Source: Chloroflexota bacterium
Lineage (GTDB): Bacteria > Chloroflexota > Anaerolineae > Aggregatilineales > Phototrophicaceae
Length of the DNA: 64,000 bases
Direction of reading: 5' to 3'
Assembly: GCA_016223085.1 (NCBI GenBank)
Contig: JACRPS010000029.1
Location: 1 to 64,000 of the forward strand
Shown piece by piece: positions 1 through 64,000 of this stretch. Numbering within the stretch: position 1 is the stretch's first letter; each line of letters begins with the position of its first letter. Both the position numbers and the translations under genes were made by a program. Below the pieces are notes generated by a model. That model was not told where the DNA came from. It worked only from the letters and a program-made list of their open reading frames with translations, and ran no database searches.

Positions 1-151
1 TCGGGCGGTGTGTTTCGTCGGGCAGGGCTTGCTGCAGGAGGGCTTGCGCTGGGTGTCGGGCGGGCGCGAGTTCAAGGTGGATTTGGGCACCTGCATCGGC
101 AAGGGCGACGACATGGGCCGCTACATCATCTACAAGGAACCCATTGATTAA
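1..151 (+). CDS. 3' end of an unidentified protein (truncated by window start)
   Basis: An open frame beginning at base 2 runs for 49 codons to a TAA stop at 149-151. The visible C-terminus ends in GRYIIYKEPID and contains one cysteine in a Gly/Asp-rich stretch (TCIGKGDDMG). Codon use is GC-rich like the neighbours, and the frame is open from the edge of the window, so I take it as the end of a real gene. I do not recognise the family. The start lies outside the window. Confidence 0.55.
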   Translation, partial: RAVCFVGQGLLQEGLRWVSGGREFKVDLGTCIGKGDDMGRYIIYKEPID

Positions 152-186
152 CCGACGTGCCCGGCAGATTTCTACGGATCAATGGT

Positions 187-216
187 GTAGGGGCGGGTTT
201 AGAAACCTGCCCCTAC
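187..216. repeat. dispersed GTAGGG-type palindrome
   Basis: Inverted repeat with arms GTAGGGGCGGGTTT and AAACCTGCCCCTAC, in the gap between the truncated first gene and the 3' end of the ParB-fold gene. One of at least 23 related copies in this window. Confidence 0.85.
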
Positions 217-220
217 TGCA

Positions 221-673
221 TTACATCCGTCGGGCGATCACCATTTCGACAACGTGCGCGTCAATAAAGTGCTGGCCGTGCTGGCGCGCTACCGAGATCC
301 GATGGTGGCCGTCCACCACGAAGTATTGTTCACCAACCTTCCGCAGTTCAACCGGCGGCAGCGCCACCCCTTCGCGGCTGGCCCGGCTCACACTAACCCA
401 CTTTTCCTGTGTCGTGCCCCGGCGCGGGTAGAAGGCGCGGTCAAAGTCGCCCGTGCGCCCGGAACTGCCGACGATCTGGTTGATGGGCACGACGCAGACG
501 CCGACCGCGTGCTGGTTCTGTATCCGTGCATTTTCCAGCAGCGTGTCAAGCGCCAGCAGATCATTGCGCTTGCGGAGCAGCCAGTTCAGGATACCGCGCA
601 CGGCAGCCCAGAACCTGGCCCGGCTGTAGTCGTAGTACGATTGCTGTTCGAAATCAGGGGACGGCGAGAACAC
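221..673 (-). CDS. ParB/sulfiredoxin-fold domain protein
   Basis: This 150-residue protein has a ParB/Srx-like nucleotide-binding core at its C-terminal end, seen in VVDGHHRISVARQHG (about residues 117-131), the GHHR box typical of the fold. The first half is basic and predicted helical and does not match a family I know. The start is GTG at 673, chosen because a strong GGAGGAAGGAG ribosome site lies just upstream. It lacks the helix-turn-helix and length of a chromosomal ParB and stands alone without parA, so a role in partition is unlikely. Its substrate cannot be told from sequence. Confidence 0.75.
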   Translation of the reverse strand: MFSPSPDFEQQSYYDYSRARFWAAVRGILNWLLRKRNDLLALDTLLENARIQNQHAVGVCVVPINQIVGSSGRTGDFDRAFYPRRGTTQEKWVSVSRASREGVALPPVELRKVGEQYFVVDGHHRISVARQHGQHFIDAHVVEMVIARRM

Positions 674-811
674 GGCTGTCTCCTTCCTCCGTTGCGTTCA
701 AGTAAAAGTAAATCATCAAATCGGGTGAGAGGCACCGGGCAAACGGCGGAAATTTCCCCTGTCTGGTCAGCAGGTTTATTACCTGTACAGCTGACCAGGG
801 AAACCGTCTCC

Positions 812-839
812 GTAGGGACACGATCTATTGTGTCCCTAC
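812..839. repeat. dispersed GTAGGG-type palindrome
   Basis: Near-perfect inverted repeat with arms GTAGGGACACGAT and ATTGTGTCCCTAC. The same sequence type recurs at 6165, 43690 and 61238. Confidence 0.85.
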
Positions 840-844
840 GTCAG

Positions 845-1063
845 TTATTCCCGATAGCCAAAGGCCAGCGACTGGGCATTCGAGCGCGACCGTAACTCGC
901 GCAGCCGTGCCGCTGCTTCGCGGTCATGAACTGAGGGCATAACCATGGCGTCTTCATGCCGTGACTGCCGTAGTTCGGATGTGCCTTGCAGGATGGCCTG
1001 GATGAACCGTTCCTGTTCCGGGTTCGATGTTTCGGTAACGATGACACCTTGACTCCGGTTCAT
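845..1063 (-). CDS. small hypothetical protein (72 aa)
   Basis: A short acidic/basic helical protein rich in Glu, Arg and Ala, with no membrane segment or recognised motif. The ATG at 1063 is preferred over the upstream in-frame ATG at 1084 because GAAAGGAAG sits 5-7 bases before it. It is divergent from the WYL regulator, whose start lies about 90 bases away, so the two may share a control region. No function can be proposed. Confidence 0.5.
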   Translation of the reverse strand: MNRSQGVIVTETSNPEQERFIQAILQGTSELRQSRHEDAMVMPSVHDREAAARLRELRSRSNAQSLAFGYRE

Positions 1064-1116
1064 TGTGCTTCCTTTCGTACTCATCCTTACCCTCTTACTT
1101 TACCGCAAAAAGAGGT

Positions 1117-1122
1117 TATAAT
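1117..1122 (+). promoter_or_regulatory. candidate -10 box for the WYL regulator
   Basis: A perfect TATAAT lies 34 bases before the likely start codon at 1156. Only a weak -35 (CTTACT, 17 bases upstream) is seen, which would suit a regulated promoter. Assignment is by pattern only. Confidence 0.4.
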
Positions 1123-1155
1123 CGGTCCTCATTCAGCGGGAATTATGAGAGAGAG

Positions 1156-2148
1156 ATGAGAATGTACAGTCCAACAACACGCCTTCTGACCCTTCTTGAA
1201 CTCTTACAGTCCCGTGCCAGTATATCGGGAGTCGAGCTGGCGCAGCGCCTGGAAGTGGACGTTCGCAGCGTGCGCCGCTACGTCACCATGCTGCGCGATC
1301 TGGGCATTCCCGTCGAGAGCGAGAAGGGCCGTCACGGGTCTTACGGGCTTCGCCCTGGTTTTCGCCTGCCGCCGCTGATGTTCAATAACGACGAGATTCT
1401 GGCGATCATCCTGGGTCTGCTGGCCGTGCGCCAGCTTGGTCTGGCCGGCGCGCCCGGCGTCGAAAGCGCTGCCGGTAAGATCGAGCGCGTGCTGCCTGCC
1501 GACCTGCGCGATCACGTCCGCGCCCTGCAGGGTGTCCTGACGCTGGACATCAAGGCCGCCAACACCGCCCTGCCGCCGGAAACCATCGCCACGTTCAGCC
1601 TTGCCGCCTACCTGCGCCGGCGCATGGAAATCACCTACCAGAGCGGTCGCGCCGGTGAGCGAACGGAACGTTCGATTGATGTTTACGGGTTGGTGTATCA
1701 CGCCGGTTACTGGTACGCGGTCGCGTACTGCCATCTGCGGCGCGGGCTGCGCGTGTTTCGCCTGGATCGCGTCATCCAGCTTCGCCTGGTGGAGGCCACC
1801 TTCAAAGCGCCGCCGGATTTTGATGCACTCGGCTACCTGCTCAACTCCATCGCTAACATGCCCGGCGTGTATCCGATTCGGGTGCTGCTGCGGGCAGACC
1901 TGGCTTTCTGCCGCGCCCACATCCCGAACGACCTGGGGGTGTTAGAGGAAGTTGATGGCGGTATCCTGCTGCGCACTTTCAGCGATGGCCTGGACTGGAT
2001 CGCCCGTTTTCTTATCAACCTGGGATGCCCGTTTATTGTTCATCATCCTCCCGAACTCCGTGCCACGCTGCGCAAGATCGCGCGGGCTGTCCTGCGGCTG
2101 GCGGCAGAACCTGCCACCCCACAGCCGAACTATATTGAACCTTCGTGA
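1156..2148 (+). CDS. YafY-type WYL-domain transcription regulator
   Basis: A 330-residue regulator. The N-terminus (residues about 5-60) is a winged helix-turn-helix of the HTH_11 type, with VDVRSVRRYVTMLRDLGIPV as the recognition region. The middle and C-terminal parts match the WYL domain, including GYWYAVAYCH and RVFRLDRV, which in this family senses nucleic-acid or small ligands. The start could be ATG 1156 or 1162; both follow a purine-rich GAGAGAGA stretch. It is divergent from a 72-residue gene and likely acts locally or on itself, but no operator was identified. Length is normal for the family. Confidence 0.9.
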   Translation: MRMYSPTTRLLTLLELLQSRASISGVELAQRLEVDVRSVRRYVTMLRDLGIPVESEKGRHGSYGLRPGFRLPPLMFNNDEILAIILGLLAVRQLGLAGAPGVESAAGKIERVLPADLRDHVRALQGVLTLDIKAANTALPPETIATFSLAAYLRRRMEITYQSGRAGERTERSIDVYGLVYHAGYWYAVAYCHLRRGLRVFRLDRVIQLRLVEATFKAPPDFDALGYLLNSIANMPGVYPIRVLLRADLAFCRAHIPNDLGVLEEVDGGILLRTFSDGLDWIARFLINLGCPFIVHHPPELRATLRKIARAVLRLAAEPATPQPNYIEPS

Positions 2149-2218
2149 CCTATTGTAACCCGTTTTTGTGATCTGTCAACCAGGATGATTAGGCTGGACT
2201 GGTGAAAATCGCGTACCT

Positions 2219-2245
2219 GTAGGGCACGGCATGCCGTGCCCCTAC
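2219..2245. repeat. dispersed GTAGGG-type palindrome
   Basis: Inverted repeat around a central GGCATGCC; one G is missing from the left arm compared with the copies at 4158 and 47829. Confidence 0.85.
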
Positions 2246-2304
2246 GAAGATTGTCCTCAAAATTCCCCAATCCCTATTGGGCCGGACAATTTCGCTGGGG
2301 AATT

Positions 2305-2333
2305 GTAGGGACATGACGTCGCCATGTCCCTAC
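2305..2333. repeat. dispersed GTAGGG-type palindrome
   Basis: Inverted repeat with arms GTAGGGACATG and CATGTCCCTAC around an ACGTCGC centre, lying about 70 bases past the 3' end of the oxidoreductase gene. Confidence 0.85.
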
Positions 2334-2404
2334 AGGTTCCATTCCCGTTCCAGCCGCGCATTATAGGCAGCGTTGTATCAGAAGAACGTAAGCAGGCTCT
2401 TGCA

Positions 2405-3373
2405 TTAGGCCGCCTGGAACTGTGGTATCACTTCCTGCGCGAAGCGGTGCAGCATCCGGTGGTCATAAGCGACGCGCGGGAAATAGGTGATGAAGTAGTT
2501 GATGCCTTCCGATTCCATCAGCCGGATGTGGTCCACCACCTGCTCAACCGTGCCGATCAGCTTGCCGCGCGCGTAGTCTTCGTAAGGCGTGTTGCCGCGC
2601 ACTGTGGCGGTCGCCTGTTCGGCGTCCTCGCCCGGCTCCAGCAGGAACACGTCCATGCTGGTGCTGCGAGTGATGGTATTGATGTCGCGCCCCAGGTTGT
2701 CGCAGTGCTGGCGCAGCACCGCCATTTTCTGCCGCACCACGTCGGGATTGCCACCGCCGAAGTTGCTGCCGGCGGCCCACTGTGCCACCAACCTGAGCGT
2801 CACCTGTTCGCCGCCGCCGCCCAGCCACAGCGGAATGTGCGGCTGCTGCACGCCTTTGGGTTCGTTGATCGCGCCATCAATCGTATAATAGCGCCCCTGG
2901 AAACTGGCTTTTTCCTCCATCCACATGCGGACGATGACCTCGCACGCCTCGCGGAAGGCGCGCATCCGGTCGCCCAGTTCCGGGAAACCGTAGCCATAGG
3001 CGCGCCACTCGTGTTCGTACCAGCCCGCGCCCAGCCCGCACAGCAGCCGCCCGTGACTCAACACGTCCACCGTCGAAGCGATTTTCGCCAGCAGCGCCGG
3101 ATTGCGGTAGCCGTTGCACGTCACCATCTGGCCGATCCTGACGCGGGTGGTATCGCGCGCCAGCGCCGCCGTGCATGTCCAGGCTTCAAAGCAGGTTTCG
3201 ATCTCTGGCGTGGGCACGGTATGGAAATGATCGTACAGCCAGATTGAGTCATAACCGGCTACTTCGGCAGCACGCGCCACACGCGTCATCGCTTCGTACT
3301 GTTCCACCGGGTCGTCTATTTCAACCAGGTCCATACGCCAGCCCTGGGGGACAAACGTGCCAAACTGCATCAT
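2405..3373 (-). CDS. LLM-class F420-dependent oxidoreductase
   Basis: A 322-residue protein of the luciferase-like monooxygenase superfamily, the branch that usually binds F420 rather than FMN. Recognisable parts are the N-terminal FGTFVPQGWR strand, the AEVAGYDSIWLYDHFHTVP segment, the VRIGQMVTCNGYRNPALLAK barrel strand and the GLGAGWYEHEW motif; all are typical of the family. ATG 3373 is chosen because AAGGAG lies 9 bases upstream; a longer in-frame start at 3397 has no such site. The hydride acceptor is unknown. A second F420-type reductase is at 29823. Confidence 0.9.
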   Translation of the reverse strand: MMQFGTFVPQGWRMDLVEIDDPVEQYEAMTRVARAAEVAGYDSIWLYDHFHTVPTPEIETCFEAWTCTAALARDTTRVRIGQMVTCNGYRNPALLAKIASTVDVLSHGRLLCGLGAGWYEHEWRAYGYGFPELGDRMRAFREACEVIVRMWMEEKASFQGRYYTIDGAINEPKGVQQPHIPLWLGGGGEQVTLRLVAQWAAGSNFGGGNPDVVRQKMAVLRQHCDNLGRDINTITRSTSMDVFLLEPGEDAEQATATVRGNTPYEDYARGKLIGTVEQVVDHIRLMESEGINYFITYFPRVAYDHRMLHRFAQEVIPQFQAA

Positions 3374-3491
3374 GGTTGCTGCTCCTTGATTCAGCAAAAA
3401 TAGTTGATTGCTGATTGTAACACCCGGTGTGCAAAACGGCGGGCGCGGGCTAGAATCGGCTTATTCTGGCAGGGTGATCGGAGAGGAAACG

Positions 3492-3827
3492 ATGGACTTC
3501 TTCCGCAAACTCTTTGGCGGCGGGCAGCAGGTCACTCAGGGGGAGGCCGGCGACAAAAACGGCCTGTACTTCTACGTGCGCCCGACCGGCTGCGACGAGG
3601 TGATTAAAGTCCGCATTGACAAAAACAACGACCCCAGCCTGGCGGACGACGGCACGTACTTCGTCAACAAGACGGTGCGCGGCTCGTCCTACAAATGCAC
3701 CCGCAGCGCCGAACTGCACCTGCATTTTGACTCGCAGCGCCGCCTGCAAAACACGGATGTGACCGGCGGGACGCTGGTGACTGCCGACGATTATGAACAC
3801 TGGCTGTCCACGCAGGCCGGGCCGTAA
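3492..3827 (+). CDS. conserved hypothetical protein (111 aa)
   Basis: A soluble 111-residue protein beginning MDFFRKLFGGG, with a beta-rich middle (LYFYVRPTGCDEVIKVRID, then LHLHFDSQRRL). It has two cysteines (CDE and KCTR). The start at 3492 is supported by GGAGAGGAAACG before the ATG. The pattern resembles small Chloroflexota proteins of unknown role; no catalytic motif is visible. It stands alone between an oxidoreductase and a repeat-rich gap. Confidence 0.6.
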   Translation: MDFFRKLFGGGQQVTQGEAGDKNGLYFYVRPTGCDEVIKVRIDKNNDPSLADDGTYFVNKTVRGSSYKCTRSAELHLHFDSQRRLQNTDVTGGTLVTADDYEHWLSTQAGP

Positions 3828-4212
3828 GGGAAAACGGGGAAGCTGACGGATGGGCGACGTAGGGGCGGGTCTTTCGGATCAATTTAAGATTTCGGTTTGC
3901 CCCGCCCTGGGTTCAAAACCCAGGGCTACGACGAAAACCAAGCCCACTGAAGGGGCTAGGAACACCATAACGTGGGTCTTAACAGCCCCTTTGCTGGGCT
4001 TAAAGCAGCCAAAGGCTGCCGGGTTCATCCAGAGGTTTTGAGCCGAACGGGGACGAACGTCCCCTGAGAGCGAACCTCTGGCGGCGCAAACGCTTAACCG
4101 CCCCGTTGCCCCTGTGAAATACTAAGAAACCTATTTGTAAACCTCTTTTATTTGTCGGTAGGGGCACGGCATGCCGTGCCCCTACGAAGGGTTTATGGAT
4201 AGACACTAAACC
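3828..4212. other. repeat-rich intergenic region
   Basis: No gene is seen. The stretch is a mosaic of hairpins: CCCTGGGTT / AACCCAGGG near 3905-3925, GGCTTAAAGCAGCC with AAGGCTGCC near 3995-4020, GGGGACGAACGTCCCC near 4049-4064 and the perfect palindrome at 4158-4185. These resemble fragments of dispersed repeats found elsewhere in the window. Confidence 0.7.
4158..4185. repeat. dispersed GTAGGG-type palindrome (perfect)
   Basis: A perfect 28-base palindrome made of GTAGGGGCACGGCA and its reverse complement. The same sequence occurs at 47829-47856. Confidence 0.92.
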
Positions 4213-4899
4213 CTACCGGTTCATGAAGCGGTAGCCGACGCCCCGCAGCGTGATGATGTATTCAGGATGGTCGGGGTCTTTTTCGAGCTTCTGCCGCAGG
4301 TAGTGAATATACAGCTTCAGGCTGTCAATCGCGTTGGCGTATTCCTCGCCCCAGGCTTCCGTCACCAGTTCCGTCCGCGTCACCACACGCCCGGCGTTCC
4401 GCACCAGCACGCCCAGCAGGTTAAACTCCTTCGGCGTCAGGTGTTTGATCTCGTTGCGCACCCACACCTCGCGGTTCATGAAGTTGACGCGGAAATCACC
4501 GCCGTTAAACACCAGTTCTTCGCTGATGTTGGGCCTGGGGGCGCGGCGCAGATGCGCCCGGATGCGCGCCACCAGTTCGTCGTTTTCATACGGTTTCGAC
4601 AGGTAATCGTCCGCGCCCATCTCCAGGCCGCGCACCACATCGCGGGTTTCGCCGCGTGCCGTCAGGAAGATGATCGGCACGTCCGACATCTCGCGCAGGC
4701 GGCGGCAGACTTCCCAGCCATCCATGTCCGGCATCATGATGTCCAGCAGCACCAGGTCGGGCTGGTAGCGGTAGGCTTTACGCAGGCCATCCTCGGCGCG
4801 GAACGCCTTAATCACTTCATAGCCCCGGCGTTCCAGCAGAATTGCAATAAGCTGCACTGTCGTTTCTTCGTCATCAATGACGAGAATCTTTTCGGCCAT
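4213..4899 (-). CDS. OmpR/PhoB-type response regulator (orphan)
   Basis: A 228-residue two-domain response regulator. The receiver has the acidic pair D9/D10, the phosphoacceptor D53 in LVLLDIMMPDMDG, T80 and K102 (SKP). The C-terminal winged helix (about residues 130-228) ends with the GVGYRF signature of the OmpR/PhoB class. The ATG at 4899 follows an AAAGG site. No histidine kinase is adjacent, so its partner must be elsewhere. All residues needed for phosphorylation are present. Confidence 0.95.
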   Translation of the reverse strand: MAEKILVIDDEETTVQLIAILLERRGYEVIKAFRAEDGLRKAYRYQPDLVLLDIMMPDMDGWEVCRRLREMSDVPIIFLTARGETRDVVRGLEMGADDYLSKPYENDELVARIRAHLRRAPRPNISEELVFNGGDFRVNFMNREVWVRNEIKHLTPKEFNLLGVLVRNAGRVVTRTELVTEAWGEEYANAIDSLKLYIHYLRQKLEKDPDHPEYIITLRGVGYRFMNR

Positions 4900-5041
4900 G
4901 AGCCTTTGATACTCCCACAGGGTTTGGATTTCTAACCCGGACGTTACAAATTCTCAACCTTTACTGTATCATGGGGCAAAATCGGGCGCAAGTGGGGTTT
5001 GCAATACAAGCCTGCATGGGGCGCGCAGCCGGGGAATTTAT

Positions 5042-5329
5042 ATGGCAGACGTAACCGTTCGGTTTGAAGTGGATGGCGACGTGATGGCGCCGGAGCAGTT
5101 GGACGAGCAGTATGAACTGGCCGAACTGCTGGATTACACCGAGGCGCAAATTCGGGCGCAGATGGAACGCCAGCTTGGCGATTTACGCTGCGAAGTACAC
5201 GGCCAACCGCCACGCGTGGTTGTAACAGCACAGTACAGCAGCGATACCGAGCAGATGGAGCTGGCGTATCACGTGGACACCTGCTGCAAGCCGTTTCTGC
5301 TGCGGGCGGTACAGGCGCTTAACCGCTAA
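5042..5329 (+). CDS. small conserved hypothetical protein (95 aa)
   Basis: An acidic 95-residue soluble protein, starting MADVTVRFEVDGD, with strand-helix-strand character and a paired cysteine near the C-terminus (VDTCCKPFLLRAV). GGGGAA lies upstream of the ATG. Divergent from the response regulator at 4899, separated by about 140 bases that could hold both promoters. The family is not recognised. Confidence 0.55.
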   Translation: MADVTVRFEVDGDVMAPEQLDEQYELAELLDYTEAQIRAQMERQLGDLRCEVHGQPPRVVVTAQYSSDTEQMELAYHVDTCCKPFLLRAVQALNR

Positions 5330-5410
5330 CCATGAAGGTTACGAGTCGGCAACTTTCAAGTAGCCTTACGGCTCTTGAAGGTTCATCAGCTCGCCCGTCA
5401 GTAGGTTTTG

Positions 5411-5439
5411 CAGGGACGAGAGGCATACCTCGTCCCTAC
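5411..5439. repeat. dispersed GTAGGG-type palindrome
   Basis: Inverted repeat with arms GGGACGAGAGG and CCTCGTCCC, just past the 3' end of the cytochrome c gene. It could help end transcription of that gene, but there is no T-run. Confidence 0.8.
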
Positions 5440-5450
5440 CGAGAGGCGGA

Positions 5451-6065
5451 TTATTGGGCCGACAGCGACCGGATGTAGGCAATAATCGCCAGAATGTCCT
5501 CATCAGACAGCGCGGGGTTGCCACCTTTGGGCGGCATATCAATGCCGGTAGTGTTCAGCGGGTCCCAGATCGGGCGACCGGTTTTGATAAACGTTAACAG
5601 TTCTTCGTCAGTTTGCGAGTGGATAAACTCGCTTGCTACCAAATCCTTGCCCAAGTTCGGCAGCCCCCGCCCGTCCGGCCCGTGACAGGCCGAACACAGT
5701 AAAAACTGCTGCTGGCCGCGCGCGACCAACCCCGGGTCGTAACCGGTTGCAGCCCCCACCGCGTCGGCTGACGCAGCTTCAGCGACCACCGTCGGCGCGC
5801 TGGTGGCTGTCGGAGGCAGTTCGGTTGGCGTGGCCGAGGGCGCAGCCGTTGGCGGTTGGGTCGGCGGCTGCGTGGGGGGCAGCGGCGTGGCCGAGGGCTG
5901 GCTGGTGGGCGTAGCCGCCTGCGCCACCTGAGTATCGCTTTTGTTCTGCCCCGGCAGTTGTGAAAAAACGAGGATACTGACCAGTACAAACGCCGTCATG
6001 ATAACAAAGGTTACGACGCTGGTGTTGATGGACTCGTCAGTCCGGCTCTGATACTGCTGCGACAT
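5451..6065 (-). CDS. membrane-anchored cytochrome c, nos-cluster associated
   Basis: A 204-residue protein with an N-terminal membrane helix (about residues 17-36), a 70-residue Thr/Pro/Ala/Ser linker and a C-terminal monohaem domain. The haem site is CSACH at 124-128 and the likely axial Met is M177 in IDMPPKGG. The layout is that of a periplasm-facing tethered electron carrier. Clade II nos clusters commonly carry c-type cytochromes thought to feed NosZ, and this gene lies at the end of the nos cluster on the same strand. A 163-base gap with a palindrome separates it from the lipoprotein gene, so it may have its own promoter. Its role as NosZ donor is inferred. Confidence 0.85.
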   Translation of the reverse strand: MSQQYQSRTDESINTSVVTFVIMTAFVLVSILVFSQLPGQNKSDTQVAQAATPTSQPSATPLPPTQPPTQPPTAAPSATPTELPPTATSAPTVVAEAASADAVGAATGYDPGLVARGQQQFLLCSACHGPDGRGLPNLGKDLVASEFIHSQTDEELLTFIKTGRPIWDPLNTTGIDMPPKGGNPALSDEDILAIIAYIRSLSAQ

Positions 6066-6164
6066 GTATTTCTCCTGTAAATCCGTTCAGAAATTCTCCA
6101 CCCGCCCGGCGTTGGCTGTGACCAGGCAGACGCGTTGAAGGGAGTGGCGAAAATTGCGGTCACG

Positions 6165-6190
6165 CAGGGACACGATCTATCGTGTCCCCA
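6165..6190. repeat. dispersed GTAGGG-type palindrome
   Basis: Inverted repeat with arms AGGGACACGAT and ATCGTGTCCC, between the cytochrome c and lipoprotein genes. Confidence 0.82.
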
Positions 6191-6228
6191 CAAAAAACAT
6201 CCTCAAAATTCCCCACACCCCGGTTGAA

Positions 6229-6972
6229 TTAGCGTATCACCACTTCCTGATCGAAGGTTTGTTCCACCTGCTGACCATCGGCAAGCGTGACCGTGATCGT
6301 CACCTGCCAGTCTCCGGCCATCGTCCAGGCCAGCGGCACGGTATACCGTCCGCCGCCGACATGCTCGCCGTGGCCGCTGACCGGCATCATGCCGGCGTGC
6401 GCCATATTGCCAATGATTGCAACGGCGGCATCCGTGACTGGACGACCCTCTGCCGTTGTCACCGTCACGGTTACTTCGCTACTGCCGAGTCTGGCCGGGT
6501 TATGGTCCGGCTCATAGGCGATGGACACGGCAGCGTCCGCCGTTGCTTCTGCCGTCGCGGCGGCATGGCGGTTGATGATGCTGTCGCTGGCAACGGCCTC
6601 CACAAAAAACTCGACTGTTTTGCTGATTTCGCCGCCGTTGTCCGGCAGTTGGGCCGTGACGGTCACAATCCAGCCGCCGCCCATCGTCCACTCAAACGGC
6701 ACGCGATATTCGCCATTCGCGCTGTCCTTCACTTCCCGGTCAACCGATACCATGCCGGCGTGATCCATATCCCCGTGAACCCGGAGCGTCGCGCCATCAA
6801 TCGGCCTGCCGCTGCTATCGGTCAGGCTGACCAGCAGCGTCGTTGCGCCCACCGCCAGCGGCTCGGACTCCGCCCGCACCGCGATACTGACGTTAACGGG
6901 CGTGGGCTGGACAGCAACCCGCGTGCCGCAGGCCGCCAGCAGCACGCTCAACAACAGGACAACCGCTTTCAC
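6229..6972 (-). CDS. lipoprotein with two YtkA/FixH-like domains, possible copper chaperone
   Basis: A 247-residue lipoprotein with lipobox LLAAC (Cys15). The rest is a tandem repeat of one beta-sandwich domain. Domain 1 (about 23-127) has M69-D-H71-A-G-M74 and the core WTMGGGW; domain 2 (about 145-247) has M190-A-H192-A-G-M195 and WTMAGDW, plus an extra His pair (H201, H204). Closely spaced Met and His residues of this kind are typical copper ligands, and YtkA/FixH-like domains occur in proteins tied to copper enzymes. The start is GTG overlapping the nosY stop as GTGA, so it is translationally coupled to the nos operon. No nosL is present, so it may deliver copper to NosZ; this is inferred. 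Confidence 0.8.
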   Translation of the reverse strand: MKAVVLLLSVLLAACGTRVAVQPTPVNVSIAVRAESEPLAVGATTLLVSLTDSSGRPIDGATLRVHGDMDHAGMVSVDREVKDSANGEYRVPFEWTMGGGWIVTVTAQLPDNGGEISKTVEFFVEAVASDSIINRHAAATAEATADAAVSIAYEPDHNPARLGSSEVTVTVTTAEGRPVTDAAVAIIGNMAHAGMMPVSGHGEHVGGGRYTVPLAWTMAGDWQVTITVTLADGQQVEQTFDQEVVIR

Positions 6973-7823
6973 CGCGCACTTCCCTTCTGTGTGAATTTTT
7001 CCTGACGCGCAAACAGCACCACCGCGCCCAGCAGCGGCAGCACCATCCAGATGACCAGCCCTAGCAGGAGCAGCGGCAGCAGCAGCCCGCCGAACTGGTC
7101 GGTGGCGTACAAACCCGCCGGCCCCAGCACTTCCAGATTGGCCTGAATCGTGAGGATGGAGGCAATCTTAAACATTTGCAGCGGATTGAGTACCGCGATC
7201 AGAAACACGGCTTCGATGGGGAGCTGCATGGTGATGGCCGTGCCCATAATGCCCAGATCGCCGATGAACACCAGAAACAGCCACAGGAACAGCGCGCCGC
7301 CCAGCGCGGCGGCAGTCTTTTGCGCCAGCGTGGACATCAGAAAGCCGAGGCTGAGCATCGCCAGCGCCAGCAGGTACGCCAGCAGCACCGTGAGCAGGTA
7401 GCCGCCGGCATCGTTGATGCTGCCCTGCAGCGCCAGCGCCACCCCCGCCACCCCGAAACCGAGCGTCAGGGTGGCAAACAGCGCGCCCGCCATGCCCAGA
7501 TATTTGCCGAGCAGCACTTCCACCCGGCTCACCGGCTGCGCCAGCAGGTACACCAGCGCGCCCGTTTCGCGGTCGCCGGACAGGTTGGCCGAACCCAGCG
7601 TCAGGCCGATCAACGGCACAAACAGCAGCACCAGGTTAATCAGGCTGGCGGTCGTACGGCTGTAACTCATCAGCGCCGGTCGGATGCCGCCGGGCTGCAT
7701 CAGTGACGACAGCGCCAGCGCCAGCCCGGCGAAGGCAACGGTAAACACGATAAACCAGCGGTTGCGCAGGCCGTCGCGCAGTTCCTTACCCGTAATTGTT
7801 CGGACGTTGGCGAAGTCAATCAT
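6969..7823 (-). CDS. nosY: NosY, ABC-2 type permease
   Basis: A 284-residue integral membrane protein with about six helices, matching NosY. The N-terminus (VRTITGKELRDGLRNRWF) and the cytoplasmic loop SGDRETGALVYLLAQPVSR are hallmarks of NosY-type ABC-2 permeases. ATG 7823 is chosen because GGAGGG lies 5 bases upstream; it overlaps the 3' end of nosF by 8 bases, so the two are coupled. With NosF it forms the transporter that, in studied denitrifiers, works with NosD in building the copper centre of NosZ. Confidence 0.93.
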   Translation of the reverse strand: MIDFANVRTITGKELRDGLRNRWFIVFTVAFAGLALALSSLMQPGGIRPALMSYSRTTASLINLVLLFVPLIGLTLGSANLSGDRETGALVYLLAQPVSRVEVLLGKYLGMAGALFATLTLGFGVAGVALALQGSINDAGGYLLTVLLAYLLALAMLSLGFLMSTLAQKTAAALGGALFLWLFLVFIGDLGIMGTAITMQLPIEAVFLIAVLNPLQMFKIASILTIQANLEVLGPAGLYATDQFGGLLLPLLLLGLVIWMVLPLLGAVVLFARQEKFTQKGSAR

Positions 7824-8694
7824 GGCTACCCTCCACGAAATCACCATCCACGAAGTCGAAGTCTTCCACCGGGATACGCGCCAGTTCCAGCGACCGCAGC
7901 GGTGCGATCTTCGCGCCCAGATTGACCTGCACGTAGACGCTGTGGCCGTTGGGCATCAACACAAAGCCCTGCTCGTTCAGCACCCGCAGGCTGTCGTCGC
8001 GGTGCTGCGCCGGCACCCAGATGCGCAGCCAGCGGTGCAGCCCCAGCTTGTGCGCCAGTTCGTTCGGCTGGCAGTCGAGCGTCAGGCGGCCATCGGTCAG
8101 CACCAGCACGCGGCTGGCAAGCGCGACCACTTCATCCAGTCGGTGCGACGAAAACACAATCGTTTTGCCGGACTGGTTCAGCGTTTGAATGGCATGGATA
8201 AAATCGCGCTGCGCTTTTACGTCGAGGTTGGCGGTTGGCTCATCCAGCACCAGAATCGGCGGGTCGGCCAGCAGCGCGACCGCGAGCGCCAGTCGCTGCT
8301 TCATGCCGCCGGACAGCATACTGACGCGCTTGGCGGCATGGCCGGTGAGCTGCACCTGTTCCAGCGCCGCCGGAATACGGTCAGCCGAAACCTTTTTCAG
8401 CCGGGCGTAGAAGTGCAGCGTTTCGGTGATGGTCATGTCGTAAAAGACGGTTTCCTGCGGCACGTAGCCGATAGCGGCGCGCGCGGCCTTGCTGCTGCGG
8501 CGCACGTCCAGGCCATTCACCGACAGGTCGCCGTCAAAGCCCTGAAGCCCCAGCAGGCAGCGCAGTGTCGTGGTTTTGCCCGCGCCGTTCGCGCCCCACA
8601 GCGCAACCGATTCACCGGCCTGAATGGTGAACGACACCTGATCGAGCGCCAGATTGTTGCCGTAACGTTTGGATAAGTTCGTCGCTGTAATCAT
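7816..8694 (-). CDS. nosF: NosF, ABC transporter ATPase
   Basis: A 292-residue ATPase. Walker A is GANGAGKTT (34-42), the signature is LSGGMKQRLALA, Walker B is ILVLDEPTANLD, and a switch His follows in SSHRLDEV. The C-terminal 80 residues form the extra domain seen in NosF-like ATPases. ATG 8694 has a GGCGGAG site and lies 2 bases after the nosD stop. It powers NosY at the inner face of the membrane in NosZ maturation. Confidence 0.94.
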   Translation of the reverse strand: MITATNLSKRYGNNLALDQVSFTIQAGESVALWGANGAGKTTTLRCLLGLQGFDGDLSVNGLDVRRSSKAARAAIGYVPQETVFYDMTITETLHFYARLKKVSADRIPAALEQVQLTGHAAKRVSMLSGGMKQRLALAVALLADPPILVLDEPTANLDVKAQRDFIHAIQTLNQSGKTIVFSSHRLDEVVALASRVLVLTDGRLTLDCQPNELAHKLGLHRWLRIWVPAQHRDDSLRVLNEQGFVLMPNGHSVYVQVNLGAKIAPLRSLELARIPVEDFDFVDGDFVEGSHD

Positions 8695-8696
8695 GC

Positions 8697-10163
8697 TTAC
8701 TCCGCCCCGGCTGGAAGGCCAGCCTGTCTCGTTTTTGCCTGTCGAATCCAGCCTGGCTGCGGTCGCAGCGCCAGCGCGCACACCAGCGCCCCCGCGCCCA
8801 GCAGCGCCAGCGCGGCAGCCAGAAACGCCGGCGACACCTGCTGTGACCCGGCGGCGATCTCCGGCGGGATGCCGTAGCGCATCCGGGGCGCGGTATCAAT
8901 CAGCTTGGGGTCTGGCCGCAGCGATGGGAACGCCGACGCCGCGAAGTCCAGCGCCTGCGTCGTCGGGCTGTAGGCAAACAGCCGCAGCACTGGGTGGGCA
9001 TCCGCCAGACTCTCAAACAGTTTTTCCGAACGATAAGGCAGATCGCCCACACCATCGCCGGCGCGGTCATAGCCCACGTAGTTGCTCCAGTAATTGCCGA
9101 CGCCGTCCTGGTCCCACAGATTGCCCAGCAGATCGCCGCGCCCCTGCACGCTCACCTGCTGGTAGTTTTCGAGAAAGACGTTGTTCTGGAAGATGTTGCG
9201 TTTGACGGACGGCAAAGCGGTCAAGCCGACATCGTTGTAGGCCAGGAAGTTCTCGCTAAAGACGTTGTTCACGTCGTACAGCGAGGGGGAGTTGTCCAGA
9301 TACACCGCCGACACGTTGCCAACAAACGTATTGTTGGTCACACGGGCGTTGTCCATATCCTTGAAGGCAATGCCATAGCCACTCGCTCCCCGGTTATGGA
9401 TAAACTGGTTGCCCGTCATCGTCAGGCCGGCGGAATACATCATGTACGCACCGACGGCGTTGTCTTCAATGATGTTGTTTTCCACCACCGCATTTTTGTT
9501 GTACATGAAGTGCAGACCGTAGCGGTTGTGGTGGATGCGGTTGTCCCGAATTGTGATATTGTCGGCGTACCAGATGAGCGTATCGCGCCCGGTGGTAATC
9601 TCGTTGCCGATCAGCCGGACATCGTTGCTGTACCAGACGCGGATGCCGTCGCCGCGCATACTCTCGTCCAGCGGCTTGCCGCGAATGATGTTATTCTGCG
9701 CCAGACCGTCCGCCGCATTAGCGAAGTAGATGCCAAACAGCACGTCGTCCAGCACGTTATTGGCAACCGTCACGCCTGCCGCCTGAATGACAATAGCGGT
9801 GTCTTCGTGCGTCAGGCTGGCGCCACTGCCGCGTACGGTAAAGCCGCTGAAGGACACGTCCGGCGCGTTAATCAGCACCAGGCTGCCCTGGCCGCCACCA
9901 TCAATCACCGGCTGCTGAACGCCTACCAGCGACACGGTTTTGTCTATCACCAGCGGGGCGGGGTACGTGCCGCCGCGCACTTCGATGACATCGCCCGGCG
10001 CTGCCGCCGTCAGCGCCGCTTCAATCGTGGTGTAGGCGCCGTCCGGCGCAACCACCAGTGGCTGGCTCTGGGCCACCACCGGCTCAGCCAGCGCGCTCAG
10101 GAACACCATCAGGGCGGCGAGGATCATAAAACGGCGGGGTGCGTAAACCGGGTGCGTCTTCAT
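8697..10163 (-). CDS. nosD: NosD, periplasmic copper-centre assembly protein
   Basis: A 488-residue protein with an N-terminal export signal (about residues 10-31), a right-handed parallel beta-helix of NosD/CASH repeats (about 45-380, many NNxI/NxI turns such as ENNIIEDNAVGAYMMYS), and a C-terminal membrane helix (about 445-466) followed by a short basic tail. This is the standard NosD layout with the membrane anchor found in many non-proteobacterial versions. It is 5 bases downstream of the nosB-like gene and 2 bases before nosF, inside the operon. In known systems it is essential for the CuZ centre of NosZ. Confidence 0.94.
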   Translation of the reverse strand: MKTHPVYAPRRFMILAALMVFLSALAEPVVAQSQPLVVAPDGAYTTIEAALTAAAPGDVIEVRGGTYPAPLVIDKTVSLVGVQQPVIDGGGQGSLVLINAPDVSFSGFTVRGSGASLTHEDTAIVIQAAGVTVANNVLDDVLFGIYFANAADGLAQNNIIRGKPLDESMRGDGIRVWYSNDVRLIGNEITTGRDTLIWYADNITIRDNRIHHNRYGLHFMYNKNAVVENNIIEDNAVGAYMMYSAGLTMTGNQFIHNRGASGYGIAFKDMDNARVTNNTFVGNVSAVYLDNSPSLYDVNNVFSENFLAYNDVGLTALPSVKRNIFQNNVFLENYQQVSVQGRGDLLGNLWDQDGVGNYWSNYVGYDRAGDGVGDLPYRSEKLFESLADAHPVLRLFAYSPTTQALDFAASAFPSLRPDPKLIDTAPRMRYGIPPEIAAGSQQVSPAFLAAALALLGAGALVCALALRPQPGWIRQAKTRQAGLPAGAE

Positions 10164-10168
10164 CAGGA

Positions 10169-10837
10169 TTACCCTTTGGGCTGCACCAGCCTACCGCTGA
10201 GTTTGATGAGCAGCGCAACGGCGATCAGGAGGCTGCCGGCGGCGATGATGTACCAGCCGGTATCCACGTAAGCAATAGTCTTAAACTGCCCGATCACACC
10301 TTCACCCAGAATCGGCGGGGTGAACGGTTGGATCGAACTGGACAGCGGGGCATACGGGTCAAGGTTCTGGCCGTAATACGCCATCCACAAACCGAGATCG
10401 GCCAGAAACACTACCGGGAACGCAAACGCGGGAAGCGCCAGCAGCCACGTCCAGCGCCGCCGCCAGACCGCCGCCACCACCAGCAGCACCGCCATGATAA
10501 AGACGGCGGGAAGGGCGATAGACCGCTCGAATTTGGCGGCTTCATACAGCGATTTCATACCGATGTAGTGGTTGAGGCCATCAATTTCGCGCACTTCGTC
10601 CAGCCTGGGGTCTTCGTCGCCGGTCATGTTGTTGACAAAGACGCGCATCCGCAGCCCGCCGGGATACTGCGGCGCTTGCAGCACCAGCCCCCAGTACGGC
10701 GCGCTGATCGAAACCAGCAGCAGCACCGCCGCGCCGAGGAACAGAACCGACGGCAGCCACTTCAGCCAGCGGCGGGAAGCGGTCTGAGAGGCGCGGCTGG
10801 CGCTGGTATTGGTCGAAGAAATAACGTTGGTTGTCAT
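10169..10837 (-). CDS. nosB: NosB-like integral membrane protein
   Basis: A 222-residue membrane protein with four predicted helices and a large outer loop after helix 1 (APYWGLVLQAPQYPGG to GLNHYIGMKSL). Clade II nos clusters regularly carry a membrane protein of this size next to nosZ, called NosB in Wolinella; position and layout match. The family's role is unknown. The start is taken at ATG 10837, with a modest AGG site, but ATG 10849 is possible. It lies 70 bases after nosZ and 5 before nosD. The gene symbol rests on position and topology, not on alignment. Confidence 0.75.
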   Translation of the reverse strand: MTTNVISSTNTSASRASQTASRRWLKWLPSVLFLGAAVLLLVSISAPYWGLVLQAPQYPGGLRMRVFVNNMTGDEDPRLDEVREIDGLNHYIGMKSLYEAAKFERSIALPAVFIMAVLLVVAAVWRRRWTWLLALPAFAFPVVFLADLGLWMAYYGQNLDPYAPLSSSIQPFTPPILGEGVIGQFKTIAYVDTGWYIIAAGSLLIAVALLIKLSGRLVQPKG

Positions 10838-10907
10838 AACAAACCTCATGTGTCTGAGGAAGGGGGCGGCAGGGATAAACCCTGCCACCCCACCTGCCTG
10901 CGATAGC

Positions 10908-12920
10908 TTACTGTGGCTTCACCATCATGTAGCCCATCATTTCGAGATGGAGCGCGGAGCAGAACTCGGTGCAGTAGAAGCTGAAGACACCGGAGCGCGT
11001 CGCCTCAAACTCGAACGTAATGGATTCACCCGGCTCGATGCTCAGGTTGATGTTATAGAAGGGGATGGCGAACCCGTGGGTTGCGTCGCGGGCGCGTTCC
11101 ACGTTGGTGATTGTCCACGTTACATGGTCGCCTTCCTGAATTTCGACATGTTCCGGCGTCATGTGGCTGCGGACGGCGGTCATGCGCACGGTGACGTTAT
11201 TGCCATCGCGGGTCACGCCTTCCGTCCCCTGCGCGACGGCGTTCGGGTCCACCGACTGCGTCAGCGGGTTCCAGCCCACTTCAGGGTACACTTCCCACGC
11301 CTTCAGCTTGTCCGCCTTGATGATCTGCGAGTAGTGCGGCTCCGCGCCGGTGATGGGCATGTCGTACAGAATCTGCGTCTGGTCGCCCGGCTGCGAGATG
11401 TCAATCAACTGAAGGTTCTGCGGCAGCAGTGGGCCGGTGCTGAGGAAACGGTCTACCGACCACTTGTTAAGCGCGACCAGGAAGCGGCCATCCGGTGTAG
11501 TCGTGTCGCCTTCCGCAGCGGCCAGATGCCCTACGTTATACTGAACGGGAGTTTTGTTGATGAGCTTCCAGCCATCCTGCGGGCGGTAGCCTTCCGCACC
11601 GATGCTCCAGCGCGCCACGGCGCTGTCGAGGAACAGGCTGGTATAGGCGTAGCCCTGATCATCATACACGGTGTGCAGCGGGCCAAGGCCGAGTTCGACC
11701 TGCGCTTCCAGCACGCTTTCCAGCGCCAGCACCGGCACGCCAAACGGGTCTTTCTCGGTTGGGCCGGCGGCGATGGCGTCCTTGATCTTCTGGAAGCTGT
11801 ACACCGACACATGCGGGTCGAGCTTGCCACCGATGGAGATGAAATCACCCTTCGGTGTCACATCCGCGCCGTGTGGGCTACGGGGTTCCGGCGCCAGGTA
11901 CAGCAGGCCGTTTTCGATCACCGTTTCCAGCGGAATAACCTTGAAGCCCTTCACATCCACCGCCGCGCCGGCCTGGAAGACCGCTTCCGCCGCCTTCAGG
12001 TTGATGATGTGCAGGTAATCCACCGCGCCCTTGCTGACACCGGCTTCAAACGGCGGGTTGCCCTTCTCAATACCGCCAAACGCCATTTCAGCGTTAAACG
12101 AATTGCAGAAAATCCAGCCCTCGGAAACCAGCTTGCCGGAATCGCACAGGTCCTGCCAGTACGGGGGCAGTTCCATCGCAAACGACTTGCTGTAATCAAT
12201 GCGCCCGGCGTCGCGGTCGAACTTCCAGAAGGTAATCATGCCGCTGTAGGAATTCTGATAATCCTCAATCGGCGCATAGTCACCGCCGACGGGCAGACCA
12301 TACTGCGCGCCTTCGACGATATATTCGGTGTTGGGCGTCACAAACGTGCCGCCGTGATCGTTCAGGAAGGCGGGATTGTGGACGATCTGCTTGGTTTCGA
12401 AGTCGCGCAGGTCAATCACCGCCACGCGCCCGTTGGCCTTGTCGCCGATGAACAGCCACTGGCCGTCGTATTCGCCATTGGTTTCGCTCAGCGCCGGGTG
12501 GTGCGTGTCGCCCCACAGGATTTCCTGCCCGTCAATGAAGCCCTGCTCCAGCACTTCGTTGCCGGCACCGTAGCCATACCCCTGCCAGGGTTCGGGCGCA
12601 AACACCGAAATCAGGCGCAGCAGCCGCATCGAAGGCAGACCAATCGCCAGCACCTGCCCGCCCTGACCCGCCGACGCAAACATGACGTATTCATCCAGTT
12701 TGCCGCTGGGCGTATACGTCATCGCCGCCGCGCGCATGTCGGCTTCGGTCAGCCCGCGCTGCTCGGCAATCGTCTGCCAGTCGAGGCTGCTGCCCTGGGC
12801 GCTGGTCATCGCTTTGGGCGCGATCACCAGGGCCACCAGGACGGCTACCGCCGCGACCGCCCCTATAACCACTACTTTTGAGAATAATCGTTGTGAAATC
12901 ATCGGTTGTTCTGTCTCCAT
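10908..12920 (-). CDS. nosZ: NosZ, clade II nitrous oxide reductase (Sec-exported)
   Basis: A 670-residue NosZ that reduces N2O to N2 outside the cytoplasmic membrane. The N-terminus is a plain hydrophobic signal (about residues 13-35) with no twin-arginine motif, the mark of the clade II type. CuZ-site histidines are seen in DTHHPALSET, FLNDHGGTFV, PRSPHGADV, LGPLHTVYDD, VGHLAAAEGD and GAEPHYSQ. The C-terminal cupredoxin has the CuA ligands C650, C654, H658 and M661 in FYCTEFCSALHLEMMGYM. Length and motif order are normal and the gene looks intact. It is the first gene of the operon; a CRP-type site lies upstream at 13007-13024. The start could also be the internal ATG seven codons in. Confidence 0.97.
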   Translation of the reverse strand: METEQPMISQRLFSKVVVIGAVAAVAVLVALVIAPKAMTSAQGSSLDWQTIAEQRGLTEADMRAAAMTYTPSGKLDEYVMFASAGQGGQVLAIGLPSMRLLRLISVFAPEPWQGYGYGAGNEVLEQGFIDGQEILWGDTHHPALSETNGEYDGQWLFIGDKANGRVAVIDLRDFETKQIVHNPAFLNDHGGTFVTPNTEYIVEGAQYGLPVGGDYAPIEDYQNSYSGMITFWKFDRDAGRIDYSKSFAMELPPYWQDLCDSGKLVSEGWIFCNSFNAEMAFGGIEKGNPPFEAGVSKGAVDYLHIINLKAAEAVFQAGAAVDVKGFKVIPLETVIENGLLYLAPEPRSPHGADVTPKGDFISIGGKLDPHVSVYSFQKIKDAIAAGPTEKDPFGVPVLALESVLEAQVELGLGPLHTVYDDQGYAYTSLFLDSAVARWSIGAEGYRPQDGWKLINKTPVQYNVGHLAAAEGDTTTPDGRFLVALNKWSVDRFLSTGPLLPQNLQLIDISQPGDQTQILYDMPITGAEPHYSQIIKADKLKAWEVYPEVGWNPLTQSVDPNAVAQGTEGVTRDGNNVTVRMTAVRSHMTPEHVEIQEGDHVTWTITNVERARDATHGFAIPFYNINLSIEPGESITFEFEATRSGVFSFYCTEFCSALHLEMMGYMMVKPQ

Positions 12921-12980
12921 GCCCCCAGGGGACTAAAAAAGCCGTTCGATGCTGCCTGGTGACAGCACCGGTGTAGCTTT

Positions 12981-12986
12981 ATCATG
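12981..12986 (-). promoter_or_regulatory. candidate -10 box of the nosZ promoter
   Basis: On the minus strand the sequence reads CATGATAAAG here. CATGAT matches four of six positions of TATAAT. A start of transcription about 7 bases on (near 12974) would place the CRP-type site centred 41.5 bases upstream, the spacing of class II activation. Pattern-based only. Confidence 0.4.
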
Positions 12987-13006
12987 GAATGGAACAGGCA
13001 GGGCTG

Positions 13007-13024
13007 ATGTGACCCAAGTCACAT
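13007..13024 (-). promoter_or_regulatory. CRP-family operator upstream of nosZ
   Basis: ATGTGACCCAAGTCACAT is a perfect palindrome of two 7-base arms with a 4-base centre, matching the TGTGA-N6-TCACA type read by CRP-like proteins. It lies 86 bases before the nosZ start and past the 3' end of crp1. A second copy stands before crp1 at 13809-13826. Confidence 0.85.
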
Positions 13025-13053
13025 GAGGTGACAGATTTCACGAATTGAGGGGA

Positions 13054-13776
13054 CTAGCGGGCTTCCTGAAGCGCAATCACACGGAGGGTGTCGAGATCAA
13101 GGATGTAGATGGTATCGCGCGTCAGTCGAACCAGCCCATCATCCTCAAATTTTTTGAAGGTGCGGTAGACCACTTCGCGGGCGGTCCCGACCATGTCAGC
13201 ATATTCCTGCTGGGACAGCAGCCGGTCGAAGTAAACGCCGCCCGCTTCGTGGGGTCGTCCCTCCAGTTCCGCGCGGGCCAGCAGGACGGTGGCAAGCCGG
13301 GAGGTGACATCCCGGAACGCCAGATCGTGTACCAGCGTCACAAACTGCTTGAGGCGGTCGGTTATCAGACGCAGGAACACTTCCTGGAAATCGGCGTGTT
13401 CATCCAGCAGCGTTTGCAGAACATCTGCCGGCAGCGTAACCGCTTTTACCGGCGTCAGTGTGGTTGCCGAGTACGGGCTGAGGCCGCCGGTTGGCAGCGA
13501 CTCTGCGCCCAGGCAGTCGCCCGGCAGCGGCAGCGCCAGTATCTGGCACTTCTCCTTTGACCGGCGGTACAACTTCACCCGGCCTGATTGCAGCGCGAAC
13601 AGACCGCTGGGCGGGTCGCCCTGGCGGTACAGGTCTACCCCTGTCGGATACACAGCCAGCACCGCTTTTTCCGCCAGACAGCGATGGGTACGCGGGCTGA
13701 GCGCCTTAAAGAGTTGAATCGTGGATAAGGAATCCGCCGTGACCATCATATAACTGCCGTTAGCTTCGTTGACCAT
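13054..13776 (-). CDS. CRP/FNR-family transcription regulator 1
   Basis: A 240-residue regulator with an N-terminal cyclic-nucleotide-type beta roll (about 20-130), a dimer helix (about 131-165) and a C-terminal winged helix. The recognition helix holds R200-E201-x3-R205 (TAREVVYRTF), the same reading head that lets CRP bind TGTGA. It has no FNR-type N-terminal cysteine cluster; single cysteines are C33, C77 and C88. It lies directly before nosZ, with a CRP-type site on each side. The ATG at 13776 has no clear ribosome site, and a TATGCT box 7 bases upstream suggests a leaderless message. It likely controls the nos operon and itself. Confidence 0.93.
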   Translation of the reverse strand: MVNEANGSYMMVTADSLSTIQLFKALSPRTHRCLAEKAVLAVYPTGVDLYRQGDPPSGLFALQSGRVKLYRRSKEKCQILALPLPGDCLGAESLPTGGLSPYSATTLTPVKAVTLPADVLQTLLDEHADFQEVFLRLITDRLKQFVTLVHDLAFRDVTSRLATVLLARAELEGRPHEAGGVYFDRLLSQQEYADMVGTAREVVYRTFKKFEDDGLVRLTRDTIYILDLDTLRVIALQEAR

Positions 13777-13782
13777 ACGGTC

Positions 13783-13788
13783 AGCATA
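13783..13788 (-). promoter_or_regulatory. candidate -10 box for crp-like gene 1 (leaderless)
   Basis: TATGCT on the minus strand ends 6 bases before the ATG at 13776. If used, transcription would begin at or next to the start codon, and the CRP-type site at 13809-13826 would be centred about 41.5 bases upstream, as at nosZ. Confidence 0.35.
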
Positions 13789-13808
13789 GAGGCAGAAACA
13801 GCCGCCTG

Positions 13809-13826
13809 ATGTGACCTAAATCACGT
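13809..13826 (-). promoter_or_regulatory. CRP-family operator upstream of crp-like gene 1
   Basis: ATGTGACCTAAATCACGT shares the flanks and first arm of the site before nosZ (both read CTGATGTGACC) and has one weak position in the second arm. It ends exactly at the last base of the crp2 stop codon region and is centred 41.5 bases before the crp1 ATG. Confidence 0.8.
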
Positions 13827-14536
13827 TATGGGGTCGTTGTCTCATCGGGACAGGCGCATGGTGGCAGCAGCGCGTTGGGGTTCAGCAGGGTAATGCGCCC
13901 TACTTCATTCCGCACGACCCCTTCTTTTTCCAGATGAGTCAGGTGACGGGTCACCACCTCACGCACGGTGCCAACGAGCGACGCCAGTTTTTCGTGGGTG
14001 AGTTCAATCGTCGGCTGTGGTTCGGTACGGTCGGCGTACGTCAGCAGGCAGTCGTTAATCCGGTCGGCCACCGACCACGACCCCAGCACTTCGCTGACAC
14101 GCGACAGGTGTTCCAGCCGCTGGCTGTAGACATGCAGCAGCGCTTTGACAAGCTGCGGATCGCGCGTTTTGAGCTGCTGGAAGGCTTCGTCGGGCAGGAC
14201 AAACAGTGTCACCTGATTCAGCGCCTGGGCAGACGCCGGATTCTTCTCCATGTCAAACAGGGGGCAACTGCCAAAACATTTGCCCCGGTTCATCAAACAC
14301 AATCCCTGTATCCGCCCGTTCAGCGACTGTTTGATGATCTTAACCTGCCCCGCAGCCACAAACCACAAGGAACCGGCTTGCTCACCCTCCATAAAAATCA
14401 TCTGGCCGGGCGCGTAATTGCGGCGCACCATGACGGCAGCGAGACTTCGCACCTGTTCATCCGGCAGGTTGCGAAACGCGGGGATGTCGTACAGTTCCTC
14501 GATCTTCACTGATGAATAATCGGCCATCAGCTTCAC
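13826..14536 (-). CDS. CRP/FNR-family transcription regulator 2, cysteine-rich
   Basis: A 236-residue CRP/FNR-type regulator: beta roll (about 20-120), dimer helix (about 121-160) and winged helix with R192-E193-x3-R197 (TVREVVTRHL), again a CRP-type reading head. Unlike regulator 1 it has six cysteines: C80, C87 and C91 clustered in the beta roll, C163, and a C-terminal CxC (C227, C229) after the DNA-binding domain. This could hold a metal or Fe-S sensor, as the C-terminal cluster does in Bacillus FNR, but the spacing differs from known forms. Start is GTG 14536 with GGTGA upstream, or ATG 14527. It precedes crp1 by 49 bases on the same strand. Confidence 0.92.
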   Translation of the reverse strand: MKLMADYSSVKIEELYDIPAFRNLPDEQVRSLAAVMVRRNYAPGQMIFMEGEQAGSLWFVAAGQVKIIKQSLNGRIQGLCLMNRGKCFGSCPLFDMEKNPASAQALNQVTLFVLPDEAFQQLKTRDPQLVKALLHVYSQRLEHLSRVSEVLGSWSVADRINDCLLTYADRTEPQPTIELTHEKLASLVGTVREVVTRHLTHLEKEGVVRNEVGRITLLNPNALLPPCACPDETTTP

Positions 14537-14599
14537 TACAGTAATTCACCCTACTCCATCATCAGTATACAACAGAAAACGGGTGCGAGGTGACACGCT

Positions 14600-16009
14600 T
14601 CAGCCAAACCGCCGGTTGCTCCACACCCGCTGGGTGAATACGTCGGCCACGCTCTGGATGTCGCCCTGCGCGACAATCACATCCAGCAGCACGTTGGGGT
14701 ACTGCTGGGCAATCGCCTGCCGCATCGAATCCACCATGTCCGGCGGGGTGATGACGGTGACACCCAGGCTACGGTCATTGGGGATGAAGTCAATGAAGTT
14801 CCAGGCGGTGGTTACAATCGGGCGGAACTGCTGCCAGTAAGCCTGCGCCGTGTCAAAGAACCAGGCTGGGTCCAGCCCCGGCGCCAGCACAACGGCGTGG
14901 AAGTCCGGCTCGCCGTGAATTGGCCCCGGCCCGCGCACGGTGTACTCGCCGTGTGTTGGTGGCTGTCCGCGCCAGCCAATCTGCCGAATCTGTTCCAGAC
15001 GCTGCACCGCCGGCAGCGAGTAATTGTAATAGTCATCCTCTTTCCACAGGCACAGGCCGATCAGCCATTCCGGCCCCTGGGTTGCCATCCAGTTAAACAT
15101 CGCGGCGGTGGCTTCGCCGTGACTCTGCGGCGTGTAGGGCGGGAAGCGGCTGTCCGGCTGCTTGGTTTCGCCGTTGGCGGGCAGCGGATAGATGCCGCCT
15201 TCGGTGCCGACCGCCGGCACGGGGTCAAGGTCAAACCACTCCTTCAGCCGCTGGTTGAAGACTGTGCCCATGCCGATCAGGCTGTTGGGGTCGCCGAAGG
15301 CGGTAATGCCGGGCGAGATGGACTGGGAAATCGGGTCGTAGGGATACTCAAAGTGCCAGCCGCCTTCTGCGCCGTTCTGCTGTTCCGGCGGGCGCGCCAC
15401 CAGCGGATTGCCGGGCATCTCCTGATAGAAGTGGTTGAGGGTGTACGGGTGCACCGCCGCATAGCCGCCGCTGCGCATGATGTTGATAAACCGCTCGCGC
15501 CGGTGATCGCGCAGGAAGATCAGCATGGCGTCCATGAACTGCACCACATCCGACGATTCGCCCAGCGCCGGGAAGCCGGGATAGCCGCCGATGCTGAGGA
15601 TGTATTCGGCGAAGATAATCCAGTTGTCGCACAGGGGGCGAATCACCTGCTCGATGTTGGTGTAATGCACGTGCGGGCGCATCTCCTCCGGCCACTCGGG
15701 GTCGGGGAAGTTCGGCTCATTATAGAACTCAAACCACAGCGCCCCGGCGCGGCGGTAGGTTTCCCAGTAGCGCCGCACGCCTTCGTCCACTGGCTCGGCC
15801 CCTGGCACGGCGCGGTAAATGCGGATCACCGGCGTGATGTTCAGACTGAGCAGCGTCGGAATGTCCTTCACAAACTCGTCACCGCCGCAGACCAGTTTCA
15901 TCCAGCCCAGTTGCAGGTGCCGGTAGCGGTCGAAGTTGAGCGCCTTGTACGCGCCCTCGTTGTGCAGGCCGCGCGGGTTGCGCGACCACTGGTATTCGTC
16001 TAGTCGCAA
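14600..16009 (-). CDS. TIM-barrel glycoside hydrolase-like protein with novel C-terminal domain (copy A)
   Basis: A 469-residue protein. Residues 1-350 look like a clan A TIM barrel: E98 in FEFYNEPN fits the acid/base at the end of strand 4, and E270 in AVGTEGGIYP fits the nucleophile at strand 7. No signal peptide is seen, so it would act inside the cell or be exported by an unknown route. Residues 368-469 form a separate domain (PDFHAVVLAPGLDPAWFFD onward) shared with the next two genes. Start is TTG 16009 with GAGGA upstream. It is about half identical to the 16127 gene by eye. Substrate unknown; the hydrolase role is inferred from the two Glu sites. Confidence 0.7.
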   Translation of the reverse strand: MRLDEYQWSRNPRGLHNEGAYKALNFDRYRHLQLGWMKLVCGGDEFVKDIPTLLSLNITPVIRIYRAVPGAEPVDEGVRRYWETYRRAGALWFEFYNEPNFPDPEWPEEMRPHVHYTNIEQVIRPLCDNWIIFAEYILSIGGYPGFPALGESSDVVQFMDAMLIFLRDHRRERFINIMRSGGYAAVHPYTLNHFYQEMPGNPLVARPPEQQNGAEGGWHFEYPYDPISQSISPGITAFGDPNSLIGMGTVFNQRLKEWFDLDPVPAVGTEGGIYPLPANGETKQPDSRFPPYTPQSHGEATAAMFNWMATQGPEWLIGLCLWKEDDYYNYSLPAVQRLEQIRQIGWRGQPPTHGEYTVRGPGPIHGEPDFHAVVLAPGLDPAWFFDTAQAYWQQFRPIVTTAWNFIDFIPNDRSLGVTVITPPDMVDSMRQAIAQQYPNVLLDVIVAQGDIQSVADVFTQRVWSNRRFG

Positions 16010-16126
16010 GGCTCGTTCCTCGTTTTTAGTCTTCAGTCATCCGTCGTCAGTTGTCAGTCAGGAACAAAAGTCAGCCATAGCTGTACTAAAAAAGCAGAAA
16101 ACTGACCACTGAAAACGGATAACTAA
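16010..16126. repeat. CAGTC/TCAGT-rich simple repeat spacer
   Basis: The gap between the two glycosidase-like genes contains short repeats of the CAGTCATCCGTCGTCAGTTGTCAGTCAGG kind in pieces (TCAGT, GTCAGT). Similar tracts occur at 28010-28050 and 53724-53760. Confidence 0.6.
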
Positions 16127-17566
16127 CTACCCAAAGCGCCGGTCGCTCCAGACACGGGCATTCAGCACGCTGGCGACGCTGGTTAGCTCGCTTTCCGCCA
16201 CGATTACGTCCAGCACCACATTCGGATACTGCTTTTGCAGCGTTTCGGTGATGGACTGCACCACGTCCGGTGGCGCGATCACGGTCGCGGCCAGGCTGCG
16301 GTTGTTGGGAATGTACTGGATAAAATCCCAGCCGGTCGTGACCAGCGGGCGGAAGCGATTCCAGTACGCCCGTGCCGTATCAAAGAACCAGTCCGGCGCC
16401 AACCCTGGCGCGAGGATGACGGCGTGCAGGTCCGGTTCGCCGTGCACCGGCCCCGGGCCGTTGGGCGCTTTCATCACTTCCAGCGGCGGCACGGTCTTAA
16501 ACAGCGGCGGGGTTTCGCGCAGCCGTTCAATCGCCCGCACCGGCCCAAGCCGGTAATACTCGTCCTCTTTCCACAAACACACGCCGAAGAACCAGGGTGG
16601 CGCCTGCCGCGCGCTCCACTCGAACATGGCGACCGTCGCTTCCGCCTGGCTGTCGCGGGTGTAGGGCGGATAGCGGTTGTCCTGCTGGTAAAACGGTTCT
16701 TCGTTAAACGGGAATATGCCGCCCTCCGTGCCCACCACCGGCACGGCCTGCGACCCCCAGATTTGGGCGCAGCGTTCGTTAAACATCTGCCCCATCGCCA
16801 CCAGACCGGTTGGATCACCGTGCGGCGTTTTGGCGGTGCCGCCGTAGACGGTACGACCGGGGTCGGTCTGCTGCGAGATGGGGTCGTAGGGGTATTCGAA
16901 GTGCCAGCCCGGTTCGCGGGCGTTCTGCTGCTCCGGCGGGCGGGCGCTGGCCGGCCCCTGGCCGGGGATTTCCTGATAGAAATGGTTGAGGATGTAGGGG
17001 TGCGTGGCGCAGTAGAGGCCGTTGTTCAGCAGCGTGGCGAAGCGGTCAAAGTGCGCCTGCGCCAGATAATTCAGGAAGGCATCCATCCAGCGCACGGACG
17101 CCGACTCCGGCGCGGCGCTTTCCGCCAGCGCGGTGAAGCCGGGGTAACAGCCCAGCCCGGCGACAAATTCCGCCCAGACCATCCAGTTGTCCATCAGCGG
17201 GCGAATCATGCCGTCGAAGTTCTGCCAGCTAATCCACGCGCCCGGCGGCCATTCGATTGGCAGATTGGGTTCGTTGTAGAACTCAAACCAGCGGACGCCG
17301 GCGCGCACGTATTGCAGCGTCAGATCGCGCAGACGGCCATCAAACGGCATCGCGCCGGGGCGCTCCACGTACAGCCGCACGATGGGCGTGATACCCCGCG
17401 CCAGGAAATCCATCGCGTCGTCCACGTATTCGTGTTCGGCGGCCACCAGCTTCACCCAGCCGAAATGGGGTTCGGTCCAGCGGGAATACTCCAGCGGCGT
17501 AATCAGGGCGCGCTGGACATGCAGGCCGCGCGGATTCCGCGACCAGATGTACTGGTCAAGCCGCAT
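16127..17566 (-). CDS. TIM-barrel glycoside hydrolase-like protein with novel C-terminal domain (copy B)
   Basis: A 479-residue paralog of the 14600 gene. The shared opening is SRNPRGLH; E99 in FEFYNEPNLP and the Glu of VVGTEGGIFPF again suit a clan A acid/base and nucleophile. Shared middle motifs are HPYILNHFYQE, WHFEYPYDPISQ and LCLWKEDEYY. The last 100 residues are the same C-terminal domain (PDLHAVILAPGLAPDWFFD onward, ending in VWSDRRFG). Its ATG directly follows the TAG of the upstream gene with no gap, and GGAGG sits inside that gene, so the two are translated together. Function inferred as a glycosidase or sugar-binding relative. Confidence 0.7.
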   Translation of the reverse strand: MRLDQYIWSRNPRGLHVQRALITPLEYSRWTEPHFGWVKLVAAEHEYVDDAMDFLARGITPIVRLYVERPGAMPFDGRLRDLTLQYVRAGVRWFEFYNEPNLPIEWPPGAWISWQNFDGMIRPLMDNWMVWAEFVAGLGCYPGFTALAESAAPESASVRWMDAFLNYLAQAHFDRFATLLNNGLYCATHPYILNHFYQEIPGQGPASARPPEQQNAREPGWHFEYPYDPISQQTDPGRTVYGGTAKTPHGDPTGLVAMGQMFNERCAQIWGSQAVPVVGTEGGIFPFNEEPFYQQDNRYPPYTRDSQAEATVAMFEWSARQAPPWFFGVCLWKEDEYYRLGPVRAIERLRETPPLFKTVPPLEVMKAPNGPGPVHGEPDLHAVILAPGLAPDWFFDTARAYWNRFRPLVTTGWDFIQYIPNNRSLAATVIAPPDVVQSITETLQKQYPNVVLDVIVAESELTSVASVLNARVWSDRRFG

Positions 17567-18121
17567 CTACGAGCCTCCGCCGATGATCGGGCCGGGTGTG
17601 GGATACACCGGGCCGGACGGCGTGGACGACGGTTCGGGTTGGGACGGGGTGGGCGTTTCCGTGATGAAGCCGCCGGGCGCGCGCGTGGGCGCGGCGGTCG
17701 GCTGTGCCGGCGCGGGCTGGCCCAGCAGCGACCCCGGCGTTGGCGTGATCGGCGGCGGCGACGTGGGCGTGGGCGCTAACGGTACGCCAAACGGCTGGTT
17801 GAGCGTGGCGCGCGTGTTCAGCGCCTGCTTCATGTCATCGAAGCTGTCGTAGACCACCGGGTCGAACAGGATATGCGGCAAATTTTGCGCGACGGTCACA
17901 CCCCACTGGGCGGCGGTGTCACGGCGGGCGATCACGGTCAGGACGATGCTGTACTCCGGCGGCACCAGGCGTGGCAGTTCCAGGTCGCTGGTGATGATGG
18001 GACGGAAGCGCTCCCAGTAGGCGCGCGCCGCGTCGAACAGCCATTCCGCGCCCAGGTTCGGCGCGATCAGCAAAAAGTGATAGTCGGGAAATTGATCGGG
18101 TGATGGTTGCATGACCGGCAT
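17567..18121 (-). CDS. stand-alone copy of the glycosidase C-terminal domain with Pro/Thr tail
   Basis: A 184-residue protein. Residues 12-115 match the C-terminal domain of the two downstream genes: PDYHFLLIAPNLGAEWLFDAARAYWERFRPIIT lines up in pieces with their PDFH..APGL..WFFDTAQAYW..FRPIVT, and all three end in R-x-W/T-x-x-x-FG. The remaining 70 residues are Pro, Thr, Gly and Ser-rich, like a flexible linker or secreted stalk, though no signal peptide is seen. It heads the three-gene group and is joined to the next gene at TAG-ATG. Ribosome site for ATG 18121 is weak. Likely a carbohydrate or partner-binding module; inferred. Confidence 0.72.
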   Translation of the reverse strand: MPVMQPSPDQFPDYHFLLIAPNLGAEWLFDAARAYWERFRPIITSDLELPRLVPPEYSIVLTVIARRDTAAQWGVTVAQNLPHILFDPVVYDSFDDMKQALNTRATLNQPFGVPLAPTPTSPPPITPTPGSLLGQPAPAQPTAAPTRAPGGFITETPTPSQPEPSSTPSGPVYPTPGPIIGGGS

Positions 18122-18311
18122 TATAAACGCAATGCGGGAAAGTTGAAAAGTCTGACATCCTGACAGACAAACCCAATCCGCGAAATTAGCCTTACAATGA
18201 GTAAATAAATTATAGCGGATAGTTTCGCTTCAAGTACGAGACAGACCGGCCAAAATTGAACCGGTTTGCTCCAGAGTCCGTCTAATATGGGCGACAGGAT
18301 AAGGAGTCGCC

Positions 18312-18875
18312 GTGATACCCCGACCGTCCCCGGAAGACCCCGATTTGCCCCTCATTCGCGCGATTGGTACAGGCGACACCCACGCGCTGCGGGAACTGTA
18401 CGACCGGCACGGGGCGGGCCTCCTGAGCTTTCTGATAGACCGACTGCACGACCGCCAGTGGGCCGAGGAAGTCCTGCAGGATGTGATGCTGGCGGTCTGG
18501 AAAGCGGCGGCGGCCTTCCGGGGAGAGTGCAAGGTGCGGACCTGGCTGCTGGCGATTGCCCGCCGCCACGTGATAGACGCCTGTTACCGCCACCAACTGC
18601 CCTGCGTTGCGTTTGACGACGGTGCTGCGGCGGACACGATCAGCGTGCCCGCGATGGTCGAGCGTCATCTCCTGTACGAAAAACTGGGCGAAGTTTTCTC
18701 GCAGCTTCCTGCCGACCAGCGTGAGGTGGTGAAACTGGTGTTTTATCACGGCCTGACCTGCGCCGAGGCTGCCGGTCTGGTGGGCGTGCCGGTGGGGACG
18801 GTCAAAAGCCGGTTATACCATGCCCGGCAAACCATGCGGCGGCTGTTACAGATCGAGGACATCCATCATGCATGA
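18312..18875 (+). CDS. ECF-family RNA polymerase sigma factor
   Basis: A 187-residue sigma-70 family protein of the ECF type. Region 2 spans about residues 20-95, with WAEEVLQDVMLAVWKAAAAF and CKVRTWLLAIARRHVIDA; region 4 spans about 125-180 with LPADQREVVKLVFYHGLTCAEAAGLVG and VPVGTVKSRLYHARQTMR. The start is GTG 18312, fixed by AAGGAG at 18301-18306. It overlaps the anti-sigma gene by 8 bases, the usual coupling of such pairs. The promoters it reads were not found, but autoregulation from the TA-rich gap upstream is likely. Confidence 0.94.
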   Translation: MIPRPSPEDPDLPLIRAIGTGDTHALRELYDRHGAGLLSFLIDRLHDRQWAEEVLQDVMLAVWKAAAAFRGECKVRTWLLAIARRHVIDACYRHQLPCVAFDDGAAADTISVPAMVERHLLYEKLGEVFSQLPADQREVVKLVFYHGLTCAEAAGLVGVPVGTVKSRLYHARQTMRRLLQIEDIHHA

Positions 18876-20409
18876 ACCCTGGCAGGACTGGTTGTTGGGC
18901 TACATTAACGGCACGCTGGCGGACGATGAACGCACCGCCCTGGAACAGCACCTCGCGGACTGTGCTGACTGCCGCATGGAACTGGAAGACTGGCGGCTGC
19001 TGGCGCAGGGCGCGGCGGCAGAGGTCGAAAGTCTCAAGGGCACGCTGCCGCCGTTGGTGTTGCCAGGAAACAGCCGTTATGCCCCCCGCAGTTCTGGTTC
19101 TTCCCAATCTTATAAGCCGAACCAGTGGAAGGATAAAAAGATGTTTTTCAGTCATACACTCCGCCTGCCGGCATCCCCCCGGCAACTCAACGTGCCGCTG
19201 ACGCTGATCGCTGCCCTCGCCATTACTCTGATCGTTGGCACGATTCTGATCTTCAATCGCGCTCCCGCCCTGCCGGTCATTCTCGGCCCGCTCCAGCAGG
19301 AAGATACACCCTCAGCCGCTTTTGAGCGTTACATCAACGAGGTGTGGAATGAGGGCAATCTGGATGTACTGGATGACTTCCTGGCGCCTGATTTCAGCCA
19401 TTACGATGCCGGATTGCCCGCGCCGATCACTGACATCGAAGGGCTGAAAGCCTATATCAGCCGCTTCCGCAGCAATCTGCCTGGTGTGACCTTCACCGTT
19501 GACCAGATCGTTGAGGACGGCGCGGAAGTCTTTGCCCGACTGACCGCTGCCGGTGACGGTTTCAGCGTTCCAATAACGGCCAGTGTCAGCTTCAACCCCT
19601 GGGGTATGGAAAAAACCTGGCTTGACGCCGGCACACTGCTGGAAACGCGCCTGGCCGAATTGTACCGTCTCGGTGCACTGGTCGGGGTGAACAGCCCGGC
19701 CTCCATAAAGGAAATGGCGCAGTGGTATCAGCAAGTCATGACGGGACACGGGTTTTACGGAACGTCGCAGAACAACCCCACCAACCTGAGTGGATGGTTT
19801 GCCCTGTGGCAGAACTCGTTCCCTGATCTGAACTGCGTCACAACCCGAATCGCGGCTGAGAACGATACCGTACTGGTTCATTATGCCTGTGAAGGCACTT
19901 TCCAGAATGCCTTCGCGCCGTATCCTGACCGGGTGATTAACCCGACCGGGGAAAAGATGCAGTGGGATAATCTGGTGATTATCCGGGTAGAGGACGGCAA
20001 GGCTGCCGAATTCTGGTGGTATGAGAGCAATCCGCTGTTCTGGGAAGTCGAGGGTAGCCGTCTGGCCGATGCGCGCGCCCAGAGGGAAGTGCCGATCAGC
20101 AGCATCGAGGATGTCCTCGGCGTGTGGAAGCTCAAAACCTCGTCAGGCGTGTTACGGATGCAACTGCTGCCGGACGGCACGGTGAACATTGGCAACAGCC
20201 CGGCCTGCGCTGACTGCATCTCAAAGGGCAAATTCGCCGTCGAAGGCGGTCAGATTCACTGGTTCAACCCCGAAGCCCTCTATGATGTGTTCGTGACCAG
20301 AGAGGACGGTCAGCCGGCGAAGCTGCGGTTCGCGCTGGTAGGGGAGGATTCCTATTCTGACCGCATGATGTCGCTGGACGGTAAAACCCTCGTTCCGGCG
20401 ACGCCGTAA
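18868..20409 (+). CDS. anti-sigma factor fused to SnoaL/NTF2-like domains
   Basis: A 513-residue membrane protein. Residues 1-45 are a zinc-type anti-sigma domain (H28-x3-C32-x2-C35 in EQHLADCADC). A single membrane helix is at about 108-129. The outer part has two SnoaL-like (NTF2 fold) units: about 149-270 (YINEVWNEGNLDVLDDF, HYDAG) and about 285-405 (YQQVMTGHGF, FPDLNCV, HYACEGTF), then a beta-rich C-terminal unit to 513 with CADC. Anti-sigma factors usually end after a short outer segment, so the large ligand-pocket-like part is odd and may be a sensor. Coupled to the sigma gene. Confidence 0.88.
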   Translation: MHEPWQDWLLGYINGTLADDERTALEQHLADCADCRMELEDWRLLAQGAAAEVESLKGTLPPLVLPGNSRYAPRSSGSSQSYKPNQWKDKKMFFSHTLRLPASPRQLNVPLTLIAALAITLIVGTILIFNRAPALPVILGPLQQEDTPSAAFERYINEVWNEGNLDVLDDFLAPDFSHYDAGLPAPITDIEGLKAYISRFRSNLPGVTFTVDQIVEDGAEVFARLTAAGDGFSVPITASVSFNPWGMEKTWLDAGTLLETRLAELYRLGALVGVNSPASIKEMAQWYQQVMTGHGFYGTSQNNPTNLSGWFALWQNSFPDLNCVTTRIAAENDTVLVHYACEGTFQNAFAPYPDRVINPTGEKMQWDNLVIIRVEDGKAAEFWWYESNPLFWEVEGSRLADARAQREVPISSIEDVLGVWKLKTSSGVLRMQLLPDGTVNIGNSPACADCISKGKFAVEGGQIHWFNPEALYDVFVTREDGQPAKLRFALVGEDSYSDRMMSLDGKTLVPATP

Positions 20410-20436
20410 GCCGATTATACCGAACGGCTTATTTCT
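20407..20436 (+). terminator. candidate terminator of the sigma/anti-sigma operon
   Basis: Arms TAAGCCG (20407-20413, including the stop codon) and CGGCTTA (20425-20431) flank an 11-base loop and are followed by TTTCT. The stem is short, so this is a weak call. Confidence 0.4.
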
Positions 20437-20454
20437 CCATGACCAAACCTCACC

Positions 20455-20485
20455 CCCTGCCCCTTTCCACGTTGTGGGGAGGGGG
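20455..20485. repeat. dispersed CCCCT...AGGGG hairpin
   Basis: A hairpin near CCCCTTTCCACGTTGTGGGG with flanks CTCACCCCC and AGGGGG. A related element is inside the kinase gene at 42805-42845. Confidence 0.6.
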
Positions 20486-20488
20486 TAA

Positions 20489-21274
20489 TTACGTTGCTGC
20501 GTCAGCCTGCTTAACCGCCATAATCCGCAGGCGGCGGTAGTCCGCTACCCACTCCCCGTCGCGGTAGAGCGCCGGGCGCAGCCGCGTTTCGATGTCCTGG
20601 ATGATCTGCTCGGTCTGCTCGGCGGGGATGAGGCGGAAAAACGCGCCGGCAAACATTGTCAGCCAGTCACGCAGGCCGGTCTCACCTTCCAGCGGCGTCG
20701 GGCGGTCGAAGTCGGCGGCGTAAATCACGCGGAAGCCGTGCCGTTCCAGCAGCGAGGCGTAGTCGCCAATGCTGGGAAAATACCAGGGCAGGCCGTCCCG
20801 GAACACATAGTAGCCAAAGGCTTGCAGGGCATTCTGAACCGCTGTGATGATTGTGTGGATGTTCCCCCGGCTGCCCAACTCTGCCACCAGCCGCCCGCCG
20901 GGTTTGAGCGCCCGCGCTATGCAGCGCGCTACCGCGTCGGCGTCGGTCATCCAGTGCAATGCGGCGTTGGAGAAAATGCCGTCAAACGGCTGGTCAAACT
21001 GGAAGTTAGTCCCTTCGCCCTGCACAAATTCCAGATCAGGGTAGTTGTGCTGCGCCAGCTTAAGCATGTCCGGCGAACTGTCCAGCCCGACGACCTGCGC
21101 CCCGCGCAGCGCGATCTTGTACGCCAGATGTCCGGTGCCGCAGCCCAGGTCCAGAATCCGTTCGCCGCGCATGGGCGCGAGCAGGTCAATTAGGCTTTCG
21201 CCGTAGTCGGTGACGTAGTGGTGTTTGTCGTCAAACAGGCTTGCGTTCCAGGCTTCCGGGGTTGGCAGGTTCAT
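20489..21274 (-). CDS. class I SAM-dependent methyltransferase (Tam-like)
   Basis: A 261-residue methyltransferase with motif I LDLGCGTGHLA, the acidic loop VVGLDSSPDML, and a motif IV region IFSNAALHWMTD that resembles trans-aconitate methyltransferase and its relatives. C-terminal helices with RRLRIMAVKQ are typical of that group. The ATG follows GGGAGGG placed within the end of the upstream hydrolase gene, only 3 bases after its stop, so the two are co-translated. Substrate is not clear from sequence. Confidence 0.87.
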   Translation of the reverse strand: MNLPTPEAWNASLFDDKHHYVTDYGESLIDLLAPMRGERILDLGCGTGHLAYKIALRGAQVVGLDSSPDMLKLAQHNYPDLEFVQGEGTNFQFDQPFDGIFSNAALHWMTDADAVARCIARALKPGGRLVAELGSRGNIHTIITAVQNALQAFGYYVFRDGLPWYFPSIGDYASLLERHGFRVIYAADFDRPTPLEGETGLRDWLTMFAGAFFRLIPAEQTEQIIQDIETRLRPALYRDGEWVADYRRLRIMAVKQADAAT

Positions 21275-21277
21275 CGG

Positions 21278-21916
21278 TCAGCCCTCCCGTCTCAAAAAGT
21301 CTTCACACACGGCGATGATCTCCGGCAGCACGGCCAGCGACTCGCGCCAGCTTCCTTTCATTTCCAGCGAATGATTTAACCCGTCAAATACGCGGCAGAC
21401 GATGGTGGGATGCCCGGTATAGGCGGCGGCCACCTCCGGCGTGTAGAGCGCATCCGCGGCACCGAAGACGGCCAGTGTGGGGATGCTGCCCAGCCCTTGC
21501 AGCGCGCCGCCGATGGGTGTCAGCAGCAGCAGCGATACCGAGTCCTCAGGGAGCATCCGCGCCAGTTCGCCGGCCAGCGCCGTGCCCAGCGACTTGGCGG
21601 CGATACACACGCGCCGGTAGCCGCGCACCAGCACAGGCCGCAGCGCCGCTTCCACGTCTGCCTGCATCCAGGCCACGCTGTTGGCGTCCAGTTCCGCGTT
21701 GGCGATCTGAAAGCCGTATTCGACACTGAGCGCGTCGTAGCCCAGCGCCAGCGCCGCCCGGCGCAGGTAATACAGCACCGGGTGATGACAGGTGTAGCCC
21801 TTGCCCGGCAGCAGCACCAGCAGCCTATCCGAAGCCGGATCGTGCGCCAGCAGCGAATTGTAGACCGTCACGCCGAAGCGCGACTGTACCGGAATTGTGA
21901 CCGTTTCGACGACCAT
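21278..21916 (-). CDS. alpha/beta hydrolase
   Basis: A 212-residue protein with an alpha/beta hydrolase core: opening strand RLLVLLPGKGYTCHHPVLYYL, nucleophile elbow IAAKSLGTAL (Ser in A-K-S-L-G), a loop with GAADALY that may hold the acid, and the catalytic His in FDGLNHSLEMKG. The elbow departs from GxSxG at the first Gly, as in KANL3/Tex30-type hydrolases. Start could be ATG 21916 or GTG 21931. It is the first gene of a pair with the methyltransferase. Confidence 0.78.
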   Translation of the reverse strand: MVVETVTIPVQSRFGVTVYNSLLAHDPASDRLLVLLPGKGYTCHHPVLYYLRRAALALGYDALSVEYGFQIANAELDANSVAWMQADVEAALRPVLVRGYRRVCIAAKSLGTALAGELARMLPEDSVSLLLLTPIGGALQGLGSIPTLAVFGAADALYTPEVAAAYTGHPTIVCRVFDGLNHSLEMKGSWRESLAVLPEIIAVCEDFLRREG

Positions 21917-22015
21917 GCGCCGTATCCCCACTAATGGATAGCCCGATTGTAACCGGGGCGTGCCTGCTCATCAAACAGTTAGAACCCGGGAAGTGGCGAA
22001 TTGAGGGGGCATTTA

Positions 22016-22042
22016 GTAGGGGCACGCATGCCGTGCTCCTAC
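22016..22042. repeat. dispersed GTAGGG-type palindrome
   Basis: Inverted repeat with arms GTAGGGGCACG and CGTGCTCCTAC around CATGC; two positions differ from the perfect copy at 4158. Confidence 0.83.
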
Positions 22043-22084
22043 TGTCAACAGCGGGCTTTCTTGATTTGCCAGGGGGTTGAATGT

Positions 22085-23311
22085 TTAAGCATACCGCCGC
22101 ACGATGTCCACCAGTTGGCGGGCGCGGTGGCGGAAGGTGTGCTCTTTCAGCACGCGCTCGCGGGCGGCGCGGCCCATCGCCAGCCGTTCGGTGTCGTGCG
22201 CCAGCAGCCAGCGGTAGCGGTCAATCGCTTCGTCCGCTGAGTGAACGACGACCAGCTCCCTGCCCGGTTCGAACCATTCTTCGATGCCAGCATACGGATT
22301 GGCGACAATGCAGCAGCCCATGCTGCTCAGTTCAAACGGGCGCGACGACGACGAGCCGTAGACGCTGGCGTGCGCTAGCCGGGTGATGCACAGGTTGATC
22401 TTGCTGCGGCAGGCATATTCGCGCAGCTTGCTGAAGCTGAGATACGGCAGCGTTTGCGCCCGCCCCAGGTCGCCCAGCTTGGTGCCGCGCACGGCGAAGC
22501 GCGCCTCCGGCAGCGCATTGGATGGCGTGGTAATCATGGCCTCAATCCACTGCTGGCGGTACTCGCGGCCATGCCCGTAAAACATCACGTCCAAATCCTG
22601 CGCCGGCACGTCCACCGGGCTGAACACGTCAGGGTCCGCCCCGTAGTAGATCGTATGCACTGCGCGCGCGCCGAGCGCCGTCAGCGCCTCCTCACCGCCC
22701 TTGCTGTTGCTGATGAAAGCGGTGTATTCGGCGGGATGCGCACCCTGATAGATGCGGAAGCCGGACGCGAAACCCTGCATATTCGGCAGGCTGGCAGGAA
22801 CGTCGCCGTCGTAATACAGCACCGGCTTGCCGTGTTTGCGCTGGATTTCCCCCGCCACACCGACCACATGATTCAGCGGAATCGTCAGAAAGATCACGGC
22901 GTCTATGTCCGGCTGTTCCGTCAGGATGCGGTCGAGATGCTTCCACCACAGCGGCGCGATCAGCGTCTGCGCGATCTGGCGCACCGCACGGTCGACAGAT
23001 GTTTCTCCTGCATCCTTTTCTTGGCGTTCTTGGCGTCTTGGCGGTTCATTCGTATTCTGCACATGCGCCGGCGGCCTGTCGCCCAGCACCTTCCGCGCCG
23101 TGTCGCGCAGGAATTTAAACGTGTCGCCCTGCCACTTGGCCGGATTCGGTTCGGCGCGCCACCACAGCGATTCGATGGCCGGGCCTTGATAGGGCGTGGC
23201 GATCACGTCCACGCCGATTTCGTACAGTGCCTTCAATAGCTGCCACCAGGCGGGTGTGGCGCTGAACGGCTGCGTCAGATCAAGGGAAGCACAGACAAAA
23301 AGCAGTTTCAT
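22085..23311 (-). CDS. CgeB-like glycosyltransferase with in-frame repeat insertion
   Basis: A 408-residue glycosyltransferase of the CgeB/DUF3880 plus Glyco_trans_1_2 type, GT-B fold. The N-terminal half opens with MKLLFVCASLDLTQPFS; the C-terminal half has the donor-site region YGSSSSRPFELSSMGCCIVANPYAGI in pieces, then the terminal AMGRAARERVLKEHTFRHRA helix. Residues about 87-99 (PPRRQERQEK) are encoded by a dispersed intergenic-type repeat (23016-23052), so this piece is probably an insertion in a surface loop. ATG 23311 is the natural start. Sugar donor and acceptor unknown. Confidence 0.85.
   Translation of the reverse strand: MKLLFVCASLDLTQPFSATPAWWQLLKALYEIGVDVIATPYQGPAIESLWWRAEPNPAKWQGDTFKFLRDTARKVLGDRPPAHVQNTNEPPRRQERQEKDAGETSVDRAVRQIAQTLIAPLWWKHLDRILTEQPDIDAVIFLTIPLNHVVGVAGEIQRKHGKPVLYYDGDVPASLPNMQGFASGFRIYQGAHPAEYTAFISNSKGGEEALTALGARAVHTIYYGADPDVFSPVDVPAQDLDVMFYGHGREYRQQWIEAMITTPSNALPEARFAVRGTKLGDLGRAQTLPYLSFSKLREYACRSKINLCITRLAHASVYGSSSSRPFELSSMGCCIVANPYAGIEEWFEPGRELVVVHSADEAIDRYRWLLAHDTERLAMGRAARERVLKEHTFRHRARQLVDIVRRYA
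23016..23052. repeat. dispersed TTGGCG-type repeat inside a coding region
   Basis: Contains CTTGGCGTTCTTGGCG followed by TCTTGGCGGTTCA. Related copies lie between genes at about 53781-53806, 54487-54512 and 55153-55184. Here it is in frame and translated. Confidence 0.85.
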
Positions 23312-23408
23312 ACGGATAAGGCAAGAGGGATGAGTGATCAGGGATGAGTATAAAACAGGGGCGGGTGAGGCGCAAACAGACGGGTTTCATCGAATTGCCT
23401 GACGGCAT

Positions 23409-24227
23409 TCATCCAAGCCACTTTGTAATCGCCCAGCGCTGTTGCGGAAAGTCAAACAGCCAGTTCGCTTTGCTCAGTGTGCTGTAGCCCAGAATCAAAT
23501 CCATTGGCACTTCGATTCTGGCATTCACCGCAGACAGATCAACGCCGGCGACCCGGTGCGGTGGAAAGATGTGAGGGCCGATTCTAGCCGCCGACATGCT
23601 AAACATAGGGGTTTCGACCTGCGTGCCGGTCGAATCCGTGCCGGTGGAATGTCCCGCTGCCTCAAAGAAAGCCGGATACCGTTGGATGAAGTTGATGTCC
23701 ACCACCGTTATACTCGCGCCCGTATCCCAAACCGCGCTGGCCCTGATGCCTTCAAACTGAACGTCAAGGTAGGGATGGAACTTCCGGTCAAACAGCAGTT
23801 CGTGAAAGTTAGCGTCCGCTTCGCGCTCCAGCGTCCCATCCACCACAACCCGGTTTTCGTCAAACCGGAAGTGACAGCGGTAGTCTTTCAGCAGGTCCAT
23901 CCCGATTAAGTTGGTGGCGTTGGGCATCCGCTCTGTTGCGCGGGCGACAGTGAAGTTCTGCCTTGAAATCGCTCCAACCGCAATGCCAGGGACGGTAATC
24001 AAATCGTCACTGCTGGCGGCAAAGACACCGGAAGTGCTGTCCTTCTCCACAGCAGGAAACGTGGCTGTATACCCGTCCAGCGCCACGCTGGTTCTGGCCG
24101 CGCCGGTGTCGAGGAGAAAACGGTATGCATGACCGTCAATGGTGCCGTCAACAAACACCTGGGCCGCTTCGGCCTCTGTTTCATCCGGCTGAATGATGAG
24201 CCTGATTTCACCCATCTTATCGCTCAT
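23409..24227 (-). CDS. two-lobed retropepsin-like aspartic protease
   Basis: A 272-residue soluble protein with two retropepsin-type half-sites, FLLDTGAARTSV (about residue 40) and AVWDTGASITVVD (about residue 165). Each is followed by a hydrophobic-Gly flap region (NLIGMDLL and LILGYSTLS). So one chain could form a pepsin-like active site without a dimer. There is no signal peptide, so a cytoplasmic role is expected. Start is ATG 24227. Neighbours give no clue to its target. Confidence 0.85.
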   Translation of the reverse strand: MSDKMGEIRLIIQPDETEAEAAQVFVDGTIDGHAYRFLLDTGAARTSVALDGYTATFPAVEKDSTSGVFAASSDDLITVPGIAVGAISRQNFTVARATERMPNATNLIGMDLLKDYRCHFRFDENRVVVDGTLEREADANFHELLFDRKFHPYLDVQFEGIRASAVWDTGASITVVDINFIQRYPAFFEAAGHSTGTDSTGTQVETPMFSMSAARIGPHIFPPHRVAGVDLSAVNARIEVPMDLILGYSTLSKANWLFDFPQQRWAITKWLG

Positions 24228-24275
24228 CACACGGCGATCACAGCTTCACATCGCCAATTACTCATACCTCGTACC

Positions 24276-24929
24276 TCATTCCTCTTTCCCGCCGAGCAGC
24301 CGCTTGCGGCGTTCTTCCAGCGCAGCCTGCACGTCCAGCGCCTGCGCTTTTTTGGCCGCTTCCTGTTCCACCCGCCGCGCTTCCGCCTGGATTTGCTCAA
24401 CCGTTTTTACGTCGAGTATCGGCGTTGGGGACAAGTCCTCCTCGGTCGTTTCGATTTCCACCAGCCGCGCCGGTGTTTCGGCGGCTTTGGCTTCGGCCTT
24501 CACGGCAGCCTGTTCAGCGGCGGTGGTCGCTTCGGACGCGAGGCGCTGGTTGGCGGCCTGCGCGCTCTGGTTGTAGCCCTGCGCCTGCTGGCGAGTCTGC
24601 GCACGGGTGGCAGCTTGATCGAGTGTGGTCTCCACGCCTTCGATACGTCTGCTTGCAGCTTGATGACGTGTTTCCGCCCGTTTGGCAGCCTTCCCTGCGC
24701 CAGCTTTTTCAACGATCTGGGTAGCATCGCTCACCCTCTTGGCCGCAGTTCTGCCCAACTGGAGATAGTTGACGCGGTGCGACAGCCGCCCCAGGATAAA
24801 GGCGATCACGGCGACAATCGCCAGCGGCACGATGTTGGTGAGGATGCCGCCGATGATGCCCAGCACCACCAGCGCCACCACCACCGCAGCGACCACGATC
24901 ACCACATTGCGCACGTTGATGTCGTTCAT
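24276..24929 (-). CDS. membrane-anchored coiled-coil protein
   Basis: A 217-residue protein with two N-terminal membrane helices (about 8-46) and a long Ala/Gln/Glu/Arg-rich segment (about 60-217) that is predicted helical and coiled-coil, ending in LEERRKRLLGGKEE. No enzyme motif is present. It may form a cytoplasmic scaffold at the membrane. Family not recognised; it lies between a protease and a YdeI-like gene on the same strand. Confidence 0.65.
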   Translation of the reverse strand: MNDINVRNVVIVVAAVVVALVVLGIIGGILTNIVPLAIVAVIAFILGRLSHRVNYLQLGRTAAKRVSDATQIVEKAGAGKAAKRAETRHQAASRRIEGVETTLDQAATRAQTRQQAQGYNQSAQAANQRLASEATTAAEQAAVKAEAKAAETPARLVEIETTEEDLSPTPILDVKTVEQIQAEARRVEQEAAKKAQALDVQAALEERRKRLLGGKEE

Positions 24930-24972
24930 ACCCCGTTCCCTGTTCCGCCTTTGACAGCGATTATAACCGATT

Positions 24973-25557
24973 TCAGGTAGAGCGGGTGCGGCGGGTGAAC
25001 TGCGGTACGGTTCGGCCCGCTTCGGACATTTCGATCAGCGTGGCGAGGCGTTTCTGCCGGGTAGCAGGCTGCTTCGCGCTGATCACCCACCAGATACACG
25101 CCTTCCGATACGAGCCGGCCTGCGCCTGGAAGAATGCCCATGCCGCCGGGTTGGCGCGGAACTGCTGCTCCTCGGCCTCGTCAAACTGAACGTCACCCTG
25201 CTCATAGGAATAAACCGCCGATTTGTCCTGCTTACGCTCGTTGAAGGCTTTCAGGCCGGCGGGTTGCATCAGGCCGCGTTCCAGCAGTTTTTCGACGTTG
25301 GCGATATTGGTTGCGCTCCACACGCTGCCCGGCTTGCGCGGTGTAAAGCGAATGACATAGCTGACGTCATCAATCCCTTTACGAACGCCATCAATCCAGC
25401 CAAAACACAGGGCTTCGTCAACCGCCTCCGGCCAGGTGACGCTCGGCTTGCCCGACCCTTTTTTGTAGAAACCAACGTAGAGTTCCTTCGCCGTCTCGTG
25501 GTTTTGCTCGAACCACGCGCGCAGTTCGGCGGCTGACGCAAAGAACACCATGTCCAT
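24973..25557 (-). CDS. YdeI/OmpD-associated family protein
   Basis: A 194-residue protein of the YdeI (bacteriocin-protection) family. Hallmarks are ELRAWFEQNHETAKELYVGFYKKGSGKPSVTWPEAVDEALCFGWIDG read in short pieces, the FTPRKPGSVWS motif and the C-terminal FFQAQAGSYRKACIWW block. ATG 25557 is selected because GAGGTGG precedes it. The biochemical activity of the family is not established. Confidence 0.88.
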   Translation of the reverse strand: MDMVFFASAAELRAWFEQNHETAKELYVGFYKKGSGKPSVTWPEAVDEALCFGWIDGVRKGIDDVSYVIRFTPRKPGSVWSATNIANVEKLLERGLMQPAGLKAFNERKQDKSAVYSYEQGDVQFDEAEEQQFRANPAAWAFFQAQAGSYRKACIWWVISAKQPATRQKRLATLIEMSEAGRTVPQFTRRTRST

Positions 25558-25590
25558 GACCACCTCGTCGCAACAGGGAGCATCTTTGTA

Positions 25591-26763
25591 TTATACGCTT
25601 TTCGGGTCGAGGAGTTTCTCCACCGGGTTGTCCGGCGCTTTTTGGTCCTGCTGGCGATCCTGGCTGATGTCCGGCAGCGTCTCCGGCAGGATGTAACCTT
25701 TTTGCGTGGCGTGGAGCGAAGCCGCTGCCGTGTCCTTCACCAGCAGCATTTCCGTACCCACATTGGCCGCCGATTGGATGTAATCCTGCACCTGCGCGTC
25801 GCGGCGGTCGTCGGCCACGTCGCGGATGTACACTGCCGGGATGCGCCCCGGATAGGCTTGCGCTACTTCGAGGTAAATCTCCGGATCGCGCTGGCCGCTG
25901 TCTCCGATCAGGATAAATGGCAGATGCGGATACGTGTCCAGCACAGTACGGATGTAACCAAGTTTGTGCTGGCGGTGGCTGGGCGAAAGGAAATAGTCGT
26001 CGGTCAGGCCCAGGTCAACCATAAACAGCGGCCCCAGCGGAATACCGCGCACCTGGAAGAAGTCCACCAGCAGATCGTAGATGTTCCACGAACTGCTGGT
26101 GATGTAAAACAGCGGATTCAGCGCGCCCTTCGTGCCTTTTTGCAGCGCCTGGTAAAAGGCGGCCACACCTTCAAACGGCAGACGGGTGCGGGCGTTGTTC
26201 AGAAAAACGTTGCGCGCCATCTTCAGCAGATTTGCCGCGTCGGTATGCACCACCGTATCGTCAATATCGCTGATGACACCAAACTCCGCGCCGGGCGGCG
26301 GAACCAACACCTGGCCGGTGGCGCGCACGTTCTCCGGCTGGCGTTCGCCGGGGAAGCGCGTGAGTTCCAGCGGGATGTCGTGCCACAGGTGATCGGGTGT
26401 GAAGCTGGGGGGTGTAGGGTGGCGCAGTTCAAAAAAGCCTTCGGCGTTGGTTTCCAGTTCAATCACCTCATCCCCAACGGTTGCCCGCAGACGCGCGTTC
26501 GAGATTTCGTTACTGTTGTAACGCCGGTACATGTTCAGCAGATTTTGCCAGATGGTGTCGTTATCGCGGGCGCTGGTTACACCCTTGTCTTCCAGCACGC
26601 GGCCTTTGAGATAAAAGGTTTCGGTCGTGCCAAAGCCCATGTACGGCACGATCTGCGCCGGCCCCATCCAGCCCAGCCGGTTAATCAGCCGCGTCCACAG
26701 CGTATCAAAATGCTCCTCAACATTATTGGCAAAATGCAGCAGAACGTGTTGCCAGTCGGTCAT
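25591..26763 (-). CDS. App1-type phosphatidate phosphatase (DUF2183)
   Basis: A 390-residue protein. The catalytic DUF2183 domain (about residues 170-340) has the HAD-like DxDxT site in VISDIDDTVVHTDA, followed by LFYITSSSWNIYDLL and LPFILIGDSGQRDPEIY. The N-terminal 165 residues form a beta-rich part typical of App1 relatives. Yeast App1 removes phosphate from phosphatidic acid; the bacterial substrate is not shown. ATG 26763 follows GGGGGAACC. A palindrome and an alpha/beta hydrolase gene lie upstream. Confidence 0.9.
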   Translation of the reverse strand: MTDWQHVLLHFANNVEEHFDTLWTRLINRLGWMGPAQIVPYMGFGTTETFYLKGRVLEDKGVTSARDNDTIWQNLLNMYRRYNSNEISNARLRATVGDEVIELETNAEGFFELRHPTPPSFTPDHLWHDIPLELTRFPGERQPENVRATGQVLVPPPGAEFGVISDIDDTVVHTDAANLLKMARNVFLNNARTRLPFEGVAAFYQALQKGTKGALNPLFYITSSSWNIYDLLVDFFQVRGIPLGPLFMVDLGLTDDYFLSPSHRQHKLGYIRTVLDTYPHLPFILIGDSGQRDPEIYLEVAQAYPGRIPAVYIRDVADDRRDAQVQDYIQSAANVGTEMLLVKDTAAASLHATQKGYILPETLPDISQDRQQDQKAPDNPVEKLLDPKSV

Positions 26764-26783
26764 GGTTCCCCCGCAGTTCGACC

Positions 26784-26811
26784 GTAGGGGCAAGGCATGC
26801 CTTGCCCCTAC
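26784..26811. repeat. dispersed GTAGGG-type palindrome (perfect)
   Basis: Perfect 28-base palindrome, left arm GTAGGGGCAAGGCA, in the 56-base gap between two minus-strand genes. Confidence 0.9.
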
Positions 26812-26819
26812 AGCGGTTA

Positions 26820-27845
26820 TCAGGATGCCTGCTCACGCACCGCCTCGCGCCAGAAGGCTTCGATGGCCGGCGCGGTTTCATCCAGTTTATCCCAGTGCGC
26901 CAGCCCTTTGGTTGGGGCGATCCGCACGGCTTTCCAGTTCGCGCAGGTGTTCATCACCCGCGGCAGCAGGTCAAAGCTGACAAATGGGTCTTCGTCGTAA
27001 ATCACCAGCACCGGCACTTTCAGCCGTTCATAGACCAGGCCGGCGATGTTCGGCGTGAACAGCCGCCCGCTGACAAAATGCAGCGGGGCATAACGCGCGC
27101 CCGGCTGGTGCGCCGTCAGATAAGCATACTCGACCAGGTCCGGCGGCACATCCCCGACGAAACTCATTTGCAGGAAATAGCGGATGCTGGGGCGCGTCGT
27201 CAGCAGATCGTAAAACGCCTGGCTCCACAGCGGGAACGCCAGCAGTCCGTAGCTAACCTGTTTCTGGCGGTTCCGCTGTTCCACCTCGGCGGGGTTTAAG
27301 TCGTTCTGGGACTGGCGCAGGCCGCTGGGCGACAGCAGGGTGATGGAGTGGAACAGGTCAGGGCGTTCCAGCGCGGCGCGGGCGACAAACTCGCTGCCCA
27401 GCGACAGCGCCACCACATCGGCGGGTTCCGGCACCTGGGTCGCCAGGAATTCGATGATCGTCTGCGCGTACAACTGCGGGCTGTACTCCCGGTTGGACCG
27501 TTCGGAGAAGCCAAAGCCGGGCAGATCGAGCGCGTACACCGGGCGTTCACCCCGGTAACGCTCGAACAGCGGGCGCATCTCATAGGCACTGGCAGCAGCG
27601 TTGATACTGTGCACCAGCACCAGCGGGCGGCCCGGCGCGTGAACATCGGCGTAATAGCTGGCGACGCCAATGCGTAGCGACGTGAAGATTTTGCGGTCGG
27701 CGTTGATTGCCAGCGGCAGACGCATGTCGTGATTCACAAACAGGCGGCTGTAGGCAATCCACCCGCCGATGAGCGAGGCTACAGCCGAGACCACACCTCC
27801 CAGCCCGGCCAGCAGGGGCGAACCGGCGCGCTCTTTCCGGGGCAT
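26820..27845 (-). CDS. alpha/beta hydrolase, membrane-anchored
   Basis: A 341-residue alpha/beta hydrolase. An N-terminal hydrophobic segment (about 10-32) could anchor it. The fold is clear: oxyanion strand LVLVHSINAAASAYEM, LDLPGFGFSER, nucleophile elbow VALSLGSEF, late acid in VIYDEDPFVSFD and catalytic His in KGLAHWDKLDE. ATG 27845 is fixed by AAGGAG 6 bases upstream. Substrate unknown. Confidence 0.88.
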   Translation of the reverse strand: MPRKERAGSPLLAGLGGVVSAVASLIGGWIAYSRLFVNHDMRLPLAINADRKIFTSLRIGVASYYADVHAPGRPLVLVHSINAAASAYEMRPLFERYRGERPVYALDLPGFGFSERSNREYSPQLYAQTIIEFLATQVPEPADVVALSLGSEFVARAALERPDLFHSITLLSPSGLRQSQNDLNPAEVEQRNRQKQVSYGLLAFPLWSQAFYDLLTTRPSIRYFLQMSFVGDVPPDLVEYAYLTAHQPGARYAPLHFVSGRLFTPNIAGLVYERLKVPVLVIYDEDPFVSFDLLPRVMNTCANWKAVRIAPTKGLAHWDKLDETAPAIEAFWREAVREQAS

Positions 27846-27974
27846 CGTTTGCTCCTTGTCGGTAAGCGTCACATATGTCCTGATGATACCCCAGACACAT
27901 AAGATTCGGGTAAGCCGGGCAGCGGTTTCAGCGGCGGCGGAAGGGAGGGGGTGTGCTGCCGCTGACAAAATTGA

Positions 27975-28045
27975 GTTCCGAGTTGGCGAGTTCCGAGTTA
28001 GAAGTTATCAGTCTACAGTCTTCAGTCTTCAGTCGTTAGTCTATG
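27975..28045. repeat. short direct repeats (GAGTTCCGAGTT and CAGTCTTCAGT)
   Basis: AGTTCCGAGTTGGCG and AGTTCCGAGTTAGAA occur back to back, followed by repeated TCAGTCTT units. No gene is seen here; this type of tract also occurs at 16030 and 53730. Confidence 0.7.
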
Positions 28046-28155
28046 ATCGGTAGTCAGAGAGAAAGGCAGGAAACGCATTCTGGCCTACCGACTGTTGTGG
28101 TTGTGTCCGTTTTTCGGTTTTTTGCCAACCATTGATGATCTGGGCGGCGGCGGGT

Positions 28156-28737
28156 TTAGAGCTGCGCTGAGATCAGTGTTTCGGCGGCGGCGGATACCTG
28201 CGCGGCAGGATTGCTGACGCCAAACATCCGAACGGCCATAAACGCGCCGTCCATGAGCAGCAGCAGTTGGTCGGCGAGTGCTTCCGGCTGGCGCGCGCCG
28301 GCCTGCTGCGCCAGTTCGCGGAAGCGCGCCCGCACGGCCTGCTTGTGTTCCAGCGCGACCTGATGTCCCGGATGGCTGTCGTCCGGGAAGTCCACAATCG
28401 CGTTCAAAAACGGACAGCCGTAACACTTCGGCGTCGTCACCAGTTTCTCCAGCGCCCTAAAGAACGCCAGAAGCTGCGCGGCAGGCTGGTCAGCGAACGG
28501 CGCCGCTGCCTCGTTGAACCACAGCCAGAATTTATCGTTGCTGTCTTTCAGATAGGCGACGATCAGATCATCTTTCGATGGGAAGTGGCGGTACAGGGTC
28601 ATCTTCGCCACGCCGGAACGCTCGATGATGGTATCCACGCCGACGGCACGGAAGCCTTCCCGAAAGAACAGCTCTGCCGCCGTTTCCAGAATAATGTTTC
28701 GGGCCGAGGGTTTCGTTGTTGCCGGTGTGTCTGCCAT
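28156..28737 (-). CDS. TetR/AcrR-family repressor
   Basis: A 193-residue TetR-type regulator. The helix-turn-helix is at about residues 15-60: ILETAAELFFREGFRAVGVD followed by GVAKMTLYRHFPSKDDL. The C-terminal ligand-binding half has a CYGCPF motif (about residue 105) often seen in the branch that sits next to oxidoreductases. It is divergent from the dehydrogenase at 28941, with two matching operators between them, so it most likely represses that operon and itself. Confidence 0.93.
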   Translation of the reverse strand: MADTPATTKPSARNIILETAAELFFREGFRAVGVDTIIERSGVAKMTLYRHFPSKDDLIVAYLKDSNDKFWLWFNEAAAPFADQPAAQLLAFFRALEKLVTTPKCYGCPFLNAIVDFPDDSHPGHQVALEHKQAVRARFRELAQQAGARQPEALADQLLLLMDGAFMAVRMFGVSNPAAQVSAAAETLISAQL

Positions 28738-28845
28738 GATGTCGCTCTCGATGCTGGTGATACGCAGGATGGGTGCGGGTATGCTGGATGCCGTTTTACC
28801 GGGATTTCATCAACTGTTCCACTGTCCAAAAGGACAGTTGACGGT

Positions 28846-28863
28846 ATACAGACCTGTCTGTAT
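28846..28863. promoter_or_regulatory. TetR-type operator, site 1
   Basis: ATACAGACCTGTCTGTAT: 8-base arms ATACAGAC and GTCTGTAT with a 2-base centre. Lies between the divergent repressor and dehydrogenase genes. Confidence 0.8.
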
Positions 28864-28879
28864 TATCACTTTACAGATG

Positions 28880-28897
28880 AGATAGACAGGTCTGTAT
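28880..28897. promoter_or_regulatory. TetR-type operator, site 2
   Basis: AGATAGACAGGTCTGTAT matches the reverse complement of site 1 at 16 of 18 positions. Its centre is 34 bases from that of site 1, about three turns of the helix. Confidence 0.75.
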
Positions 28898-28940
28898 CAT
28901 CTTACAAGGAAGGTGTCCGAAAAGCAATTAACGAGGCGAT

Positions 28941-29792
28941 ATGACAGCCATGACAGGTAAGGTAACGCTCGTGACCGGCGCAAATTCCGGTCTGGGGAAG
29001 GCGACGGCACTGGGGCTGGCGAAGCTGGGCGCACGGGTAGTGATGGTGTGCCGCAGTCGGGAGCGTGGCGAAGCGGCCCGGCAGGAAATCATCGCCGGCA
29101 GTGGCAACCCGGCGGTTGACCTGCTGCTGGCCGATCTGTCATCACAGGCGGCGGTGCGCCAACTGGCGCAGGATTTTAAGGCGACCTATCCGCGTCTCGA
29201 CGTGTTGGTTAACAATGCCGGCGGTGTCTTTATGTCACGTTCGGTCAGCGCCGATGGGATTGAATATTCGCTGGCGTTTAACCACCTCGCCTCGTTTCTG
29301 CTGACCCATCTGCTGCTCGACGTGTTAAAAGCCAGCGCCCCCGCTCGTATCGTCAACGTGACCACGCGGCTGGGCAACACCGTTGCCATTAATTTTGACG
29401 ACCTGCAATTTGAAAAACGGCCCTACAATGGCTTACGCGCTTACTCAGAAACCAAACTTGCCAATATCCTGTTCACGTATAAACTGGCGCGGCAGCTCCA
29501 GGGAACGGGTGTCACTGTGAACTGCGTCCATCCCGGCGTGTTTAAATCCAATTTCGGCAGCGAGGGGATGCCAGCGATGATGCGGGTTCTGGGCGCGCTG
29601 TTCCGACCATTTATGGCGGAAGCGGAACAGGCGGCGCAGCGCGTGCTGTATGTGGTGACCGCGCCGGAACTCGAAGGAGTCAGCGGCAAGTATTTCGGTA
29701 ACCGGCAGGAACTGACCTCACCGCAGCAGTCGTATGATGAGGCCGCGCAGGAACGGTTGTGGCAGGTCAGCACCGCATTGACTGGATTATAG
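28941..29792 (+). CDS. short-chain dehydrogenase/reductase (retinol dehydrogenase-like)
   Basis: A 283-residue SDR enzyme. Cofactor site TGANSGLGKAT near residue 13, NNAG at about residue 91, and the catalytic Tyr-x3-Lys in YSETKLAN at about residue 168. The usual catalytic Ser position reads Thr-Thr (VNVTTRLG), a rare but known change. R in VVMVCRSRERG suggests NADP(H). Start ATG 28941 has GAGG upstream; a second ATG four codons on is possible. Probably controlled by the divergent TetR protein and co-transcribed with the next gene. Confidence 0.92.
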   Translation: MTAMTGKVTLVTGANSGLGKATALGLAKLGARVVMVCRSRERGEAARQEIIAGSGNPAVDLLLADLSSQAAVRQLAQDFKATYPRLDVLVNNAGGVFMSRSVSADGIEYSLAFNHLASFLLTHLLLDVLKASAPARIVNVTTRLGNTVAINFDDLQFEKRPYNGLRAYSETKLANILFTYKLARQLQGTGVTVNCVHPGVFKSNFGSEGMPAMMRVLGALFRPFMAEAEQAAQRVLYVVTAPELEGVSGKYFGNRQELTSPQQSYDEAAQERLWQVSTALTGL

Positions 29793-29822
29793 ATTTTCAA
29801 TACCCACAGCGGAGGAATGATT

Positions 29823-30500
29823 ATGAACATTGGCGTTCTGGGCACGGGCATGGTCGGGCGGGCGATCAGCGCCAAGCTCAGCCAGTCAGGGCATGATGTG
29901 ATGATCGGCACGCGCGACGTGGACCGTACGCTGGCGCACAGTGAACCGGACTTCATGGGCAATCCGCCCTTCCGCGAGTGGCAGCAGCACGCGCACGTCA
30001 AACTGGGCACGTTTGCCGAGGCGGCAGCCTTTGGCGAAATCCTGTTCAACTGCACGTCGGGGATGGCGTCGCTGGCGGCGCTGAAGCTGGCCGGCGAGCG
30101 CAATCTGAACGGCAAAATCCTGATAGACATCGCCAACCCGCTTGACTTCTCGCGCGGGATGCCACCCACGCTGTCGGTCTGCAACACCGATTCACTGGGA
30201 GAGCAGATTCAACGGGCGTTCCCGCAGGCGCGGGTGGTCAAGACGCTGAACACCATGAACGCCAACGTCATGGTTAATCCGTCGCTGCTGTCAGGCGATC
30301 ACGATGTTTTTGTGAGCGGCAACGATGCTGCCGCCAAAGCGCAGGTGACGGACATCCTCAAGGACTGGTTCGGCTGGAAATCGGTGATTGACCTGGGGGA
30401 CATCACCACGGCGCGCGGGGCAGAGATGGTACTGCCGCTGTGGTTACACCTGATGGCCGCGCTGAAAACGCCGATGTTTAATTTCAAAGTGGTGCGGTGA
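29823..30500 (+). CDS. F420/NADP oxidoreductase-like (NAD(P)-binding) protein
   Basis: A 225-residue protein with a Rossmann opening MNIGVLGTGMVGRAISAKLSQSGHDVMIGTRD (given here in reading order), as in the coenzyme F420-dependent NADP oxidoreductase family. Later motifs are IDIANPLDFSRGMPP and VVKTLNTMNANVM. ATG 29823 is preferred over 29817 because GGAGGA then sits 6 bases upstream. It follows the dehydrogenase by 30 bases and likely shares its message, so the pair may handle one redox substrate. Confidence 0.88.
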   Translation: MNIGVLGTGMVGRAISAKLSQSGHDVMIGTRDVDRTLAHSEPDFMGNPPFREWQQHAHVKLGTFAEAAAFGEILFNCTSGMASLAALKLAGERNLNGKILIDIANPLDFSRGMPPTLSVCNTDSLGEQIQRAFPQARVVKTLNTMNANVMVNPSLLSGDHDVFVSGNDAAAKAQVTDILKDWFGWKSVIDLGDITTARGAEMVLPLWLHLMAALKTPMFNFKVVR

Positions 30501-30560
30501 TTGGCACGGGGCTGCCAAAAGCCGGTTCACGAAAGTAATTAGCCTAAGAAAGGGCTGTTC

Positions 30561-30588
30561 GTAGGGGCGAGATGTATCTCGTCCCTAC
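30561..30588. repeat. dispersed GTAGGG-type palindrome
   Basis: Inverted repeat with arms GTAGGGGCGAGAT and ATCTCGTCCCTAC. Confidence 0.87.
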
Positions 30589-30632
30589 AAAGATATACGA
30601 GACTCTACAAAAGTAGGTTGCCGGATGTTTTG

Positions 30633-30660
30633 GTAGGGGCATGGCATGCCATGCCCCTAC
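30633..30660. repeat. dispersed GTAGGG-type palindrome (perfect)
   Basis: Perfect 28-base palindrome, left arm GTAGGGGCATGGCA. The preceding ATGTTTTG is repeated at 30684 together with a half element GTAGGGGCGG, which looks like a partial duplication. Confidence 0.9.
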
Positions 30661-30710
30661 GGGTTGCTAAAAGTGGTTCCCGAATGTTTTGGTAGGGGCG
30701 GAACCTAACA

Positions 30711-32954
30711 TCAGGAACTTGTCTGGGCCGCGTCTCCACTTAAGCGCAGGCCGCGCAAAAGCTGGGCGTTGATCGCCACCACAATCGTGCTGACCGACAT
30801 CAGCAGCGCGCCCACCGCTGGTGACAGCACAATCCCCACCGGCGCGAGCAGCCCCGCCGCCAGCGGCAGCGCGACGACGTTATAGCCGGTTGCCCACAGC
30901 AGGTTCTGAATCATCTTGCGGTAGGTCGAACGGCTTAACTCGAACACGTTGACCACGTCCAGCGGGTTGCTCTGCACCAGGATGATACCCGCCGACTCAA
31001 TCGCCACATCCGTGCCGCTACCGATGGCGATACCCACGTCGGCCCGCGTCAGCGCCGGGGCGTCATTCACACCGTCGCCGACCATCGCCACCTTCCTGCC
31101 CTGCCGCTGGAGTTCAGCCACCTTCTGTTCCTTGTGCTCCGGCAGCACTTCGGCCATCACCGTATCAATCCCCAGTTCCGCGCCCACCGATTCGGCAACA
31201 GCCCGGCTGTCGCCGGTGAGCATGGCGACCTGCACGCCCATCTCGTGCAGCCGTTTGACCGCCTGCCGGCTCTCCGGGCGAATCACGTCCGCCAGCGTGA
31301 AGGCTGCGGCGGCCTGCCCGTCTACAATCAGGTACACTACCGCCTGCCCCTTACGGTCGGCGGTTTCGGCAAAGCGCACCAGTGTATCGGGCAGTTGCAG
31401 GTTCAGCAGTTCCAGCAGGCGCGGCCCGCCGACGTGAACCGTCTGCCCGTTGGAGGTGGCGCGAATGCCCCGCCCCTTGATCGCCTCGAAGTCGCTGACC
31501 TCGACACGTGGCAAGCCGCGTTCTTCTGCCTTGCGCCGGATGCCCTTCGCAATCGGATGCTCGGAGTCGCCTTCAACTGCCGCCGCCAGCGCCAGCGCCC
31601 GGTCGGCGTCCCAGCCCTCAGCGGTCGCCATGTCGGCTACGCCGAAGCGGCCTTCGGTCAGCGTGCCGGTTTTATCGAAGATGACGGTATCAATCTCGCG
31701 CGCTTCTTCCAGCGCCAGCCGGTCACGGACGAGGATGCCGTTGCGCGCGCCGATGGACGTGCTGATCGCCACGACCAGCGGGATTGCCAGCCCCAGCGCG
31801 TGGGGGCAGGCGATCACCAGCACGGTGACAACGCGCTCCAGCACTTCAAGCCGGAAGCCGGTCGCCAGTATCCAGGCGACCGCCGTCACCGCCGCGACCG
31901 CCAGCGCAATATAGAACAGCCAGCCCGCCGCTTTGTCCGCCAGAATCTGCGTGTTCGATTTGCTCTGCTGCGCCTGTTCGACCAGCCGCATGATGCCCGC
32001 CAGCGCCGTTTCGTCGCCGGTAGCCGTCACGCGGACGCGCAGACTGCCGTCGCCGTTAATCGTGCCGCCGATGACCTTCGCGCCCGGCTCCTTGCTCACC
32101 GGCTGCGACTCGCCGGTAATCATGGCTTCGTTCACGTCAGAACGGCCTTCTTCCACCACGCCATCCGCCGGGACGCTCGCGCCGGGGCGCACCAGCACCA
32201 GATCGTTTTTGCGCAGGCGGCTGGCGGGAACCGTTTCGATATTGCCATCGGCGTTGATGCGGTCTGCCGTGTCCGGCATCAGTTTCGCCAGTTCCTTCAG
32301 CGCGCCGGACGCCTGCCGCACGCTGCGCATCTCCAGCCAGTGGCCGAGCAGCATGATGTCAATCAGCGTCGCCATCTCCCAGAAGAAGCCGCCCATCGGG
32401 TCAACCACCAGCGCAAACAGGCTGTAAAGAAACGCGACGGTGATCGCCAGCGAGATCAGCAGCATCATGCCCGGTTTGCGGTTGCGGATTTCCGGCACGG
32501 CCATTTGCAGGAAGGGCAGGCCGCCGTAGAAGAAAATGGCGATGGCGAAGATCGCGCCGACGTACTGGCTGCCGGCAAATTCCGGCATTGAGAAGCCAAA
32601 CCACTCCTGTATCATCGGGCTGAACAGCAGCACCGGTATCGTCAGCACCAGCGACACCCAGAAGCGGCGGCGGAACATGTCTTCGTGGCCGGTATGGTCC
32701 ACGTGCGCGGCGTGGTCATGCTCTGCCGGCTGCAGGTCGCGGCCATGCGCGGCGTGTTCCATTGCATCCTGCTGTAGCGGCGGGTGATGGTCGTGATCGG
32801 TGACGCCATGCTGCGCGTGATCGTGATGTGTCTGCTGTGAGTGATGGTGTGCCGCGTGGTCGTGATGCGCGGTGTCGTGCGCGGCGTGATCGTGCACGGT
32901 ATGGTCGGTTGGTGTCGGCGTATGGTGGTCGTAGGTCGAGACGGGCTTTTCCAT
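30711..32954 (-). CDS. copB: CopB-type copper-translocating P-type ATPase with His-rich N-terminus
   Basis: A 747-residue P1B-type ATPase. The metal site in the sixth helix is CPH ([17 protein letters not shown]), the mark of the P1B-3/CopB group rather than the CPC of CopA. The phosphorylation site is DKTGTLTEG, with the HP locus SEHPIAKG and hinge [10 protein letters not shown]. The first 90 residues hold 26 histidines in HDH and HHDH clusters and no CxxC heavy-metal domain, as usual for CopB. It would export copper (Cu2+ or Cu+) from the cytoplasm. ATG 32954 follows GGGAG. It stands alone, about 18 kb from the copper-dependent nos operon. Confidence 0.94.
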
Positions 32955-33267
32955 CGTTGGCTCTCCCGAAGTACAGTAAACAATCGGTTGAAGTGGTCAG
33001 GCTGTGAGATCAATGTTGGTTGTACTCCCTAGAAAGCCTGACCTCAGTACATCTTACGAAAGTCGTTAACCGGACAGAAGGAGCGCGCCATCACGGACGA
33101 TTATGGTTGCATAACGAACGAGGGCATAAAAAGATCATTTCTAAAATTCACGAATTATTAACGTCACAGGCCTGTTAAAAAGCAGTAGATGGTCTTATGA
33201 TAAGATTAAATAAGACAATTACCTGAGGTGCATCCACACCTCGGCGATCAGGCAGGGGGCGGCTGAC
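32955..33267. other. intergenic region between divergent genes
   Basis: No gene is seen. The middle (about 33110-33215) is AT-rich (AAAAAGATCATTTCTAAAATTC, read as two pieces; TTATGATAAGATTAAATAAGAC) and is likely to hold promoters for copB on one side and the 133-residue gene on the other. No copper-box palindrome was recognised. Confidence 0.5.
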
Positions 33268-33669
33268 ATGGGAATAACTGTTGGGTGGGGCGACGCGGCG
33301 TGCCGTTCGCTGGTGGTAACGTTTGCCAGGCCCTGGAACTGGACTGATTTCCAGGCAGCCGTAGACCAGATGCTGGTACAGGCGAGCAGCATCAACCACC
33401 GGGCCGATTTGATACTGGATATTCGGCAAGCCGGTTTCCCGCCGGAAGGCGCGATGCGGCGGTTCCGGGATGTCAGCGAAACCGAGCACCCCAATATAGA
33501 CCGGATTATTTACGTTGCTCCCCGGCCCCTGGCTCAATTTGTTAAAAGCATCAACGCATTAATGTCCGCCGCCTTTTTCGGACACCGCGCGCCGGGGTTC
33601 ATCTTTGTCACCACGCCGGAGGAAGCGCAGGCGTTGGTGCTGAACAAATCCCAGCCGGCGGCGAGCTAA
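33268..33669 (+). CDS. conserved hypothetical protein, STAS-like fold possible
   Basis: A 133-residue soluble protein with alternating strands and helices (SLVVTFARPWNWTDF, RADLILDIRQAGFPP, IDRIIYVAPRPLAQFVKS, PGFIFVTTPEEAQALV). This order resembles STAS or SpoIIAA-like domains, but no signature is firm. Tail-to-tail overlap of 4 bases with the next minus-strand gene. Role unknown. Confidence 0.6.
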   Translation: MGITVGWGDAACRSLVVTFARPWNWTDFQAAVDQMLVQASSINHRADLILDIRQAGFPPEGAMRRFRDVSETEHPNIDRIIYVAPRPLAQFVKSINALMSAAFFGHRAPGFIFVTTPEEAQALVLNKSQPAAS

Positions 33670-34526
33670 AACGGCCACTGAGCAGCCCACTCCGGCGCTT
33701 CCATCCGTTCCGGTTGGCTGGCATTAAAATCGGCCAACTCGGTCAGCACCAATTCACCGCCTGTTCGCTCCCCTGAATACAATTTCCCCTGCCGCGCCAG
33801 TACCAACCGCTGCCGATGGTCGAAATCTGCCCAGATCATACCCGCCACGTGATAGGTTTTGTCGCCGGCGAGATCGGCCAACCGCCAGCGCAGCACGGGC
33901 GCCACGTCGTAAAAGGTGTGGTGGTACAGGCCGCGTTCCATCAGGGTACGGTGGTCGGCATAGACGGTGCAGGTGAGTTTCAATTCGCCGCCCGTTTTAA
34001 TCCAGTGTCCGGCGTCTTTCTGCCAGCCGTCACGCGCCAAACGCTGCTCCAAGATATTACCATGCAGGTACGTCCGTTCGTCCGCGCCGGTGACTTCAAA
34101 GCCGGCAGGCGGCGGGTGATCGGGGTGTGGCGCGTGGTCCTCGTACAGGTGATTCAGCAGCAGCCTGCGACGGTCGAGGAAGTACCCGCCGCCGCCAAAC
34201 AGGCTACCACGCGGCCACAGCGCCAGCGCCGTGAAATACGGTGGCCGGCTGACCGCTGTCCACTGGTCGCCATAATCGGGCGAGTCAGCGCGGTTGACGG
34301 GTTTATAAGCGAAGTACACCAGCAGTTCGCCGTCCGGCGAGAGATCACATTTGGCTTCGTACACGCGCCCATGAAACCACTGCCCCGGCGTGAACTCGTC
34401 CGTTTCGGTGTCCCAGCGAATCAACTGCACCCAGTCACTTGGCCCGCGCCGCAGGATGACGCCGACCGAGGCTTGCGACGCAAGTATTACAAACAGGCGC
34501 GCGGCAGCAGTTTTGGCAGCAGCCAT
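33666..34526 (-). CDS. hypothetical protein (286 aa)
   Basis: A beta-rich soluble protein with many Trp and Tyr residues and repeated W-x-x-x-[RK]-W style strands (SDWVQLIRWDTETDEF, YEAKCDLSPDGELLVYFAYK). The SPDGELLVY element recalls a single beta-propeller blade, but no full repeat is seen. ATG 34526 is chosen, 16 bases after the Nudix stop; a TTG at 34565 would extend it and overlap that gene. Likely co-transcribed with the Nudix gene. Function unknown. Confidence 0.6.
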   Translation of the reverse strand: MAAAKTAAARLFVILASQASVGVILRRGPSDWVQLIRWDTETDEFTPGQWFHGRVYEAKCDLSPDGELLVYFAYKPVNRADSPDYGDQWTAVSRPPYFTALALWPRGSLFGGGGYFLDRRRLLLNHLYEDHAPHPDHPPPAGFEVTGADERTYLHGNILEQRLARDGWQKDAGHWIKTGGELKLTCTVYADHRTLMERGLYHHTFYDVAPVLRWRLADLAGDKTYHVAGMIWADFDHRQRLVLARQGKLYSGERTGGELVLTELADFNASQPERMEAPEWAAQWPF

Positions 34527-34542
34527 TTCGATTTTTATGTCC

Positions 34543-35046
34543 CTACGCTCGCCGTTCGCGTTCAAGGAATGACCGCGCCATATACAGCGCGGCGATCACG
34601 CCGCAGTCCTGAATGCGACCAGCGGCGATGAGCGTTTCAAAATCGTCCAGCGTGGTATATTCCAGGCCGATTTCGTAACCTTCGTCGCCCTGCAGCCTGC
34701 TTGGCTGCAAGTCCCGCGCCAGATAAATCGTCAGGGTCTGGTTGAGGTACTTAATAAACGGGCAGAATATGCCCAGCTTATCCAGCCGTCCGGCCTTATA
34801 GCCGGTTTCTTCCTGCAATTCGCGGTTGGCCGTGTGCGCCGGGTCTTCGCCGGCTTCAATACCGCCGCTGGACAGAATATACACCCACTGGTTAAAAGCG
34901 GGTGAATATTCCACCGTCAGAATCACGCGGCCATCGTCCAGCAGGGGCACGATCATGACGGCGTTGCGCATGGCGATCACGGATGTATCCACCGTTTCGC
35001 TCTGATAGATGCGATACCAGCGGTTCTGGAAAAAGGTTTCGGTCAT
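34543..35046 (-). CDS. Nudix hydrolase (ADP-ribose pyrophosphatase-like)
   Basis: A 167-residue Nudix enzyme. The Nudix box is complete: GGIEAGEDPAHTANRELQEE plus TGY, fitting G-x5-E-x7-R-E-U-x-E-E-x-G-U. The context (SSGGIE before the box and an upstream strand VILTVEYSPAFNQWVYIL) resembles ADP-ribose or nucleotide-sugar pyrophosphatases. ATG 35046 follows AGGA. Substrate not certain. Confidence 0.93.
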   Translation of the reverse strand: MTETFFQNRWYRIYQSETVDTSVIAMRNAVMIVPLLDDGRVILTVEYSPAFNQWVYILSSGGIEAGEDPAHTANRELQEETGYKAGRLDKLGIFCPFIKYLNQTLTIYLARDLQPSRLQGDEGYEIGLEYTTLDDFETLIAAGRIQDCGVIAALYMARSFLERERRA

Positions 35047-35077
35047 GAAGTGTTCCTACAGGTATCCAATCCTGGTC

Positions 35078-35103
35078 GTAGGGACATGGTGCCATGTCCC
35101 TAC
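35078..35103. repeat. dispersed GTAGGG-type palindrome
   Basis: Perfect 26-base palindrome, left arm GTAGGGACATGGT; it overlaps the last codons of the 60-residue gene at 35100. Confidence 0.87.
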
Positions 35104-35282
35104 CCATCTTCATCTTTCGGCGGCAGTTCCGCCTTCAGGGCGGTGATTTCCGCCTGAAGTTTATCCACAGCGGCGACCAGCGTTTCCAGCCTGTGGGTCA
35201 GCGCGGCCAGGTCAGCTTCGGCGTTGGCGTCGGCTGGCGTGTCTGGCGTGTTGTTCACACGCCCCTGCTCCTGGTCTGTCAC
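35100..35282 (-). CDS. small coiled-coil protein (60 aa)
   Basis: A 60-residue acidic protein with a helical heptad stretch (LAALTHRLETLVAAVDKLQA) and a charged tail PPKDEDG. Its GTG start overlaps the stop of the aldo/keto reductase as GTGA, so translation is coupled, which supports it being real. The last codons overlap a dispersed palindrome, so the C-terminus may have been altered by it. Possibly SlyX-like; function unknown. Confidence 0.6.
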   Translation of the reverse strand: MTDQEQGRVNNTPDTPADANAEADLAALTHRLETLVAAVDKLQAEITALKAELPPKDEDG

Positions 35283-36238
35283 ACTGCTGTCCCCGCCACA
35301 TTCAGGCGCTGCATCTGCTCTGCGTTCAGGTGAACGTCGAGCGCGCCCAGATTTTCCTGCATCTGCGCCTTGGTGCTGGCGGCGATCAGCGGAATCACCG
35401 GCGGGTCACCGTGCAGCATCCATGCCAGAATGATCTGGTTGACGGTCGCGCCCATTTCGGCGGCTACGTCGCGCAGCGTTCGCAGGCGTTGTTCGTTACC
35501 CGCGCTGAGATACTCCGGCGGCAGTGGACGGTCGTCGCGGGTGTACGCCCCGCTGAGCAGCGCCGAATACGCCAGCAGGCGCAGGCCGGTGGCGCGGCAG
35601 TAGTCCAGCAGATCGTCATTAGCGGCGATCTGCGCGCCAAAGCTCGTTCCGGGCCGGGGTGGTAAATAGGTATGGCGCTGCTGCACGCAGCAGTAGGCGG
35701 CCCAGCCGTTGCTCTGGCTGAGGCAGCGCGCCGCTTCCAGCCGCCATGCCCGGTAGTTGCTCGCGCCAATGAAACGCACCTTGCCTGCGCGCACCAGCCG
35801 GTCAAACGCCGCCAGCACTTCGTCCAGCGGCGGGCAGCCGTAATCGTTGTGCGCGTAGTACAGGTCAATCGTGTCAATGCCCATACGCCGCAGGCTCCTG
35901 TTACATTCTTCCTCAATGCGGCGGGCGTTGAGTTCGCGTGGCACGTCGCCATATTCAAACCCGACCTTGCTGGCGATGAACAGGTTGGCACGGTTGCCGC
36001 GCTCGCGCAGCCACTCGCCCAGCAGCGTTTCGCTCTCGCCACCGCGCCCGCCGTCTGCCCAGTGCGCGTAGATGTTGGCGGTGTCAATAAACGTGCCGCC
36101 GGCATCCAGATACATGTCCAGCATCCGGTACGACGTGGCATGGTCGTTGCGCGTGCCAAAATACATCGCGCCCAGGCACAACGCGCTGACGTCAACGCCA
36201 CTCTTGCCGAGTGATAATGTTTGCACGGATTCCCCCAT
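35279..36238 (-). CDS. aldo/keto reductase
   Basis: A 319-residue aldo/keto reductase with the TIM-barrel motif order of the family: the strand-1 region VSALCLGAMYFG, the active-site segment GGTFIDTANIYAHW (Asp and Tyr), FIASKVGF (Lys), IDLYYAHNDYG (His replaced in position by HN), GASNYRAWRLEAA and the C-terminal cofactor loop IPLIAASTKAQMQENLGAL. NADPH-dependent reduction of an aldehyde, ketone or sugar is expected. ATG 36238 has only a weak ribosome site. Confidence 0.92.
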   Translation of the reverse strand: MGESVQTLSLGKSGVDVSALCLGAMYFGTRNDHATSYRMLDMYLDAGGTFIDTANIYAHWADGGRGGESETLLGEWLRERGNRANLFIASKVGFEYGDVPRELNARRIEEECNRSLRRMGIDTIDLYYAHNDYGCPPLDEVLAAFDRLVRAGKVRFIGASNYRAWRLEAARCLSQSNGWAAYCCVQQRHTYLPPRPGTSFGAQIAANDDLLDYCRATGLRLLAYSALLSGAYTRDDRPLPPEYLSAGNEQRLRTLRDVAAEMGATVNQIILAWMLHGDPPVIPLIAASTKAQMQENLGALDVHLNAEQMQRLNVAGTAV

Positions 36239-36249
36239 TTCTGTATCGG

Positions 36250-36279
36250 GTAAGGGCGGGTTTTGAAACCCGCCCTTAC
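36250..36279. repeat. dispersed GTAGGG-type palindrome (perfect variant)
   Basis: Perfect inverted repeat, arms GTAAGGGCGGGTTT and AAACCCGCCCTTAC, just upstream of the aldo/keto reductase start. It matches the style of the copy at 187. Confidence 0.88.
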
Positions 36280-36299
36280 ACATCACCCAGGATTAACCT

Positions 36300-37019
36300 T
36301 CACGGTTGCGATACCAATTCCGGTTTCAACAGTCCGCTGATTTTCGACAGCGGGATTTTCACCGTCACCGGCCCGTAGGCGTAGGCCGTGACCTGATACG
36401 GTGGGAAGAAAAATACCAGCGCGCCGGGCATCAATGCAAAATTCCGGTAGTTATCGGGGTTCTCGCCCGTGCCATCGTGAATCCAGGTTGGGTCTGCCGC
36501 CTCGCCCAACTGCTCGATGACGTTCTGCTCGACGATTGGCGCGAGGGTCGGCCAGGGGTTCACACCGTCCGCAAAAATATCTTCCAGCGCCAGTACCCGC
36601 TGCTGCACCAGATCAAAGGTGAAGGTCTGGAAATTCAGGTTGGGATGCGCGCCGCCGGTGTAATCCGACAGGTCAAATTTGATGCTCTGCACGTCGTCGG
36701 AGAACCGGAACAGCTCGTAGGTGATGTTCAGCGCCCAGTTGTTGACGTAAGCAGGCAGCGACCAGACCGGGGTATAGGATTCAATGAACGCCGCGCGCGT
36801 TTCGTTCAGGAAGTTGTCTACGGTTGTTTCGGCGACGCCTGTGCCGATCAGTTCCACCGGATAGACGACGTTGACCGTCACGCCGCTTTGCAGGTCGCAG
36901 CGCGCTTCGTCCGCGTTCCACACGCCATTCTTGGCATAACAGGCGTCCTCCTGTGCGGCGGCGGGCAGGGCCAGCAGCAGACAGAGCAGGGTTAAATATA
37001 CCGATTGTTTCAGTCTCAT
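36300..37019 (-). CDS. secreted DUF3298/RsiV-like protein
   Basis: A 239-residue protein with a clear signal peptide (about 1-22, ending ALPAAAQ). The mature part matches the DUF3298-type domain: SIKFDLSDYTGGAHPNLNFQT in pieces, then LALEDIFADG, NFALMPGALVFFFPPYQVTAYAYGPVTVKIPLSKI in pieces, the last being the family signature. In RsiV this domain binds lysozyme; here no sigma factor is adjacent. Two cysteines near the N-terminus (ACYAKNG and RCDL) may form a disulfide. Confidence 0.85.
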   Translation of the reverse strand: MRLKQSVYLTLLCLLLALPAAAQEDACYAKNGVWNADEARCDLQSGVTVNVVYPVELIGTGVAETTVDNFLNETRAAFIESYTPVWSLPAYVNNWALNITYELFRFSDDVQSIKFDLSDYTGGAHPNLNFQTFTFDLVQQRVLALEDIFADGVNPWPTLAPIVEQNVIEQLGEAADPTWIHDGTGENPDNYRNFALMPGALVFFFPPYQVTAYAYGPVTVKIPLSKISGLLKPELVSQP

Positions 37020-37084
37020 TGTCAGCGCCTTTCCGTGCAACGTGCGCCGCCTGAGGCTGGAAGCCCTCAGGCTGACGGGTTTTG

Positions 37085-37185
37085 GTAAGCCCGCTGGAAG
37101 CGGGCTGAAAAGCTAATCTGTGCTTGCCTGAGCCACCTGGAAGGTGGCTTTTTCGTTCAGCCGGACGGCTTGCAGCGTCCGGCGC
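37085..37185. repeat. cluster of dispersed hairpins
   Basis: Three hairpins in a row: GCCCGCTGGAAGCGGGC, AGCCACCTGGAAGGTGGCT (37131-37149, followed by a T-run) and GCCGGACGGCTTGCAGCG with TCCGGCG. The last two recur near 59277-59329, the last in inverted orientation. Confidence 0.8.
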
Positions 37186-37193
37186 GGTAAACC

Positions 37194-38459
37194 TTACACC
37201 ACCGCTTGCAGCGCCTCCTCGAATGTCGTCAGCGCGGCGTCAATCTGCGTTTCGTTCACCACCAGCGGTGGTATCCAGCGGATGACGTTTTCGTAACTGC
37301 CGCAGGTCAGCAGCAGCAGGCGGCGTTCGATGCAGGCTTTCTGCACCGCTTTGGTGGTGTCCTTGTCCGGCTGGCCGTCGCGCGTGAACTCCGTGCCGAC
37401 CATCAAACCGCGCCCGCGCACGTTGCCGATCACCGGGTAGCGGCCTTGTAGTTCGGTCAGCCCATCCAGCAGCCGTTCGCCCATGCGCGCGGCATTGCCC
37501 GGCAGGTCTTCATCGCGGATGGTTTCAACGGTCGCCGCAGCGGTCGCCGTTGCCAGCGCGCCGCCGCCATACGTGCCGCCGTGCGAGCCGGTCGGCCACT
37601 TCGCCATCAATACCTGTGACGCGCCGACCGCCGAAATCGGCATCCCGCTGCCGAGTCCCTTCGCCATCACGATAATATCCGGCGTGATGCCTGCGTGTTC
37701 AAAGCCCCACCATTGGCCGGTGCGCCCGAAGCCGGTCTGCACCTCGTCGGCAATGAACAGGATGCCGTAGTGGTCGCAGCGGTCGCGCAAACCCTGCAAA
37801 AAGCGGCTCGGCGCGGGCAGATAGCCACCTTCGCCCAGCACCGGCTCGATGATGAGCGCGGCGGTTTCCTCCGGCGCGGACTGTGTTTTCAGCAGCAGGT
37901 CAAATTCGCGCAGGCAGAAGTCTACCGCCGTGTCCTCGTCCCAGCCATAGTGATAGGCATACGGGAACGGCGCGACGAACACGCCCGGGGGCAGCGGCTG
38001 GTAGCCGGCGCGATACACCGTCTTGGAGTTGGTCATCGCCATCGTTTGCGCGGTGCGCCCATGAAAGCTGCCCTGGAAGGTGATGATGTTGCTGCGCCGT
38101 GTGGCCACCCGCGCCAGCTTGACCGCGCCTTCGGTCGCTTCCGCGCCGCTGTTGCTGAAAAAGAAGCAGTTGATCGCATCGGGCGTGACACTGTCCAGCA
38201 GTTCCGCCAGCCGCACCGCCGACGGCGGGATGACGATGTTCATCTGCCCGTGAAGCAGCTTCGCGGCCTGCGCCTGAATCGCGGCGACGACGCGCGGGTG
38301 ACAGTGGCCGGTGTTGGTGACGCCAATGCCGCTGGTGAAGTCGGTGTACTGCGTCCCGGCGGCGTCGTAGAGGTAAATGCCTTCGCCGCGTTCGGGTTGG
38401 ATGGTGGTGAGATGGGACCAGACCGGAGACAATAGCGCCAGTGAATCCGTTGCTATCAT
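37194..38459 (-). CDS. class III aminotransferase (4-aminobutyrate/ornithine type)
   Basis: A 421-residue PLP-dependent aminotransferase of class III. Seen are GVTNTGHCHPRVVAAI, FFFSNSGAEATEGAVKLAR, FQGSFHGRT, the PLP Asp in LFIADEVQTGFGRTG and the Schiff-base Lys in DIIVMAKGLGSGMP. The sequence suits GabT-like or beta-alanine/ornithine aminotransferases, but the substrate cannot be fixed. ATG 38459 with GGTGGA upstream. It is divergent from the acetyltransferase gene. Confidence 0.93.
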   Translation of the reverse strand: MIATDSLALLSPVWSHLTTIQPERGEGIYLYDAAGTQYTDFTSGIGVTNTGHCHPRVVAAIQAQAAKLLHGQMNIVIPPSAVRLAELLDSVTPDAINCFFFSNSGAEATEGAVKLARVATRRSNIITFQGSFHGRTAQTMAMTNSKTVYRAGYQPLPPGVFVAPFPYAYHYGWDEDTAVDFCLREFDLLLKTQSAPEETAALIIEPVLGEGGYLPAPSRFLQGLRDRCDHYGILFIADEVQTGFGRTGQWWGFEHAGITPDIIVMAKGLGSGMPISAVGASQVLMAKWPTGSHGGTYGGGALATATAAATVETIRDEDLPGNAARMGERLLDGLTELQGRYPVIGNVRGRGLMVGTEFTRDGQPDKDTTKAVQKACIERRLLLLTCGSYENVIRWIPPLVVNETQIDAALTTFEEALQAVV

Positions 38460-38563
38460 AAAATTATTTCCACCTTTTCTCGGTAAATTGACCGGCTTTA
38501 TACCGCCGTTGTGATAGGGCTGTCAAGGCGGGTGGATGGCATATATACCCTGGAGTCTTTCCC

Positions 38564-39031
38564 ATGATCGAAATTCAACCTGCCGCGCTGGGGATGTCAA
38601 GCGCGGTCGAGCCAATTTTACGCGCGCTGCCGGACTGGTTCGGCATCGAACACGCCACGCGGCAGTACATTCATGACGCAGGCGAACTGCCGACGTTTCT
38701 GGCCGTTGATACCGAACGCGAGAACACGCCCGTCGGTTTCCTCACGCTGAAACAGCACAGCGAAGCGTCGGCGGAAATTCACGTAATGGGCGTGCTGCCG
38801 GACTACCACCGCCGGGGAGCAGGCCGCGCGCTGGTCGCAGCGGCGGAGGATTATCTGCGCGATAAAGGCGTGCTGTTTTTGCAGGTCAAAACCCTGAGCG
38901 CCAGTCATCCCGACGAGGGCTACGGGAAAACCCGTGCCTTTTATCTGGCAATGGGTTTCCGTCTGTTGGAGGAATTCCCGGAACTGTGGGGTCCCGGAAA
39001 TCCGTGCTGGCAGTTGGTGAAGGCGGTGTAG
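38564..39031 (+). CDS. GNAT-family N-acetyltransferase
   Basis: A 155-residue GNAT enzyme. The acetyl-CoA site is seen in IHVMGVLPDYHRRGAGRALVAAAEDYL (read in pieces), the R-R-x-G-x-G-R/A loop. The C-terminal FYLAMGFRLLEEFPELWGPGNPC fits the family's last strands. GGAG lies 8 bases before ATG 38564. Substrate unknown. Confidence 0.92.
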   Translation: MIEIQPAALGMSSAVEPILRALPDWFGIEHATRQYIHDAGELPTFLAVDTERENTPVGFLTLKQHSEASAEIHVMGVLPDYHRRGAGRALVAAAEDYLRDKGVLFLQVKTLSASHPDEGYGKTRAFYLAMGFRLLEEFPELWGPGNPCWQLVKAV

Positions 39032-39154
39032 CGTTCCCGCCCGTGTTCCGGCGGCTGATTTGCCAACAGTTACAATTTTGAAATTGTTGATACAGTTCTG
39101 ATGCGAACGGCATATTTTGGGGATGAGGGTAGACGAAGTGGAAAGGATACAACA

Positions 39155-39370
39155 ATGGCTGTCGAAACGGCTCGAAAGTTCATTGAAGACCTGGACCGGA
39201 ATTCCGCCCTTTCAACCCAGTTCACCATCGCGGCCCCGGATAGTCTGGATTCCGTTGTGGATTTTGCCAGCGGGAAAGGGTATGTGTTCACGAAGGACGA
39301 TTTGCAGGCCGCGCTCAAGCACTACCCGGAAAGCACAGTTGGGCGTCAGTTACGCAAGTACGTGCATTAG
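39155..39370 (+). CDS. Nif11-like leader-domain protein (orphan)
   Basis: A 71-residue protein that matches the Nif11 domain along its length: ETARKFIEDLDRNSALSTQF, then the short middle APDSLDSVVDFASGKGY and VFTKDDLQAAL. Nif11 domains serve as leader peptides of ribosomally made natural products or occur with nitrogen-fixation genes. Here the protein ends soon after the domain (GRQLRKYVH) with no GG cleavage site or core peptide, and no modifying enzyme is near. AAAGGA precedes the ATG. Confidence 0.8.
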   Translation: MAVETARKFIEDLDRNSALSTQFTIAAPDSLDSVVDFASGKGYVFTKDDLQAALKHYPESTVGRQLRKYVH

Positions 39371-39502
39371 AAAGCGGCTTTAGCAGACACGGTAGAAAGC
39401 CGGAAACGAGTCCTCGCGGACTTGCCAGCATTGAAATCAGGATTGGAGAGGCGGAAGGCGCTGTATAAACGCCTTCCGCCTCTTTTGGTTGATGATGGAC
39501 GA

Positions 39503-40192
39503 TCAAACATCCAGCGGGTCACGCACGACGCGCCGCCGGTACACCCGCCGGTAAACCACCGGCGTGCCGCTGAAACGCGCCAGCGCCACCTGCACGATCA
39601 GCCCCAGCACAAACAGCAGCACCGTCCACAGCAGCGGCAGACCCAGCGCCATGCCGATCAGCAGCGCACCAATCGCCGCCGACACAATCACCAAAAACTG
39701 GAACGACAGCGCCAGCAGCACCAGGCCGCCGATCACCGCGCCGATCAGCAGCGCCAGCGTCGGCACGGGTGTCACCGCCAGCGCCGCCCAGAGCTGCGCC
39801 GTCAGCACCGCGCCCAGGTAAGCGCCAACCAGGAAAATTGCCACGTATTGCAGCGCCACTGCCAGCACCGCGCCCAGCAGACCGCCCGCCACCAGCGCCA
39901 CCAGTGTCAGCGCCTCGTTGCCGGGCGGCACCAGCGACATGCCGATGCCCGCGCCGATGACAAACCCGGCCAGCCCCACCACAAAATCAGCGATGCGCCA
40001 GCCGAGCAGCAGCAGCAGCGCCCCGGCGATGATATACAGCACGCGCAGCGCCGAGGGGGCAAGGCCGACGGCTTCAAACGGATTGTAAAACTGGATCACC
40101 ATCTGGTCGCCGGTCGTCTGAACCACCGTACACGCCGAGGCGACCAGCCCGACCAGCAGCAGCGGTAGAACCTTCCACCATTTCCCTTGCAT
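39503..40192 (-). CDS. multi-pass membrane protein (TMEM198/DUF4203-like)
   Basis: A 229-residue protein with about seven hydrophobic helices and Gly/Ala-rich packing (LAGFVIGAGIGMSL, GGLLGAVLAVAL, LIGAVIGGLVLLAL), like DUF4203/TM7SF3-type proteins. The N-terminus has a lipobox-like VASAC, so it might be a lipoprotein or the helix may be uncleaved. The tail is basic (RRVYRRRVVRDPLDV). Start ATG 40192 with GAGG upstream. Role unknown. Confidence 0.7.
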   Translation of the reverse strand: MQGKWWKVLPLLLVGLVASACTVVQTTGDQMVIQFYNPFEAVGLAPSALRVLYIIAGALLLLLGWRIADFVVGLAGFVIGAGIGMSLVPPGNEALTLVALVAGGLLGAVLAVALQYVAIFLVGAYLGAVLTAQLWAALAVTPVPTLALLIGAVIGGLVLLALSFQFLVIVSAAIGALLIGMALGLPLLWTVLLFVLGLIVQVALARFSGTPVVYRRVYRRRVVRDPLDV

Positions 40193-40310
40193 GATCCAAC
40201 CTCGACCACTAAACCACACTCGTCCTTATTAAAGCAGGCGGGTGTCTGAATCACGCAAGAGTAGATAGCTGGTAGCTCATTCGCATGAATGGCTACAAGC
40301 TGCCAGCTTT

Positions 40311-41612
40311 TCAGACTACCGGCTTCTGCCGCACGAACAGCAGGCTGGGCGCGGCAATGCCGATAGCAATCCCACCCAGGATGAGCGCCGTCTTGATGAC
40401 GAAAATGCCTACGTCGGAGAAAGCGACCGCACTGGCGACGCCGGGTTCTGCCGCCGCTACCCGCAGCAGGCCCAGCATGGCCTGAAACGCCAGCACGCCC
40501 GGCACCATCGGAATCGCGCCGCTGATGGTGTAGACCGGTGATGGGGTATCCCAGTAACGGGCGAAACCCGCGCCGATGAAACCGATCAACGTGGCGCCCA
40601 CCAGCGTTGCGGCTTCGAGACCCATCCCGCCCGAAACCAGCATGGTACGGAAACCATGTCCGACCGCGCCTAGGAAGGCACAGCCGGCCACCGTCCGCAC
40701 CGGTACGTTAAACAGCAGCGCGAAGCCGGTCGCTGCCAGCGCCGACCACAGCGCATCTTCCAGCGGCGGGGGTGACGTACCCCGCGCGACCTGAAAAGCG
40801 GAAATGGGCACCCCCATCAGTTGAATTGCCAGCGATAACCCCAGCGCGATGGCTAACGAATACAGCAGCCCGGTGATGCCGCGCACGATACCCGTCACCA
40901 TGTGGCCTTTGATGAGGTCTTCTGCTGAATTGATGAGAGGCACGCCTGGAACCAGCAGCAGTACCGACGCCGCCAGCACGGCGCGCGGCGTGGCGGTCGA
41001 GTCCAGGCGCACGGCGGCGCTGGCTAACAGGCCGGCGACAAACGCGGTGACGATCACCACCAGGAAGGCGTTGTAGTGCAGCCGCGTCAGTTCCTGGCGG
41101 ACGACCATGCCGGCGGAGGCCGCGAGAAAGGTCGCCGCGAAGGCGCTCCAGTCCGCGCCAAACAGCCGGGCGAAGGCCGCGCAGGCCAGCCCCACCCAGG
41201 CCACCACCAGCCAGCGGTTATAGTGTGACGGAATGCTGCTGATGCGCACCAGTTCCTGCCGCACGCCAAAGCGGTCGAGTTCACCGTGCTGCACCCGCCG
41301 CGTCAGGCGGTTGATGGCCGAAATAATCGTCAGGTTTACCCGCAGGCCGATGACACGGCGTATCTTGGTGCGGAATTCCTCGCCGCTAATGGTCGTGACG
41401 GCGATTACATTGGGCGACACCAGAATGTCCATCCAGTCGCAGCCCAGCGCCGTGCCCAGCCGGTGAATTGTCTGCTCGATCTGCTCTGACTCCGCGCCGT
41501 GCTGGAGCAGAAGCTGCCCCGCCCACAGCGCCAGATCAATCACATCGCGCAGCGCCTCGCGGTCGAGCGGCGTCTTGCCGGTGGTGGTATCGCGATAACT
41601 CAGGCTTTCCAC
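40311..41612 (-). CDS. ThrE-family threonine/serine exporter-like protein
   Basis: A 433-residue membrane protein joining both ThrE halves. The N-terminal soluble part (about 15-130, DVIDLALWAGQLLLQHGAESEQIEQTI in pieces) matches DUF1212, followed by about ten membrane helices with LLLVPGVPLINSAEDLIKGH and the C-terminal DUF3815-like half (GAIPMVPGVLAFQA). Known members export threonine and serine. The start is GTG 41612 with GAGGAA upstream. Confidence 0.9.
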   Translation of the reverse strand: MESLSYRDTTTGKTPLDREALRDVIDLALWAGQLLLQHGAESEQIEQTIHRLGTALGCDWMDILVSPNVIAVTTISGEEFRTKIRRVIGLRVNLTIISAINRLTRRVQHGELDRFGVRQELVRISSIPSHYNRWLVVAWVGLACAAFARLFGADWSAFAATFLAASAGMVVRQELTRLHYNAFLVVIVTAFVAGLLASAAVRLDSTATPRAVLAASVLLLVPGVPLINSAEDLIKGHMVTGIVRGITGLLYSLAIALGLSLAIQLMGVPISAFQVARGTSPPPLEDALWSALAATGFALLFNVPVRTVAGCAFLGAVGHGFRTMLVSGGMGLEAATLVGATLIGFIGAGFARYWDTPSPVYTISGAIPMVPGVLAFQAMLGLLRVAAAEPGVASAVAFSDVGIFVIKTALILGGIAIGIAAPSLLFVRQKPVV

Positions 41613-41829
41613 AGCGGTTCCTCGCGGTAAAAATCATAGCCTGTCATTATAAGCCGGAAGTCTGCTTTTTTGAGAGCCGTTTTGCCGTGTCATTCATCAC
41701 CCACTGCCGCTGCAAACCGTTATAATGACAGGTACAGGTCGGGGTGCATCACCATGCGCCCCGACGAACCACGTTTTCAACTAATGGGCGCAAGTTCGTC
41801 CTGATGTACGTGGTGGGAGGGAGAGGCTA

Positions 41830-44800
41830 ATGCAGACCGTACTGGGAAATCGTTACCAGTTGCAGCAGGAATTGGGGTCCGGCGGGATGGGCGTGGTTTA
41901 CCGCGCCGCCGACCGCCTGATCGGCGAAACGGTGGCGCTCAAGCGGGTGGGGGTCGCGCCCGGTCGGCTGGCGTTTAACTCCCGTAACGATACCAGCGAT
42001 CTGCGCGTGGCGCTGGCGCGCGAGTTCCAACTGCTGGCGTCGCTGCGGCATCCGAATGTCATCGGCGTGCTGGATTACGGTTTCGACAGTGACGGTCAAC
42101 CCTATTTTACGATGAGCCTGCTTGACCAGCCGCGCGATATTCTGGAAGCCGCGCGCGACCTGGACGACACCGCCCGCACCCTGCTGCTGGCGCAGATGCT
42201 CCAGGCGCTGGCCTACCTGCACCGGCGTGGCCTGCTGCACCGCGATCTCAAGCCAGGTAATGTGCTGGTCACAGACGACGGTCAGGTGAAAGTACTGGAT
42301 TTTGGCCTAGCGGTGCCGGTTTATGCGCTAAGCAACGTTGAAGATGTGGTCGCGGGCACGATGGCGTACATCGCACCGGAACTGTTTCTGGGGCAGCTAC
42401 CGTCGGTGGCATCCGATCTGTACGCGGTCGGGGTGATCGCCTGCGAAGTGTACCGGGGCGACCGCCCGTTTGACGACAGCAGCGTGGCGAAGCTGATTGA
42501 CAGCATCCTGACGAAGCCGCCCGACCTGTCCGGCATCCCGCTGCCGCTACAGGCGGTGGTGGAACGGCTGCTGGCGAAAACGCCTGACCAGCGTTACCCG
42601 AACGCGGATGCGGCCATCGTGGCGCTGTGCGCGGCAGCCGGCCAGCCGGTGCCGGCGGAAAGCCAGGCCGTGCGCGAGAGCTTTTTGCAGGCGGCGCAGT
42701 TTGTCGGACGCGAGGCCGAGTTTGGCGAGCTGACGCGGGCGCTCAAGGCGGTGCTGTCCCCATCCACCAGCGCCGACGGAAACGGACTTCAAAACCATCC
42801 TTTTCCCCCTCTCCATACATTGGAGAGGGGGCCGGAGGGTGAGGATAAAACGCCGCGTGGCAGCGCGTGGTTGATCGGCGGGGAAAGCGGCGTGGGTAAA
42901 TCGCGCCTGCTGCACGAGGTGCGCACCCGCGCGCTGGTTGAGGGGGTGCTGGTGCTGCACGGCCAGAGCGTGGCCGAAGGCGGTCTGCCCTATCAGCTGT
43001 GGCGCGACCCGCTGCGGCGGCTGGCGCTGGCGGTAAACGTGAGCGCCGTGGAGGCCAGTATCCTGAAAATCGCCGTGCCTGATATTGCCGACCTGTTGGG
43101 CTGTGACGTGCCCGATGCGCCTGTGATGGACGGCAAACCGGCACAGCAGCGGCTGGCGCTGACCATCACCGGCTTGATGCGGCGGCTGCGCCAGCCTACC
43201 CTGCTGCTGCTGGAAGATTTGCACTGGGCCGGGGCTGATCTGGAGATTGTGCGGGCGGTGAACCGGCTGGTGGCAGACTGCCCACTGCTGATTCTGGGCA
43301 GCTACCGGAATGATGAGCAGCCGTCCCTGCCTGACGAACTGCCGGGGATGCGCGTGCTGATGCTGGAACGCCTGCCGGACAGCGCGATTGCCCGATTAAG
43401 CGAGTCCATGCTTGGCGAGGCCGGGCAGCAGCCGCATGTGCTGGAGCTGCTGCGGCGCGAAACCGAAGGCAACGCTTTCTTCCTGGTGGAAGTGGTGCGG
43501 GCGCTGGCCGAGGAAGCCGGGCGGCTGGGCGACATTGGCCGCCGCTCGCTGCCGGAAAAGGTGCTGACCGGCGGCGTGCAGCAGATTGTCCGCCGGCGGC
43601 TGGGGCGCGTGCCGGCAGCGGCGCGTCCGCTGCTCAAACTGGCGGCGGTCGCCGGGCGGCAGATTGATGAACCGGTGATGGAGAAACTGGTAGGGACACG
43701 ATCTATCGTATCCCTACAGCCGTTGACGCTGGACAACTGGCTGACGGCCTGCGCCAACGCAGCGGTGCTCGACCGGCAGGATGGCCGCTGGCGCTTCAGC
43801 CATGACAAATTGCGCGAAACACTGCTGGCCGATCTGTCGCCGGACGAACTGCCGGCGCTGAACCGGCAGGTCGCGGAGGCGATTGAGGCGGCGTACCCCG
43901 GCGATGACTCGCGCGCGGCGGCGCTGGCTGACCACTGGTACGCTGCTGGGGATGTTGCGAAAACGGTGCAGTATTCGCGGCTGGCGGCGCGGCAGTTGAA
44001 CGCCGTCAGCAACTTCCGCGCGGCGCGGCGCCTGTGCGACCGGGCGCTGGCGCTGCTCGCAGCGGACGACAGCGCGCGCGTGCCGCTGCTGGCGCTGGCC
44101 GCCGAAGCCTGCGTGCGCCTGACCGAGTTCGACCAGGGGGCAGCCTACGCTACGCAGGCGCTGGCGCTGGCGCGACAGGCGAATGATCGAGCCAACGAGG
44201 CGGCGGTCCTGCGGATTTTTGGCAATGCGGCGATGAACCAGGGCGATTACGCGGAGGCGCGGGCGCGCATCCTCGAAAGTCTGGAGCTTTCGCGCCAGTT
44301 GGATGACCGGCGCGGTATCGGGCTGTGCCAGAACACGCTTGGTACAATGGCGATTGCGCAGGGCAATCATGACGAAGCGCGGGCGTACTTCGGCGAGGCG
44401 CTGGTCACCATGCGCGAACTGGACGAGCGTCGGGTGATTGCGGTCATCCTGCACAACCTGGGCTATCTCGCCTATACCGAAGGCGACAACGCTGCGGCGC
44501 GCGCCTACCTGGAAGACAGCCGCGCTGCCCAGCGGACGCTGGGCGACCAGATCATCAGCGCGCAGAGCCTGCTGCTGCTGGGCATGGTGGCCTTTGCGCT
44601 GGGCGATTATGACGCCGCGCAAACCCATGCCGGCGAGAGTATGGCGATTCAGCGCAACATCGGCGACCGCCGCAGTCTGAGCGACAGCCTGTGCATCCTC
44701 GGCTGGGTGGCAGAAGCGCGCGGTGATCTGGCGGCAGCGCAGGACTATTACGACCAGGCGCTGGCGATCAGCCGCGATATTGGTAACCGGCAGGGCATCG

Positions 44801-45399
44801 GCTACTGTCTCAATAACGTCGCGTCATTGGCCCGTAAGCTGGGGGATTATGAAACGGCGCAGGCACGGGCGGACGAGGCAATTGCCACGTTTGAGGGCAT
44901 GGGCGACCGGCGCGGCCTGGGTTACAGCCTGAACGCGCGGGCGCTGGTCGCGTATTCGCAGGGGAGTTACGCTACGGCGCTGGACTACGCCAGCCGCAGC
45001 CATGACACCGCCGCCAACAACGACGACAGGCTGCTGCAAGCGGCGGCAGCAGTCACGCGGGCGTTTATCCATCTGGCGACCGGCAACCGAGATTCGGCAC
45101 GGCCTATTCTGCGCGAAGGGTTACAGGCGGCGCGGCGGGCGGGCGCGGTTTCCGTCATACTGGAACTGCTGGCCGGGGTGGCCCGGCTGCGCCGGCTGGA
45201 CGGCCAGGCGGCGGCGGCGGCGGAACTGGTGGGCGCGATTCAGGCGCACCCCCTGAGTGGCAGCACCGATGTGATCGGCTGGCTGGCGCTGGTTGATCTG
45301 GACGCGGCGCTATCACCCGACGAGCGCCAGGCGGCCATCGAACGCGGCAGACAGCAGGACGCCATGACGCTGGCGGCGCAGTTTTCGATCAGTTTGTAA
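41830..45399 (+). CDS. Ser/Thr protein kinase-AAA ATPase-TPR regulator (PknK-like)
   Basis: A 1189-residue multidomain protein. Residues 8-270 are a Ser/Thr kinase with GSGGMGVVY, Lys38, HRDLKPGN (137-144), DFG (157-159) and the APE region; all catalytic residues are present. Residues 350-358 are a Walker A (GGESGVGKS) opening an AAA/STAND-like ATPase (to about 650) with LLLLEDLHWAG as Walker B. From about 690 to 1160 are about ten TPR units. The layout is that of PknK/MalT-linked kinases that sense signals through TPRs. GGGAGGGAGAGG precedes the ATG. Two dispersed repeats lie in frame: residues about 325-340 and 621-630. Confidence 0.95.
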   Translation: MQTVLGNRYQLQQELGSGGMGVVYRAADRLIGETVALKRVGVAPGRLAFNSRNDTSDLRVALAREFQLLASLRHPNVIGVLDYGFDSDGQPYFTMSLLDQPRDILEAARDLDDTARTLLLAQMLQALAYLHRRGLLHRDLKPGNVLVTDDGQVKVLDFGLAVPVYALSNVEDVVAGTMAYIAPELFLGQLPSVASDLYAVGVIACEVYRGDRPFDDSSVAKLIDSILTKPPDLSGIPLPLQAVVERLLAKTPDQRYPNADAAIVALCAAAGQPVPAESQAVRESFLQAAQFVGREAEFGELTRALKAVLSPSTSADGNGLQNHPFPPLHTLERGPEGEDKTPRGSAWLIGGESGVGKSRLLHEVRTRALVEGVLVLHGQSVAEGGLPYQLWRDPLRRLALAVNVSAVEASILKIAVPDIADLLGCDVPDAPVMDGKPAQQRLALTITGLMRRLRQPTLLLLEDLHWAGADLEIVRAVNRLVADCPLLILGSYRNDEQPSLPDELPGMRVLMLERLPDSAIARLSESMLGEAGQQPHVLELLRRETEGNAFFLVEVVRALAEEAGRLGDIGRRSLPEKVLTGGVQQIVRRRLGRVPAAARPLLKLAAVAGRQIDEPVMEKLVGTRSIVSLQPLTLDNWLTACANAAVLDRQDGRWRFSHDKLRETLLADLSPDELPALNRQVAEAIEAAYPGDDSRAAALADHWYAAGDVAKTVQYSRLAARQLNAVSNFRAARRLCDRALALLAADDSARVPLLALAAEACVRLTEFDQGAAYATQALALARQANDRANEAAVLRIFGNAAMNQGDYAEARARILESLELSRQLDDRRGIGLCQNTLGTMAIAQGNHDEARAYFGEALVTMRELDERRVIAVILHNLGYLAYTEGDNAAARAYLEDSRAAQRTLGDQIISAQSLLLLGMVAFALGDYDAAQTHAGESMAIQRNIGDRRSLSDSLCILGWVAEARGDLAAAQDYYDQALAISRDIGNRQGIGYCLNNVASLARKLGDYETAQARADEAIATFEGMGDRRGLGYSLNARALVAYSQGSYATALDYASRSHDTAANNDDRLLQAAAAVTRAFIHLATGNRDSARPILREGLQAARRAGAVSVILELLAGVARLRRLDGQAAAAAELVGAIQAHPLSGSTDVIGWLALVDLDAALSPDERQAAIERGRQQDAMTLAAQFSISL
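42805..42845. repeat. dispersed CCCCCTCTCC/GGAGAGGGGG hairpin inside the kinase gene
   Basis: 10-base arms CCCCCTCTCC and GGAGAGGGGG with a 7-base loop, followed by CCGGAGGGTGAGG. This is an intergenic-type repeat, here translated as the linker between kinase and ATPase domains. Confidence 0.8.
43690..43717. repeat. dispersed GTAGGG-type palindrome inside the kinase gene
   Basis: Arms GTAGGGACACGAT and ATCGTATCCCTAC, one mismatch. It encodes VGTRSIVSLQ (residues 621-630) in frame and keeps the gene open. Confidence 0.9.
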
Positions 45400-45414
45400 A
45401 CGTTTGGGTATGGT

Positions 45415-45438
45415 GTAGGGACATGGTATGCCGTGTCC
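45415..45438. repeat. dispersed GTAGGG-type palindrome (imperfect)
   Basis: Arms GTAGGGACATGG and CCGTGTCCAC around TATG, between two convergent genes. Confidence 0.75.
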
Positions 45439-45446
45439 ACCGCAAT

Positions 45447-46319
45447 TTACGTGGCAGCCACCGGGGCGCGCAGGGTGAACACGGTGATTTCCGGGCGGCA
45501 GTTAAAGCGCACTGCCGGGCGCACCGTGCCCAGCCCCCGGTTGGTGTACTGGATCATCGTGCCAACCTGATAACGCCCCAGCGGGTACTTTTGCCCATAG
45601 GTGGGCAGCACCAGCGGCCCGTACAGCGGAATAATCACCTGCCCGCCGTGTGAATGGCCGGATAGCTGCAAATCAAACCGCCCCGTCAGGCTGCTGATGT
45701 CGGCATAATCCGGCTCGTGCGCCAGCAGAATCGCCGCGCCGTCGGCGGGAAGCTGCGCCAGCACGTCGTCCAGCCGCGCCTGCCGTTCCCAGTAATCATC
45801 CACGCCGGCCAGATGCAGCACCGCCGTTCCCCGCCGCAGCGTATACACCGTATTGCTGAGATCGAGAATGCCGCTTTGGCGCAGGACACGCCGGATGGCG
45901 GTGGGGTCGGTCCAGTGGTCATGATTGCCGAGTACGGCAGCAGCGGTATCCTTTGGGCGCAGCCCGCGCAGCGCCTCGACCAGCACCGACGCAGCGGCAG
46001 CGACCGGGTTGAGGGTGACAAAATCGCCGGTGATCGCCACTGCATCCGGTTGCTCCGCGTTGACCATCTCCACGATGCGCTGCAGGCGTTCGAGCGTCAT
46101 GCCTGTGCCCATGTGGATGTCGCTGATGTGGGCCAGCCGGTAGCCGTCAAACGCGGGCGACAGGCGCGGCAGGGTTAGCGGCAGGCGCACCACGTCAATC
46201 CAGGTCGGCTCCACGTCACGGGCATAGGCCAGGCTGCCCAGCCCCATCAGGGCCGTGCCAACGGTGGATACCAGACTGACTTTAAGAAATTTGCGGCGTG
46301 ACAGGCCGTTATTGGACAT
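45447..46319 (-). CDS. Tat-exported metallophosphoesterase (YkuE-like)
   Basis: A 290-residue calcineurin-type phosphoesterase. The N-terminus has a twin-arginine signal (LSRRKFLK, then a hydrophobic stretch ending ALMGLGSLAYA). Metal-binding motifs are complete: HISDIHMG, ITGDFV, LGNHDHW, LLAHEPD and LSGHSHGGQV. It would act outside the cytoplasm, perhaps on lipid-linked phosphates like YkuE. ATG 46319 has GGAG upstream. Confidence 0.92.
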   Translation of the reverse strand: MSNNGLSRRKFLKVSLVSTVGTALMGLGSLAYARDVEPTWIDVVRLPLTLPRLSPAFDGYRLAHISDIHMGTGMTLERLQRIVEMVNAEQPDAVAITGDFVTLNPVAAAASVLVEALRGLRPKDTAAAVLGNHDHWTDPTAIRRVLRQSGILDLSNTVYTLRRGTAVLHLAGVDDYWERQARLDDVLAQLPADGAAILLAHEPDYADISSLTGRFDLQLSGHSHGGQVIIPLYGPLVLPTYGQKYPLGRYQVGTMIQYTNRGLGTVRPAVRFNCRPEITVFTLRAPVAAT

Positions 46320-46378
46320 GGTTTGTCTTGCTCCGAATGCGATATACCCTATTACACAGCCGGAGCATTAAAACCTCA

Positions 46379-47575
46379 TTACATGGATAGAATCGCTGTG
46401 CCCAGCCATGACGAGAAGGCGTTCTCCACCAGCAGCGTGACCGGCGACGAGATCAACCCTAGCAGCAGGGCGCTGCCGACGAATGCCAGGCAGCCCTTGC
46501 CCGCGCCAAAGTCATAGGCCGCGCCGATTTTGCCCGCCACCTTAAACACGATCACCAGGCTTGCCAGCGCCATTGGCGCCATACACAGCAAACCGATGAT
46601 GCCCGCGCCCAACGCGATCAGGCCCATGGCGATGCACAACCACACAAACAGCACCAGCGAGGTCATCGAATAATACGGCAAAATCTGGCACAGCATGTAG
46701 CGCATCGTGCCGGTGCCATGCAGCAGTTTGGTGGCGATCAGGTGAATCGCGCCGCCCTGAAGCAGCATACTGACGGCAGTCGAGGCCGCCGTTGCCAGCG
46801 CCACCACCAGAAAAATCGGCAGGCCGACGGTGTTCATGGCGTCGTAGAATTCGGCCAGTTCTTCCGAAATGACCAGACTTTCCTGGGTCAGTTCCTCACT
46901 GGTCAACGACAGTTGGTATTCAATCGTGCGGCCAATCATCTGCACAAACACCAGCGGCAGCAGGAAGGTGATGACGGCGGTCACGGCGGTGAAGATGCCC
47001 AGGTCGAACCACACTGCTGACCAGGGCAGTTCATCAGTTTTGCTGTAGTGGTCGTCGCGCTTTTTCTGGACGCGCGCCTTGTTCGAACTGCTGATATAGT
47101 CGCTCACCTTGCCGCTGTCGTATAACACGTGCAGCGCCTCGTCCTGCGGCACGCTGAGGATATTGCCGGCCAGGCTGAGGAAGTAGCTGTCCTCTTTCAG
47201 GCGAGGGTTCGCCGATACCGCTTTAATCAGGCTTTTGGTCGCTTTGGCGGTGTCCCCGGCGATGTTGTAACTGAGGGCTTCTTCCATCGCCGCCTTGCCC
47301 CGCGCGATGTCCCGGTCTGACACGTTCAGCCGGGGGGGAGGCGCGGCGCGCGGGGTCTGGTTGTCCGTGTCGTCCGGGTTAAGCTGGCTGTTCAGGTGCT
47401 GCTGGGCGCGGTCGGCCAGTGTGCGCAGCCTGGCGTCAGGATCGCTGCGGGCTATGTCCGCCAGCGGCTTCAGCGCCGCCGCGTCGCGGCAGTCCGCCAG
47501 CGCAATAATGGCCTTGCGGCGAATCTTGGGGTCTTTATCCTTGAGCTGGTTGAGCAGCTTTTTGTCAACGGCCAT
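46379..47575 (-). CDS. HEAT-repeat and Yip1-like membrane protein
   Basis: A 398-residue protein. Residues about 10-65 form HEAT/PBS-lyase-type repeats (DPKIRRKAIIALADCRDAAALKPLADI in pieces), followed by a TPR-like helical part (about 85-140, SYNIAGDTAKATKSLIKAV). The second half (about 190-398) has five or six membrane helices in a Yip1-like pattern. A protein-interaction head joined to a membrane part suggests a membrane organiser or adaptor; function is not known. GGAGAG precedes the ATG. Confidence 0.72.
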   Translation of the reverse strand: MAVDKKLLNQLKDKDPKIRRKAIIALADCRDAAALKPLADIARSDPDARLRTLADRAQQHLNSQLNPDDTDNQTPRAAPPPRLNVSDRDIARGKAAMEEALSYNIAGDTAKATKSLIKAVSANPRLKEDSYFLSLAGNILSVPQDEALHVLYDSGKVSDYISSSNKARVQKKRDDHYSKTDELPWSAVWFDLGIFTAVTAVITFLLPLVFVQMIGRTIEYQLSLTSEELTQESLVISEELAEFYDAMNTVGLPIFLVVALATAASTAVSMLLQGGAIHLIATKLLHGTGTMRYMLCQILPYYSMTSLVLFVWLCIAMGLIALGAGIIGLLCMAPMALASLVIVFKVAGKIGAAYDFGAGKGCLAFVGSALLLGLISSPVTLLVENAFSSWLGTAILSM

Positions 47576-47881
47576 CGGGTTGCTCTCCGCGTAATCGTTA
47601 TAACTTCATTATCACAGAGAGCCGCCGCGCCAACGCTAAAGGTTGTTGAAGCTACAATAGTTTTAGGGAAAAATTCATAAAGAACGTAAAGCCAGTGCCG
47701 TTAAAGGGTGGTAGGGGAACAACTGTATCAGGATAACGTTTTGGCTGGCGTCGCCGGACGGCTTTCAGCGGGCTTCCTGTGAAGGATCAGCCAAGGGGCT
47801 TCCAGCCCCTGGCGGCACGAAACACTTAGTAGGGGCACGGCATGCCGTGCCCCTACTACCCTCAATCCTTGCCACTCCCTG
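47576..47881. other. intergenic region with hairpin fragments
   Basis: No gene is seen. It contains CCGGACGGCTTTCAGCGGGC and GGGGCTTCCAGCCCC type hairpins (47750-47815), also found near 37160 and 59366, then a perfect palindrome at 47829-47856. Confidence 0.65.
47829..47856. repeat. dispersed GTAGGG-type palindrome (perfect)
   Basis: Identical to the 28-base palindrome at 4158-4185. Confidence 0.92.
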
Positions 47882-48718
47882 CTAAAGCTGAAGCTCTGAC
47901 TGTACCGCTTTTGCCAGCTTGTCTTCGAACTGCTTCATGCCCTGCGGCGTATAGTCGTACTGGATGAAGCGGCGGTGCCGGACATCAAAGGGAATATCGT
48001 CCATGGACTGCGCCAGCAGCACGCACGGTTTGCCGATGGTATGGACAATGCCCAGTTCGTAAAAAACGTTGGGATTGCGTCCGGTGCAGTCGGCGATACA
48101 CAGCCGGGCATGGTAAATCGAAGTCCACACTTCATCCATGATCGAAGCGGAGGTGAAAAAATCGTCGCCGCGTTTGCAGCTTAAACCCAGCCGTTCCACC
48201 ACCGGAAGGATGTGATCGGTATACACGGGTTTCAGGGTTTCGGCAAACGGCATCAGCACAAACACATCGGCGGCGGTTGTTTTGGGGGATTGGGTGTTAA
48301 AAACCGGCGCCGCCTCAATCGTGTTGTCCGCGCGGGCAATCAGCTTGCGCAGGCTGATGCCAAACGTGGAGGTGATGTCGCTCAACCGGGGTGTGACCTG
48401 ATAGGTCAGGTTCAAATTAAAACCAATCAGTTTGGATAATTCATCCGCACCGTCAATCTCATCGTAGCGTTTGTCGGTAGTGAGCAGCCCCAGTTCCTCA
48501 AGGTGGCGGAAGTCACGGTACAAATGCACCATTTCGCCAATCGTCCGGGATGTGATGTGAACCTGGTCGGGGTCTTTCTGCCCGGAAATCATAAAGGTAA
48601 TGATCTCTCGCAGGCTGATCGGCCCGTATTCGCGGACGATCCACAGACCGAGCAGCGTCTTCCGTTCGCGGGACAATTGGTAGAGCAGATGTTCGTTGAA
48701 TGCAATTCCCAGGCTCAT
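47882..48718 (-). CDS. winged-helix plus nucleoside deoxyribosyltransferase/TIR-like protein
   Basis: A 278-residue protein in two parts. Residues 1-130 resemble a winged-helix fold (LLGLWIVREYGPISLREIITFM, then LEELGLLTTDKRY). Residues 148-278 resemble the nucleoside 2-deoxyribosyltransferase/TIR-like Rossmann fold: VFVLMPFAETLKPVY, RGDDFFTSASIMDEVW, ARLCIADCTGRNPNVFYELG and GKPCVLLAQ, with D and E placed like catalytic residues. Related proteins cut or bind nucleotides such as NAD+, and some belong to phage defence or signalling. No defence partner is adjacent. Start ATG 48718; 18 bases after thpR. Confidence 0.7.
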   Translation of the reverse strand: MSLGIAFNEHLLYQLSRERKTLLGLWIVREYGPISLREIITFMISGQKDPDQVHITSRTIGEMVHLYRDFRHLEELGLLTTDKRYDEIDGADELSKLIGFNLNLTYQVTPRLSDITSTFGISLRKLIARADNTIEAAPVFNTQSPKTTAADVFVLMPFAETLKPVYTDHILPVVERLGLSCKRGDDFFTSASIMDEVWTSIYHARLCIADCTGRNPNVFYELGIVHTIGKPCVLLAQSMDDIPFDVRHRRFIQYDYTPQGMKQFEDKLAKAVQSELQL

Positions 48719-48736
48719 CTACCGACCTCGGCGCTG

Positions 48737-49288
48737 TCAGGAAACTTCCGGCGTGAGCGGATACACCCCCTCGTGCCGGTAGAACGGGCCTTCCGGCCTG
48801 AGGAAGCTCGAATACAGCACAAACTCCCGTACCACGAATGGCGGCGACTGGAGCGCGGCGTTCTTCAGCAGAAACTGGCGGATGGTTTCGGGATTCGGCG
48901 GCGTTTTCAGGCGCGACAGCGTAACATGCGCCGAGAAAGGTTTGTCTTCCGGCGGCAGCCCCAGCCCGGTCAGCGCCAGTTCAATCCGACGCTGGAGCGC
49001 GACCAGCGCCGGCGGCACATCCAGCCCGGCCCACAGCACCCGCGCCGCGCCTTTGGGCGGGAACTGTCCGACGCCTTTCAGCGCGATCTCAAACGGTTCG
49101 CCCCGGATGCTGTTTAACAGGCTGCGGATGGCCTGAAACTGCTTTTCGTCCGTCTCGCCGATAAACCGCAGCGTCAGGTGCAGTTGGTCGCGCGACAGCC
49201 ACTTGGCGCCGGCCACGCCTTTGCTCACTTCGATCAGACGGTCTTTGATGTCGTCAGGCAGGTCAATCGCAACAAACAGCCGGGGCAT
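48737..49288 (-). CDS. thpR: RNA 2',3'-cyclic phosphodiesterase ThpR
   Basis: A 183-residue 2H phosphoesterase. Both catalytic motifs are present: HLTLRF (about residue 37) and HVTLSR (about residue 121), with the family opening MPRLFVAIDLPDDIK. It opens 2',3'-cyclic ends in RNA. ATG 49288 follows GGTAGGTGATGG and is 7 bases after the upstream stop. Confidence 0.94.
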   Translation of the reverse strand: MPRLFVAIDLPDDIKDRLIEVSKGVAGAKWLSRDQLHLTLRFIGETDEKQFQAIRSLLNSIRGEPFEIALKGVGQFPPKGAARVLWAGLDVPPALVALQRRIELALTGLGLPPEDKPFSAHVTLSRLKTPPNPETIRQFLLKNAALQSPPFVVREFVLYSSFLRPEGPFYRHEGVYPLTPEVS

Positions 49289-49295
49289 CCATCAC

Positions 49296-50597
49296 CTACC
49301 GTTTCTGTCCGGGCGCGGCAATCCAGACGTCGGTCATGTAGTAGTTGGCCGCGTAGAGCGCGTGCGTGCTGTAACCGTATGGCAGCCGGAACTGCGGGAT
49401 GCCGCTGACATTCCCCACCGAGGCCAACGGTACACCGTTCGGCGCGGTCACGTTGGTCACGTTCTGGCAGGTGTTGCCCGGCTGGCTGGTCGGTTTGGCG
49501 CAAAGCTGCATCCGCACGACGGTGGTGTTGTTGGCGTCCTGACCGTCGTAATAGATGATAAGGTGTTCGACCGGCACTTTGACCCGCCCACCCGGATTGT
49601 TAACCGGCTGCGGCGCAGTTCCGCCGAGACCGGGCGGCAGCGGGCGACGGGCAGCAGGCGACCCAACGGTGTATGTCACCGGCTGGCACCAACTGGCCTC
49701 GCAGAAAGTGTTCACGCTCACGCCGTCCACGTCCGGCAGCACGGCAAATTCCGCGTCGGTGACGGTGGTATCGCGGTGATCCACAAACAGTTCAAAGCCG
49801 TCGCCGCGTACCAGCATCATGCGCGAAAACTCGGTGAAACTGCGGGCAACCGGCGTCAGCGGTGTGCCAACCGGAATCAGGCCGACGTGTTCGGTGGCAT
49901 AGCGGTTGAGGAAACCCAGCGCCAGTTCGCCAGTGATTCGGGCGCTGCCCGGCGCGGCGGCGCTGGTCTGCGCGCCGGTGGGGGCGGGGGCGGCAGAACC
50001 GGGCGCGGCGTTCGGGACGATGTTGTTAGCCTGCGCGAACTGCGTCGCCTGCTGTTCCGCCAGCCGGCAGAAATCCGGGCTGTTCACATCCACCGTCAAC
50101 AGGAAGCCGCTGCGTTCCAGCAGACTGACGAGGGTTTGCAGGGCGCGGTCGCAGCGCAGCAGCGGGTCGCCGCCGACCCAGCCGGTCGGGCGAATCCCTG
50201 GCTGACCGACGGTATCGGCCAGCAGTTCGAGATCGTGGCGGATGTCGCGGGCGATGGTGTTGGGCGTGCCGCGTATCGGCCCGAACCAGCCCTCCGGGCG
50301 CTGATCGGGTGCGATGAGTGTGCCCACCAGCAGTTCCAGATCAAGCCGCACCAGCAGCGGCAACTGCGGATTATAAACATCGGTGCTGCCACTCCACCCC
50401 GGCGGGCGCTGCGCCCCAAGCTGGTCCGTCGCCAGCAGTTCAAGATCGCTGCGCGCCTGAATCAGCAGTTGCAGCGTGTCGTTATCGAACGCGGGGACGG
50501 CAGCGGGTTCCGGCGTTTGAACCGGCGGCACGTCCTGCGCGGCCAACGCCGCTGGAAGCAGCGCCACCAGGATAAAACCAACCAACCATCGGCGCAC
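49296..50597 (-). CDS. secreted protein with three DLELL tandem repeats
   Basis: A 433-residue exported protein; signal peptide about 1-20 (WLVGFILVALLPAALA). Three tandem units of about 36 residues follow (roughly 33-140), each starting DLELL and holding an R-P-x-G-W-x-G box: RPPGWSG, RPEGWFG and RPTGWVG. The rest is beta-rich with a Gly/Ala/Pro linker near 175-200 and paired cysteines (FCEASWC, LCAKP, TCQNV). GTG 50597 is fixed by GGAGG. The repeat family is not one I recognise; a cell-surface role is likely. Confidence 0.7.
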   Translation of the reverse strand: MRRWLVGFILVALLPAALAAQDVPPVQTPEPAAVPAFDNDTLQLLIQARSDLELLATDQLGAQRPPGWSGSTDVYNPQLPLLVRLDLELLVGTLIAPDQRPEGWFGPIRGTPNTIARDIRHDLELLADTVGQPGIRPTGWVGGDPLLRCDRALQTLVSLLERSGFLLTVDVNSPDFCRLAEQQATQFAQANNIVPNAAPGSAAPAPTGAQTSAAAPGSARITGELALGFLNRYATEHVGLIPVGTPLTPVARSFTEFSRMMLVRGDGFELFVDHRDTTVTDAEFAVLPDVDGVSVNTFCEASWCQPVTYTVGSPAARRPLPPGLGGTAPQPVNNPGGRVKVPVEHLIIYYDGQDANNTTVVRMQLCAKPTSQPGNTCQNVTNVTAPNGVPLASVGNVSGIPQFRLPYGYSTHALYAANYYMTDVWIAAPGQKR

Positions 50598-50628
50598 AGC
50601 ATCGCCTCCTGTGGATAAGCATTCGTCT

Positions 50629-50658
50629 GTAGGGGCGACCACGCAGGGCCGCCCCTAC
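50629..50658. repeat. dispersed GTAGGG-type palindrome (imperfect)
   Basis: Arms GTAGGGGCG and CGCCCCTAC around a 12-base centre, between two minus-strand genes. Confidence 0.78.
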
Positions 50659-50689
50659 CCATTATAGCGCGTTCCAGGCGTTCGTGGCC

Positions 50690-51559
50690 TCAATCGTCGT
50701 CGTCCGGCAGGCGGGGCACGGGCGGTCGCCGTTTGGTTTCGCCCCGGCGCGGCACGAAGAACGGCGGGGCGCTGGCATCCAGCTTGTCCGGCGGGGTCGT
50801 CGAGCCGCTACGGTTCACAGGCTGGGTGTTGGTCAGCGTCTGGGTGTCCGACGGGGTGAAGGCGGCCTGCTCCGGCTTGAGCGAGGTTACATCCACGCGC
50901 GTATCCTGCCCCAGCAGCAGGGCGCTGTCCTCCTCTGGCAGCACCGGTGGTTCGGGCGGCAACGGCGTGATCTTCTGGCTGTCGCTAAAAATCTGCCGGT
51001 CGAAGTTGGTCAGCGGTAGCTGGCGGATGGATGATGCCAGCAGCCGCCGGATGAGCAGCGCGCCATCGTTGACCAGCCGCCGGTAGGCATCAAACGGGAG
51101 CGTGGTCGCCTCCAGCGCGTCCAGTACGACTTCCATCAGGCCGATCAGTTCCGGCTCGGACACGACCGGCGCGTTCTGGCGGGCAGCCACATAGGGCGAA
51201 ACGTAGCCGGCCAGCGCCTCGATCACCGGCGCGGCATCGCCCTTAATCGTGACGACGACTGGCCAGTGGTCGTCCACATACTGCGCGCGAATGCCGGTAA
51301 ATGATGGAAACAGGCTGCGCGCCAGCAGCAGGTAGAGCTGGCCGTAGCCGTCCACCCACTGCTGCACTTCCGTTCCCATATCCTGCGACACGCTGCGTAA
51401 ACTCTGCGGGAAGTCCCCCACCAGCACTAACACGTTATAGCTGGCAAGCACCCGCGCCAGCCGCGCCATGCGCTGCGGGTCGCTGGCGTTCCAGGCGCGC
51501 AGCGTCTGCGGCGCTGCCTGCTGCGCCAGGCGCAGGATGATGTCTTCAAGCCGGTCCAC
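50690..51559 (-). CDS. hypothetical protein (289 aa) with Pro-rich tail
   Basis: A soluble protein with an alpha/beta first part (residues 1-180; NVLVLVGDFPQSLRS, WPVVVTIKGDAAPVIEAL) and a disordered Pro/Thr/Asp-rich tail (about 195-289) ending RLPDDDD. Start is GTG 51559 with AAGGGGG upstream. No motif is recognised. It is followed, on the same strand, by the repeat-bearing secreted protein. Confidence 0.6.
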   Translation of the reverse strand: MDRLEDIILRLAQQAAPQTLRAWNASDPQRMARLARVLASYNVLVLVGDFPQSLRSVSQDMGTEVQQWVDGYGQLYLLLARSLFPSFTGIRAQYVDDHWPVVVTIKGDAAPVIEALAGYVSPYVAARQNAPVVSEPELIGLMEVVLDALEATTLPFDAYRRLVNDGALLIRRLLASSIRQLPLTNFDRQIFSDSQKITPLPPEPPVLPEEDSALLLGQDTRVDVTSLKPEQAAFTPSDTQTLTNTQPVNRSGSTTPPDKLDASAPPFFVPRRGETKRRPPVPRLPDDDD

Positions 51560-51664
51560 GCTGCCCCCTTGTATCTGCTACCTCACGAATCATCTACCGA
51601 CAGGTTGCAGGGGAGAGGCACAGTCCTATCCCTGCAACTAATTGTACATCGTATTTTACAAGCC

Positions 51665-52186
51665 TTACTCCGTCACAGCGAGGTTGATAGCGTAATCCCC
51701 CACGCCGTCCAGCCCAATCCAGAACGGGCGCACCAGTTCGTAGGGACAGTCGCCCTCGGTCATAAACCGCAGGTGAATCGTCAGCGTGCGCGCGGCGTCA
51801 TCGCGGGTGATGCCGGTCACATCGTGGCGCGCCGTACAGCCTGTGCCGGCGCTCCACAGCCCGGCCAGCACGCGCCCGCCGCTGAAGTCAAACGGGACGC
51901 GCGTCACCGGCTGGCGGCACAACCCGCTGGCGTCAGCCTGTTCGTAAAACCGAATCTGCTCACCCGCGCCCCGCAGCACAAAGACCCGCCCGGCGGCATC
52001 CCGCGCCGCCTCAAAACAGATGCCATTCATCACCGCCGCTTCGTCCGTCCAGGGATAGGCCGGGGTTAGCGTTTCCCCGCCGGGTGATGGCGAAGGTGGC
52101 GGGGAGAGAGTCTTCGGCGGTGTGGGCGTGGCACCCGGGGCGCAGCCAGCGAGCAGGCAGCCGGTCATTGCCCACACACTAACCAT
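51665..52186 (-). CDS. lipoprotein of unknown function (173 aa)
   Basis: An exported lipoprotein with lipobox LLAGC near residue 15 and a Pro/Thr/Ser linker, then a beta-rich domain with four cysteines (ICFEA, LCRQP, GCTAR, DCPYE). ATG 52186 is preferred because a GGAAA site precedes it. Divergent from the phosphoesterase at 52305. Family not recognised. Confidence 0.65.
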   Translation of the reverse strand: MVSVWAMTGCLLAGCAPGATPTPPKTLSPPPSPSPGGETLTPAYPWTDEAAVMNGICFEAARDAAGRVFVLRGAGEQIRFYEQADASGLCRQPVTRVPFDFSGGRVLAGLWSAGTGCTARHDVTGITRDDAARTLTIHLRFMTEGDCPYELVRPFWIGLDGVGDYAINLAVTE

Positions 52187-52304
52187 TTTCCAATTTTTTG
52201 TTAATAGTGACAGCATTAAGATTAATAAACTCGCTTGCGCCCCTAAAGCGTGGTAACATGCAGTATAGCACAAGAGGCAGACTCACTTTCAGGAAACAGG
52301 CAGT

Positions 52305-53036
52305 ATGCGCATCCTCGTGATTTCTGACATCCACGCCAATCTCACCGCGTTTGAAACCGTTCTTAAGGATGCCCAGGGAGAATGGGAATACGTCTGGTGT
52401 CTGGGCGATGTGGTGGGTTACGGGCCGGACCCAAATGAATGTGTTGAACTGCTGCGCACCTTGCCGCACCTGTGCCTGGCGGGCAATCACGACTGGGCAG
52501 CGCTGGGGCGGTTGGACATCCGCACCTTTAACCCCGATGCCCGCAAAGCCGTGAACTGGACACGCGAAACCCTGACACCCGAAAACACCGCTTATCTCGA
52601 CGCCCTCCCCACCACCTTCGTTATCGGCAGCTATACGCTGGCGCACGGCAGCCCACGCGAACCGGTGTGGGAATATATTCTGGAACCCCTGATCGCCGCG
52701 CTCAACTTCCCGCACTTTGAAACGCAGTACTGTCTCGTCGGCCATACGCACCAGCCGGTAATTTACGAACAGATCAGCGAAGACGGCGACACCGAAGCGA
52801 TTGCGCCGGCCTACCGCCAGATTCGGCGGCTGAACGGGCGGCGGCAGATCATCAACCCCGGCAGCATCGGCCAGCCGCGTGATGCCAACCCTGACGCCGC
52901 GTATGCCCTGCTGGACGTGGAAACCAATACCTGGGAACACCGCCGCATCCCCTACGACGTGGCCTCTGTTCAAAAGCGGATGCGCAGCTACGGGATGCCG
53001 GAACGGCTGGTGACACGGCTGGAACACGGCTGGTAG
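52305..53036 (+). CDS. metallophosphoesterase (YfcE/MJ0936-like)
   Basis: A 243-residue calcineurin-like phosphoesterase with full metal motifs: ISDIHANLTA, CLGDVVGYGP, AGNHDW, LAHGSP and VGHTHQP, plus NPGSIGQPRD near the end. No signal peptide, so it is cytoplasmic. The LGDVVGYGPDP form is typical of the MJ0936-like group. It is 3 bases before the DtxR-type gene and probably shares its message. Confidence 0.92.
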   Translation: MRILVISDIHANLTAFETVLKDAQGEWEYVWCLGDVVGYGPDPNECVELLRTLPHLCLAGNHDWAALGRLDIRTFNPDARKAVNWTRETLTPENTAYLDALPTTFVIGSYTLAHGSPREPVWEYILEPLIAALNFPHFETQYCLVGHTHQPVIYEQISEDGDTEAIAPAYRQIRRLNGRRQIINPGSIGQPRDANPDAAYALLDVETNTWEHRRIPYDVASVQKRMRSYGMPERLVTRLEHGW

Positions 53037-53039
53037 GCA

Positions 53040-53723
53040 ATGGCCGCCTCCGACCTTAGCCCAACGATGCGCGATTATTTAGCCGAAGTTTACCGCCTGA
53101 CCGACCGGGGCGAAGGCGCAGCCAGCGATTACGTGGGCACGTCGGCGCTGGCCGAAACGCTGGACGTGAGCGCGCCCGCCGTCAACCGCATGATTACCAA
53201 GCTGAAAGAGGCCGGGCTGCTGGAGCACGAACCCTACCAGGGCATCCGGCTGACCGAAGCAGGCCGCCGTGAAGCCCTGAAGGAACTGCGCCGCCACCGC
53301 ATCGCCGAGGTGTTTCTGGTGAAGGTGATGGGCTTTAAGTGGCATGAGGTGCACCACGAGGCGGAGCAGCTTACGCGCGGCATGAACGAAGCCCTGACAC
53401 AGCGCATGGACGAGATGGCCGGCCACCCGACCGTCTGCCCGCATGGCGAACCGATTCCCGATGCCAACGGCGACCTGCCGCCGCTGGACGACGTGCTGCT
53501 CTCCCACGCGCCGCACAACGAAGACCTGTACATCACCCGCGTCCGCACCCGCGAACCCGACCGCCTGGAATACCTGACGGCGCTCGGCCTGACGCCTGGC
53601 GCGCACCTGCGCGTGATTCACGCCGCGCCGTTTAACGGCCCGCTGCAACTGCAACTGGGCCGCGAATACCGCATCATCGGCCACAATCTGGCAGAGTTGA
53701 TTCGGGTGAAGGTGGGCGAGTAG
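53040..53723 (+). CDS. DtxR/MntR-family metal-dependent repressor
   Basis: A 227-residue three-domain regulator. The N-terminal winged helix is about 5-65 (TSALAETLDVSAPAVNRMITKLKEAGLL in pieces). The dimer and metal domain (about 66-140) has VHHEAEQL and HPTVCPHGEPIP, where H, E and C residues bind Fe2+ or Mn2+. A FeoA/SH3-like domain ends the protein (about 155-227, LGLTPGAHLRVIHAAPF). ATG 53040 follows AGG. Likely controls metal uptake genes elsewhere. Confidence 0.93.
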   Translation: MAASDLSPTMRDYLAEVYRLTDRGEGAASDYVGTSALAETLDVSAPAVNRMITKLKEAGLLEHEPYQGIRLTEAGRREALKELRRHRIAEVFLVKVMGFKWHEVHHEAEQLTRGMNEALTQRMDEMAGHPTVCPHGEPIPDANGDLPPLDDVLLSHAPHNEDLYITRVRTREPDRLEYLTALGLTPGAHLRVIHAAPFNGPLQLQLGREYRIIGHNLAELIRVKVGE

Positions 53724-53847
53724 TCCTCAGTCGTCAGTCGTCAGCTTTCAGTCAAAACAATGCCGGTTATTGGCCTTGACTTCTCTTGGCGTCCTGGCGG
53801 TTCACTCTTTTCTGGCAACTGACAACCGGAAACTGCCAACTTTAAAC
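53724..53847. repeat. direct repeats and dispersed TTGGCG-type repeat
   Basis: Begins with CAGTCGTCAGTCGTCAG units, then CTTGGCGTCCTGGCGGTTCA and a CTGGCAACTGACAACCGG tract. The same order of elements is found at 54487-54530 and 55153-55205. Confidence 0.75.
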
Positions 53848-53907
53848 TACTGCGGAAAAATCTCGCGCACGGGCAGCGTGAAGCCCGACAGCACATCACC
53901 GCCATCC
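53848..53907 (-). pseudogene. 3' fragment of a Uma2-family gene
   Basis: On the minus strand this reads GGDVLSGFTLPVREIFPQ then TAG, almost the same as the last residues of the intact Uma2 protein at 54532 (GGDVLPGFTLPVCEIFPQS). DNA identity over 58 bases is about 50 of 58. No reading frame continues beyond it, so it is a remnant of a second copy. Confidence 0.75.
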
Positions 53908-53915
53908 TATAGTCG

Positions 53916-54473
53916 TTAATCGGTATCCATTTTGCTCACGAGTTCCAGTAGTTTGGTGGTGGTCGTCCAGCTTCGGATGGTCATGGATTGGTAGGCCGGT
54001 GTTCCGACGATTTTGCTCAGGCGGCTTTTGGTCAGTTGAGAGCTGAGACGTTGTGAGTAGATCACCCCATCACCCGGCCATACTTTGTCAACTCCCTCGC
54101 GGGGATTAAATACCGGCATGGCCTGGTCTGAATCAATATCTATCAAAAAGATGGCATCGCTGTGATACTTCTCTGGCTCCTCACCAAAACCTTCCGGCTT
54201 GTTATCCATGACGGCCTGAAGCTGATCGCGAGTCAGCACCAGCACTTTGATGGCAGGGCTATCCAGCTTAAACTTTTCTGACAACAACGTTTCAATTTTT
54301 GCGCCAAGCGTTTTTGAATCAAGGTCTGATTTCAGAATCACATTGCCACTCTGGATATAGGTGGTAACGTTTTCAAAACCCTGCTCCTCAAGCCGACGTT
54401 TTAGCTCCGTCATGGATATTTTGTTTTTGCCGCCAACATTAATGCCGCGTAGCAGTATCACGTAGGTGTTCAT
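53916..54473 (-). CDS. DUF1697 family protein
   Basis: A 185-residue soluble protein of the DUF1697 family, recognised by MNTYVILLRGINVGGKNKI, the LEEQGFENVTTYIQSGNVIL region and the C-terminal GTPAYQSMTIRSWTTTTKL segment. ATG 54473 has GAGGAA upstream. Activity of the family is not known. It lies between the intact Uma2 gene and a fragment of one. Confidence 0.88.
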   Translation of the reverse strand: MNTYVILLRGINVGGKNKISMTELKRRLEEQGFENVTTYIQSGNVILKSDLDSKTLGAKIETLLSEKFKLDSPAIKVLVLTRDQLQAVMDNKPEGFGEEPEKYHSDAIFLIDIDSDQAMPVFNPREGVDKVWPGDGVIYSQRLSSQLTKSRLSKIVGTPAYQSMTIRSWTTTTKLLELVSKMDTD

Positions 54474-54486
54474 CAGTTTCCTCGCG

Positions 54487-54530
54487 GCGGTCTTGGCGTC
54501 ATGGCGGTTCAAGCTTTCTTCTGGCAACCT
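54487..54530. repeat. dispersed TTGGCG-type repeat
   Basis: GCGGTCTTGGCGTCATGGCG then GTTCAAGCTTTC and CTGGCAACCTG, between Uma2 and DUF1697 genes. Confidence 0.75.
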
Positions 54531-54531
54531 G

Positions 54532-55098
54532 TTACGACTGCGGAAAAATCTCGCACACCGGCAGCGTGAAGCCGGGCAGCACGTCGCCGCCGTCCAGGGT
54601 ATCGCTCACGGTCAATTCCTGAACGCGAAATTCGCCTTCGGATGTAGGTGTAAAAACGTCTACTACCCGGTCATCGCCGTACACCGCCCATACCAGCCTT
54701 GTGCCGGAACGAATATACTCCTTCACCTTTTTGAACACATCTTCGTCCGGCGACACCACTTCAACAGCGAGATCGGGCGCAAGATCAAATTCAACACCTA
54801 CCAGTTCCAAGCAGTGTTTGTTTGATACAAAGGCCACATCAGGCCGCCGCACGCGCCCAACCGCTTTTAAGCTAAATCCGGCATCAGGCCCGGTGACAAA
54901 GCCTAAATCGTTCGGCAGAACGAACGCATTAAAAAAGTAGCCGATGCGTGACGCTATGACGGCATTTAACCGGCTGGATGACCCCATATCAACTATCACT
55001 CCGTCTTCCCATTCCAGCCGTTTGTCCTCGTTTTCGGGCAGACTGGCAATCGCCCGGAATTCCTCAAGCGTGTACAGTTTTTCCCGCAGCGCCATCAT
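54532..55098 (-). CDS. Uma2 family (DUF820) putative restriction-fold endonuclease
   Basis: A 188-residue protein of the Uma2/DUF820 family, a PD-(D/E)xK nuclease relative. Visible are YTLEEFRAIASLPENEDKRLEWEDG in pieces (E, then RRPDVAFVS), the Asp-Glu-Val core LAPDLAVEVVSPDE and the late K in KVKEYIRSGTRLVWAV. Such genes are numerous in Cyanobacteria and Chloroflexota and of unclear role. GGAGA precedes the ATG. A decayed copy of its 3' end lies at 53848. Confidence 0.92.
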   Translation of the reverse strand: MMALREKLYTLEEFRAIASLPENEDKRLEWEDGVIVDMGSSSRLNAVIASRIGYFFNAFVLPNDLGFVTGPDAGFSLKAVGRVRRPDVAFVSNKHCLELVGVEFDLAPDLAVEVVSPDEDVFKKVKEYIRSGTRLVWAVYGDDRVVDVFTPTSEGEFRVQELTVSDTLDGGDVLPGFTLPVCEIFPQS

Positions 55099-55152
55099 TC
55101 TATCTCCGCTTTTCTGCTCTCATTATACCCCAACCGCGCCCCTGCTTTTTTC

Positions 55153-55205
55153 CTCTTGGCGTTCTTGGCGTCTTGGCGGTTCAATCTTCTTCTGGAAACT
55201 GGCAA
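55153..55205. repeat. dispersed TTGGCG-type repeat
   Basis: CTCTTGGCGTTCTTGGCG, then TCTTGGCGGTTCAATC and CTGGAAACTGGCAAC, next to the stop of the 157-residue gene. Confidence 0.8.
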
Positions 55206-55679
55206 CTACCCCGGCAGCATCCTCGGCATAATCATGTCCATCAGTACCGCCGTTTCTTCCAGCGACTGGTAATCGTCGGCGTAGGAAATCACGTCCAACT
55301 GCGGGTCGTAGCTCCAGAAGCCAATCTGGTCGTACAGGTAGCGGATGTAGGTGTAGCAGATGCCCAGCACGATACGGGAGTACACGCCATAAGCCATGTA
55401 CGGGAAAAAGAGGATCACGCCCCGGTCATGCACGTACAGCACGATGCCGAGTTCCTTGTTCGGGTAGTGCAGTTCCACGTCACCGCCGGGGGCGCGCACC
55501 GGCACCAGCGTCGGGTCGAGCTTCAGCATCACGCGCGCCAGCGCCTTTGGCTTGATCTTCCGCACCGGCCAGAACGCTTCCGGCTGGTTGAGGCTTTGCC
55601 CGTTCTGGAACAGCCATTCCAGCATGGATGGGGTGAGTTTGCCCGTTTTGGGCACGTAGAGATGAATTTCGTAGATCAT
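55206..55679 (-). CDS. hypothetical protein (157 aa)
   Basis: A soluble protein with an alpha/beta pattern (MIYEIHLYVPKTGKL, ELGIVLYVHDRGVILFFPYM) and an aromatic-rich middle. Start ATG 55679 is the first with good coding character; its ribosome site is poor. Family not recognised. It lies between a Uma2 gene and a membrane-protein operon. Confidence 0.6.
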   Translation of the reverse strand: MIYEIHLYVPKTGKLTPSMLEWLFQNGQSLNQPEAFWPVRKIKPKALARVMLKLDPTLVPVRAPGGDVELHYPNKELGIVLYVHDRGVILFFPYMAYGVYSRIVLGICYTYIRYLYDQIGFWSYDPQLDVISYADDYQSLEETAVLMDMIMPRMLPG

Positions 55680-55732
55680 GGTGACAGGTGATGGATGATG
55701 CGTTATCAAATGACTGATTTCAAGCGTTACCC

Positions 55733-55760
55733 GTTGGGGCGCACCGCCGTGCGCCCCTAC
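55733..55760. repeat. dispersed GTAGGG-type palindrome (imperfect)
   Basis: Arms GTTGGGGCGCACGGC-like (GTTGGGGCGCACC) and GTGCGCCCCTAC around GCC; first arm has an A-to-T change. Confidence 0.78.
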
Positions 55761-55798
55761 AACTGCAATTCTAAATGGAATTCCTGTAAGTTGTGCAT

Positions 55799-56515
55799 CT
55801 ACGTTTGGCGTTCGCGCAGGAGCGTGACCAGAAGCAGCAGATTGTCCACCTGCGGCAGCGGCAGGCTGAACCAATCCGAACCGTCGGCAGCGCGCAGCGT
55901 CAGCCGTCCGCCGCTGATGGTGTAACCGCCGTAGTCCGGCCACAGCAGATCACGTCCGCGTTCGTGCAGGCCATCGGCGCTCAGGCGCAGCGTGTCAGAA
56001 AAAGGAACGCGCTCGCCCTTCGCCAGCCGGTCGCGGATAGCCGGTTCCAGTTCGCGCAGGATGCCCTGCTCCAGCCGCAGCCCCAGATCGCCGACACGGC
56101 GGTACAGATTGCCCAGCACAATTCGTTCGCCGCGCAGGCCGATCAGGGTGAAACGGTAGGTCACGCGCCGCACCAGCCCGCCGAAGTAGGCCATCTGCTC
56201 GGCACGCTGGCGGAAACTGACGATCTCGGCAAAGTGGAACAGCACGTCGCGCCCACCTTCGCGGTAGCTGAAGCCGTGTTCGTACAGCACAACCTCGCGG
56301 TTCCAGTAGTGCAGTACCACCCAGCCAGCGGCCAGCGCGACCAGCGCCATCAGCGCGACGGTCAGCGGCGGTCCCCAGCCGGGCACGGTCGCCAGCGTAA
56401 AGTTCAGCAGCACGGCCAGAACGCCGACCACCAGCGCCGCCGGCAGCAGCAACCGCGCCCGGTCGGCAGGATAGGTGGCGACAACCGCGCCCAGGACGGG
56501 GTCGGCTTCCACCAT
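55799..56515 (-). CDS. membrane protein (DUF6585-like)
   Basis: A 238-residue protein with two N-terminal membrane helices (about 22-70) and a PH-like beta-rich cytoplasmic domain (VVLYEHGFSYREGGRDVLFHFAEI in pieces, then LRGERIVLGNLYRR). The YxxGFxYR-GGRD pattern recalls the DUF6585 group, which I note with low certainty. It starts 1 base after the lipoprotein stop and is surely in the same operon. Confidence 0.7.
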   Translation of the reverse strand: MVEADPVLGAVVATYPADRARLLLPAALVVGVLAVLLNFTLATVPGWGPPLTVALMALVALAAGWVVLHYWNREVVLYEHGFSYREGGRDVLFHFAEIVSFRQRAEQMAYFGGLVRRVTYRFTLIGLRGERIVLGNLYRRVGDLGLRLEQGILRELEPAIRDRLAKGERVPFSDTLRLSADGLHERGRDLLWPDYGGYTISGGRLTLRAADGSDWFSLPLPQVDNLLLLVTLLRERQT

Positions 56516-56516
56516 G

Positions 56517-57443
56517 TTAGCTGGTGCGTGCCTCGGATACAGTCAGGTTATCAAAGTCAACGGTGACGCCCAGGCGGCTGGCAGCGGCGGCCACCAGACC
56601 CACCTGACCGCTGGTATAGGTGTCATCAATCGCATCGGCCATAAACGCGCCATTGACGTACAGCGCCAGGTAATCGTTAAGACACACGGCGCGAATGGTA
56701 TTCTGTGCCGGGCCTTTGCGGATTTTGTCTGAGGAAGTCCAGTCCACCAGCGGCACGACATTCCGCCCGCGCGCCCGCATGATGGCGAACCGTCCCGTGC
56801 CTTCGACCAGGAACAGATAACCGTCACCGTTGTTAATGTTGAGTTCGCTTGTCCGGGGCACGTCTGTCACCGTAACCGGCGTGGGGTCGCCGGCGCGGCG
56901 CAGCGGTGCGGTGGCCTCGGCAGTCGCTTCGGACGCAAGGCCCTGCGCCCCTATAGTGGTCGATTCTGGCGTGGCTTCGCCGGTCGCTGCAACGGTTGCC
57001 TCCGGTGTAACCTCGGCGGCTTCTGGCGTGGCTTCTCCCGTCGCTGCAAGGGTTGCTTCAGCCGTTGCTTCCGGCGTGGTTTCCACCTCGACCGGCTGAC
57101 CAACCCTGCCGCGCATCCGGCACATCACGCCATAAACCGTGTTTTCGCCCTCACTGATCTGCCGGGCTTCCACATCAATCACGACATTCTGATAGGTGTC
57201 GCCCCACTGGCCGTACCAGATTTCGCTGTCGCCTTCGGTCACGACGATATGGTACACGCCATCGCGGATTTGCAGCCGCGCCGCGCCCTCGCCATAGGTG
57301 CCTTCTTCAAACGTGTTTGGCTCGGAGAAATCGTAATAGGCGACTTCATCACCCTTCACAAACGTCCGCACCGGCGCGGCCACCGTGCCGCACGCGGCCA
57401 GAATCACGCCTACCAGCGCCCACCCGGCTATCCGTCGTACCAT
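56517..57443 (-). CDS. lipoprotein with LamG-like domain and repeat-expanded linker
   Basis: A 308-residue lipoprotein, lipobox VILAAC near residue 17. Two beta-rich halves resembling a concanavalin-like domain (YYDFSEPNTFEEGTY, WYGQWGDTYQNVVIDVEA, then GYLFLVEGTGRFAIMRA and NDYLALYVNGAFMADAIDD) are split by a linker of EAT/ATP repeats (about 118-185). The linker holds a dispersed palindrome remnant (IGAQGLASEAT). Start ATG 57443 or GTG 57446. A surface protein; function unknown. Confidence 0.75.
   Translation of the reverse strand: MVRRIAGWALVGVILAACGTVAAPVRTFVKGDEVAYYDFSEPNTFEEGTYGEGAARLQIRDGVYHIVVTEGDSEIWYGQWGDTYQNVVIDVEARQISEGENTVYGVMCRMRGRVGQPVEVETTPEATAEATLAATGEATPEAAEVTPEATVAATGEATPESTTIGAQGLASEATAEATAPLRRAGDPTPVTVTDVPRTSELNINNGDGYLFLVEGTGRFAIMRARGRNVVPLVDWTSSDKIRKGPAQNTIRAVCLNDYLALYVNGAFMADAIDDTYTSGQVGLVAAAASRLGVTVDFDNLTVSEARTS
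56931..56956. repeat. dispersed GTAGGG-type repeat inside a lipoprotein gene
   Basis: On the minus strand CTATAGGGGCGCAGGG then CCTTGCGTCC, a degraded copy of the palindrome family, read in frame as IGAQGLAS within the EAT-rich linker. Confidence 0.65.
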
Positions 57444-57446
57444 CAC

Positions 57447-57852
57447 GCTAAATGCTCCTCGGTTGAGTTTATGCGCCGCAGACTCAAGCCTGCGGCTAAT
57501 CCACTAAAGCCTGCTGAAGCAGACTGAACATAGTCATGCGGGATTATTCCTGAGCGCACATGGGCGCGTACCTATGGATTACCGTAGCAACGTGTAAAAC
57601 AGCAGAACCAGGCTCAACAAAGAGTCAGACACCATTATCAGCCCTCGTCAGAGGGCTTTCTTCAGCAGCCAGATGCCTGAACCTCCGGCGTTCGCGCCAG
57701 CGCCCCATATTATCAAGCATCACTGTACCATAGTTCTACCCGCCGCACACCCGCTGGGTTCGCCGGTCTCATCAAGTTATCACCGTTCGGCGCGGCGGGC
57801 GCAACGGTGTTAGAATGTGAGGCGGATGCAATAGTCACGGAGGGAGCGCGAT
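57447..57852. other. intergenic region with hairpin fragments
   Basis: No gene is seen in these 406 bases. The left part has GCCGCAGACTCAAGCCTGCGGC and AAGCCTGCTGAAGCAGACT hairpins; the middle has CGTCAGAGGGCTTTCTTCAG. The right end should hold the promoter of the protease gene; no clear box was found. Confidence 0.55.
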
Positions 57853-58914
57853 ATGTCCGTTGAGTTGGTGTTCCAGGCGCAGGCGGCTTTCCAGGAGCAG
57901 CTCCTTGCCAAGCCGAACGTGGTAGGCGTAGCAGTGGGGCGTAAAAATCTGGTCGGGGAGCTATCGGTTGTCACGCTGGTGCAGCAGAAGAAACCGATCG
58001 CGGCGCTGTCTGCCGAAGAAATGGTGCCGAAGCAGCTCGACGGTGTGCGCACCGACGTGGTAGAGGTTGGCTACCTGCGCGCTTATGCCACCCCGCGCGA
58101 CCGCTATCGCCCGACAATTCCCTGCGGCGTCAGCATCGGCCATTATAAAATTACCGCCGGAACGCTGGGCGCGATTGTGACCGACCGCAATACCGGCGAA
58201 AAACTGATTCTCTCCAATAATCACGTGCTGGCGAACAGCAACGACGCGCTGGTGGGCGACCCGATTTTGCAGCCCGGCCCAACGGACGGCGGCCAGAACC
58301 CCGGCGACATCGTGGCGCGGCTGGAACGCTTCGTGCGGCTGCGTTACGAGGGCGACCCGCCCTCACCCGAACCGCCCGCTCCGCCGCCTCCGTCGCCCCC
58401 GCCCGGCGGCGGCTGCGACGTGGTGAGTGTAGTCGTCGGCCTGACCAACGGCCTGGCGACGCTGCTGGGTTCCAGCCAGCGCGTCACCACCGCCGCGCCG
58501 TCCACCACCGTTGCCCCGCAGGCGCAGCCAACCGATAACGACGTGGATGCCGCGCTGGCGAAGCCGGTTGACCCCAATATGTTCACGGGTGAAATTCTGG
58601 CGATTGGCGCGGTCAGCGGCACGAAGCCGCCGCAGTTGGGCGCGGAAGTCCGCAAAAGCGGGCGCACCACCGGCTATACCGAAGGCGTTATCACGCTGAT
58701 TAACGCGACGGTGAGCGTGGCCTATGGCAACCGCACCGCGCGTTTTGTCGGACAGATCATCTCCAGCCCGATGAGTCAGGGCGGCGATTCCGGCTCGCTG
58801 ATCGTGGACAAGGCCGAAAACAGAGCGGTTGGCCTGCTGTTCGCCGGGTCGAATCTGGCGACGATCTTCACGCCGATGGACAAGGTGCTGGAGGCGCTGC
58901 AAGTGAATATTTAG
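57853..58914 (+). CDS. trypsin-like serine protease with N-terminal prodomain-like module
   Basis: A 353-residue protein without signal peptide. Residues about 15-78 are a small alpha/beta module (KPNVVGVAVGRKNLVG, MVPKQLDGVRTDVVEVG) that recurs alone in the next gene. The rest resembles a chymotrypsin fold: His in LILSNNHVLAN, a Pro/Gly-rich loop (PPAPPPPSPPPGGG, about 175-190), and nucleophile Ser in SQGGDSGSLIVD. The Asp of the triad is probably D in the VDAALAKPVD region but is not certain. GGAGGG precedes the ATG. Confidence 0.82.
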   Translation: MSVELVFQAQAAFQEQLLAKPNVVGVAVGRKNLVGELSVVTLVQQKKPIAALSAEEMVPKQLDGVRTDVVEVGYLRAYATPRDRYRPTIPCGVSIGHYKITAGTLGAIVTDRNTGEKLILSNNHVLANSNDALVGDPILQPGPTDGGQNPGDIVARLERFVRLRYEGDPPSPEPPAPPPPSPPPGGGCDVVSVVVGLTNGLATLLGSSQRVTTAAPSTTVAPQAQPTDNDVDAALAKPVDPNMFTGEILAIGAVSGTKPPQLGAEVRKSGRTTGYTEGVITLINATVSVAYGNRTARFVGQIISSPMSQGGDSGSLIVDKAENRAVGLLFAGSNLATIFTPMDKVLEALQVNI

Positions 58915-58973
58915 CGGTAGTCATTCTTCTAACAGTCCGCCGCTAAGATGAGGTTGAGTAAGGAGGACGAGCG

Positions 58974-59234
58974 ATGGTACAGAATGCGGACATGGCAAAA
59001 GCCGCGCTGGTGCAGGCCAAGTACACCGACGAACTGATGAAGCTGCCGCACGTCGTCGGCGTAGGGCTGGGCGTGGCGAAGAAAGAGGGCCAGCCCACCG
59101 GCGAAGTGGCGCTGGTGGTGATGGTGGACGAAAAAGTGCCGGAAATCCTGCTGCCCCAGGAAGCGATCATTCCGTCCCAACTGGATGGCGTGCGCGTGGA
59201 CGTGCAGCCGGTTGGCAAGTTGACGGCGCAGTGA
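58974..59234 (+). CDS. stand-alone copy of the protease N-terminal module
   Basis: An 86-residue protein that aligns end to end with residues 15-78 of the protease gene just upstream: LPHVVGVGLGVAKKEG against KPNVVGVAVGRKNLVG, and IIPSQLDGVRVDVQPVGKL against MVPKQLDGVRTDVVEVGYL. AAGGAGG precedes the ATG. It lies 59 bases downstream on the same strand. It may be a separate inhibitor or folding aid of the protease, or a partner that competes with its prodomain; this is inferred. Confidence 0.8.
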   Translation: MVQNADMAKAALVQAKYTDELMKLPHVVGVGLGVAKKEGQPTGEVALVVMVDEKVPEILLPQEAIIPSQLDGVRVDVQPVGKLTAQ

Positions 59235-59276
59235 TGCTTCGGATTCAGGCATTCAGGGTTAGGGGAAAACTGAGTC

Positions 59277-59390
59277 GCCGGACGCTGGAAGCCGTCCGGC
59301 TGAAGGTCAAAGCCACCTGGAAGGTGGCTGGAAAGATGAGATAGCCGCGTTCCTCAGCCCGCTTCCAGCCCCTGGCGGCGCATCACGCTT
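59277..59390. repeat. cluster of dispersed hairpins
   Basis: GCCGGACGCTGGAAGCCG with TCCGGC, AGCCACCTGGAAGGTGGCT (59311-59329) and CCCGCTTCCAGCCCCTGGCG. The first two are shared with 37131-37185 and the last with 47798-47815. Confidence 0.8.
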
Positions 59391-59398
59391 CTGGCATG

Positions 59399-59424
59399 GG
59401 GGACACGGCATGCCGTGTCCCTAC
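59399..59424. repeat. dispersed GTAGGG-type palindrome
   Basis: Arms GGGACACGGCA and TGCCGTGTCCC, followed by TAC; lacks the leading GTA. Confidence 0.82.
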
Positions 59425-59519
59425 AGGCAAACAAAGCAGGTTTAGCGAATTAGCCTCCAGTGGGCAAACTTAAGGTGGCTGTCGGAAGCAATGTTTATTG
59501 CGTATTTTGGGGAAGGTGG

Positions 59520-60977
59520 ATGATGCGTTTACACAGGATCGGTTTGCTGGTACTGCTGTGTCTGCTGGTGATCGCCGGTGCTGCCCGCGCCCAGGACCAG
59601 ACCAGCGCGTTAATCATGCTCATCAACGGCGATTTTTACGCCTGGCGCGAGGGCGACCCCGCGCCGCAGCGGTTGACGACCTGGGGCTATAACTTCCGCC
59701 CGGCGCTGTCGCCGGACGGGAATTTCCTGGCCTACATGGCCTGGTCGCCGATCACCGTCGAGGCCATCCGGCGCAGCGGCGGCATCGCCGGCGGTGAACT
59801 GCCGGGCGACATCCGCGTGTTTGATCTGGCAACCGGGCAGGAACAGGTCGTCGCGGCACAGCCGGAAGGCGCCTCGTTCTTCGTGGAAGGCACGCCCGAC
59901 AAAGCCGTGATGCGTTCCGCGCCGGTCTGGTCGCCAGATGGGCGGCGGCTGGCCTGGACCGAGTTCGATTACCCCGGCGAACTGACCAACCGGCTGGTCA
60001 TTCACGATCTGGAAACGGGCGCCAGCCAGGTGATCGTGCCAACGTTGCCGGCGCAGGGCGGCGTGCCGTCGCCGATGGCGGTGCTGTGGACGGACAGTGG
60101 CCTCGTCGTGCGCAGCATCACGCCGCGCCCAGACGCGCCGACATATACCGAAGATTTTAACTTTCTGGTCTACAACGAGAACGGCGCGCTGCTGGCAACC
60201 GTTCCCGTGCCGCGCACCGACACGGAGTTTATGATTGACCACCTGGCGGTGAACTTCGATGGTCAGGAGTACATCGCCGCGCTGTACAACGTGGGAACGT
60301 GGATTCTGCTGAACCCCCTGACCGGCGATAATATCCCCGCGCCCGGGCTGCTGCAACTGAGCGCGGCAGCAGCGCCGCAGGGGGCGGTGTCCGCGCTGGC
60401 GTTCCCGCCGGAAACTGGCGCGCCCACTAACGGACGGTGGGACATCGTGGATTCCCAGGGCAACCCGACCGGCCTGTCCATCCCTCTCAACGACGTGCCC
60501 AGCGCCAGCCAGCCGGCGTTTTCGCCGGACGGCCAGGCGGTGGCCTACATCACCGGCACAACCACGCAGGGCGTTGAGGTCTGGCGTGGCGGGCAGGCAG
60601 CAACCGTGCCGCCGGTCGAAGAAGACCAGTTGATTAGCGCCGTCGTCTGGTCGCCGCTGGTGTGGCGCATCGCAAGCAGCGGCGAGTTCGGCCAGGAGCC
60701 AGTGTCCGCCTTCAACTGCCCGGACGCGCTGCCGCCGCGCCTGGCCGTCGGCAGCACGGGCCGTGTCATCGCGGGCAGCGGGCCAAACAACCTGCGCGCC
60801 GAACCGTTTACGACGGCGCAGGTAGTGGCGGAAATCCCTGAAGGCGGCGAATTTACGGTTGTGCGCGGGCCGGACTGTGGCGGCGACATCATCTGGTGGC
60901 AGGTGGAATACAACGGTGTGACCGGCTGGACGGCGGAAGGCCAGGGACAGGATTATTTCGCCGAGCCGGGGCAATAG
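59520..60977 (+). CDS. exported beta-propeller protein with C-terminal SH3b domain
   Basis: A 485-residue exported protein; signal peptide about 1-25 (IGLLVLLCLLVIAGAARA). The body is a TolB/WD40-like propeller with repeated SPDG turns (FRPALSPDGNFLAYMAW, APVWSPDGRRLAWTEF, QPAFSPDGQAVAYITG). The last 65 residues are an SH3b-type domain (VGSTGRVIAGSGPNNLRAEP, then WWQVEYNGVTGWTAEG). The combination suits a cell-wall or surface sensor. ATG 59520 is preferred because GGAAGGTGG sits before it. Confidence 0.85.
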   Translation: MMRLHRIGLLVLLCLLVIAGAARAQDQTSALIMLINGDFYAWREGDPAPQRLTTWGYNFRPALSPDGNFLAYMAWSPITVEAIRRSGGIAGGELPGDIRVFDLATGQEQVVAAQPEGASFFVEGTPDKAVMRSAPVWSPDGRRLAWTEFDYPGELTNRLVIHDLETGASQVIVPTLPAQGGVPSPMAVLWTDSGLVVRSITPRPDAPTYTEDFNFLVYNENGALLATVPVPRTDTEFMIDHLAVNFDGQEYIAALYNVGTWILLNPLTGDNIPAPGLLQLSAAAAPQGAVSALAFPPETGAPTNGRWDIVDSQGNPTGLSIPLNDVPSASQPAFSPDGQAVAYITGTTTQGVEVWRGGQAATVPPVEEDQLISAVVWSPLVWRIASSGEFGQEPVSAFNCPDALPPRLAVGSTGRVIAGSGPNNLRAEPFTTAQVVAEIPEGGEFTVVRGPDCGGDIIWWQVEYNGVTGWTAEGQGQDYFAEPGQ

Positions 60978-60990
60978 TGAAGTTGGTTCG

Positions 60991-61018
60991 GTAGGGGCGC
61001 ACGGCGGTGTGCCCCTAC
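60991..61018. repeat. dispersed GTAGGG-type palindrome
   Basis: Arms GTAGGGGCGCAC and GTGTGCCCCTAC around GGCG, just past the propeller gene. Confidence 0.87.
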
Positions 61019-61237
61019 ACGCAAAAAGAAATGTTATCGTGCTGCGAAAAATCATTGTTCTATGACACCATGTTTCCCAACACCCCAACGCGGGACGCTA
61101 CCCGCGAACGCTGGCAAAACGAGTGACGGCTCACCCCGGTAAACCGGGGCGCTTCTCAGGCTGCGCGCCGCCGGACTCCACGCCGCCTACGAGCAGCTTT
61201 CGGTCTGCGGCGGCGTGATGGTGATCGAATAACTGTT

Positions 61238-61265
61238 GTAGGGACACGATATATCGTGTCCCTAC
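61238..61265. repeat. dispersed GTAGGG-type palindrome (perfect)
   Basis: Perfect 28-base palindrome, left arm GTAGGGACACGATA, 29 bases before the ARMT1-like start codon. Confidence 0.9.
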
Positions 61266-61294
61266 GGAATACCCACATCCAACAAGGAACGACC

Positions 61295-62461
61295 ATGACC
61301 CAACGCCCGCCGATGATTCGCACCGATGCCAGCAATGCCTTCGCCCACCACACCATGGAGGTGCGTGTGCCGGCCATCGTGCGCGAAGTGATAACACTCA
61401 ACCCGGATTACCCGCCGGTGATGCAGGCTGCGCTCAACCGGCTGGCCGACAGCATGGCGAACGACGAGCCAATCCCCATGCTTGATTTGCCCGCGCCGGA
61501 TTATGACGAGTGGCGGCAGGCATACGACCACTACACGCAGACCGCCGGCGGCACCTGGCAAAACACCGTCTGGTTTTTTGCGGAAACGTTCGCTTACCGG
61601 CACGTCATCCAGGCGGTGCGCTGGTGGGAAACCGGGCGCGACCCGTTCCTGCCCAAAAAACAGGAGGAATACGCCGGCATCACCCCCTGGGAATTGCTGG
61701 AACAGGCGCTGTCGGCGGAAGGTTCGCTGGAAGAACGGCTGCTGGCACTGCTGGATTTTGACCTGTGGGGCAACCGGATTGATCTCAGCTTCGCGGCGGC
61801 ACTGGCGCACGGTACGCACGTGCAGGACGATGATCTGCTGGTGGACGACCGCCCGCGCATCGTCGAACACCTGCTCCGGTCGGACGGCGCGGTGCATCTG
61901 GTGGCCGATAACGCCGGGTCGGAACTGCTGATGGACTTCGCGCTGCTCGATCTGCTGATGAGCGAACTGCCGCTGACGACCGTGCTGCACCTGAAGCTGC
62001 ATCCCACCTTCGTCAGCGACGCGACGGCGGATGACGTGCGCTGGCTCATCGCCTGGCTGCAAACCGGCCAGCATGGCGAACATGCCGCCGGGCTGGGCCA
62101 GCGTATGTTTTCGGCGCTGCAACGGGGACGGCTGCGCCTTGCTCCAGACGGGTACTGGAACAGCGCCTATGTGCTGCGGGACATGCCACGCCGCCTGACC
62201 GAAACGTTTCGCGGCGCGCGTCTGGTGCTCATCAAGGGCGACGCCAATTACCGCCGCCTGGCCGGTGACGCCATCTGGCCGCTGGAAACGCCGTTTGCCG
62301 ACATGGTGTCGTATTTCCCCGCGCCGGTTGCGGCGCTGCGCACGCTTAAGAGCGACACGCTGACCGGGCTACCGCCGGGACTGGCCGCGCAACTCGACGC
62401 GGCGGACCCGGACTGGCGCGCCAACGGGCGGCGCGGCGTGGTGCAGGCGTGGCTGGGGTAA
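61295..62461 (+). CDS. DUF89/ARMT1-type damage-control phosphatase
   Basis: A 388-residue protein of the DUF89 family. The metal and phosphate site is seen in VADNAGSELLMDFALLDLL (about 218) and LVLIKGDANYRRLAGD (about 320), the two signatures of the group. Family members remove phosphate from damaged sugar phosphates and related metabolites. The ARMT1 form of the N-terminus (AFAHHTMEVRVPAIVREVI) is present. ATG 61295 is set by AAGGAAC. The palindrome upstream lies in its leader. Confidence 0.92.
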   Translation: MTQRPPMIRTDASNAFAHHTMEVRVPAIVREVITLNPDYPPVMQAALNRLADSMANDEPIPMLDLPAPDYDEWRQAYDHYTQTAGGTWQNTVWFFAETFAYRHVIQAVRWWETGRDPFLPKKQEEYAGITPWELLEQALSAEGSLEERLLALLDFDLWGNRIDLSFAAALAHGTHVQDDDLLVDDRPRIVEHLLRSDGAVHLVADNAGSELLMDFALLDLLMSELPLTTVLHLKLHPTFVSDATADDVRWLIAWLQTGQHGEHAAGLGQRMFSALQRGRLRLAPDGYWNSAYVLRDMPRRLTETFRGARLVLIKGDANYRRLAGDAIWPLETPFADMVSYFPAPVAALRTLKSDTLTGLPPGLAAQLDAADPDWRANGRRGVVQAWLG

Positions 62462-62465
62462 AGGT

Positions 62466-63065
62466 ATGGACTTCAGCGCGCAGACCGAATACGACGACCG
62501 GAAATGGACGGGGTTAAACGCTGCCGGGCAGGTCATCCGGTTCAACAATTTCTACAACTGCCACTTCGTCCAGTGTAACTTTCACGAAACGCAGATGGTG
62601 GAATGCCGCTTTAAGAACTGTATCTTTATCCGGTGCGATTTAAGCCTCATGTCGGTCAAGGATTGTTCGTTTTCAGAGGCTCGGTTCGAGGACTCGCAGC
62701 TTTCCGGCGTGAACTGGAGCGAGGCGGTCTGGGATAAACGCGGCGTCCTAAACTCCGTGCATTTCACCAACTGCGGCCTGAACTATTCCACCTTCTTCGG
62801 CATCACGCTGCGAAAAATGACCCTCACGTGCTGCGTGGCAAAAGACGTGGATTTCGGCGAGTCCGACCTGACCGGCGCGAACTGCGCCGGCACGGATTTC
62901 ACCGACAGCCGCTTTTTTCATACCAACCTGACCGAAGCCGATTTTACCGGAGCGACCAACTACCGCATTTCTGCCAGCGTCAATACCTTAAAAAAGACCC
63001 GCTTTTCCCTGCCGGAAGCGATGTCCCTGCTCTACAGTCTCGATATTGTGCTGGTAGAAGCGTAA
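62466..63065 (+). CDS. pentapeptide-repeat protein
   Basis: A 199-residue protein built of pentapeptide repeats of the A(D/N)LxF kind: FYNCHFVQCNFHETQMVECRF, then CIFIRCDLSLMSVKDCSF and DFGESDLTGANCAGTDFTDS (each quoted as short pieces). This forms a right-handed four-sided helix; some members mimic DNA (Qnr/McbG), others have unknown roles. It starts 4 bases after the phosphatase gene, with TAAAGG inside that end, so the two are co-transcribed. Confidence 0.9.
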   Translation: MDFSAQTEYDDRKWTGLNAAGQVIRFNNFYNCHFVQCNFHETQMVECRFKNCIFIRCDLSLMSVKDCSFSEARFEDSQLSGVNWSEAVWDKRGVLNSVHFTNCGLNYSTFFGITLRKMTLTCCVAKDVDFGESDLTGANCAGTDFTDSRFFHTNLTEADFTGATNYRISASVNTLKKTRFSLPEAMSLLYSLDIVLVEA

Positions 63066-63183
63066 GTCCGTGTTTCGACACGCTGGGCGACAAGGCAGAA
63101 ATGTCCGCCTCTACACCTCTTTTTGAACAAATTTTCGCTTTTAAGCGTATAAGAGGAGAGTGCTGGTTACGGGGCTTTTCCGC

Positions 63184-63375
63184 ATGAAACTGTATCGCGG
63201 CTGCATGATGGCCTTCTTCGGCCTGCTCCTCGTACTGCTTTCCCTCGCGCTCAGCCGGGCCTATGGCATTGTCGGACTGATGCTGCCGTCGCTGGTGTTT
63301 GGTTTCACCTACCTGTGGGTGGACAGTTTCCTGGCGGAACTGATTCGCTGGGATGAAGACCGCAACCGGGGTTAA
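63184..63375 (+). CDS. small membrane protein (63 aa)
   Basis: Two membrane helices (MAFFGLLLVLLSLALSRAY and IVGLMLPSLVFGFTYLWV) and an acidic tail WDEDRNRG. A GTG at 63160 would add eight residues but leaves almost no space after its AGAGGAG site, so ATG 63184 is chosen with low certainty. Function unknown. Confidence 0.55.
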   Translation: MKLYRGCMMAFFGLLLVLLSLALSRAYGIVGLMLPSLVFGFTYLWVDSFLAELIRWDEDRNRG

Positions 63376-63435
63376 TCGTACAACTTTGCCGGTCTTTTTA
63401 CGTACAATGAAATAGGAGTATTGCGCCGGTCCGCT

Positions 63436-63463
63436 GTAGGGACGAGGCCTGCCTCGTCCCTAT
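63436..63463. repeat. dispersed GTAGGG-type palindrome
   Basis: Arms GTAGGGACGAGGC and GCCTCGTCCCTAT around CT, upstream of the 2TM gene. Confidence 0.87.
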
Positions 63464-63494
63464 AAAAGAAAAGATTGGTACACGGGGAACGCTG

Positions 63495-63875
63495 ATGGAC
63501 GACGAACGCTATCAGGCCGCGCGCCGCCGGGTGATCGGGCGGCTGTTCTGGCGGCTGACGTTTTTCCTCGATTTGATTTTCTTCCTCCTGCTGATGTACG
63601 TGCTGTGGCTGAGCGTCGGCAGAACGCCTGAATCCGAAGACAATCTGGGCGCGCTGTTTGCCACCTTCATCTTTGGCAGCGGCCTGCTGGTCCATGGCGC
63701 GCTGGCGTTTAACGTGTTTGGCCGGCTAATTGACCGCGCCACCCGCCGCGAACTGGAACGCGACCAGCCGGAGGAAAAACCCAAACGCAAGCGGCTGCAA
63801 CTGGCCGACGATGGCGAAGTTGTCGCACTGGTGGATGATGAGTCTGAGTCGCAGGAGAGCCGTTATGCGCGATGA
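63495..63875 (+). CDS. 2TM-domain membrane protein (copy 1)
   Basis: A 126-residue protein: N-terminal basic helix (YQAARRRVIGRLFWR), two membrane helices (about 20-43 and 54-77) and a charged Glu/Lys/Arg tail. This is the layout of the 2TM family. The next gene opens in the same way, so the two appear to be a tandem duplication, overlapping by 11 bases. Role unknown. Confidence 0.75.
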   Translation: MDDERYQAARRRVIGRLFWRLTFFLDLIFFLLLMYVLWLSVGRTPESEDNLGALFATFIFGSGLLVHGALAFNVFGRLIDRATRRELERDQPEEKPKRKRLQLADDGEVVALVDDESESQESRYAR

Positions 63876-64000
63876 TAACCTGGACTACGCCGCCATCCGC
63901 CGTCAGGTGGAAGCCGAACTCCAGCAGAAGCGCTTCCAGCGGCAGCTTGTATTGTTCCTGTTGAGTGGTTTTATCTTCCTGCTGTTTTTAGTGATGGTTC
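63865..64000 (+). CDS. 2TM-domain membrane protein (copy 2, cut by window end)
   Basis: Opens at ATG 63865 with AGGAGAGCC upstream and overlaps the previous gene. The visible 45 residues are RDDNLDYAAIRRQVEAELQQ followed by a basic QKRFQRQ and a membrane helix, the same order as the 63495 gene. The 3' end is outside the window. Confidence 0.7.
   Translation, partial: MRDDNLDYAAIRRQVEAELQQKRFQRQLVLFLLSGFIFLLFLVMV

Follow-up and report, generated by a model that had tools for sequence, protein, structure and literature searches.

The window analysed here is a stretch of 64,000 nucleotides from a Chloroflexota bacterium of the order Aggregatilineales (Anaerolineae), and it carries a clade II nos operon in which nosZ, a nosB-like gene, nosD, nosF and nosY are followed by genes for a lipoprotein and a cytochrome c. 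All of these genes, and two regulator genes upstream of nosZ, lie on the minus strand:

13826..14536, minus strand: second Crp/Fnr-family regulator (PF00027 and PF13545; most operons of the order have a homologue next to nosZ)
13054..13776, minus strand: Crp/Fnr-family regulator upstream of nosZ (PF00027 and PF13545; it too has a homologue next to nosZ in most of the order's operons)
10908..12920, minus strand: nosZ, clade II Sec-type nitrous oxide reductase, 670 aa (TIGR04246, Sec-dependent NosZ, 811.7 bits, cut-off 625)
10169..10888, minus strand: nosB-like membrane protein (related operons have a homologue between nosZ and nosD)
8697..10163, minus strand: nosD, periplasmic beta-helix maturation protein (TIGR04247, 413.4 bits, cut-off 300)
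7816..8691, minus strand: nosF, ABC ATPase (PF00005; position and homologues)
6969..7847, minus strand: nosY, ABC-2 permease (PF12679)
6229..6972, minus strand: lipoprotein of two Ig-like domains resembling YtkA/CtaK, proposed NosZ copper chaperone in the nosL slot (PF13115 twice, lipobox, alignment, model, co-occurrence)
5451..6065, minus strand: membrane-anchored single-haem cytochrome c (PF00034; kept beside nos in relatives, in the same place)

The operon belongs to clade II by its NosZ, which scores above the TIGR04246 cut-off, and by the nosB-like gene between nosZ and nosD, which is homologous in relatives. The nosB-like protein matched no Pfam or NCBIfam family, and its name reflects position and kinship, with no profile behind it. 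The original prediction, made from the sequence alone, had placed these genes in one operon without nosL, with a NosZ that has no Tat signal and a lipoprotein gene coupled to nosY by a GTGA overlap. Profiles and coordinates confirm this layout: NosZ is of the Sec type and showed no twin-arginine motif when inspected by eye, and the overlap is real, with the GTG of the lipoprotein gene (6972-6970) lying on the TGA of nosY (6971-6969). The single-haem cytochrome c gene at the start of the range 5451-12920 had gone unnamed in that prediction; its product is perhaps the electron donor.

The lipoprotein comprises two YtkA-like domains with conserved Met and His residues

The lipoprotein has a lipobox (LAA/C) whose Cys is the only one in the protein, and it matches PF13115 (YtkA) over two stretches with 77.1 bits against a cut-off of 25.9, which places it in the YtkA-like family. 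The motifs of its first repeat, M55-D-H57-A-G-M60 and W81-T-M83, recur in the second as M176-A-H178-A-G-M181 and W202-T-M204 (mature numbering). M55, H57, M60, W81, M83 and W87 are conserved in 17/17 homologues; in domain 2, M176, M181, W202, M204 and W208 are conserved in all 13 tandem homologues and H178 in 12 of the 13. Two repeats of one beta domain, each with M-x-H-A-G-M and W-T-M, had been predicted, and both the double PF13115 match and a conservation of these residues beyond chance agree with this; Fisher p-values from the same alignment disregard common descent and carry no weight here. The lipobox Cys is also present in 17/17, in rows that had been trimmed at that Cys. In this Cys and in M55, H57, M60 and M83, each 17/17, the homologues agree with the description of CtaK-type factors as secreted lipoproteins whose His and Met are conserved. 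Met-containing tails and linkers occur in some relatives.

Among 17 families at E<=1, neither PF05573 (NosL) nor PF04314 (PCuAC) matched the lipoprotein. The copper motif of NosL, CXM or CXXCXM (PMC6530538), is absent from it, its one Cys being the lipid anchor. Profile matches of the Big_1, invasin and filamin types were also found.

The solved fold closest to the domain model is that of CrdA from Helicobacter pylori (PDB 9ll2; Z 13.9, 1.6 A, 95 aligned residues), the structure match after it having Z 12.2 at an rmsd of 13.3. A profile match to the same entry (E 2.1e-5) also assigns the lipoprotein to the CrdA fold. Foldseek against the PDB gave, among the matches listed (best 50), only generic tandem Ig-like folds, and CcoH (6xkw) matched the lipoprotein profile weakly (E 0.69). 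CrdA Met99 aligns with M204 of the lipoprotein, and PMC9182242 reports that Met69/72/75/78/99 of CrdA come together as a single sulphur cluster in a model; no publication on entry 9LL2 turned up in a literature search. By strand order, the Met/His loops sit at one end of the domain. The original prediction was to fall if the Met and His residues pointed away from each other; strand order and the reported CrdA Met cluster instead suggest that they lie together, an argument made from homology.

NosL is missing from a lineage in which the lipoprotein mostly accompanies nosZ

PF05573 had 0 matches in the window's own genome (97.85% complete), both at E<=0.001 and at E<=10, while positive controls matched. 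A nosL gene elsewhere in the genome was to count against the original prediction, and even the looser search returned none. Thirty of 154 genomes of the order carry nosZ, and nos-linked NosL occurs in one of the 30. With this search empty at E<=10 and 29 of the 30 genomes lacking nos-linked NosL, it is unlikely that the assembly caused NosL to be missed. Elsewhere in the class sample a NosL match is found in 69 of 71 nosZ genomes, one of the 69 (G020) being counted on a partial NosL match only; three low-completeness nosZ genomes (G332, G337 and G030) were left out before these counts. Short stretches that match NosL, lying within model positions 53-128, occur in G438, G429, G416, G456 and several class genomes; they were rejected as true NosL. 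The one examined (G132, L075:7519-8106) belongs to an HTH protein of the DeoR type that matches NosL only in part, an architecture also known from YcnK.

Of the order's 30 nosZ genomes, 22 encode a nos-type YtkA lipoprotein. Its gene comes directly after nosY in 20 of them (13 tandem, 7 single-domain) and is part of a nosY-cytC-YtkA-Sco-PCuAC arrangement in the other two (G444 and G447). In a further two of the 30, contigs stop before the slot. The expectation that the lipoprotein travels with nosZ is borne out, since the tandem form occurs in 13/30 nosZ genomes and a full-length match to it in 0/124 nosZ-less genomes of the order, at a threshold (E<1e-45) that was set after viewing the match list and with a profile built from nos-linked members, whose high scores are therefore partly by construction. 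Fusions aside, no YtkA match was seen within 20 kb of nosZ in NosL-bearing nosZ genomes of the class sample. By these searches, NosL is almost wholly missing from the nosZ-bearing members of one Anaerolineae order, mostly with a YtkA lipoprotein in its place.

Other, probable copper proteins occupy the slot in some genomes, and NosL-YtkA fusions occur in a distant clade

Five of the 30 genomes (G421, G107, G222, G242 and G416) encode a cupredoxin-like membrane protein between nosY and cytC, followed after cytC by Sco in the last four; in G444 and G447 the same cupredoxin-like domain is fused to YtkA. This domain does not reach the Pfam cut-offs: for G107 and G242, Copper-bind matched at E 0.05-0.06 and Cupredoxin_1 at E 0.11-0.12, and neither family matched G421 or the tail of L105; the best PDB match is plastocyanin (E 0.057). 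These weak matches, together with an invariant His, Cys, His pattern, suggest that the slot protein of the five is cupredoxin-like and a probable copper protein. At other loci, the window's own genome also encodes three Sco proteins and a double-PCuAC protein.

In a NosZ tree of 67 rows (15 of 82 rows having been dropped as fragments or loci not selected), the 29 NosL-free NosZ of the order form one clade. G200 and G175 are labelled NosL in this tree by kinship; no NosL was found there, and their contigs end before the slot. Six genomes of a distant NosZ clade encode NosL and YtkA-YtkA as a single fused reading frame (L039, L041, L042, L044, L045 and L046), once as NosL-PCuAC-YtkA-YtkA. Contig C98 of G020 starts inside an apparent seventh fusion. 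We considered an origin of the lipoprotein from NosL-YtkA-YtkA by loss of NosL and rejected it, as NosZ from the fusion-bearing genomes falls into a different supported clade of the tree; the fusions are thus unlikely to be direct ancestors of the window's lipoprotein, and separate recruitments appear likelier from this tree.

NosZ and NosD retain their copper residues

Two sets of NosZ columns are 99-100% conserved among 79-82 NosZ of the class: His 140, 141, 189, 350, 416, 465 and 529, assigned to CuZ, and Cys/His/Met 615, 650, 654, 658 and 661, assigned to CuA. Judged by these alignment columns, the lineage without NosL keeps both sets. NosD has H218, M220 and M242 in common with NosL-bearing relatives (column comparison, 26 and 19 rows). 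A search for compensating Met/His/Cys changes in NosD, NosB, NosF, NosY and NosZ returned only a few lineage-specific columns. NosZ of the window's order has no Cys at a lipobox-like place where 87% of the NosL-clade rows having a letter carry one.

Discussion

We propose that the lipoprotein is probably a YtkA/CtaK-family copper chaperone, dedicated to nos, that serves NosZ from NosL's slot. Its lipobox suggests a lipid-anchored protein outside the cytoplasmic membrane. Each Ig-like domain, by strand order and comparison with CrdA, would form a thiol-free Met/His site from the M-x-H-x-G-M loop, completed by the Met of the W-T-M-G loop; there it would hold copper, probably Cu(I), and pass it on for the maturation of NosZ, to NosD within NosDFY or directly to apo-NosZ. 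In the NosL-free NosZ lineage of the order, the lipoprotein takes the position after nosY and before the cytochrome gene that NosL has in relatives, and the copper centre that it fills could be CuA, CuZ or both. We favor this reading because the protein belongs to the PF13115 family, is linked to nosZ where NosL is absent, has invariant Met/His residues and shares the CrdA fold, because YtkA domains are elsewhere fused to NosL, because a probable copper protein, cupredoxin-like, sits in the slot where the clade lacks YtkA, and because the copper residues of NosZ and NosD are kept. Several observations weigh against it: CrdA serves copper resistance, and Ig-like domains are widespread; 7 relatives lack domain 2, and one of the 13 tandem rows has another residue at H178; the five NosL-free operons without YtkA imply that the lipoprotein is not indispensable; and the genome's own Sco and double-PCuAC proteins could supply copper.

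The original prediction held that the lipoprotein may deliver copper to NosZ instead of NosL. Delivery gains from the NosL-free genome, the co-travel with nosZ, the fusions and the Met/His loops, while the word "instead" is less secure. NosL is a CuZ factor (PMC6530538) and CtaK, Sco and PCuAC are CuA factors, so the lipoprotein may serve CuA only, acting like CtaK with Sco and/or PCuAC, with CuZ filled via NosDFY without NosL; we regard this as a real possibility, if short of probable. YtkA/CtaK, Sco and PCuAC make up the CuA set in two publications (PMC9145763, PMC13344008), and the nos operons described above place all three together after nosY-cytC in G444/G447, and Sco after cytC in G107/G222/G242/G416. 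Moreover, Paracoccus denitrificans without nosL has no denitrification phenotype at sufficient copper (PMC6530538), which implies that CuZ can be partly filled without NosL. A pure CuA helper, however, would leave the lineage's loss of NosL unexplained, and the lipoprotein adjoins nosY as NosL does in relatives; in the NosL-bearing nosZ genomes of the class sample, fusions aside, the 20-kb neighborhood of nosZ showed no YtkA match. A CrdA-like role in copper storage or resistance, in which the lipoprotein would protect or buffer copper near the NosZ complex without handing it over, is unlikely: CrdA is a copper-resistance determinant and some relatives carry Met-containing tails or linkers, but the co-occurrence with nosZ is tight and the YtkA domain is fused with the chaperones NosL and PCuAC. 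Less likely still is a non-copper, Ig-like structural or docking protein that keeps NosZ or the cytochrome near the membrane, since the broad Ig-like matches (Big_1, invasin, filamin-type) and a NosZ that may need a tether for want of a lipobox-like Cys are set against invariant Met, His and Trp in both loops and against neighbors and fusion partners that are Sco, PCuAC, cupredoxin-like and NosL domains.

Returning to the chaperone, we suggest, as a possibility short of probable, that in the lineage of 29 NosZ the delivery of copper to CuZ passed from NosL, a cysteine-based chaperone, to other copper proteins recruited to that slot, mostly the thiol-free YtkA lipoprotein, drawn from the tools of CuA assembly, and, in a sister branch, the membrane-anchored cupredoxin-like protein, so that one kit would load both CuA and CuZ. 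NosZ is the main enzyme for removal of the greenhouse gas N2O; it is limited by copper loading, and the copper supply of CuZ is understood chiefly through NosL. The NosL-less lineage and the NosL/YtkA/PCuAC fusions offer a handle on which components of copper delivery to NosZ can be swapped, and on whether CuA and CuZ loading share one pathway. They also suggest a concrete candidate function for one YtkA subfamily, and make nosL an unsafe marker for a complete clade II nos operon.

Among known systems, CtaK (YtkA) of Bacillus subtilis is the nearest in family: PMC9145763 and PMC13344008 describe a lipoprotein that, together with Sco, is implicated in assembling the CuA centre of cytochrome oxidase and whose mutant is rescued by copper. 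Compared by family, the window's lipoprotein resembles it as a YtkA-domain lipoprotein with conserved His/Met that is implicated in assembling a CuA-bearing respiratory enzyme; CtaK, however, serves cytochrome caa3 with Sco, whereas the window's protein has two domains, lies in a nos operon and has NosZ as its presumed client. With CrdA it shares a single-domain fold, a Met-rich loop and a Met equivalent to M204, but CrdA has one domain, no His and a role in copper resistance. PCuAC (PF04314) and Sco (PF02630) likewise deliver copper in the periplasm, and in sister nos operons they lie beside the YtkA gene or, for Sco, replace it, yet they are other families that the lipoprotein does not match. 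The NosL-YtkA-YtkA fusions likewise put a pair of YtkA domains into this slot, with a cytochrome c of similar kind coming next, but they keep NosL and accompany a NosZ of another, distant clade. NosL itself shares with the lipoprotein the slot after nosY, the lipid anchor and a presumed role as copper donor to NosZ, and differs from it in its PF05573 domain and its Cys-x-Met motif.

Results

The nos operon of the window lies on the minus strand:

10908-12920, minus: nosZ (Sec-dependent NosZ model, 811.7 bits against a cut-off of 625)
10169-10888, minus: nosB-like gene
8697-10163, minus: nosD
7816-8691, minus: nosF
6969-7847, minus: nosY
6229-6972, minus: lipoprotein with two YtkA domains (PF13115)
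5451-6065, minus: cytochrome c, 163 bases beyond the lipoprotein gene

Gene calls, profile matches and the sequence itself bear out the original prediction of a nos operon with a two-repeat lipoprotein coupled to nosY, the GTG start of the lipoprotein gene lying within the nosY stop (GTGA). PF13115 matches two stretches of the protein (77.1 bits, cut-off 25.9), the Pfam scan adds weaker matches to FixH, Big_1 and CopC, and the only cysteine is that of the lipobox. Column comparison with relatives finds the NosZ and NosD residues of this operon intact. Elsewhere in the window, three adjacent open reading frames upstream of regulators (14600-18121) share, by eye in translation, a stretch resembling A-P-x-L-x-x-x-W-x-F-D-x-A-x-A-Y-W-x-x-F-R-P-I, and the first two are similar over most of their length.

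The lipoprotein fills the slot between nosY and the cytochrome gene where relatives keep NosL (PF05573). A search of the window's own assembly (6.03 Mb, 37 contigs, 97.85% complete) for a nosL gene elsewhere found none with PF05573 at E ≤ 0.001 or E ≤ 10, control genomes being positive, and the proposed role of the lipoprotein in place of NosL survived this check. Besides three Sco proteins, one of which adjoins a protein where PCuAC matches twice, this genome encodes another YtkA lipoprotein, of one domain (L072:5633-6010), and a CopC-CopD protein (L073:4421-6694) whose YtkA match is borderline, the last an architecture reported for YcnJ.

Across the class Anaerolineae, nosZ occurs in 83 of the 396 genomes drawn. 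The NosL search covered 80 of these and gave a match in 69, one of which (G020) has a partial match only. NosL was not found in the other 11: all nine sampled from the window's order, Aggregatilineales, plus G175 and G200, whose contigs stop before the slot. Among named genomes, the close relatives are MAGs assigned to Aggregatilineales or to other Anaerolineae. In several of the nos operons (L034, L035, L036, L037, L068, L069, L071 and others), NosD and NosF are fused into one protein of ~770-800 aa. At L032:3667-4788 and L038:3858-4868, the nos-adjacent cytochrome c contains an internal duplication, its haem domains being very similar to each other.

Contents of the slot in the 30 nosZ genomes among 154 genomes of the order
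Tandem YtkA lipoprotein after nosY: 13/30 (G000, G019, G146, G270, G414, G428, G431, G432, G438, G448, G450, G456, G504)
Single YtkA domain after nosY: 7/30 (G127, G279, G437, G453, G459, G468, and G435, where it is interrupted)
Membrane-anchored cupredoxin-like protein, then cytochrome c: 5/30 (G107, G222, G242 and G416, where Sco follows the cytochrome; G421, which lacks Sco)
Cytochrome c, then YtkA with cupredoxin-like tail, Sco, PCuAC: 2/30 (G444, G447; operons split over two and three contigs)
NosL after nosY: 1/30 (G511)
Contig ends before slot: 2/30 (G413, G429)

Slot content could be judged in 27 operons of the NosL-free clade: 20 hold YtkA, five a cupredoxin-like protein, and two combine both domains in one protein directly behind the cytochrome. 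At least one of YtkA, Sco and PCuAC lies within 26 of the 27 (exception, G421). The membrane-anchored cupredoxin-like domain has invariant His, Cys and His in its five operons, and its protein, encoded between nosY and the cytochrome gene, is perhaps another copper donor:

L034:13632-14072, L036:4460-4900, L037:4264-4704, L068:1739-2179, L069:5074-5481: cupredoxin-like domain between nosY and cytochrome c
L105:3760-4482: cupredoxin-like domain as tail of the YtkA protein (G444/G447 type)

Wherever 300-base blocks were compared, the G444 and G447 pieces matched the named contigs L106, L107 and L119 exactly, and L105 carries nosD through PCuAC on a single contig. L105, titled Phycisphaerales, is probably misbinned, since its YtkA, Sco and PCuAC start are identical to those of the Anaerolineae record L106.

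A maximum-likelihood tree built from 67 NosZ unites the order's 29 NosL-free NosZ in a single group (100/100). Nos-linked NosL occurs in just one of the order's nosZ genomes, G511 (L071), whose NosZ falls inside a NosL-bearing group, which suggests horizontal acquisition. A Cys occupies a lipobox-like place in most NosZ of NosL-bearing Anaerolineae (87% of the rows that are not gapped at that column) and is absent from NosZ of the window's order; at T603 of the window's NosZ, all those NosL-clade rows have His.

In six Anaerolineae genomes (G056, G084, G108, G176, G256, G295), NosL and two YtkA domains are encoded in one frame. A Pfam scan of five fusions found both families in all five, with one YtkA stretch above the line in G295; in G084 a PCuAC domain lies between NosL and YtkA. 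The NosZ of fusion-bearing genomes, G084's short fragment excepted, fall in a distant 12-row group, so YtkA probably entered nos operons at least twice. By our reading of the tables, no YtkA match lies on the nosZ contig within 20 kb of that gene in any other NosL-bearing genome of the sample, where short contigs are frequent.

That the lipoprotein travels with nosZ in relatives is supported by a profile (A1) built from its nos-linked members. Among the 154 genomes of the order, the 13 full-length matches fall in nosZ genomes without exception, as do the 21 matches below 1e-45, a line set after the results were seen; the 124 nosZ-less genomes gave no full-length match (best, 7e-41). On named contigs, 17 of 76 related places are nos-linked and 33 of 76, counted from the list, have a PCuAC-like match in the locus at E ≤ 1e-5. 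YtkA and PCuAC share one frame at L118, L120 (confirmed by Pfam) and L123, the last (9941-11722) a 593-aa YtkA protein, perhaps a metal sponge, that has long Asp/Met-rich repeats and a PCuAC-like part. L075:5940-8106 is a copper-assembly cassette outside nos: a DeoR-type regulator that partially matches NosL, followed by consecutive Sco, PCuAC-like and YtkA-like genes.

An AlphaFold2 model from 17 sequences gives the lipoprotein two beta-sandwich domains (mean pLDDT 86.2), with a pTM of 0.47 that leaves their mutual arrangement unsure. Domain 1 has strands at 14-20, 26-38, 48-55, 63-67, 74-81, 85-94 and 101-114. The third of these leads into the M55-x-H57-x-G-M60 loop and the fifth into W81-T-M83, which would place both loops at the same end of the Ig-like sandwich. 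The Met and His residues of these loops are conserved among homologues. Helicobacter pylori CrdA (9ll2) is the top VIA-align match (Z 13.9, 1.6 Å over 95 residues), ahead of large unrelated Ig-like proteins, and is also matched in the profile search (E 2.1e-5).

Discussion

We propose that the lipoprotein would carry copper to NosZ or NosDFY. PMC6530538 describes NosL as a chaperone that supplies Cu(I) for CuZ; without it both copper centres fail at low copper, and denitrification shows no phenotype when copper is sufficient. nosL-less nos clusters are already published, three of four in Schinkia according to PMC13274427. We found no report of YtkA replacing NosL or of NosL-YtkA fusions in the open-licence literature, where most items were judged by their listing.

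CrdA offers the closest comparison for the metal site. In PMC9182242, a model brings Met69, 72, 75, 78 and 99 together as a sulphur cluster, Cu(II) affinity is measured as micromolar, Cu(I) affinity is proposed as sub-nanomolar, and thermophoresis did not detect the Cu(I) interaction at nanomolar levels. A hand count on the profile alignment and structural-alignment end points equates CrdA Met99 with M204 of the lipoprotein and the CrdA Met loop with the M-x-H-x-G-M loop; by this homology, the Met and His residues probably face one another.

PMC9145763 and PMC13344008 implicate CtaK, a YtkA lipoprotein, with Sco in CuA assembly, a task that Sco and PCuAC perform elsewhere. Because Sco, PCuAC and cupredoxin-like genes stand within sister operons, our data suggest that the NosL-free lineage feeds NosZ with this CuA toolkit.
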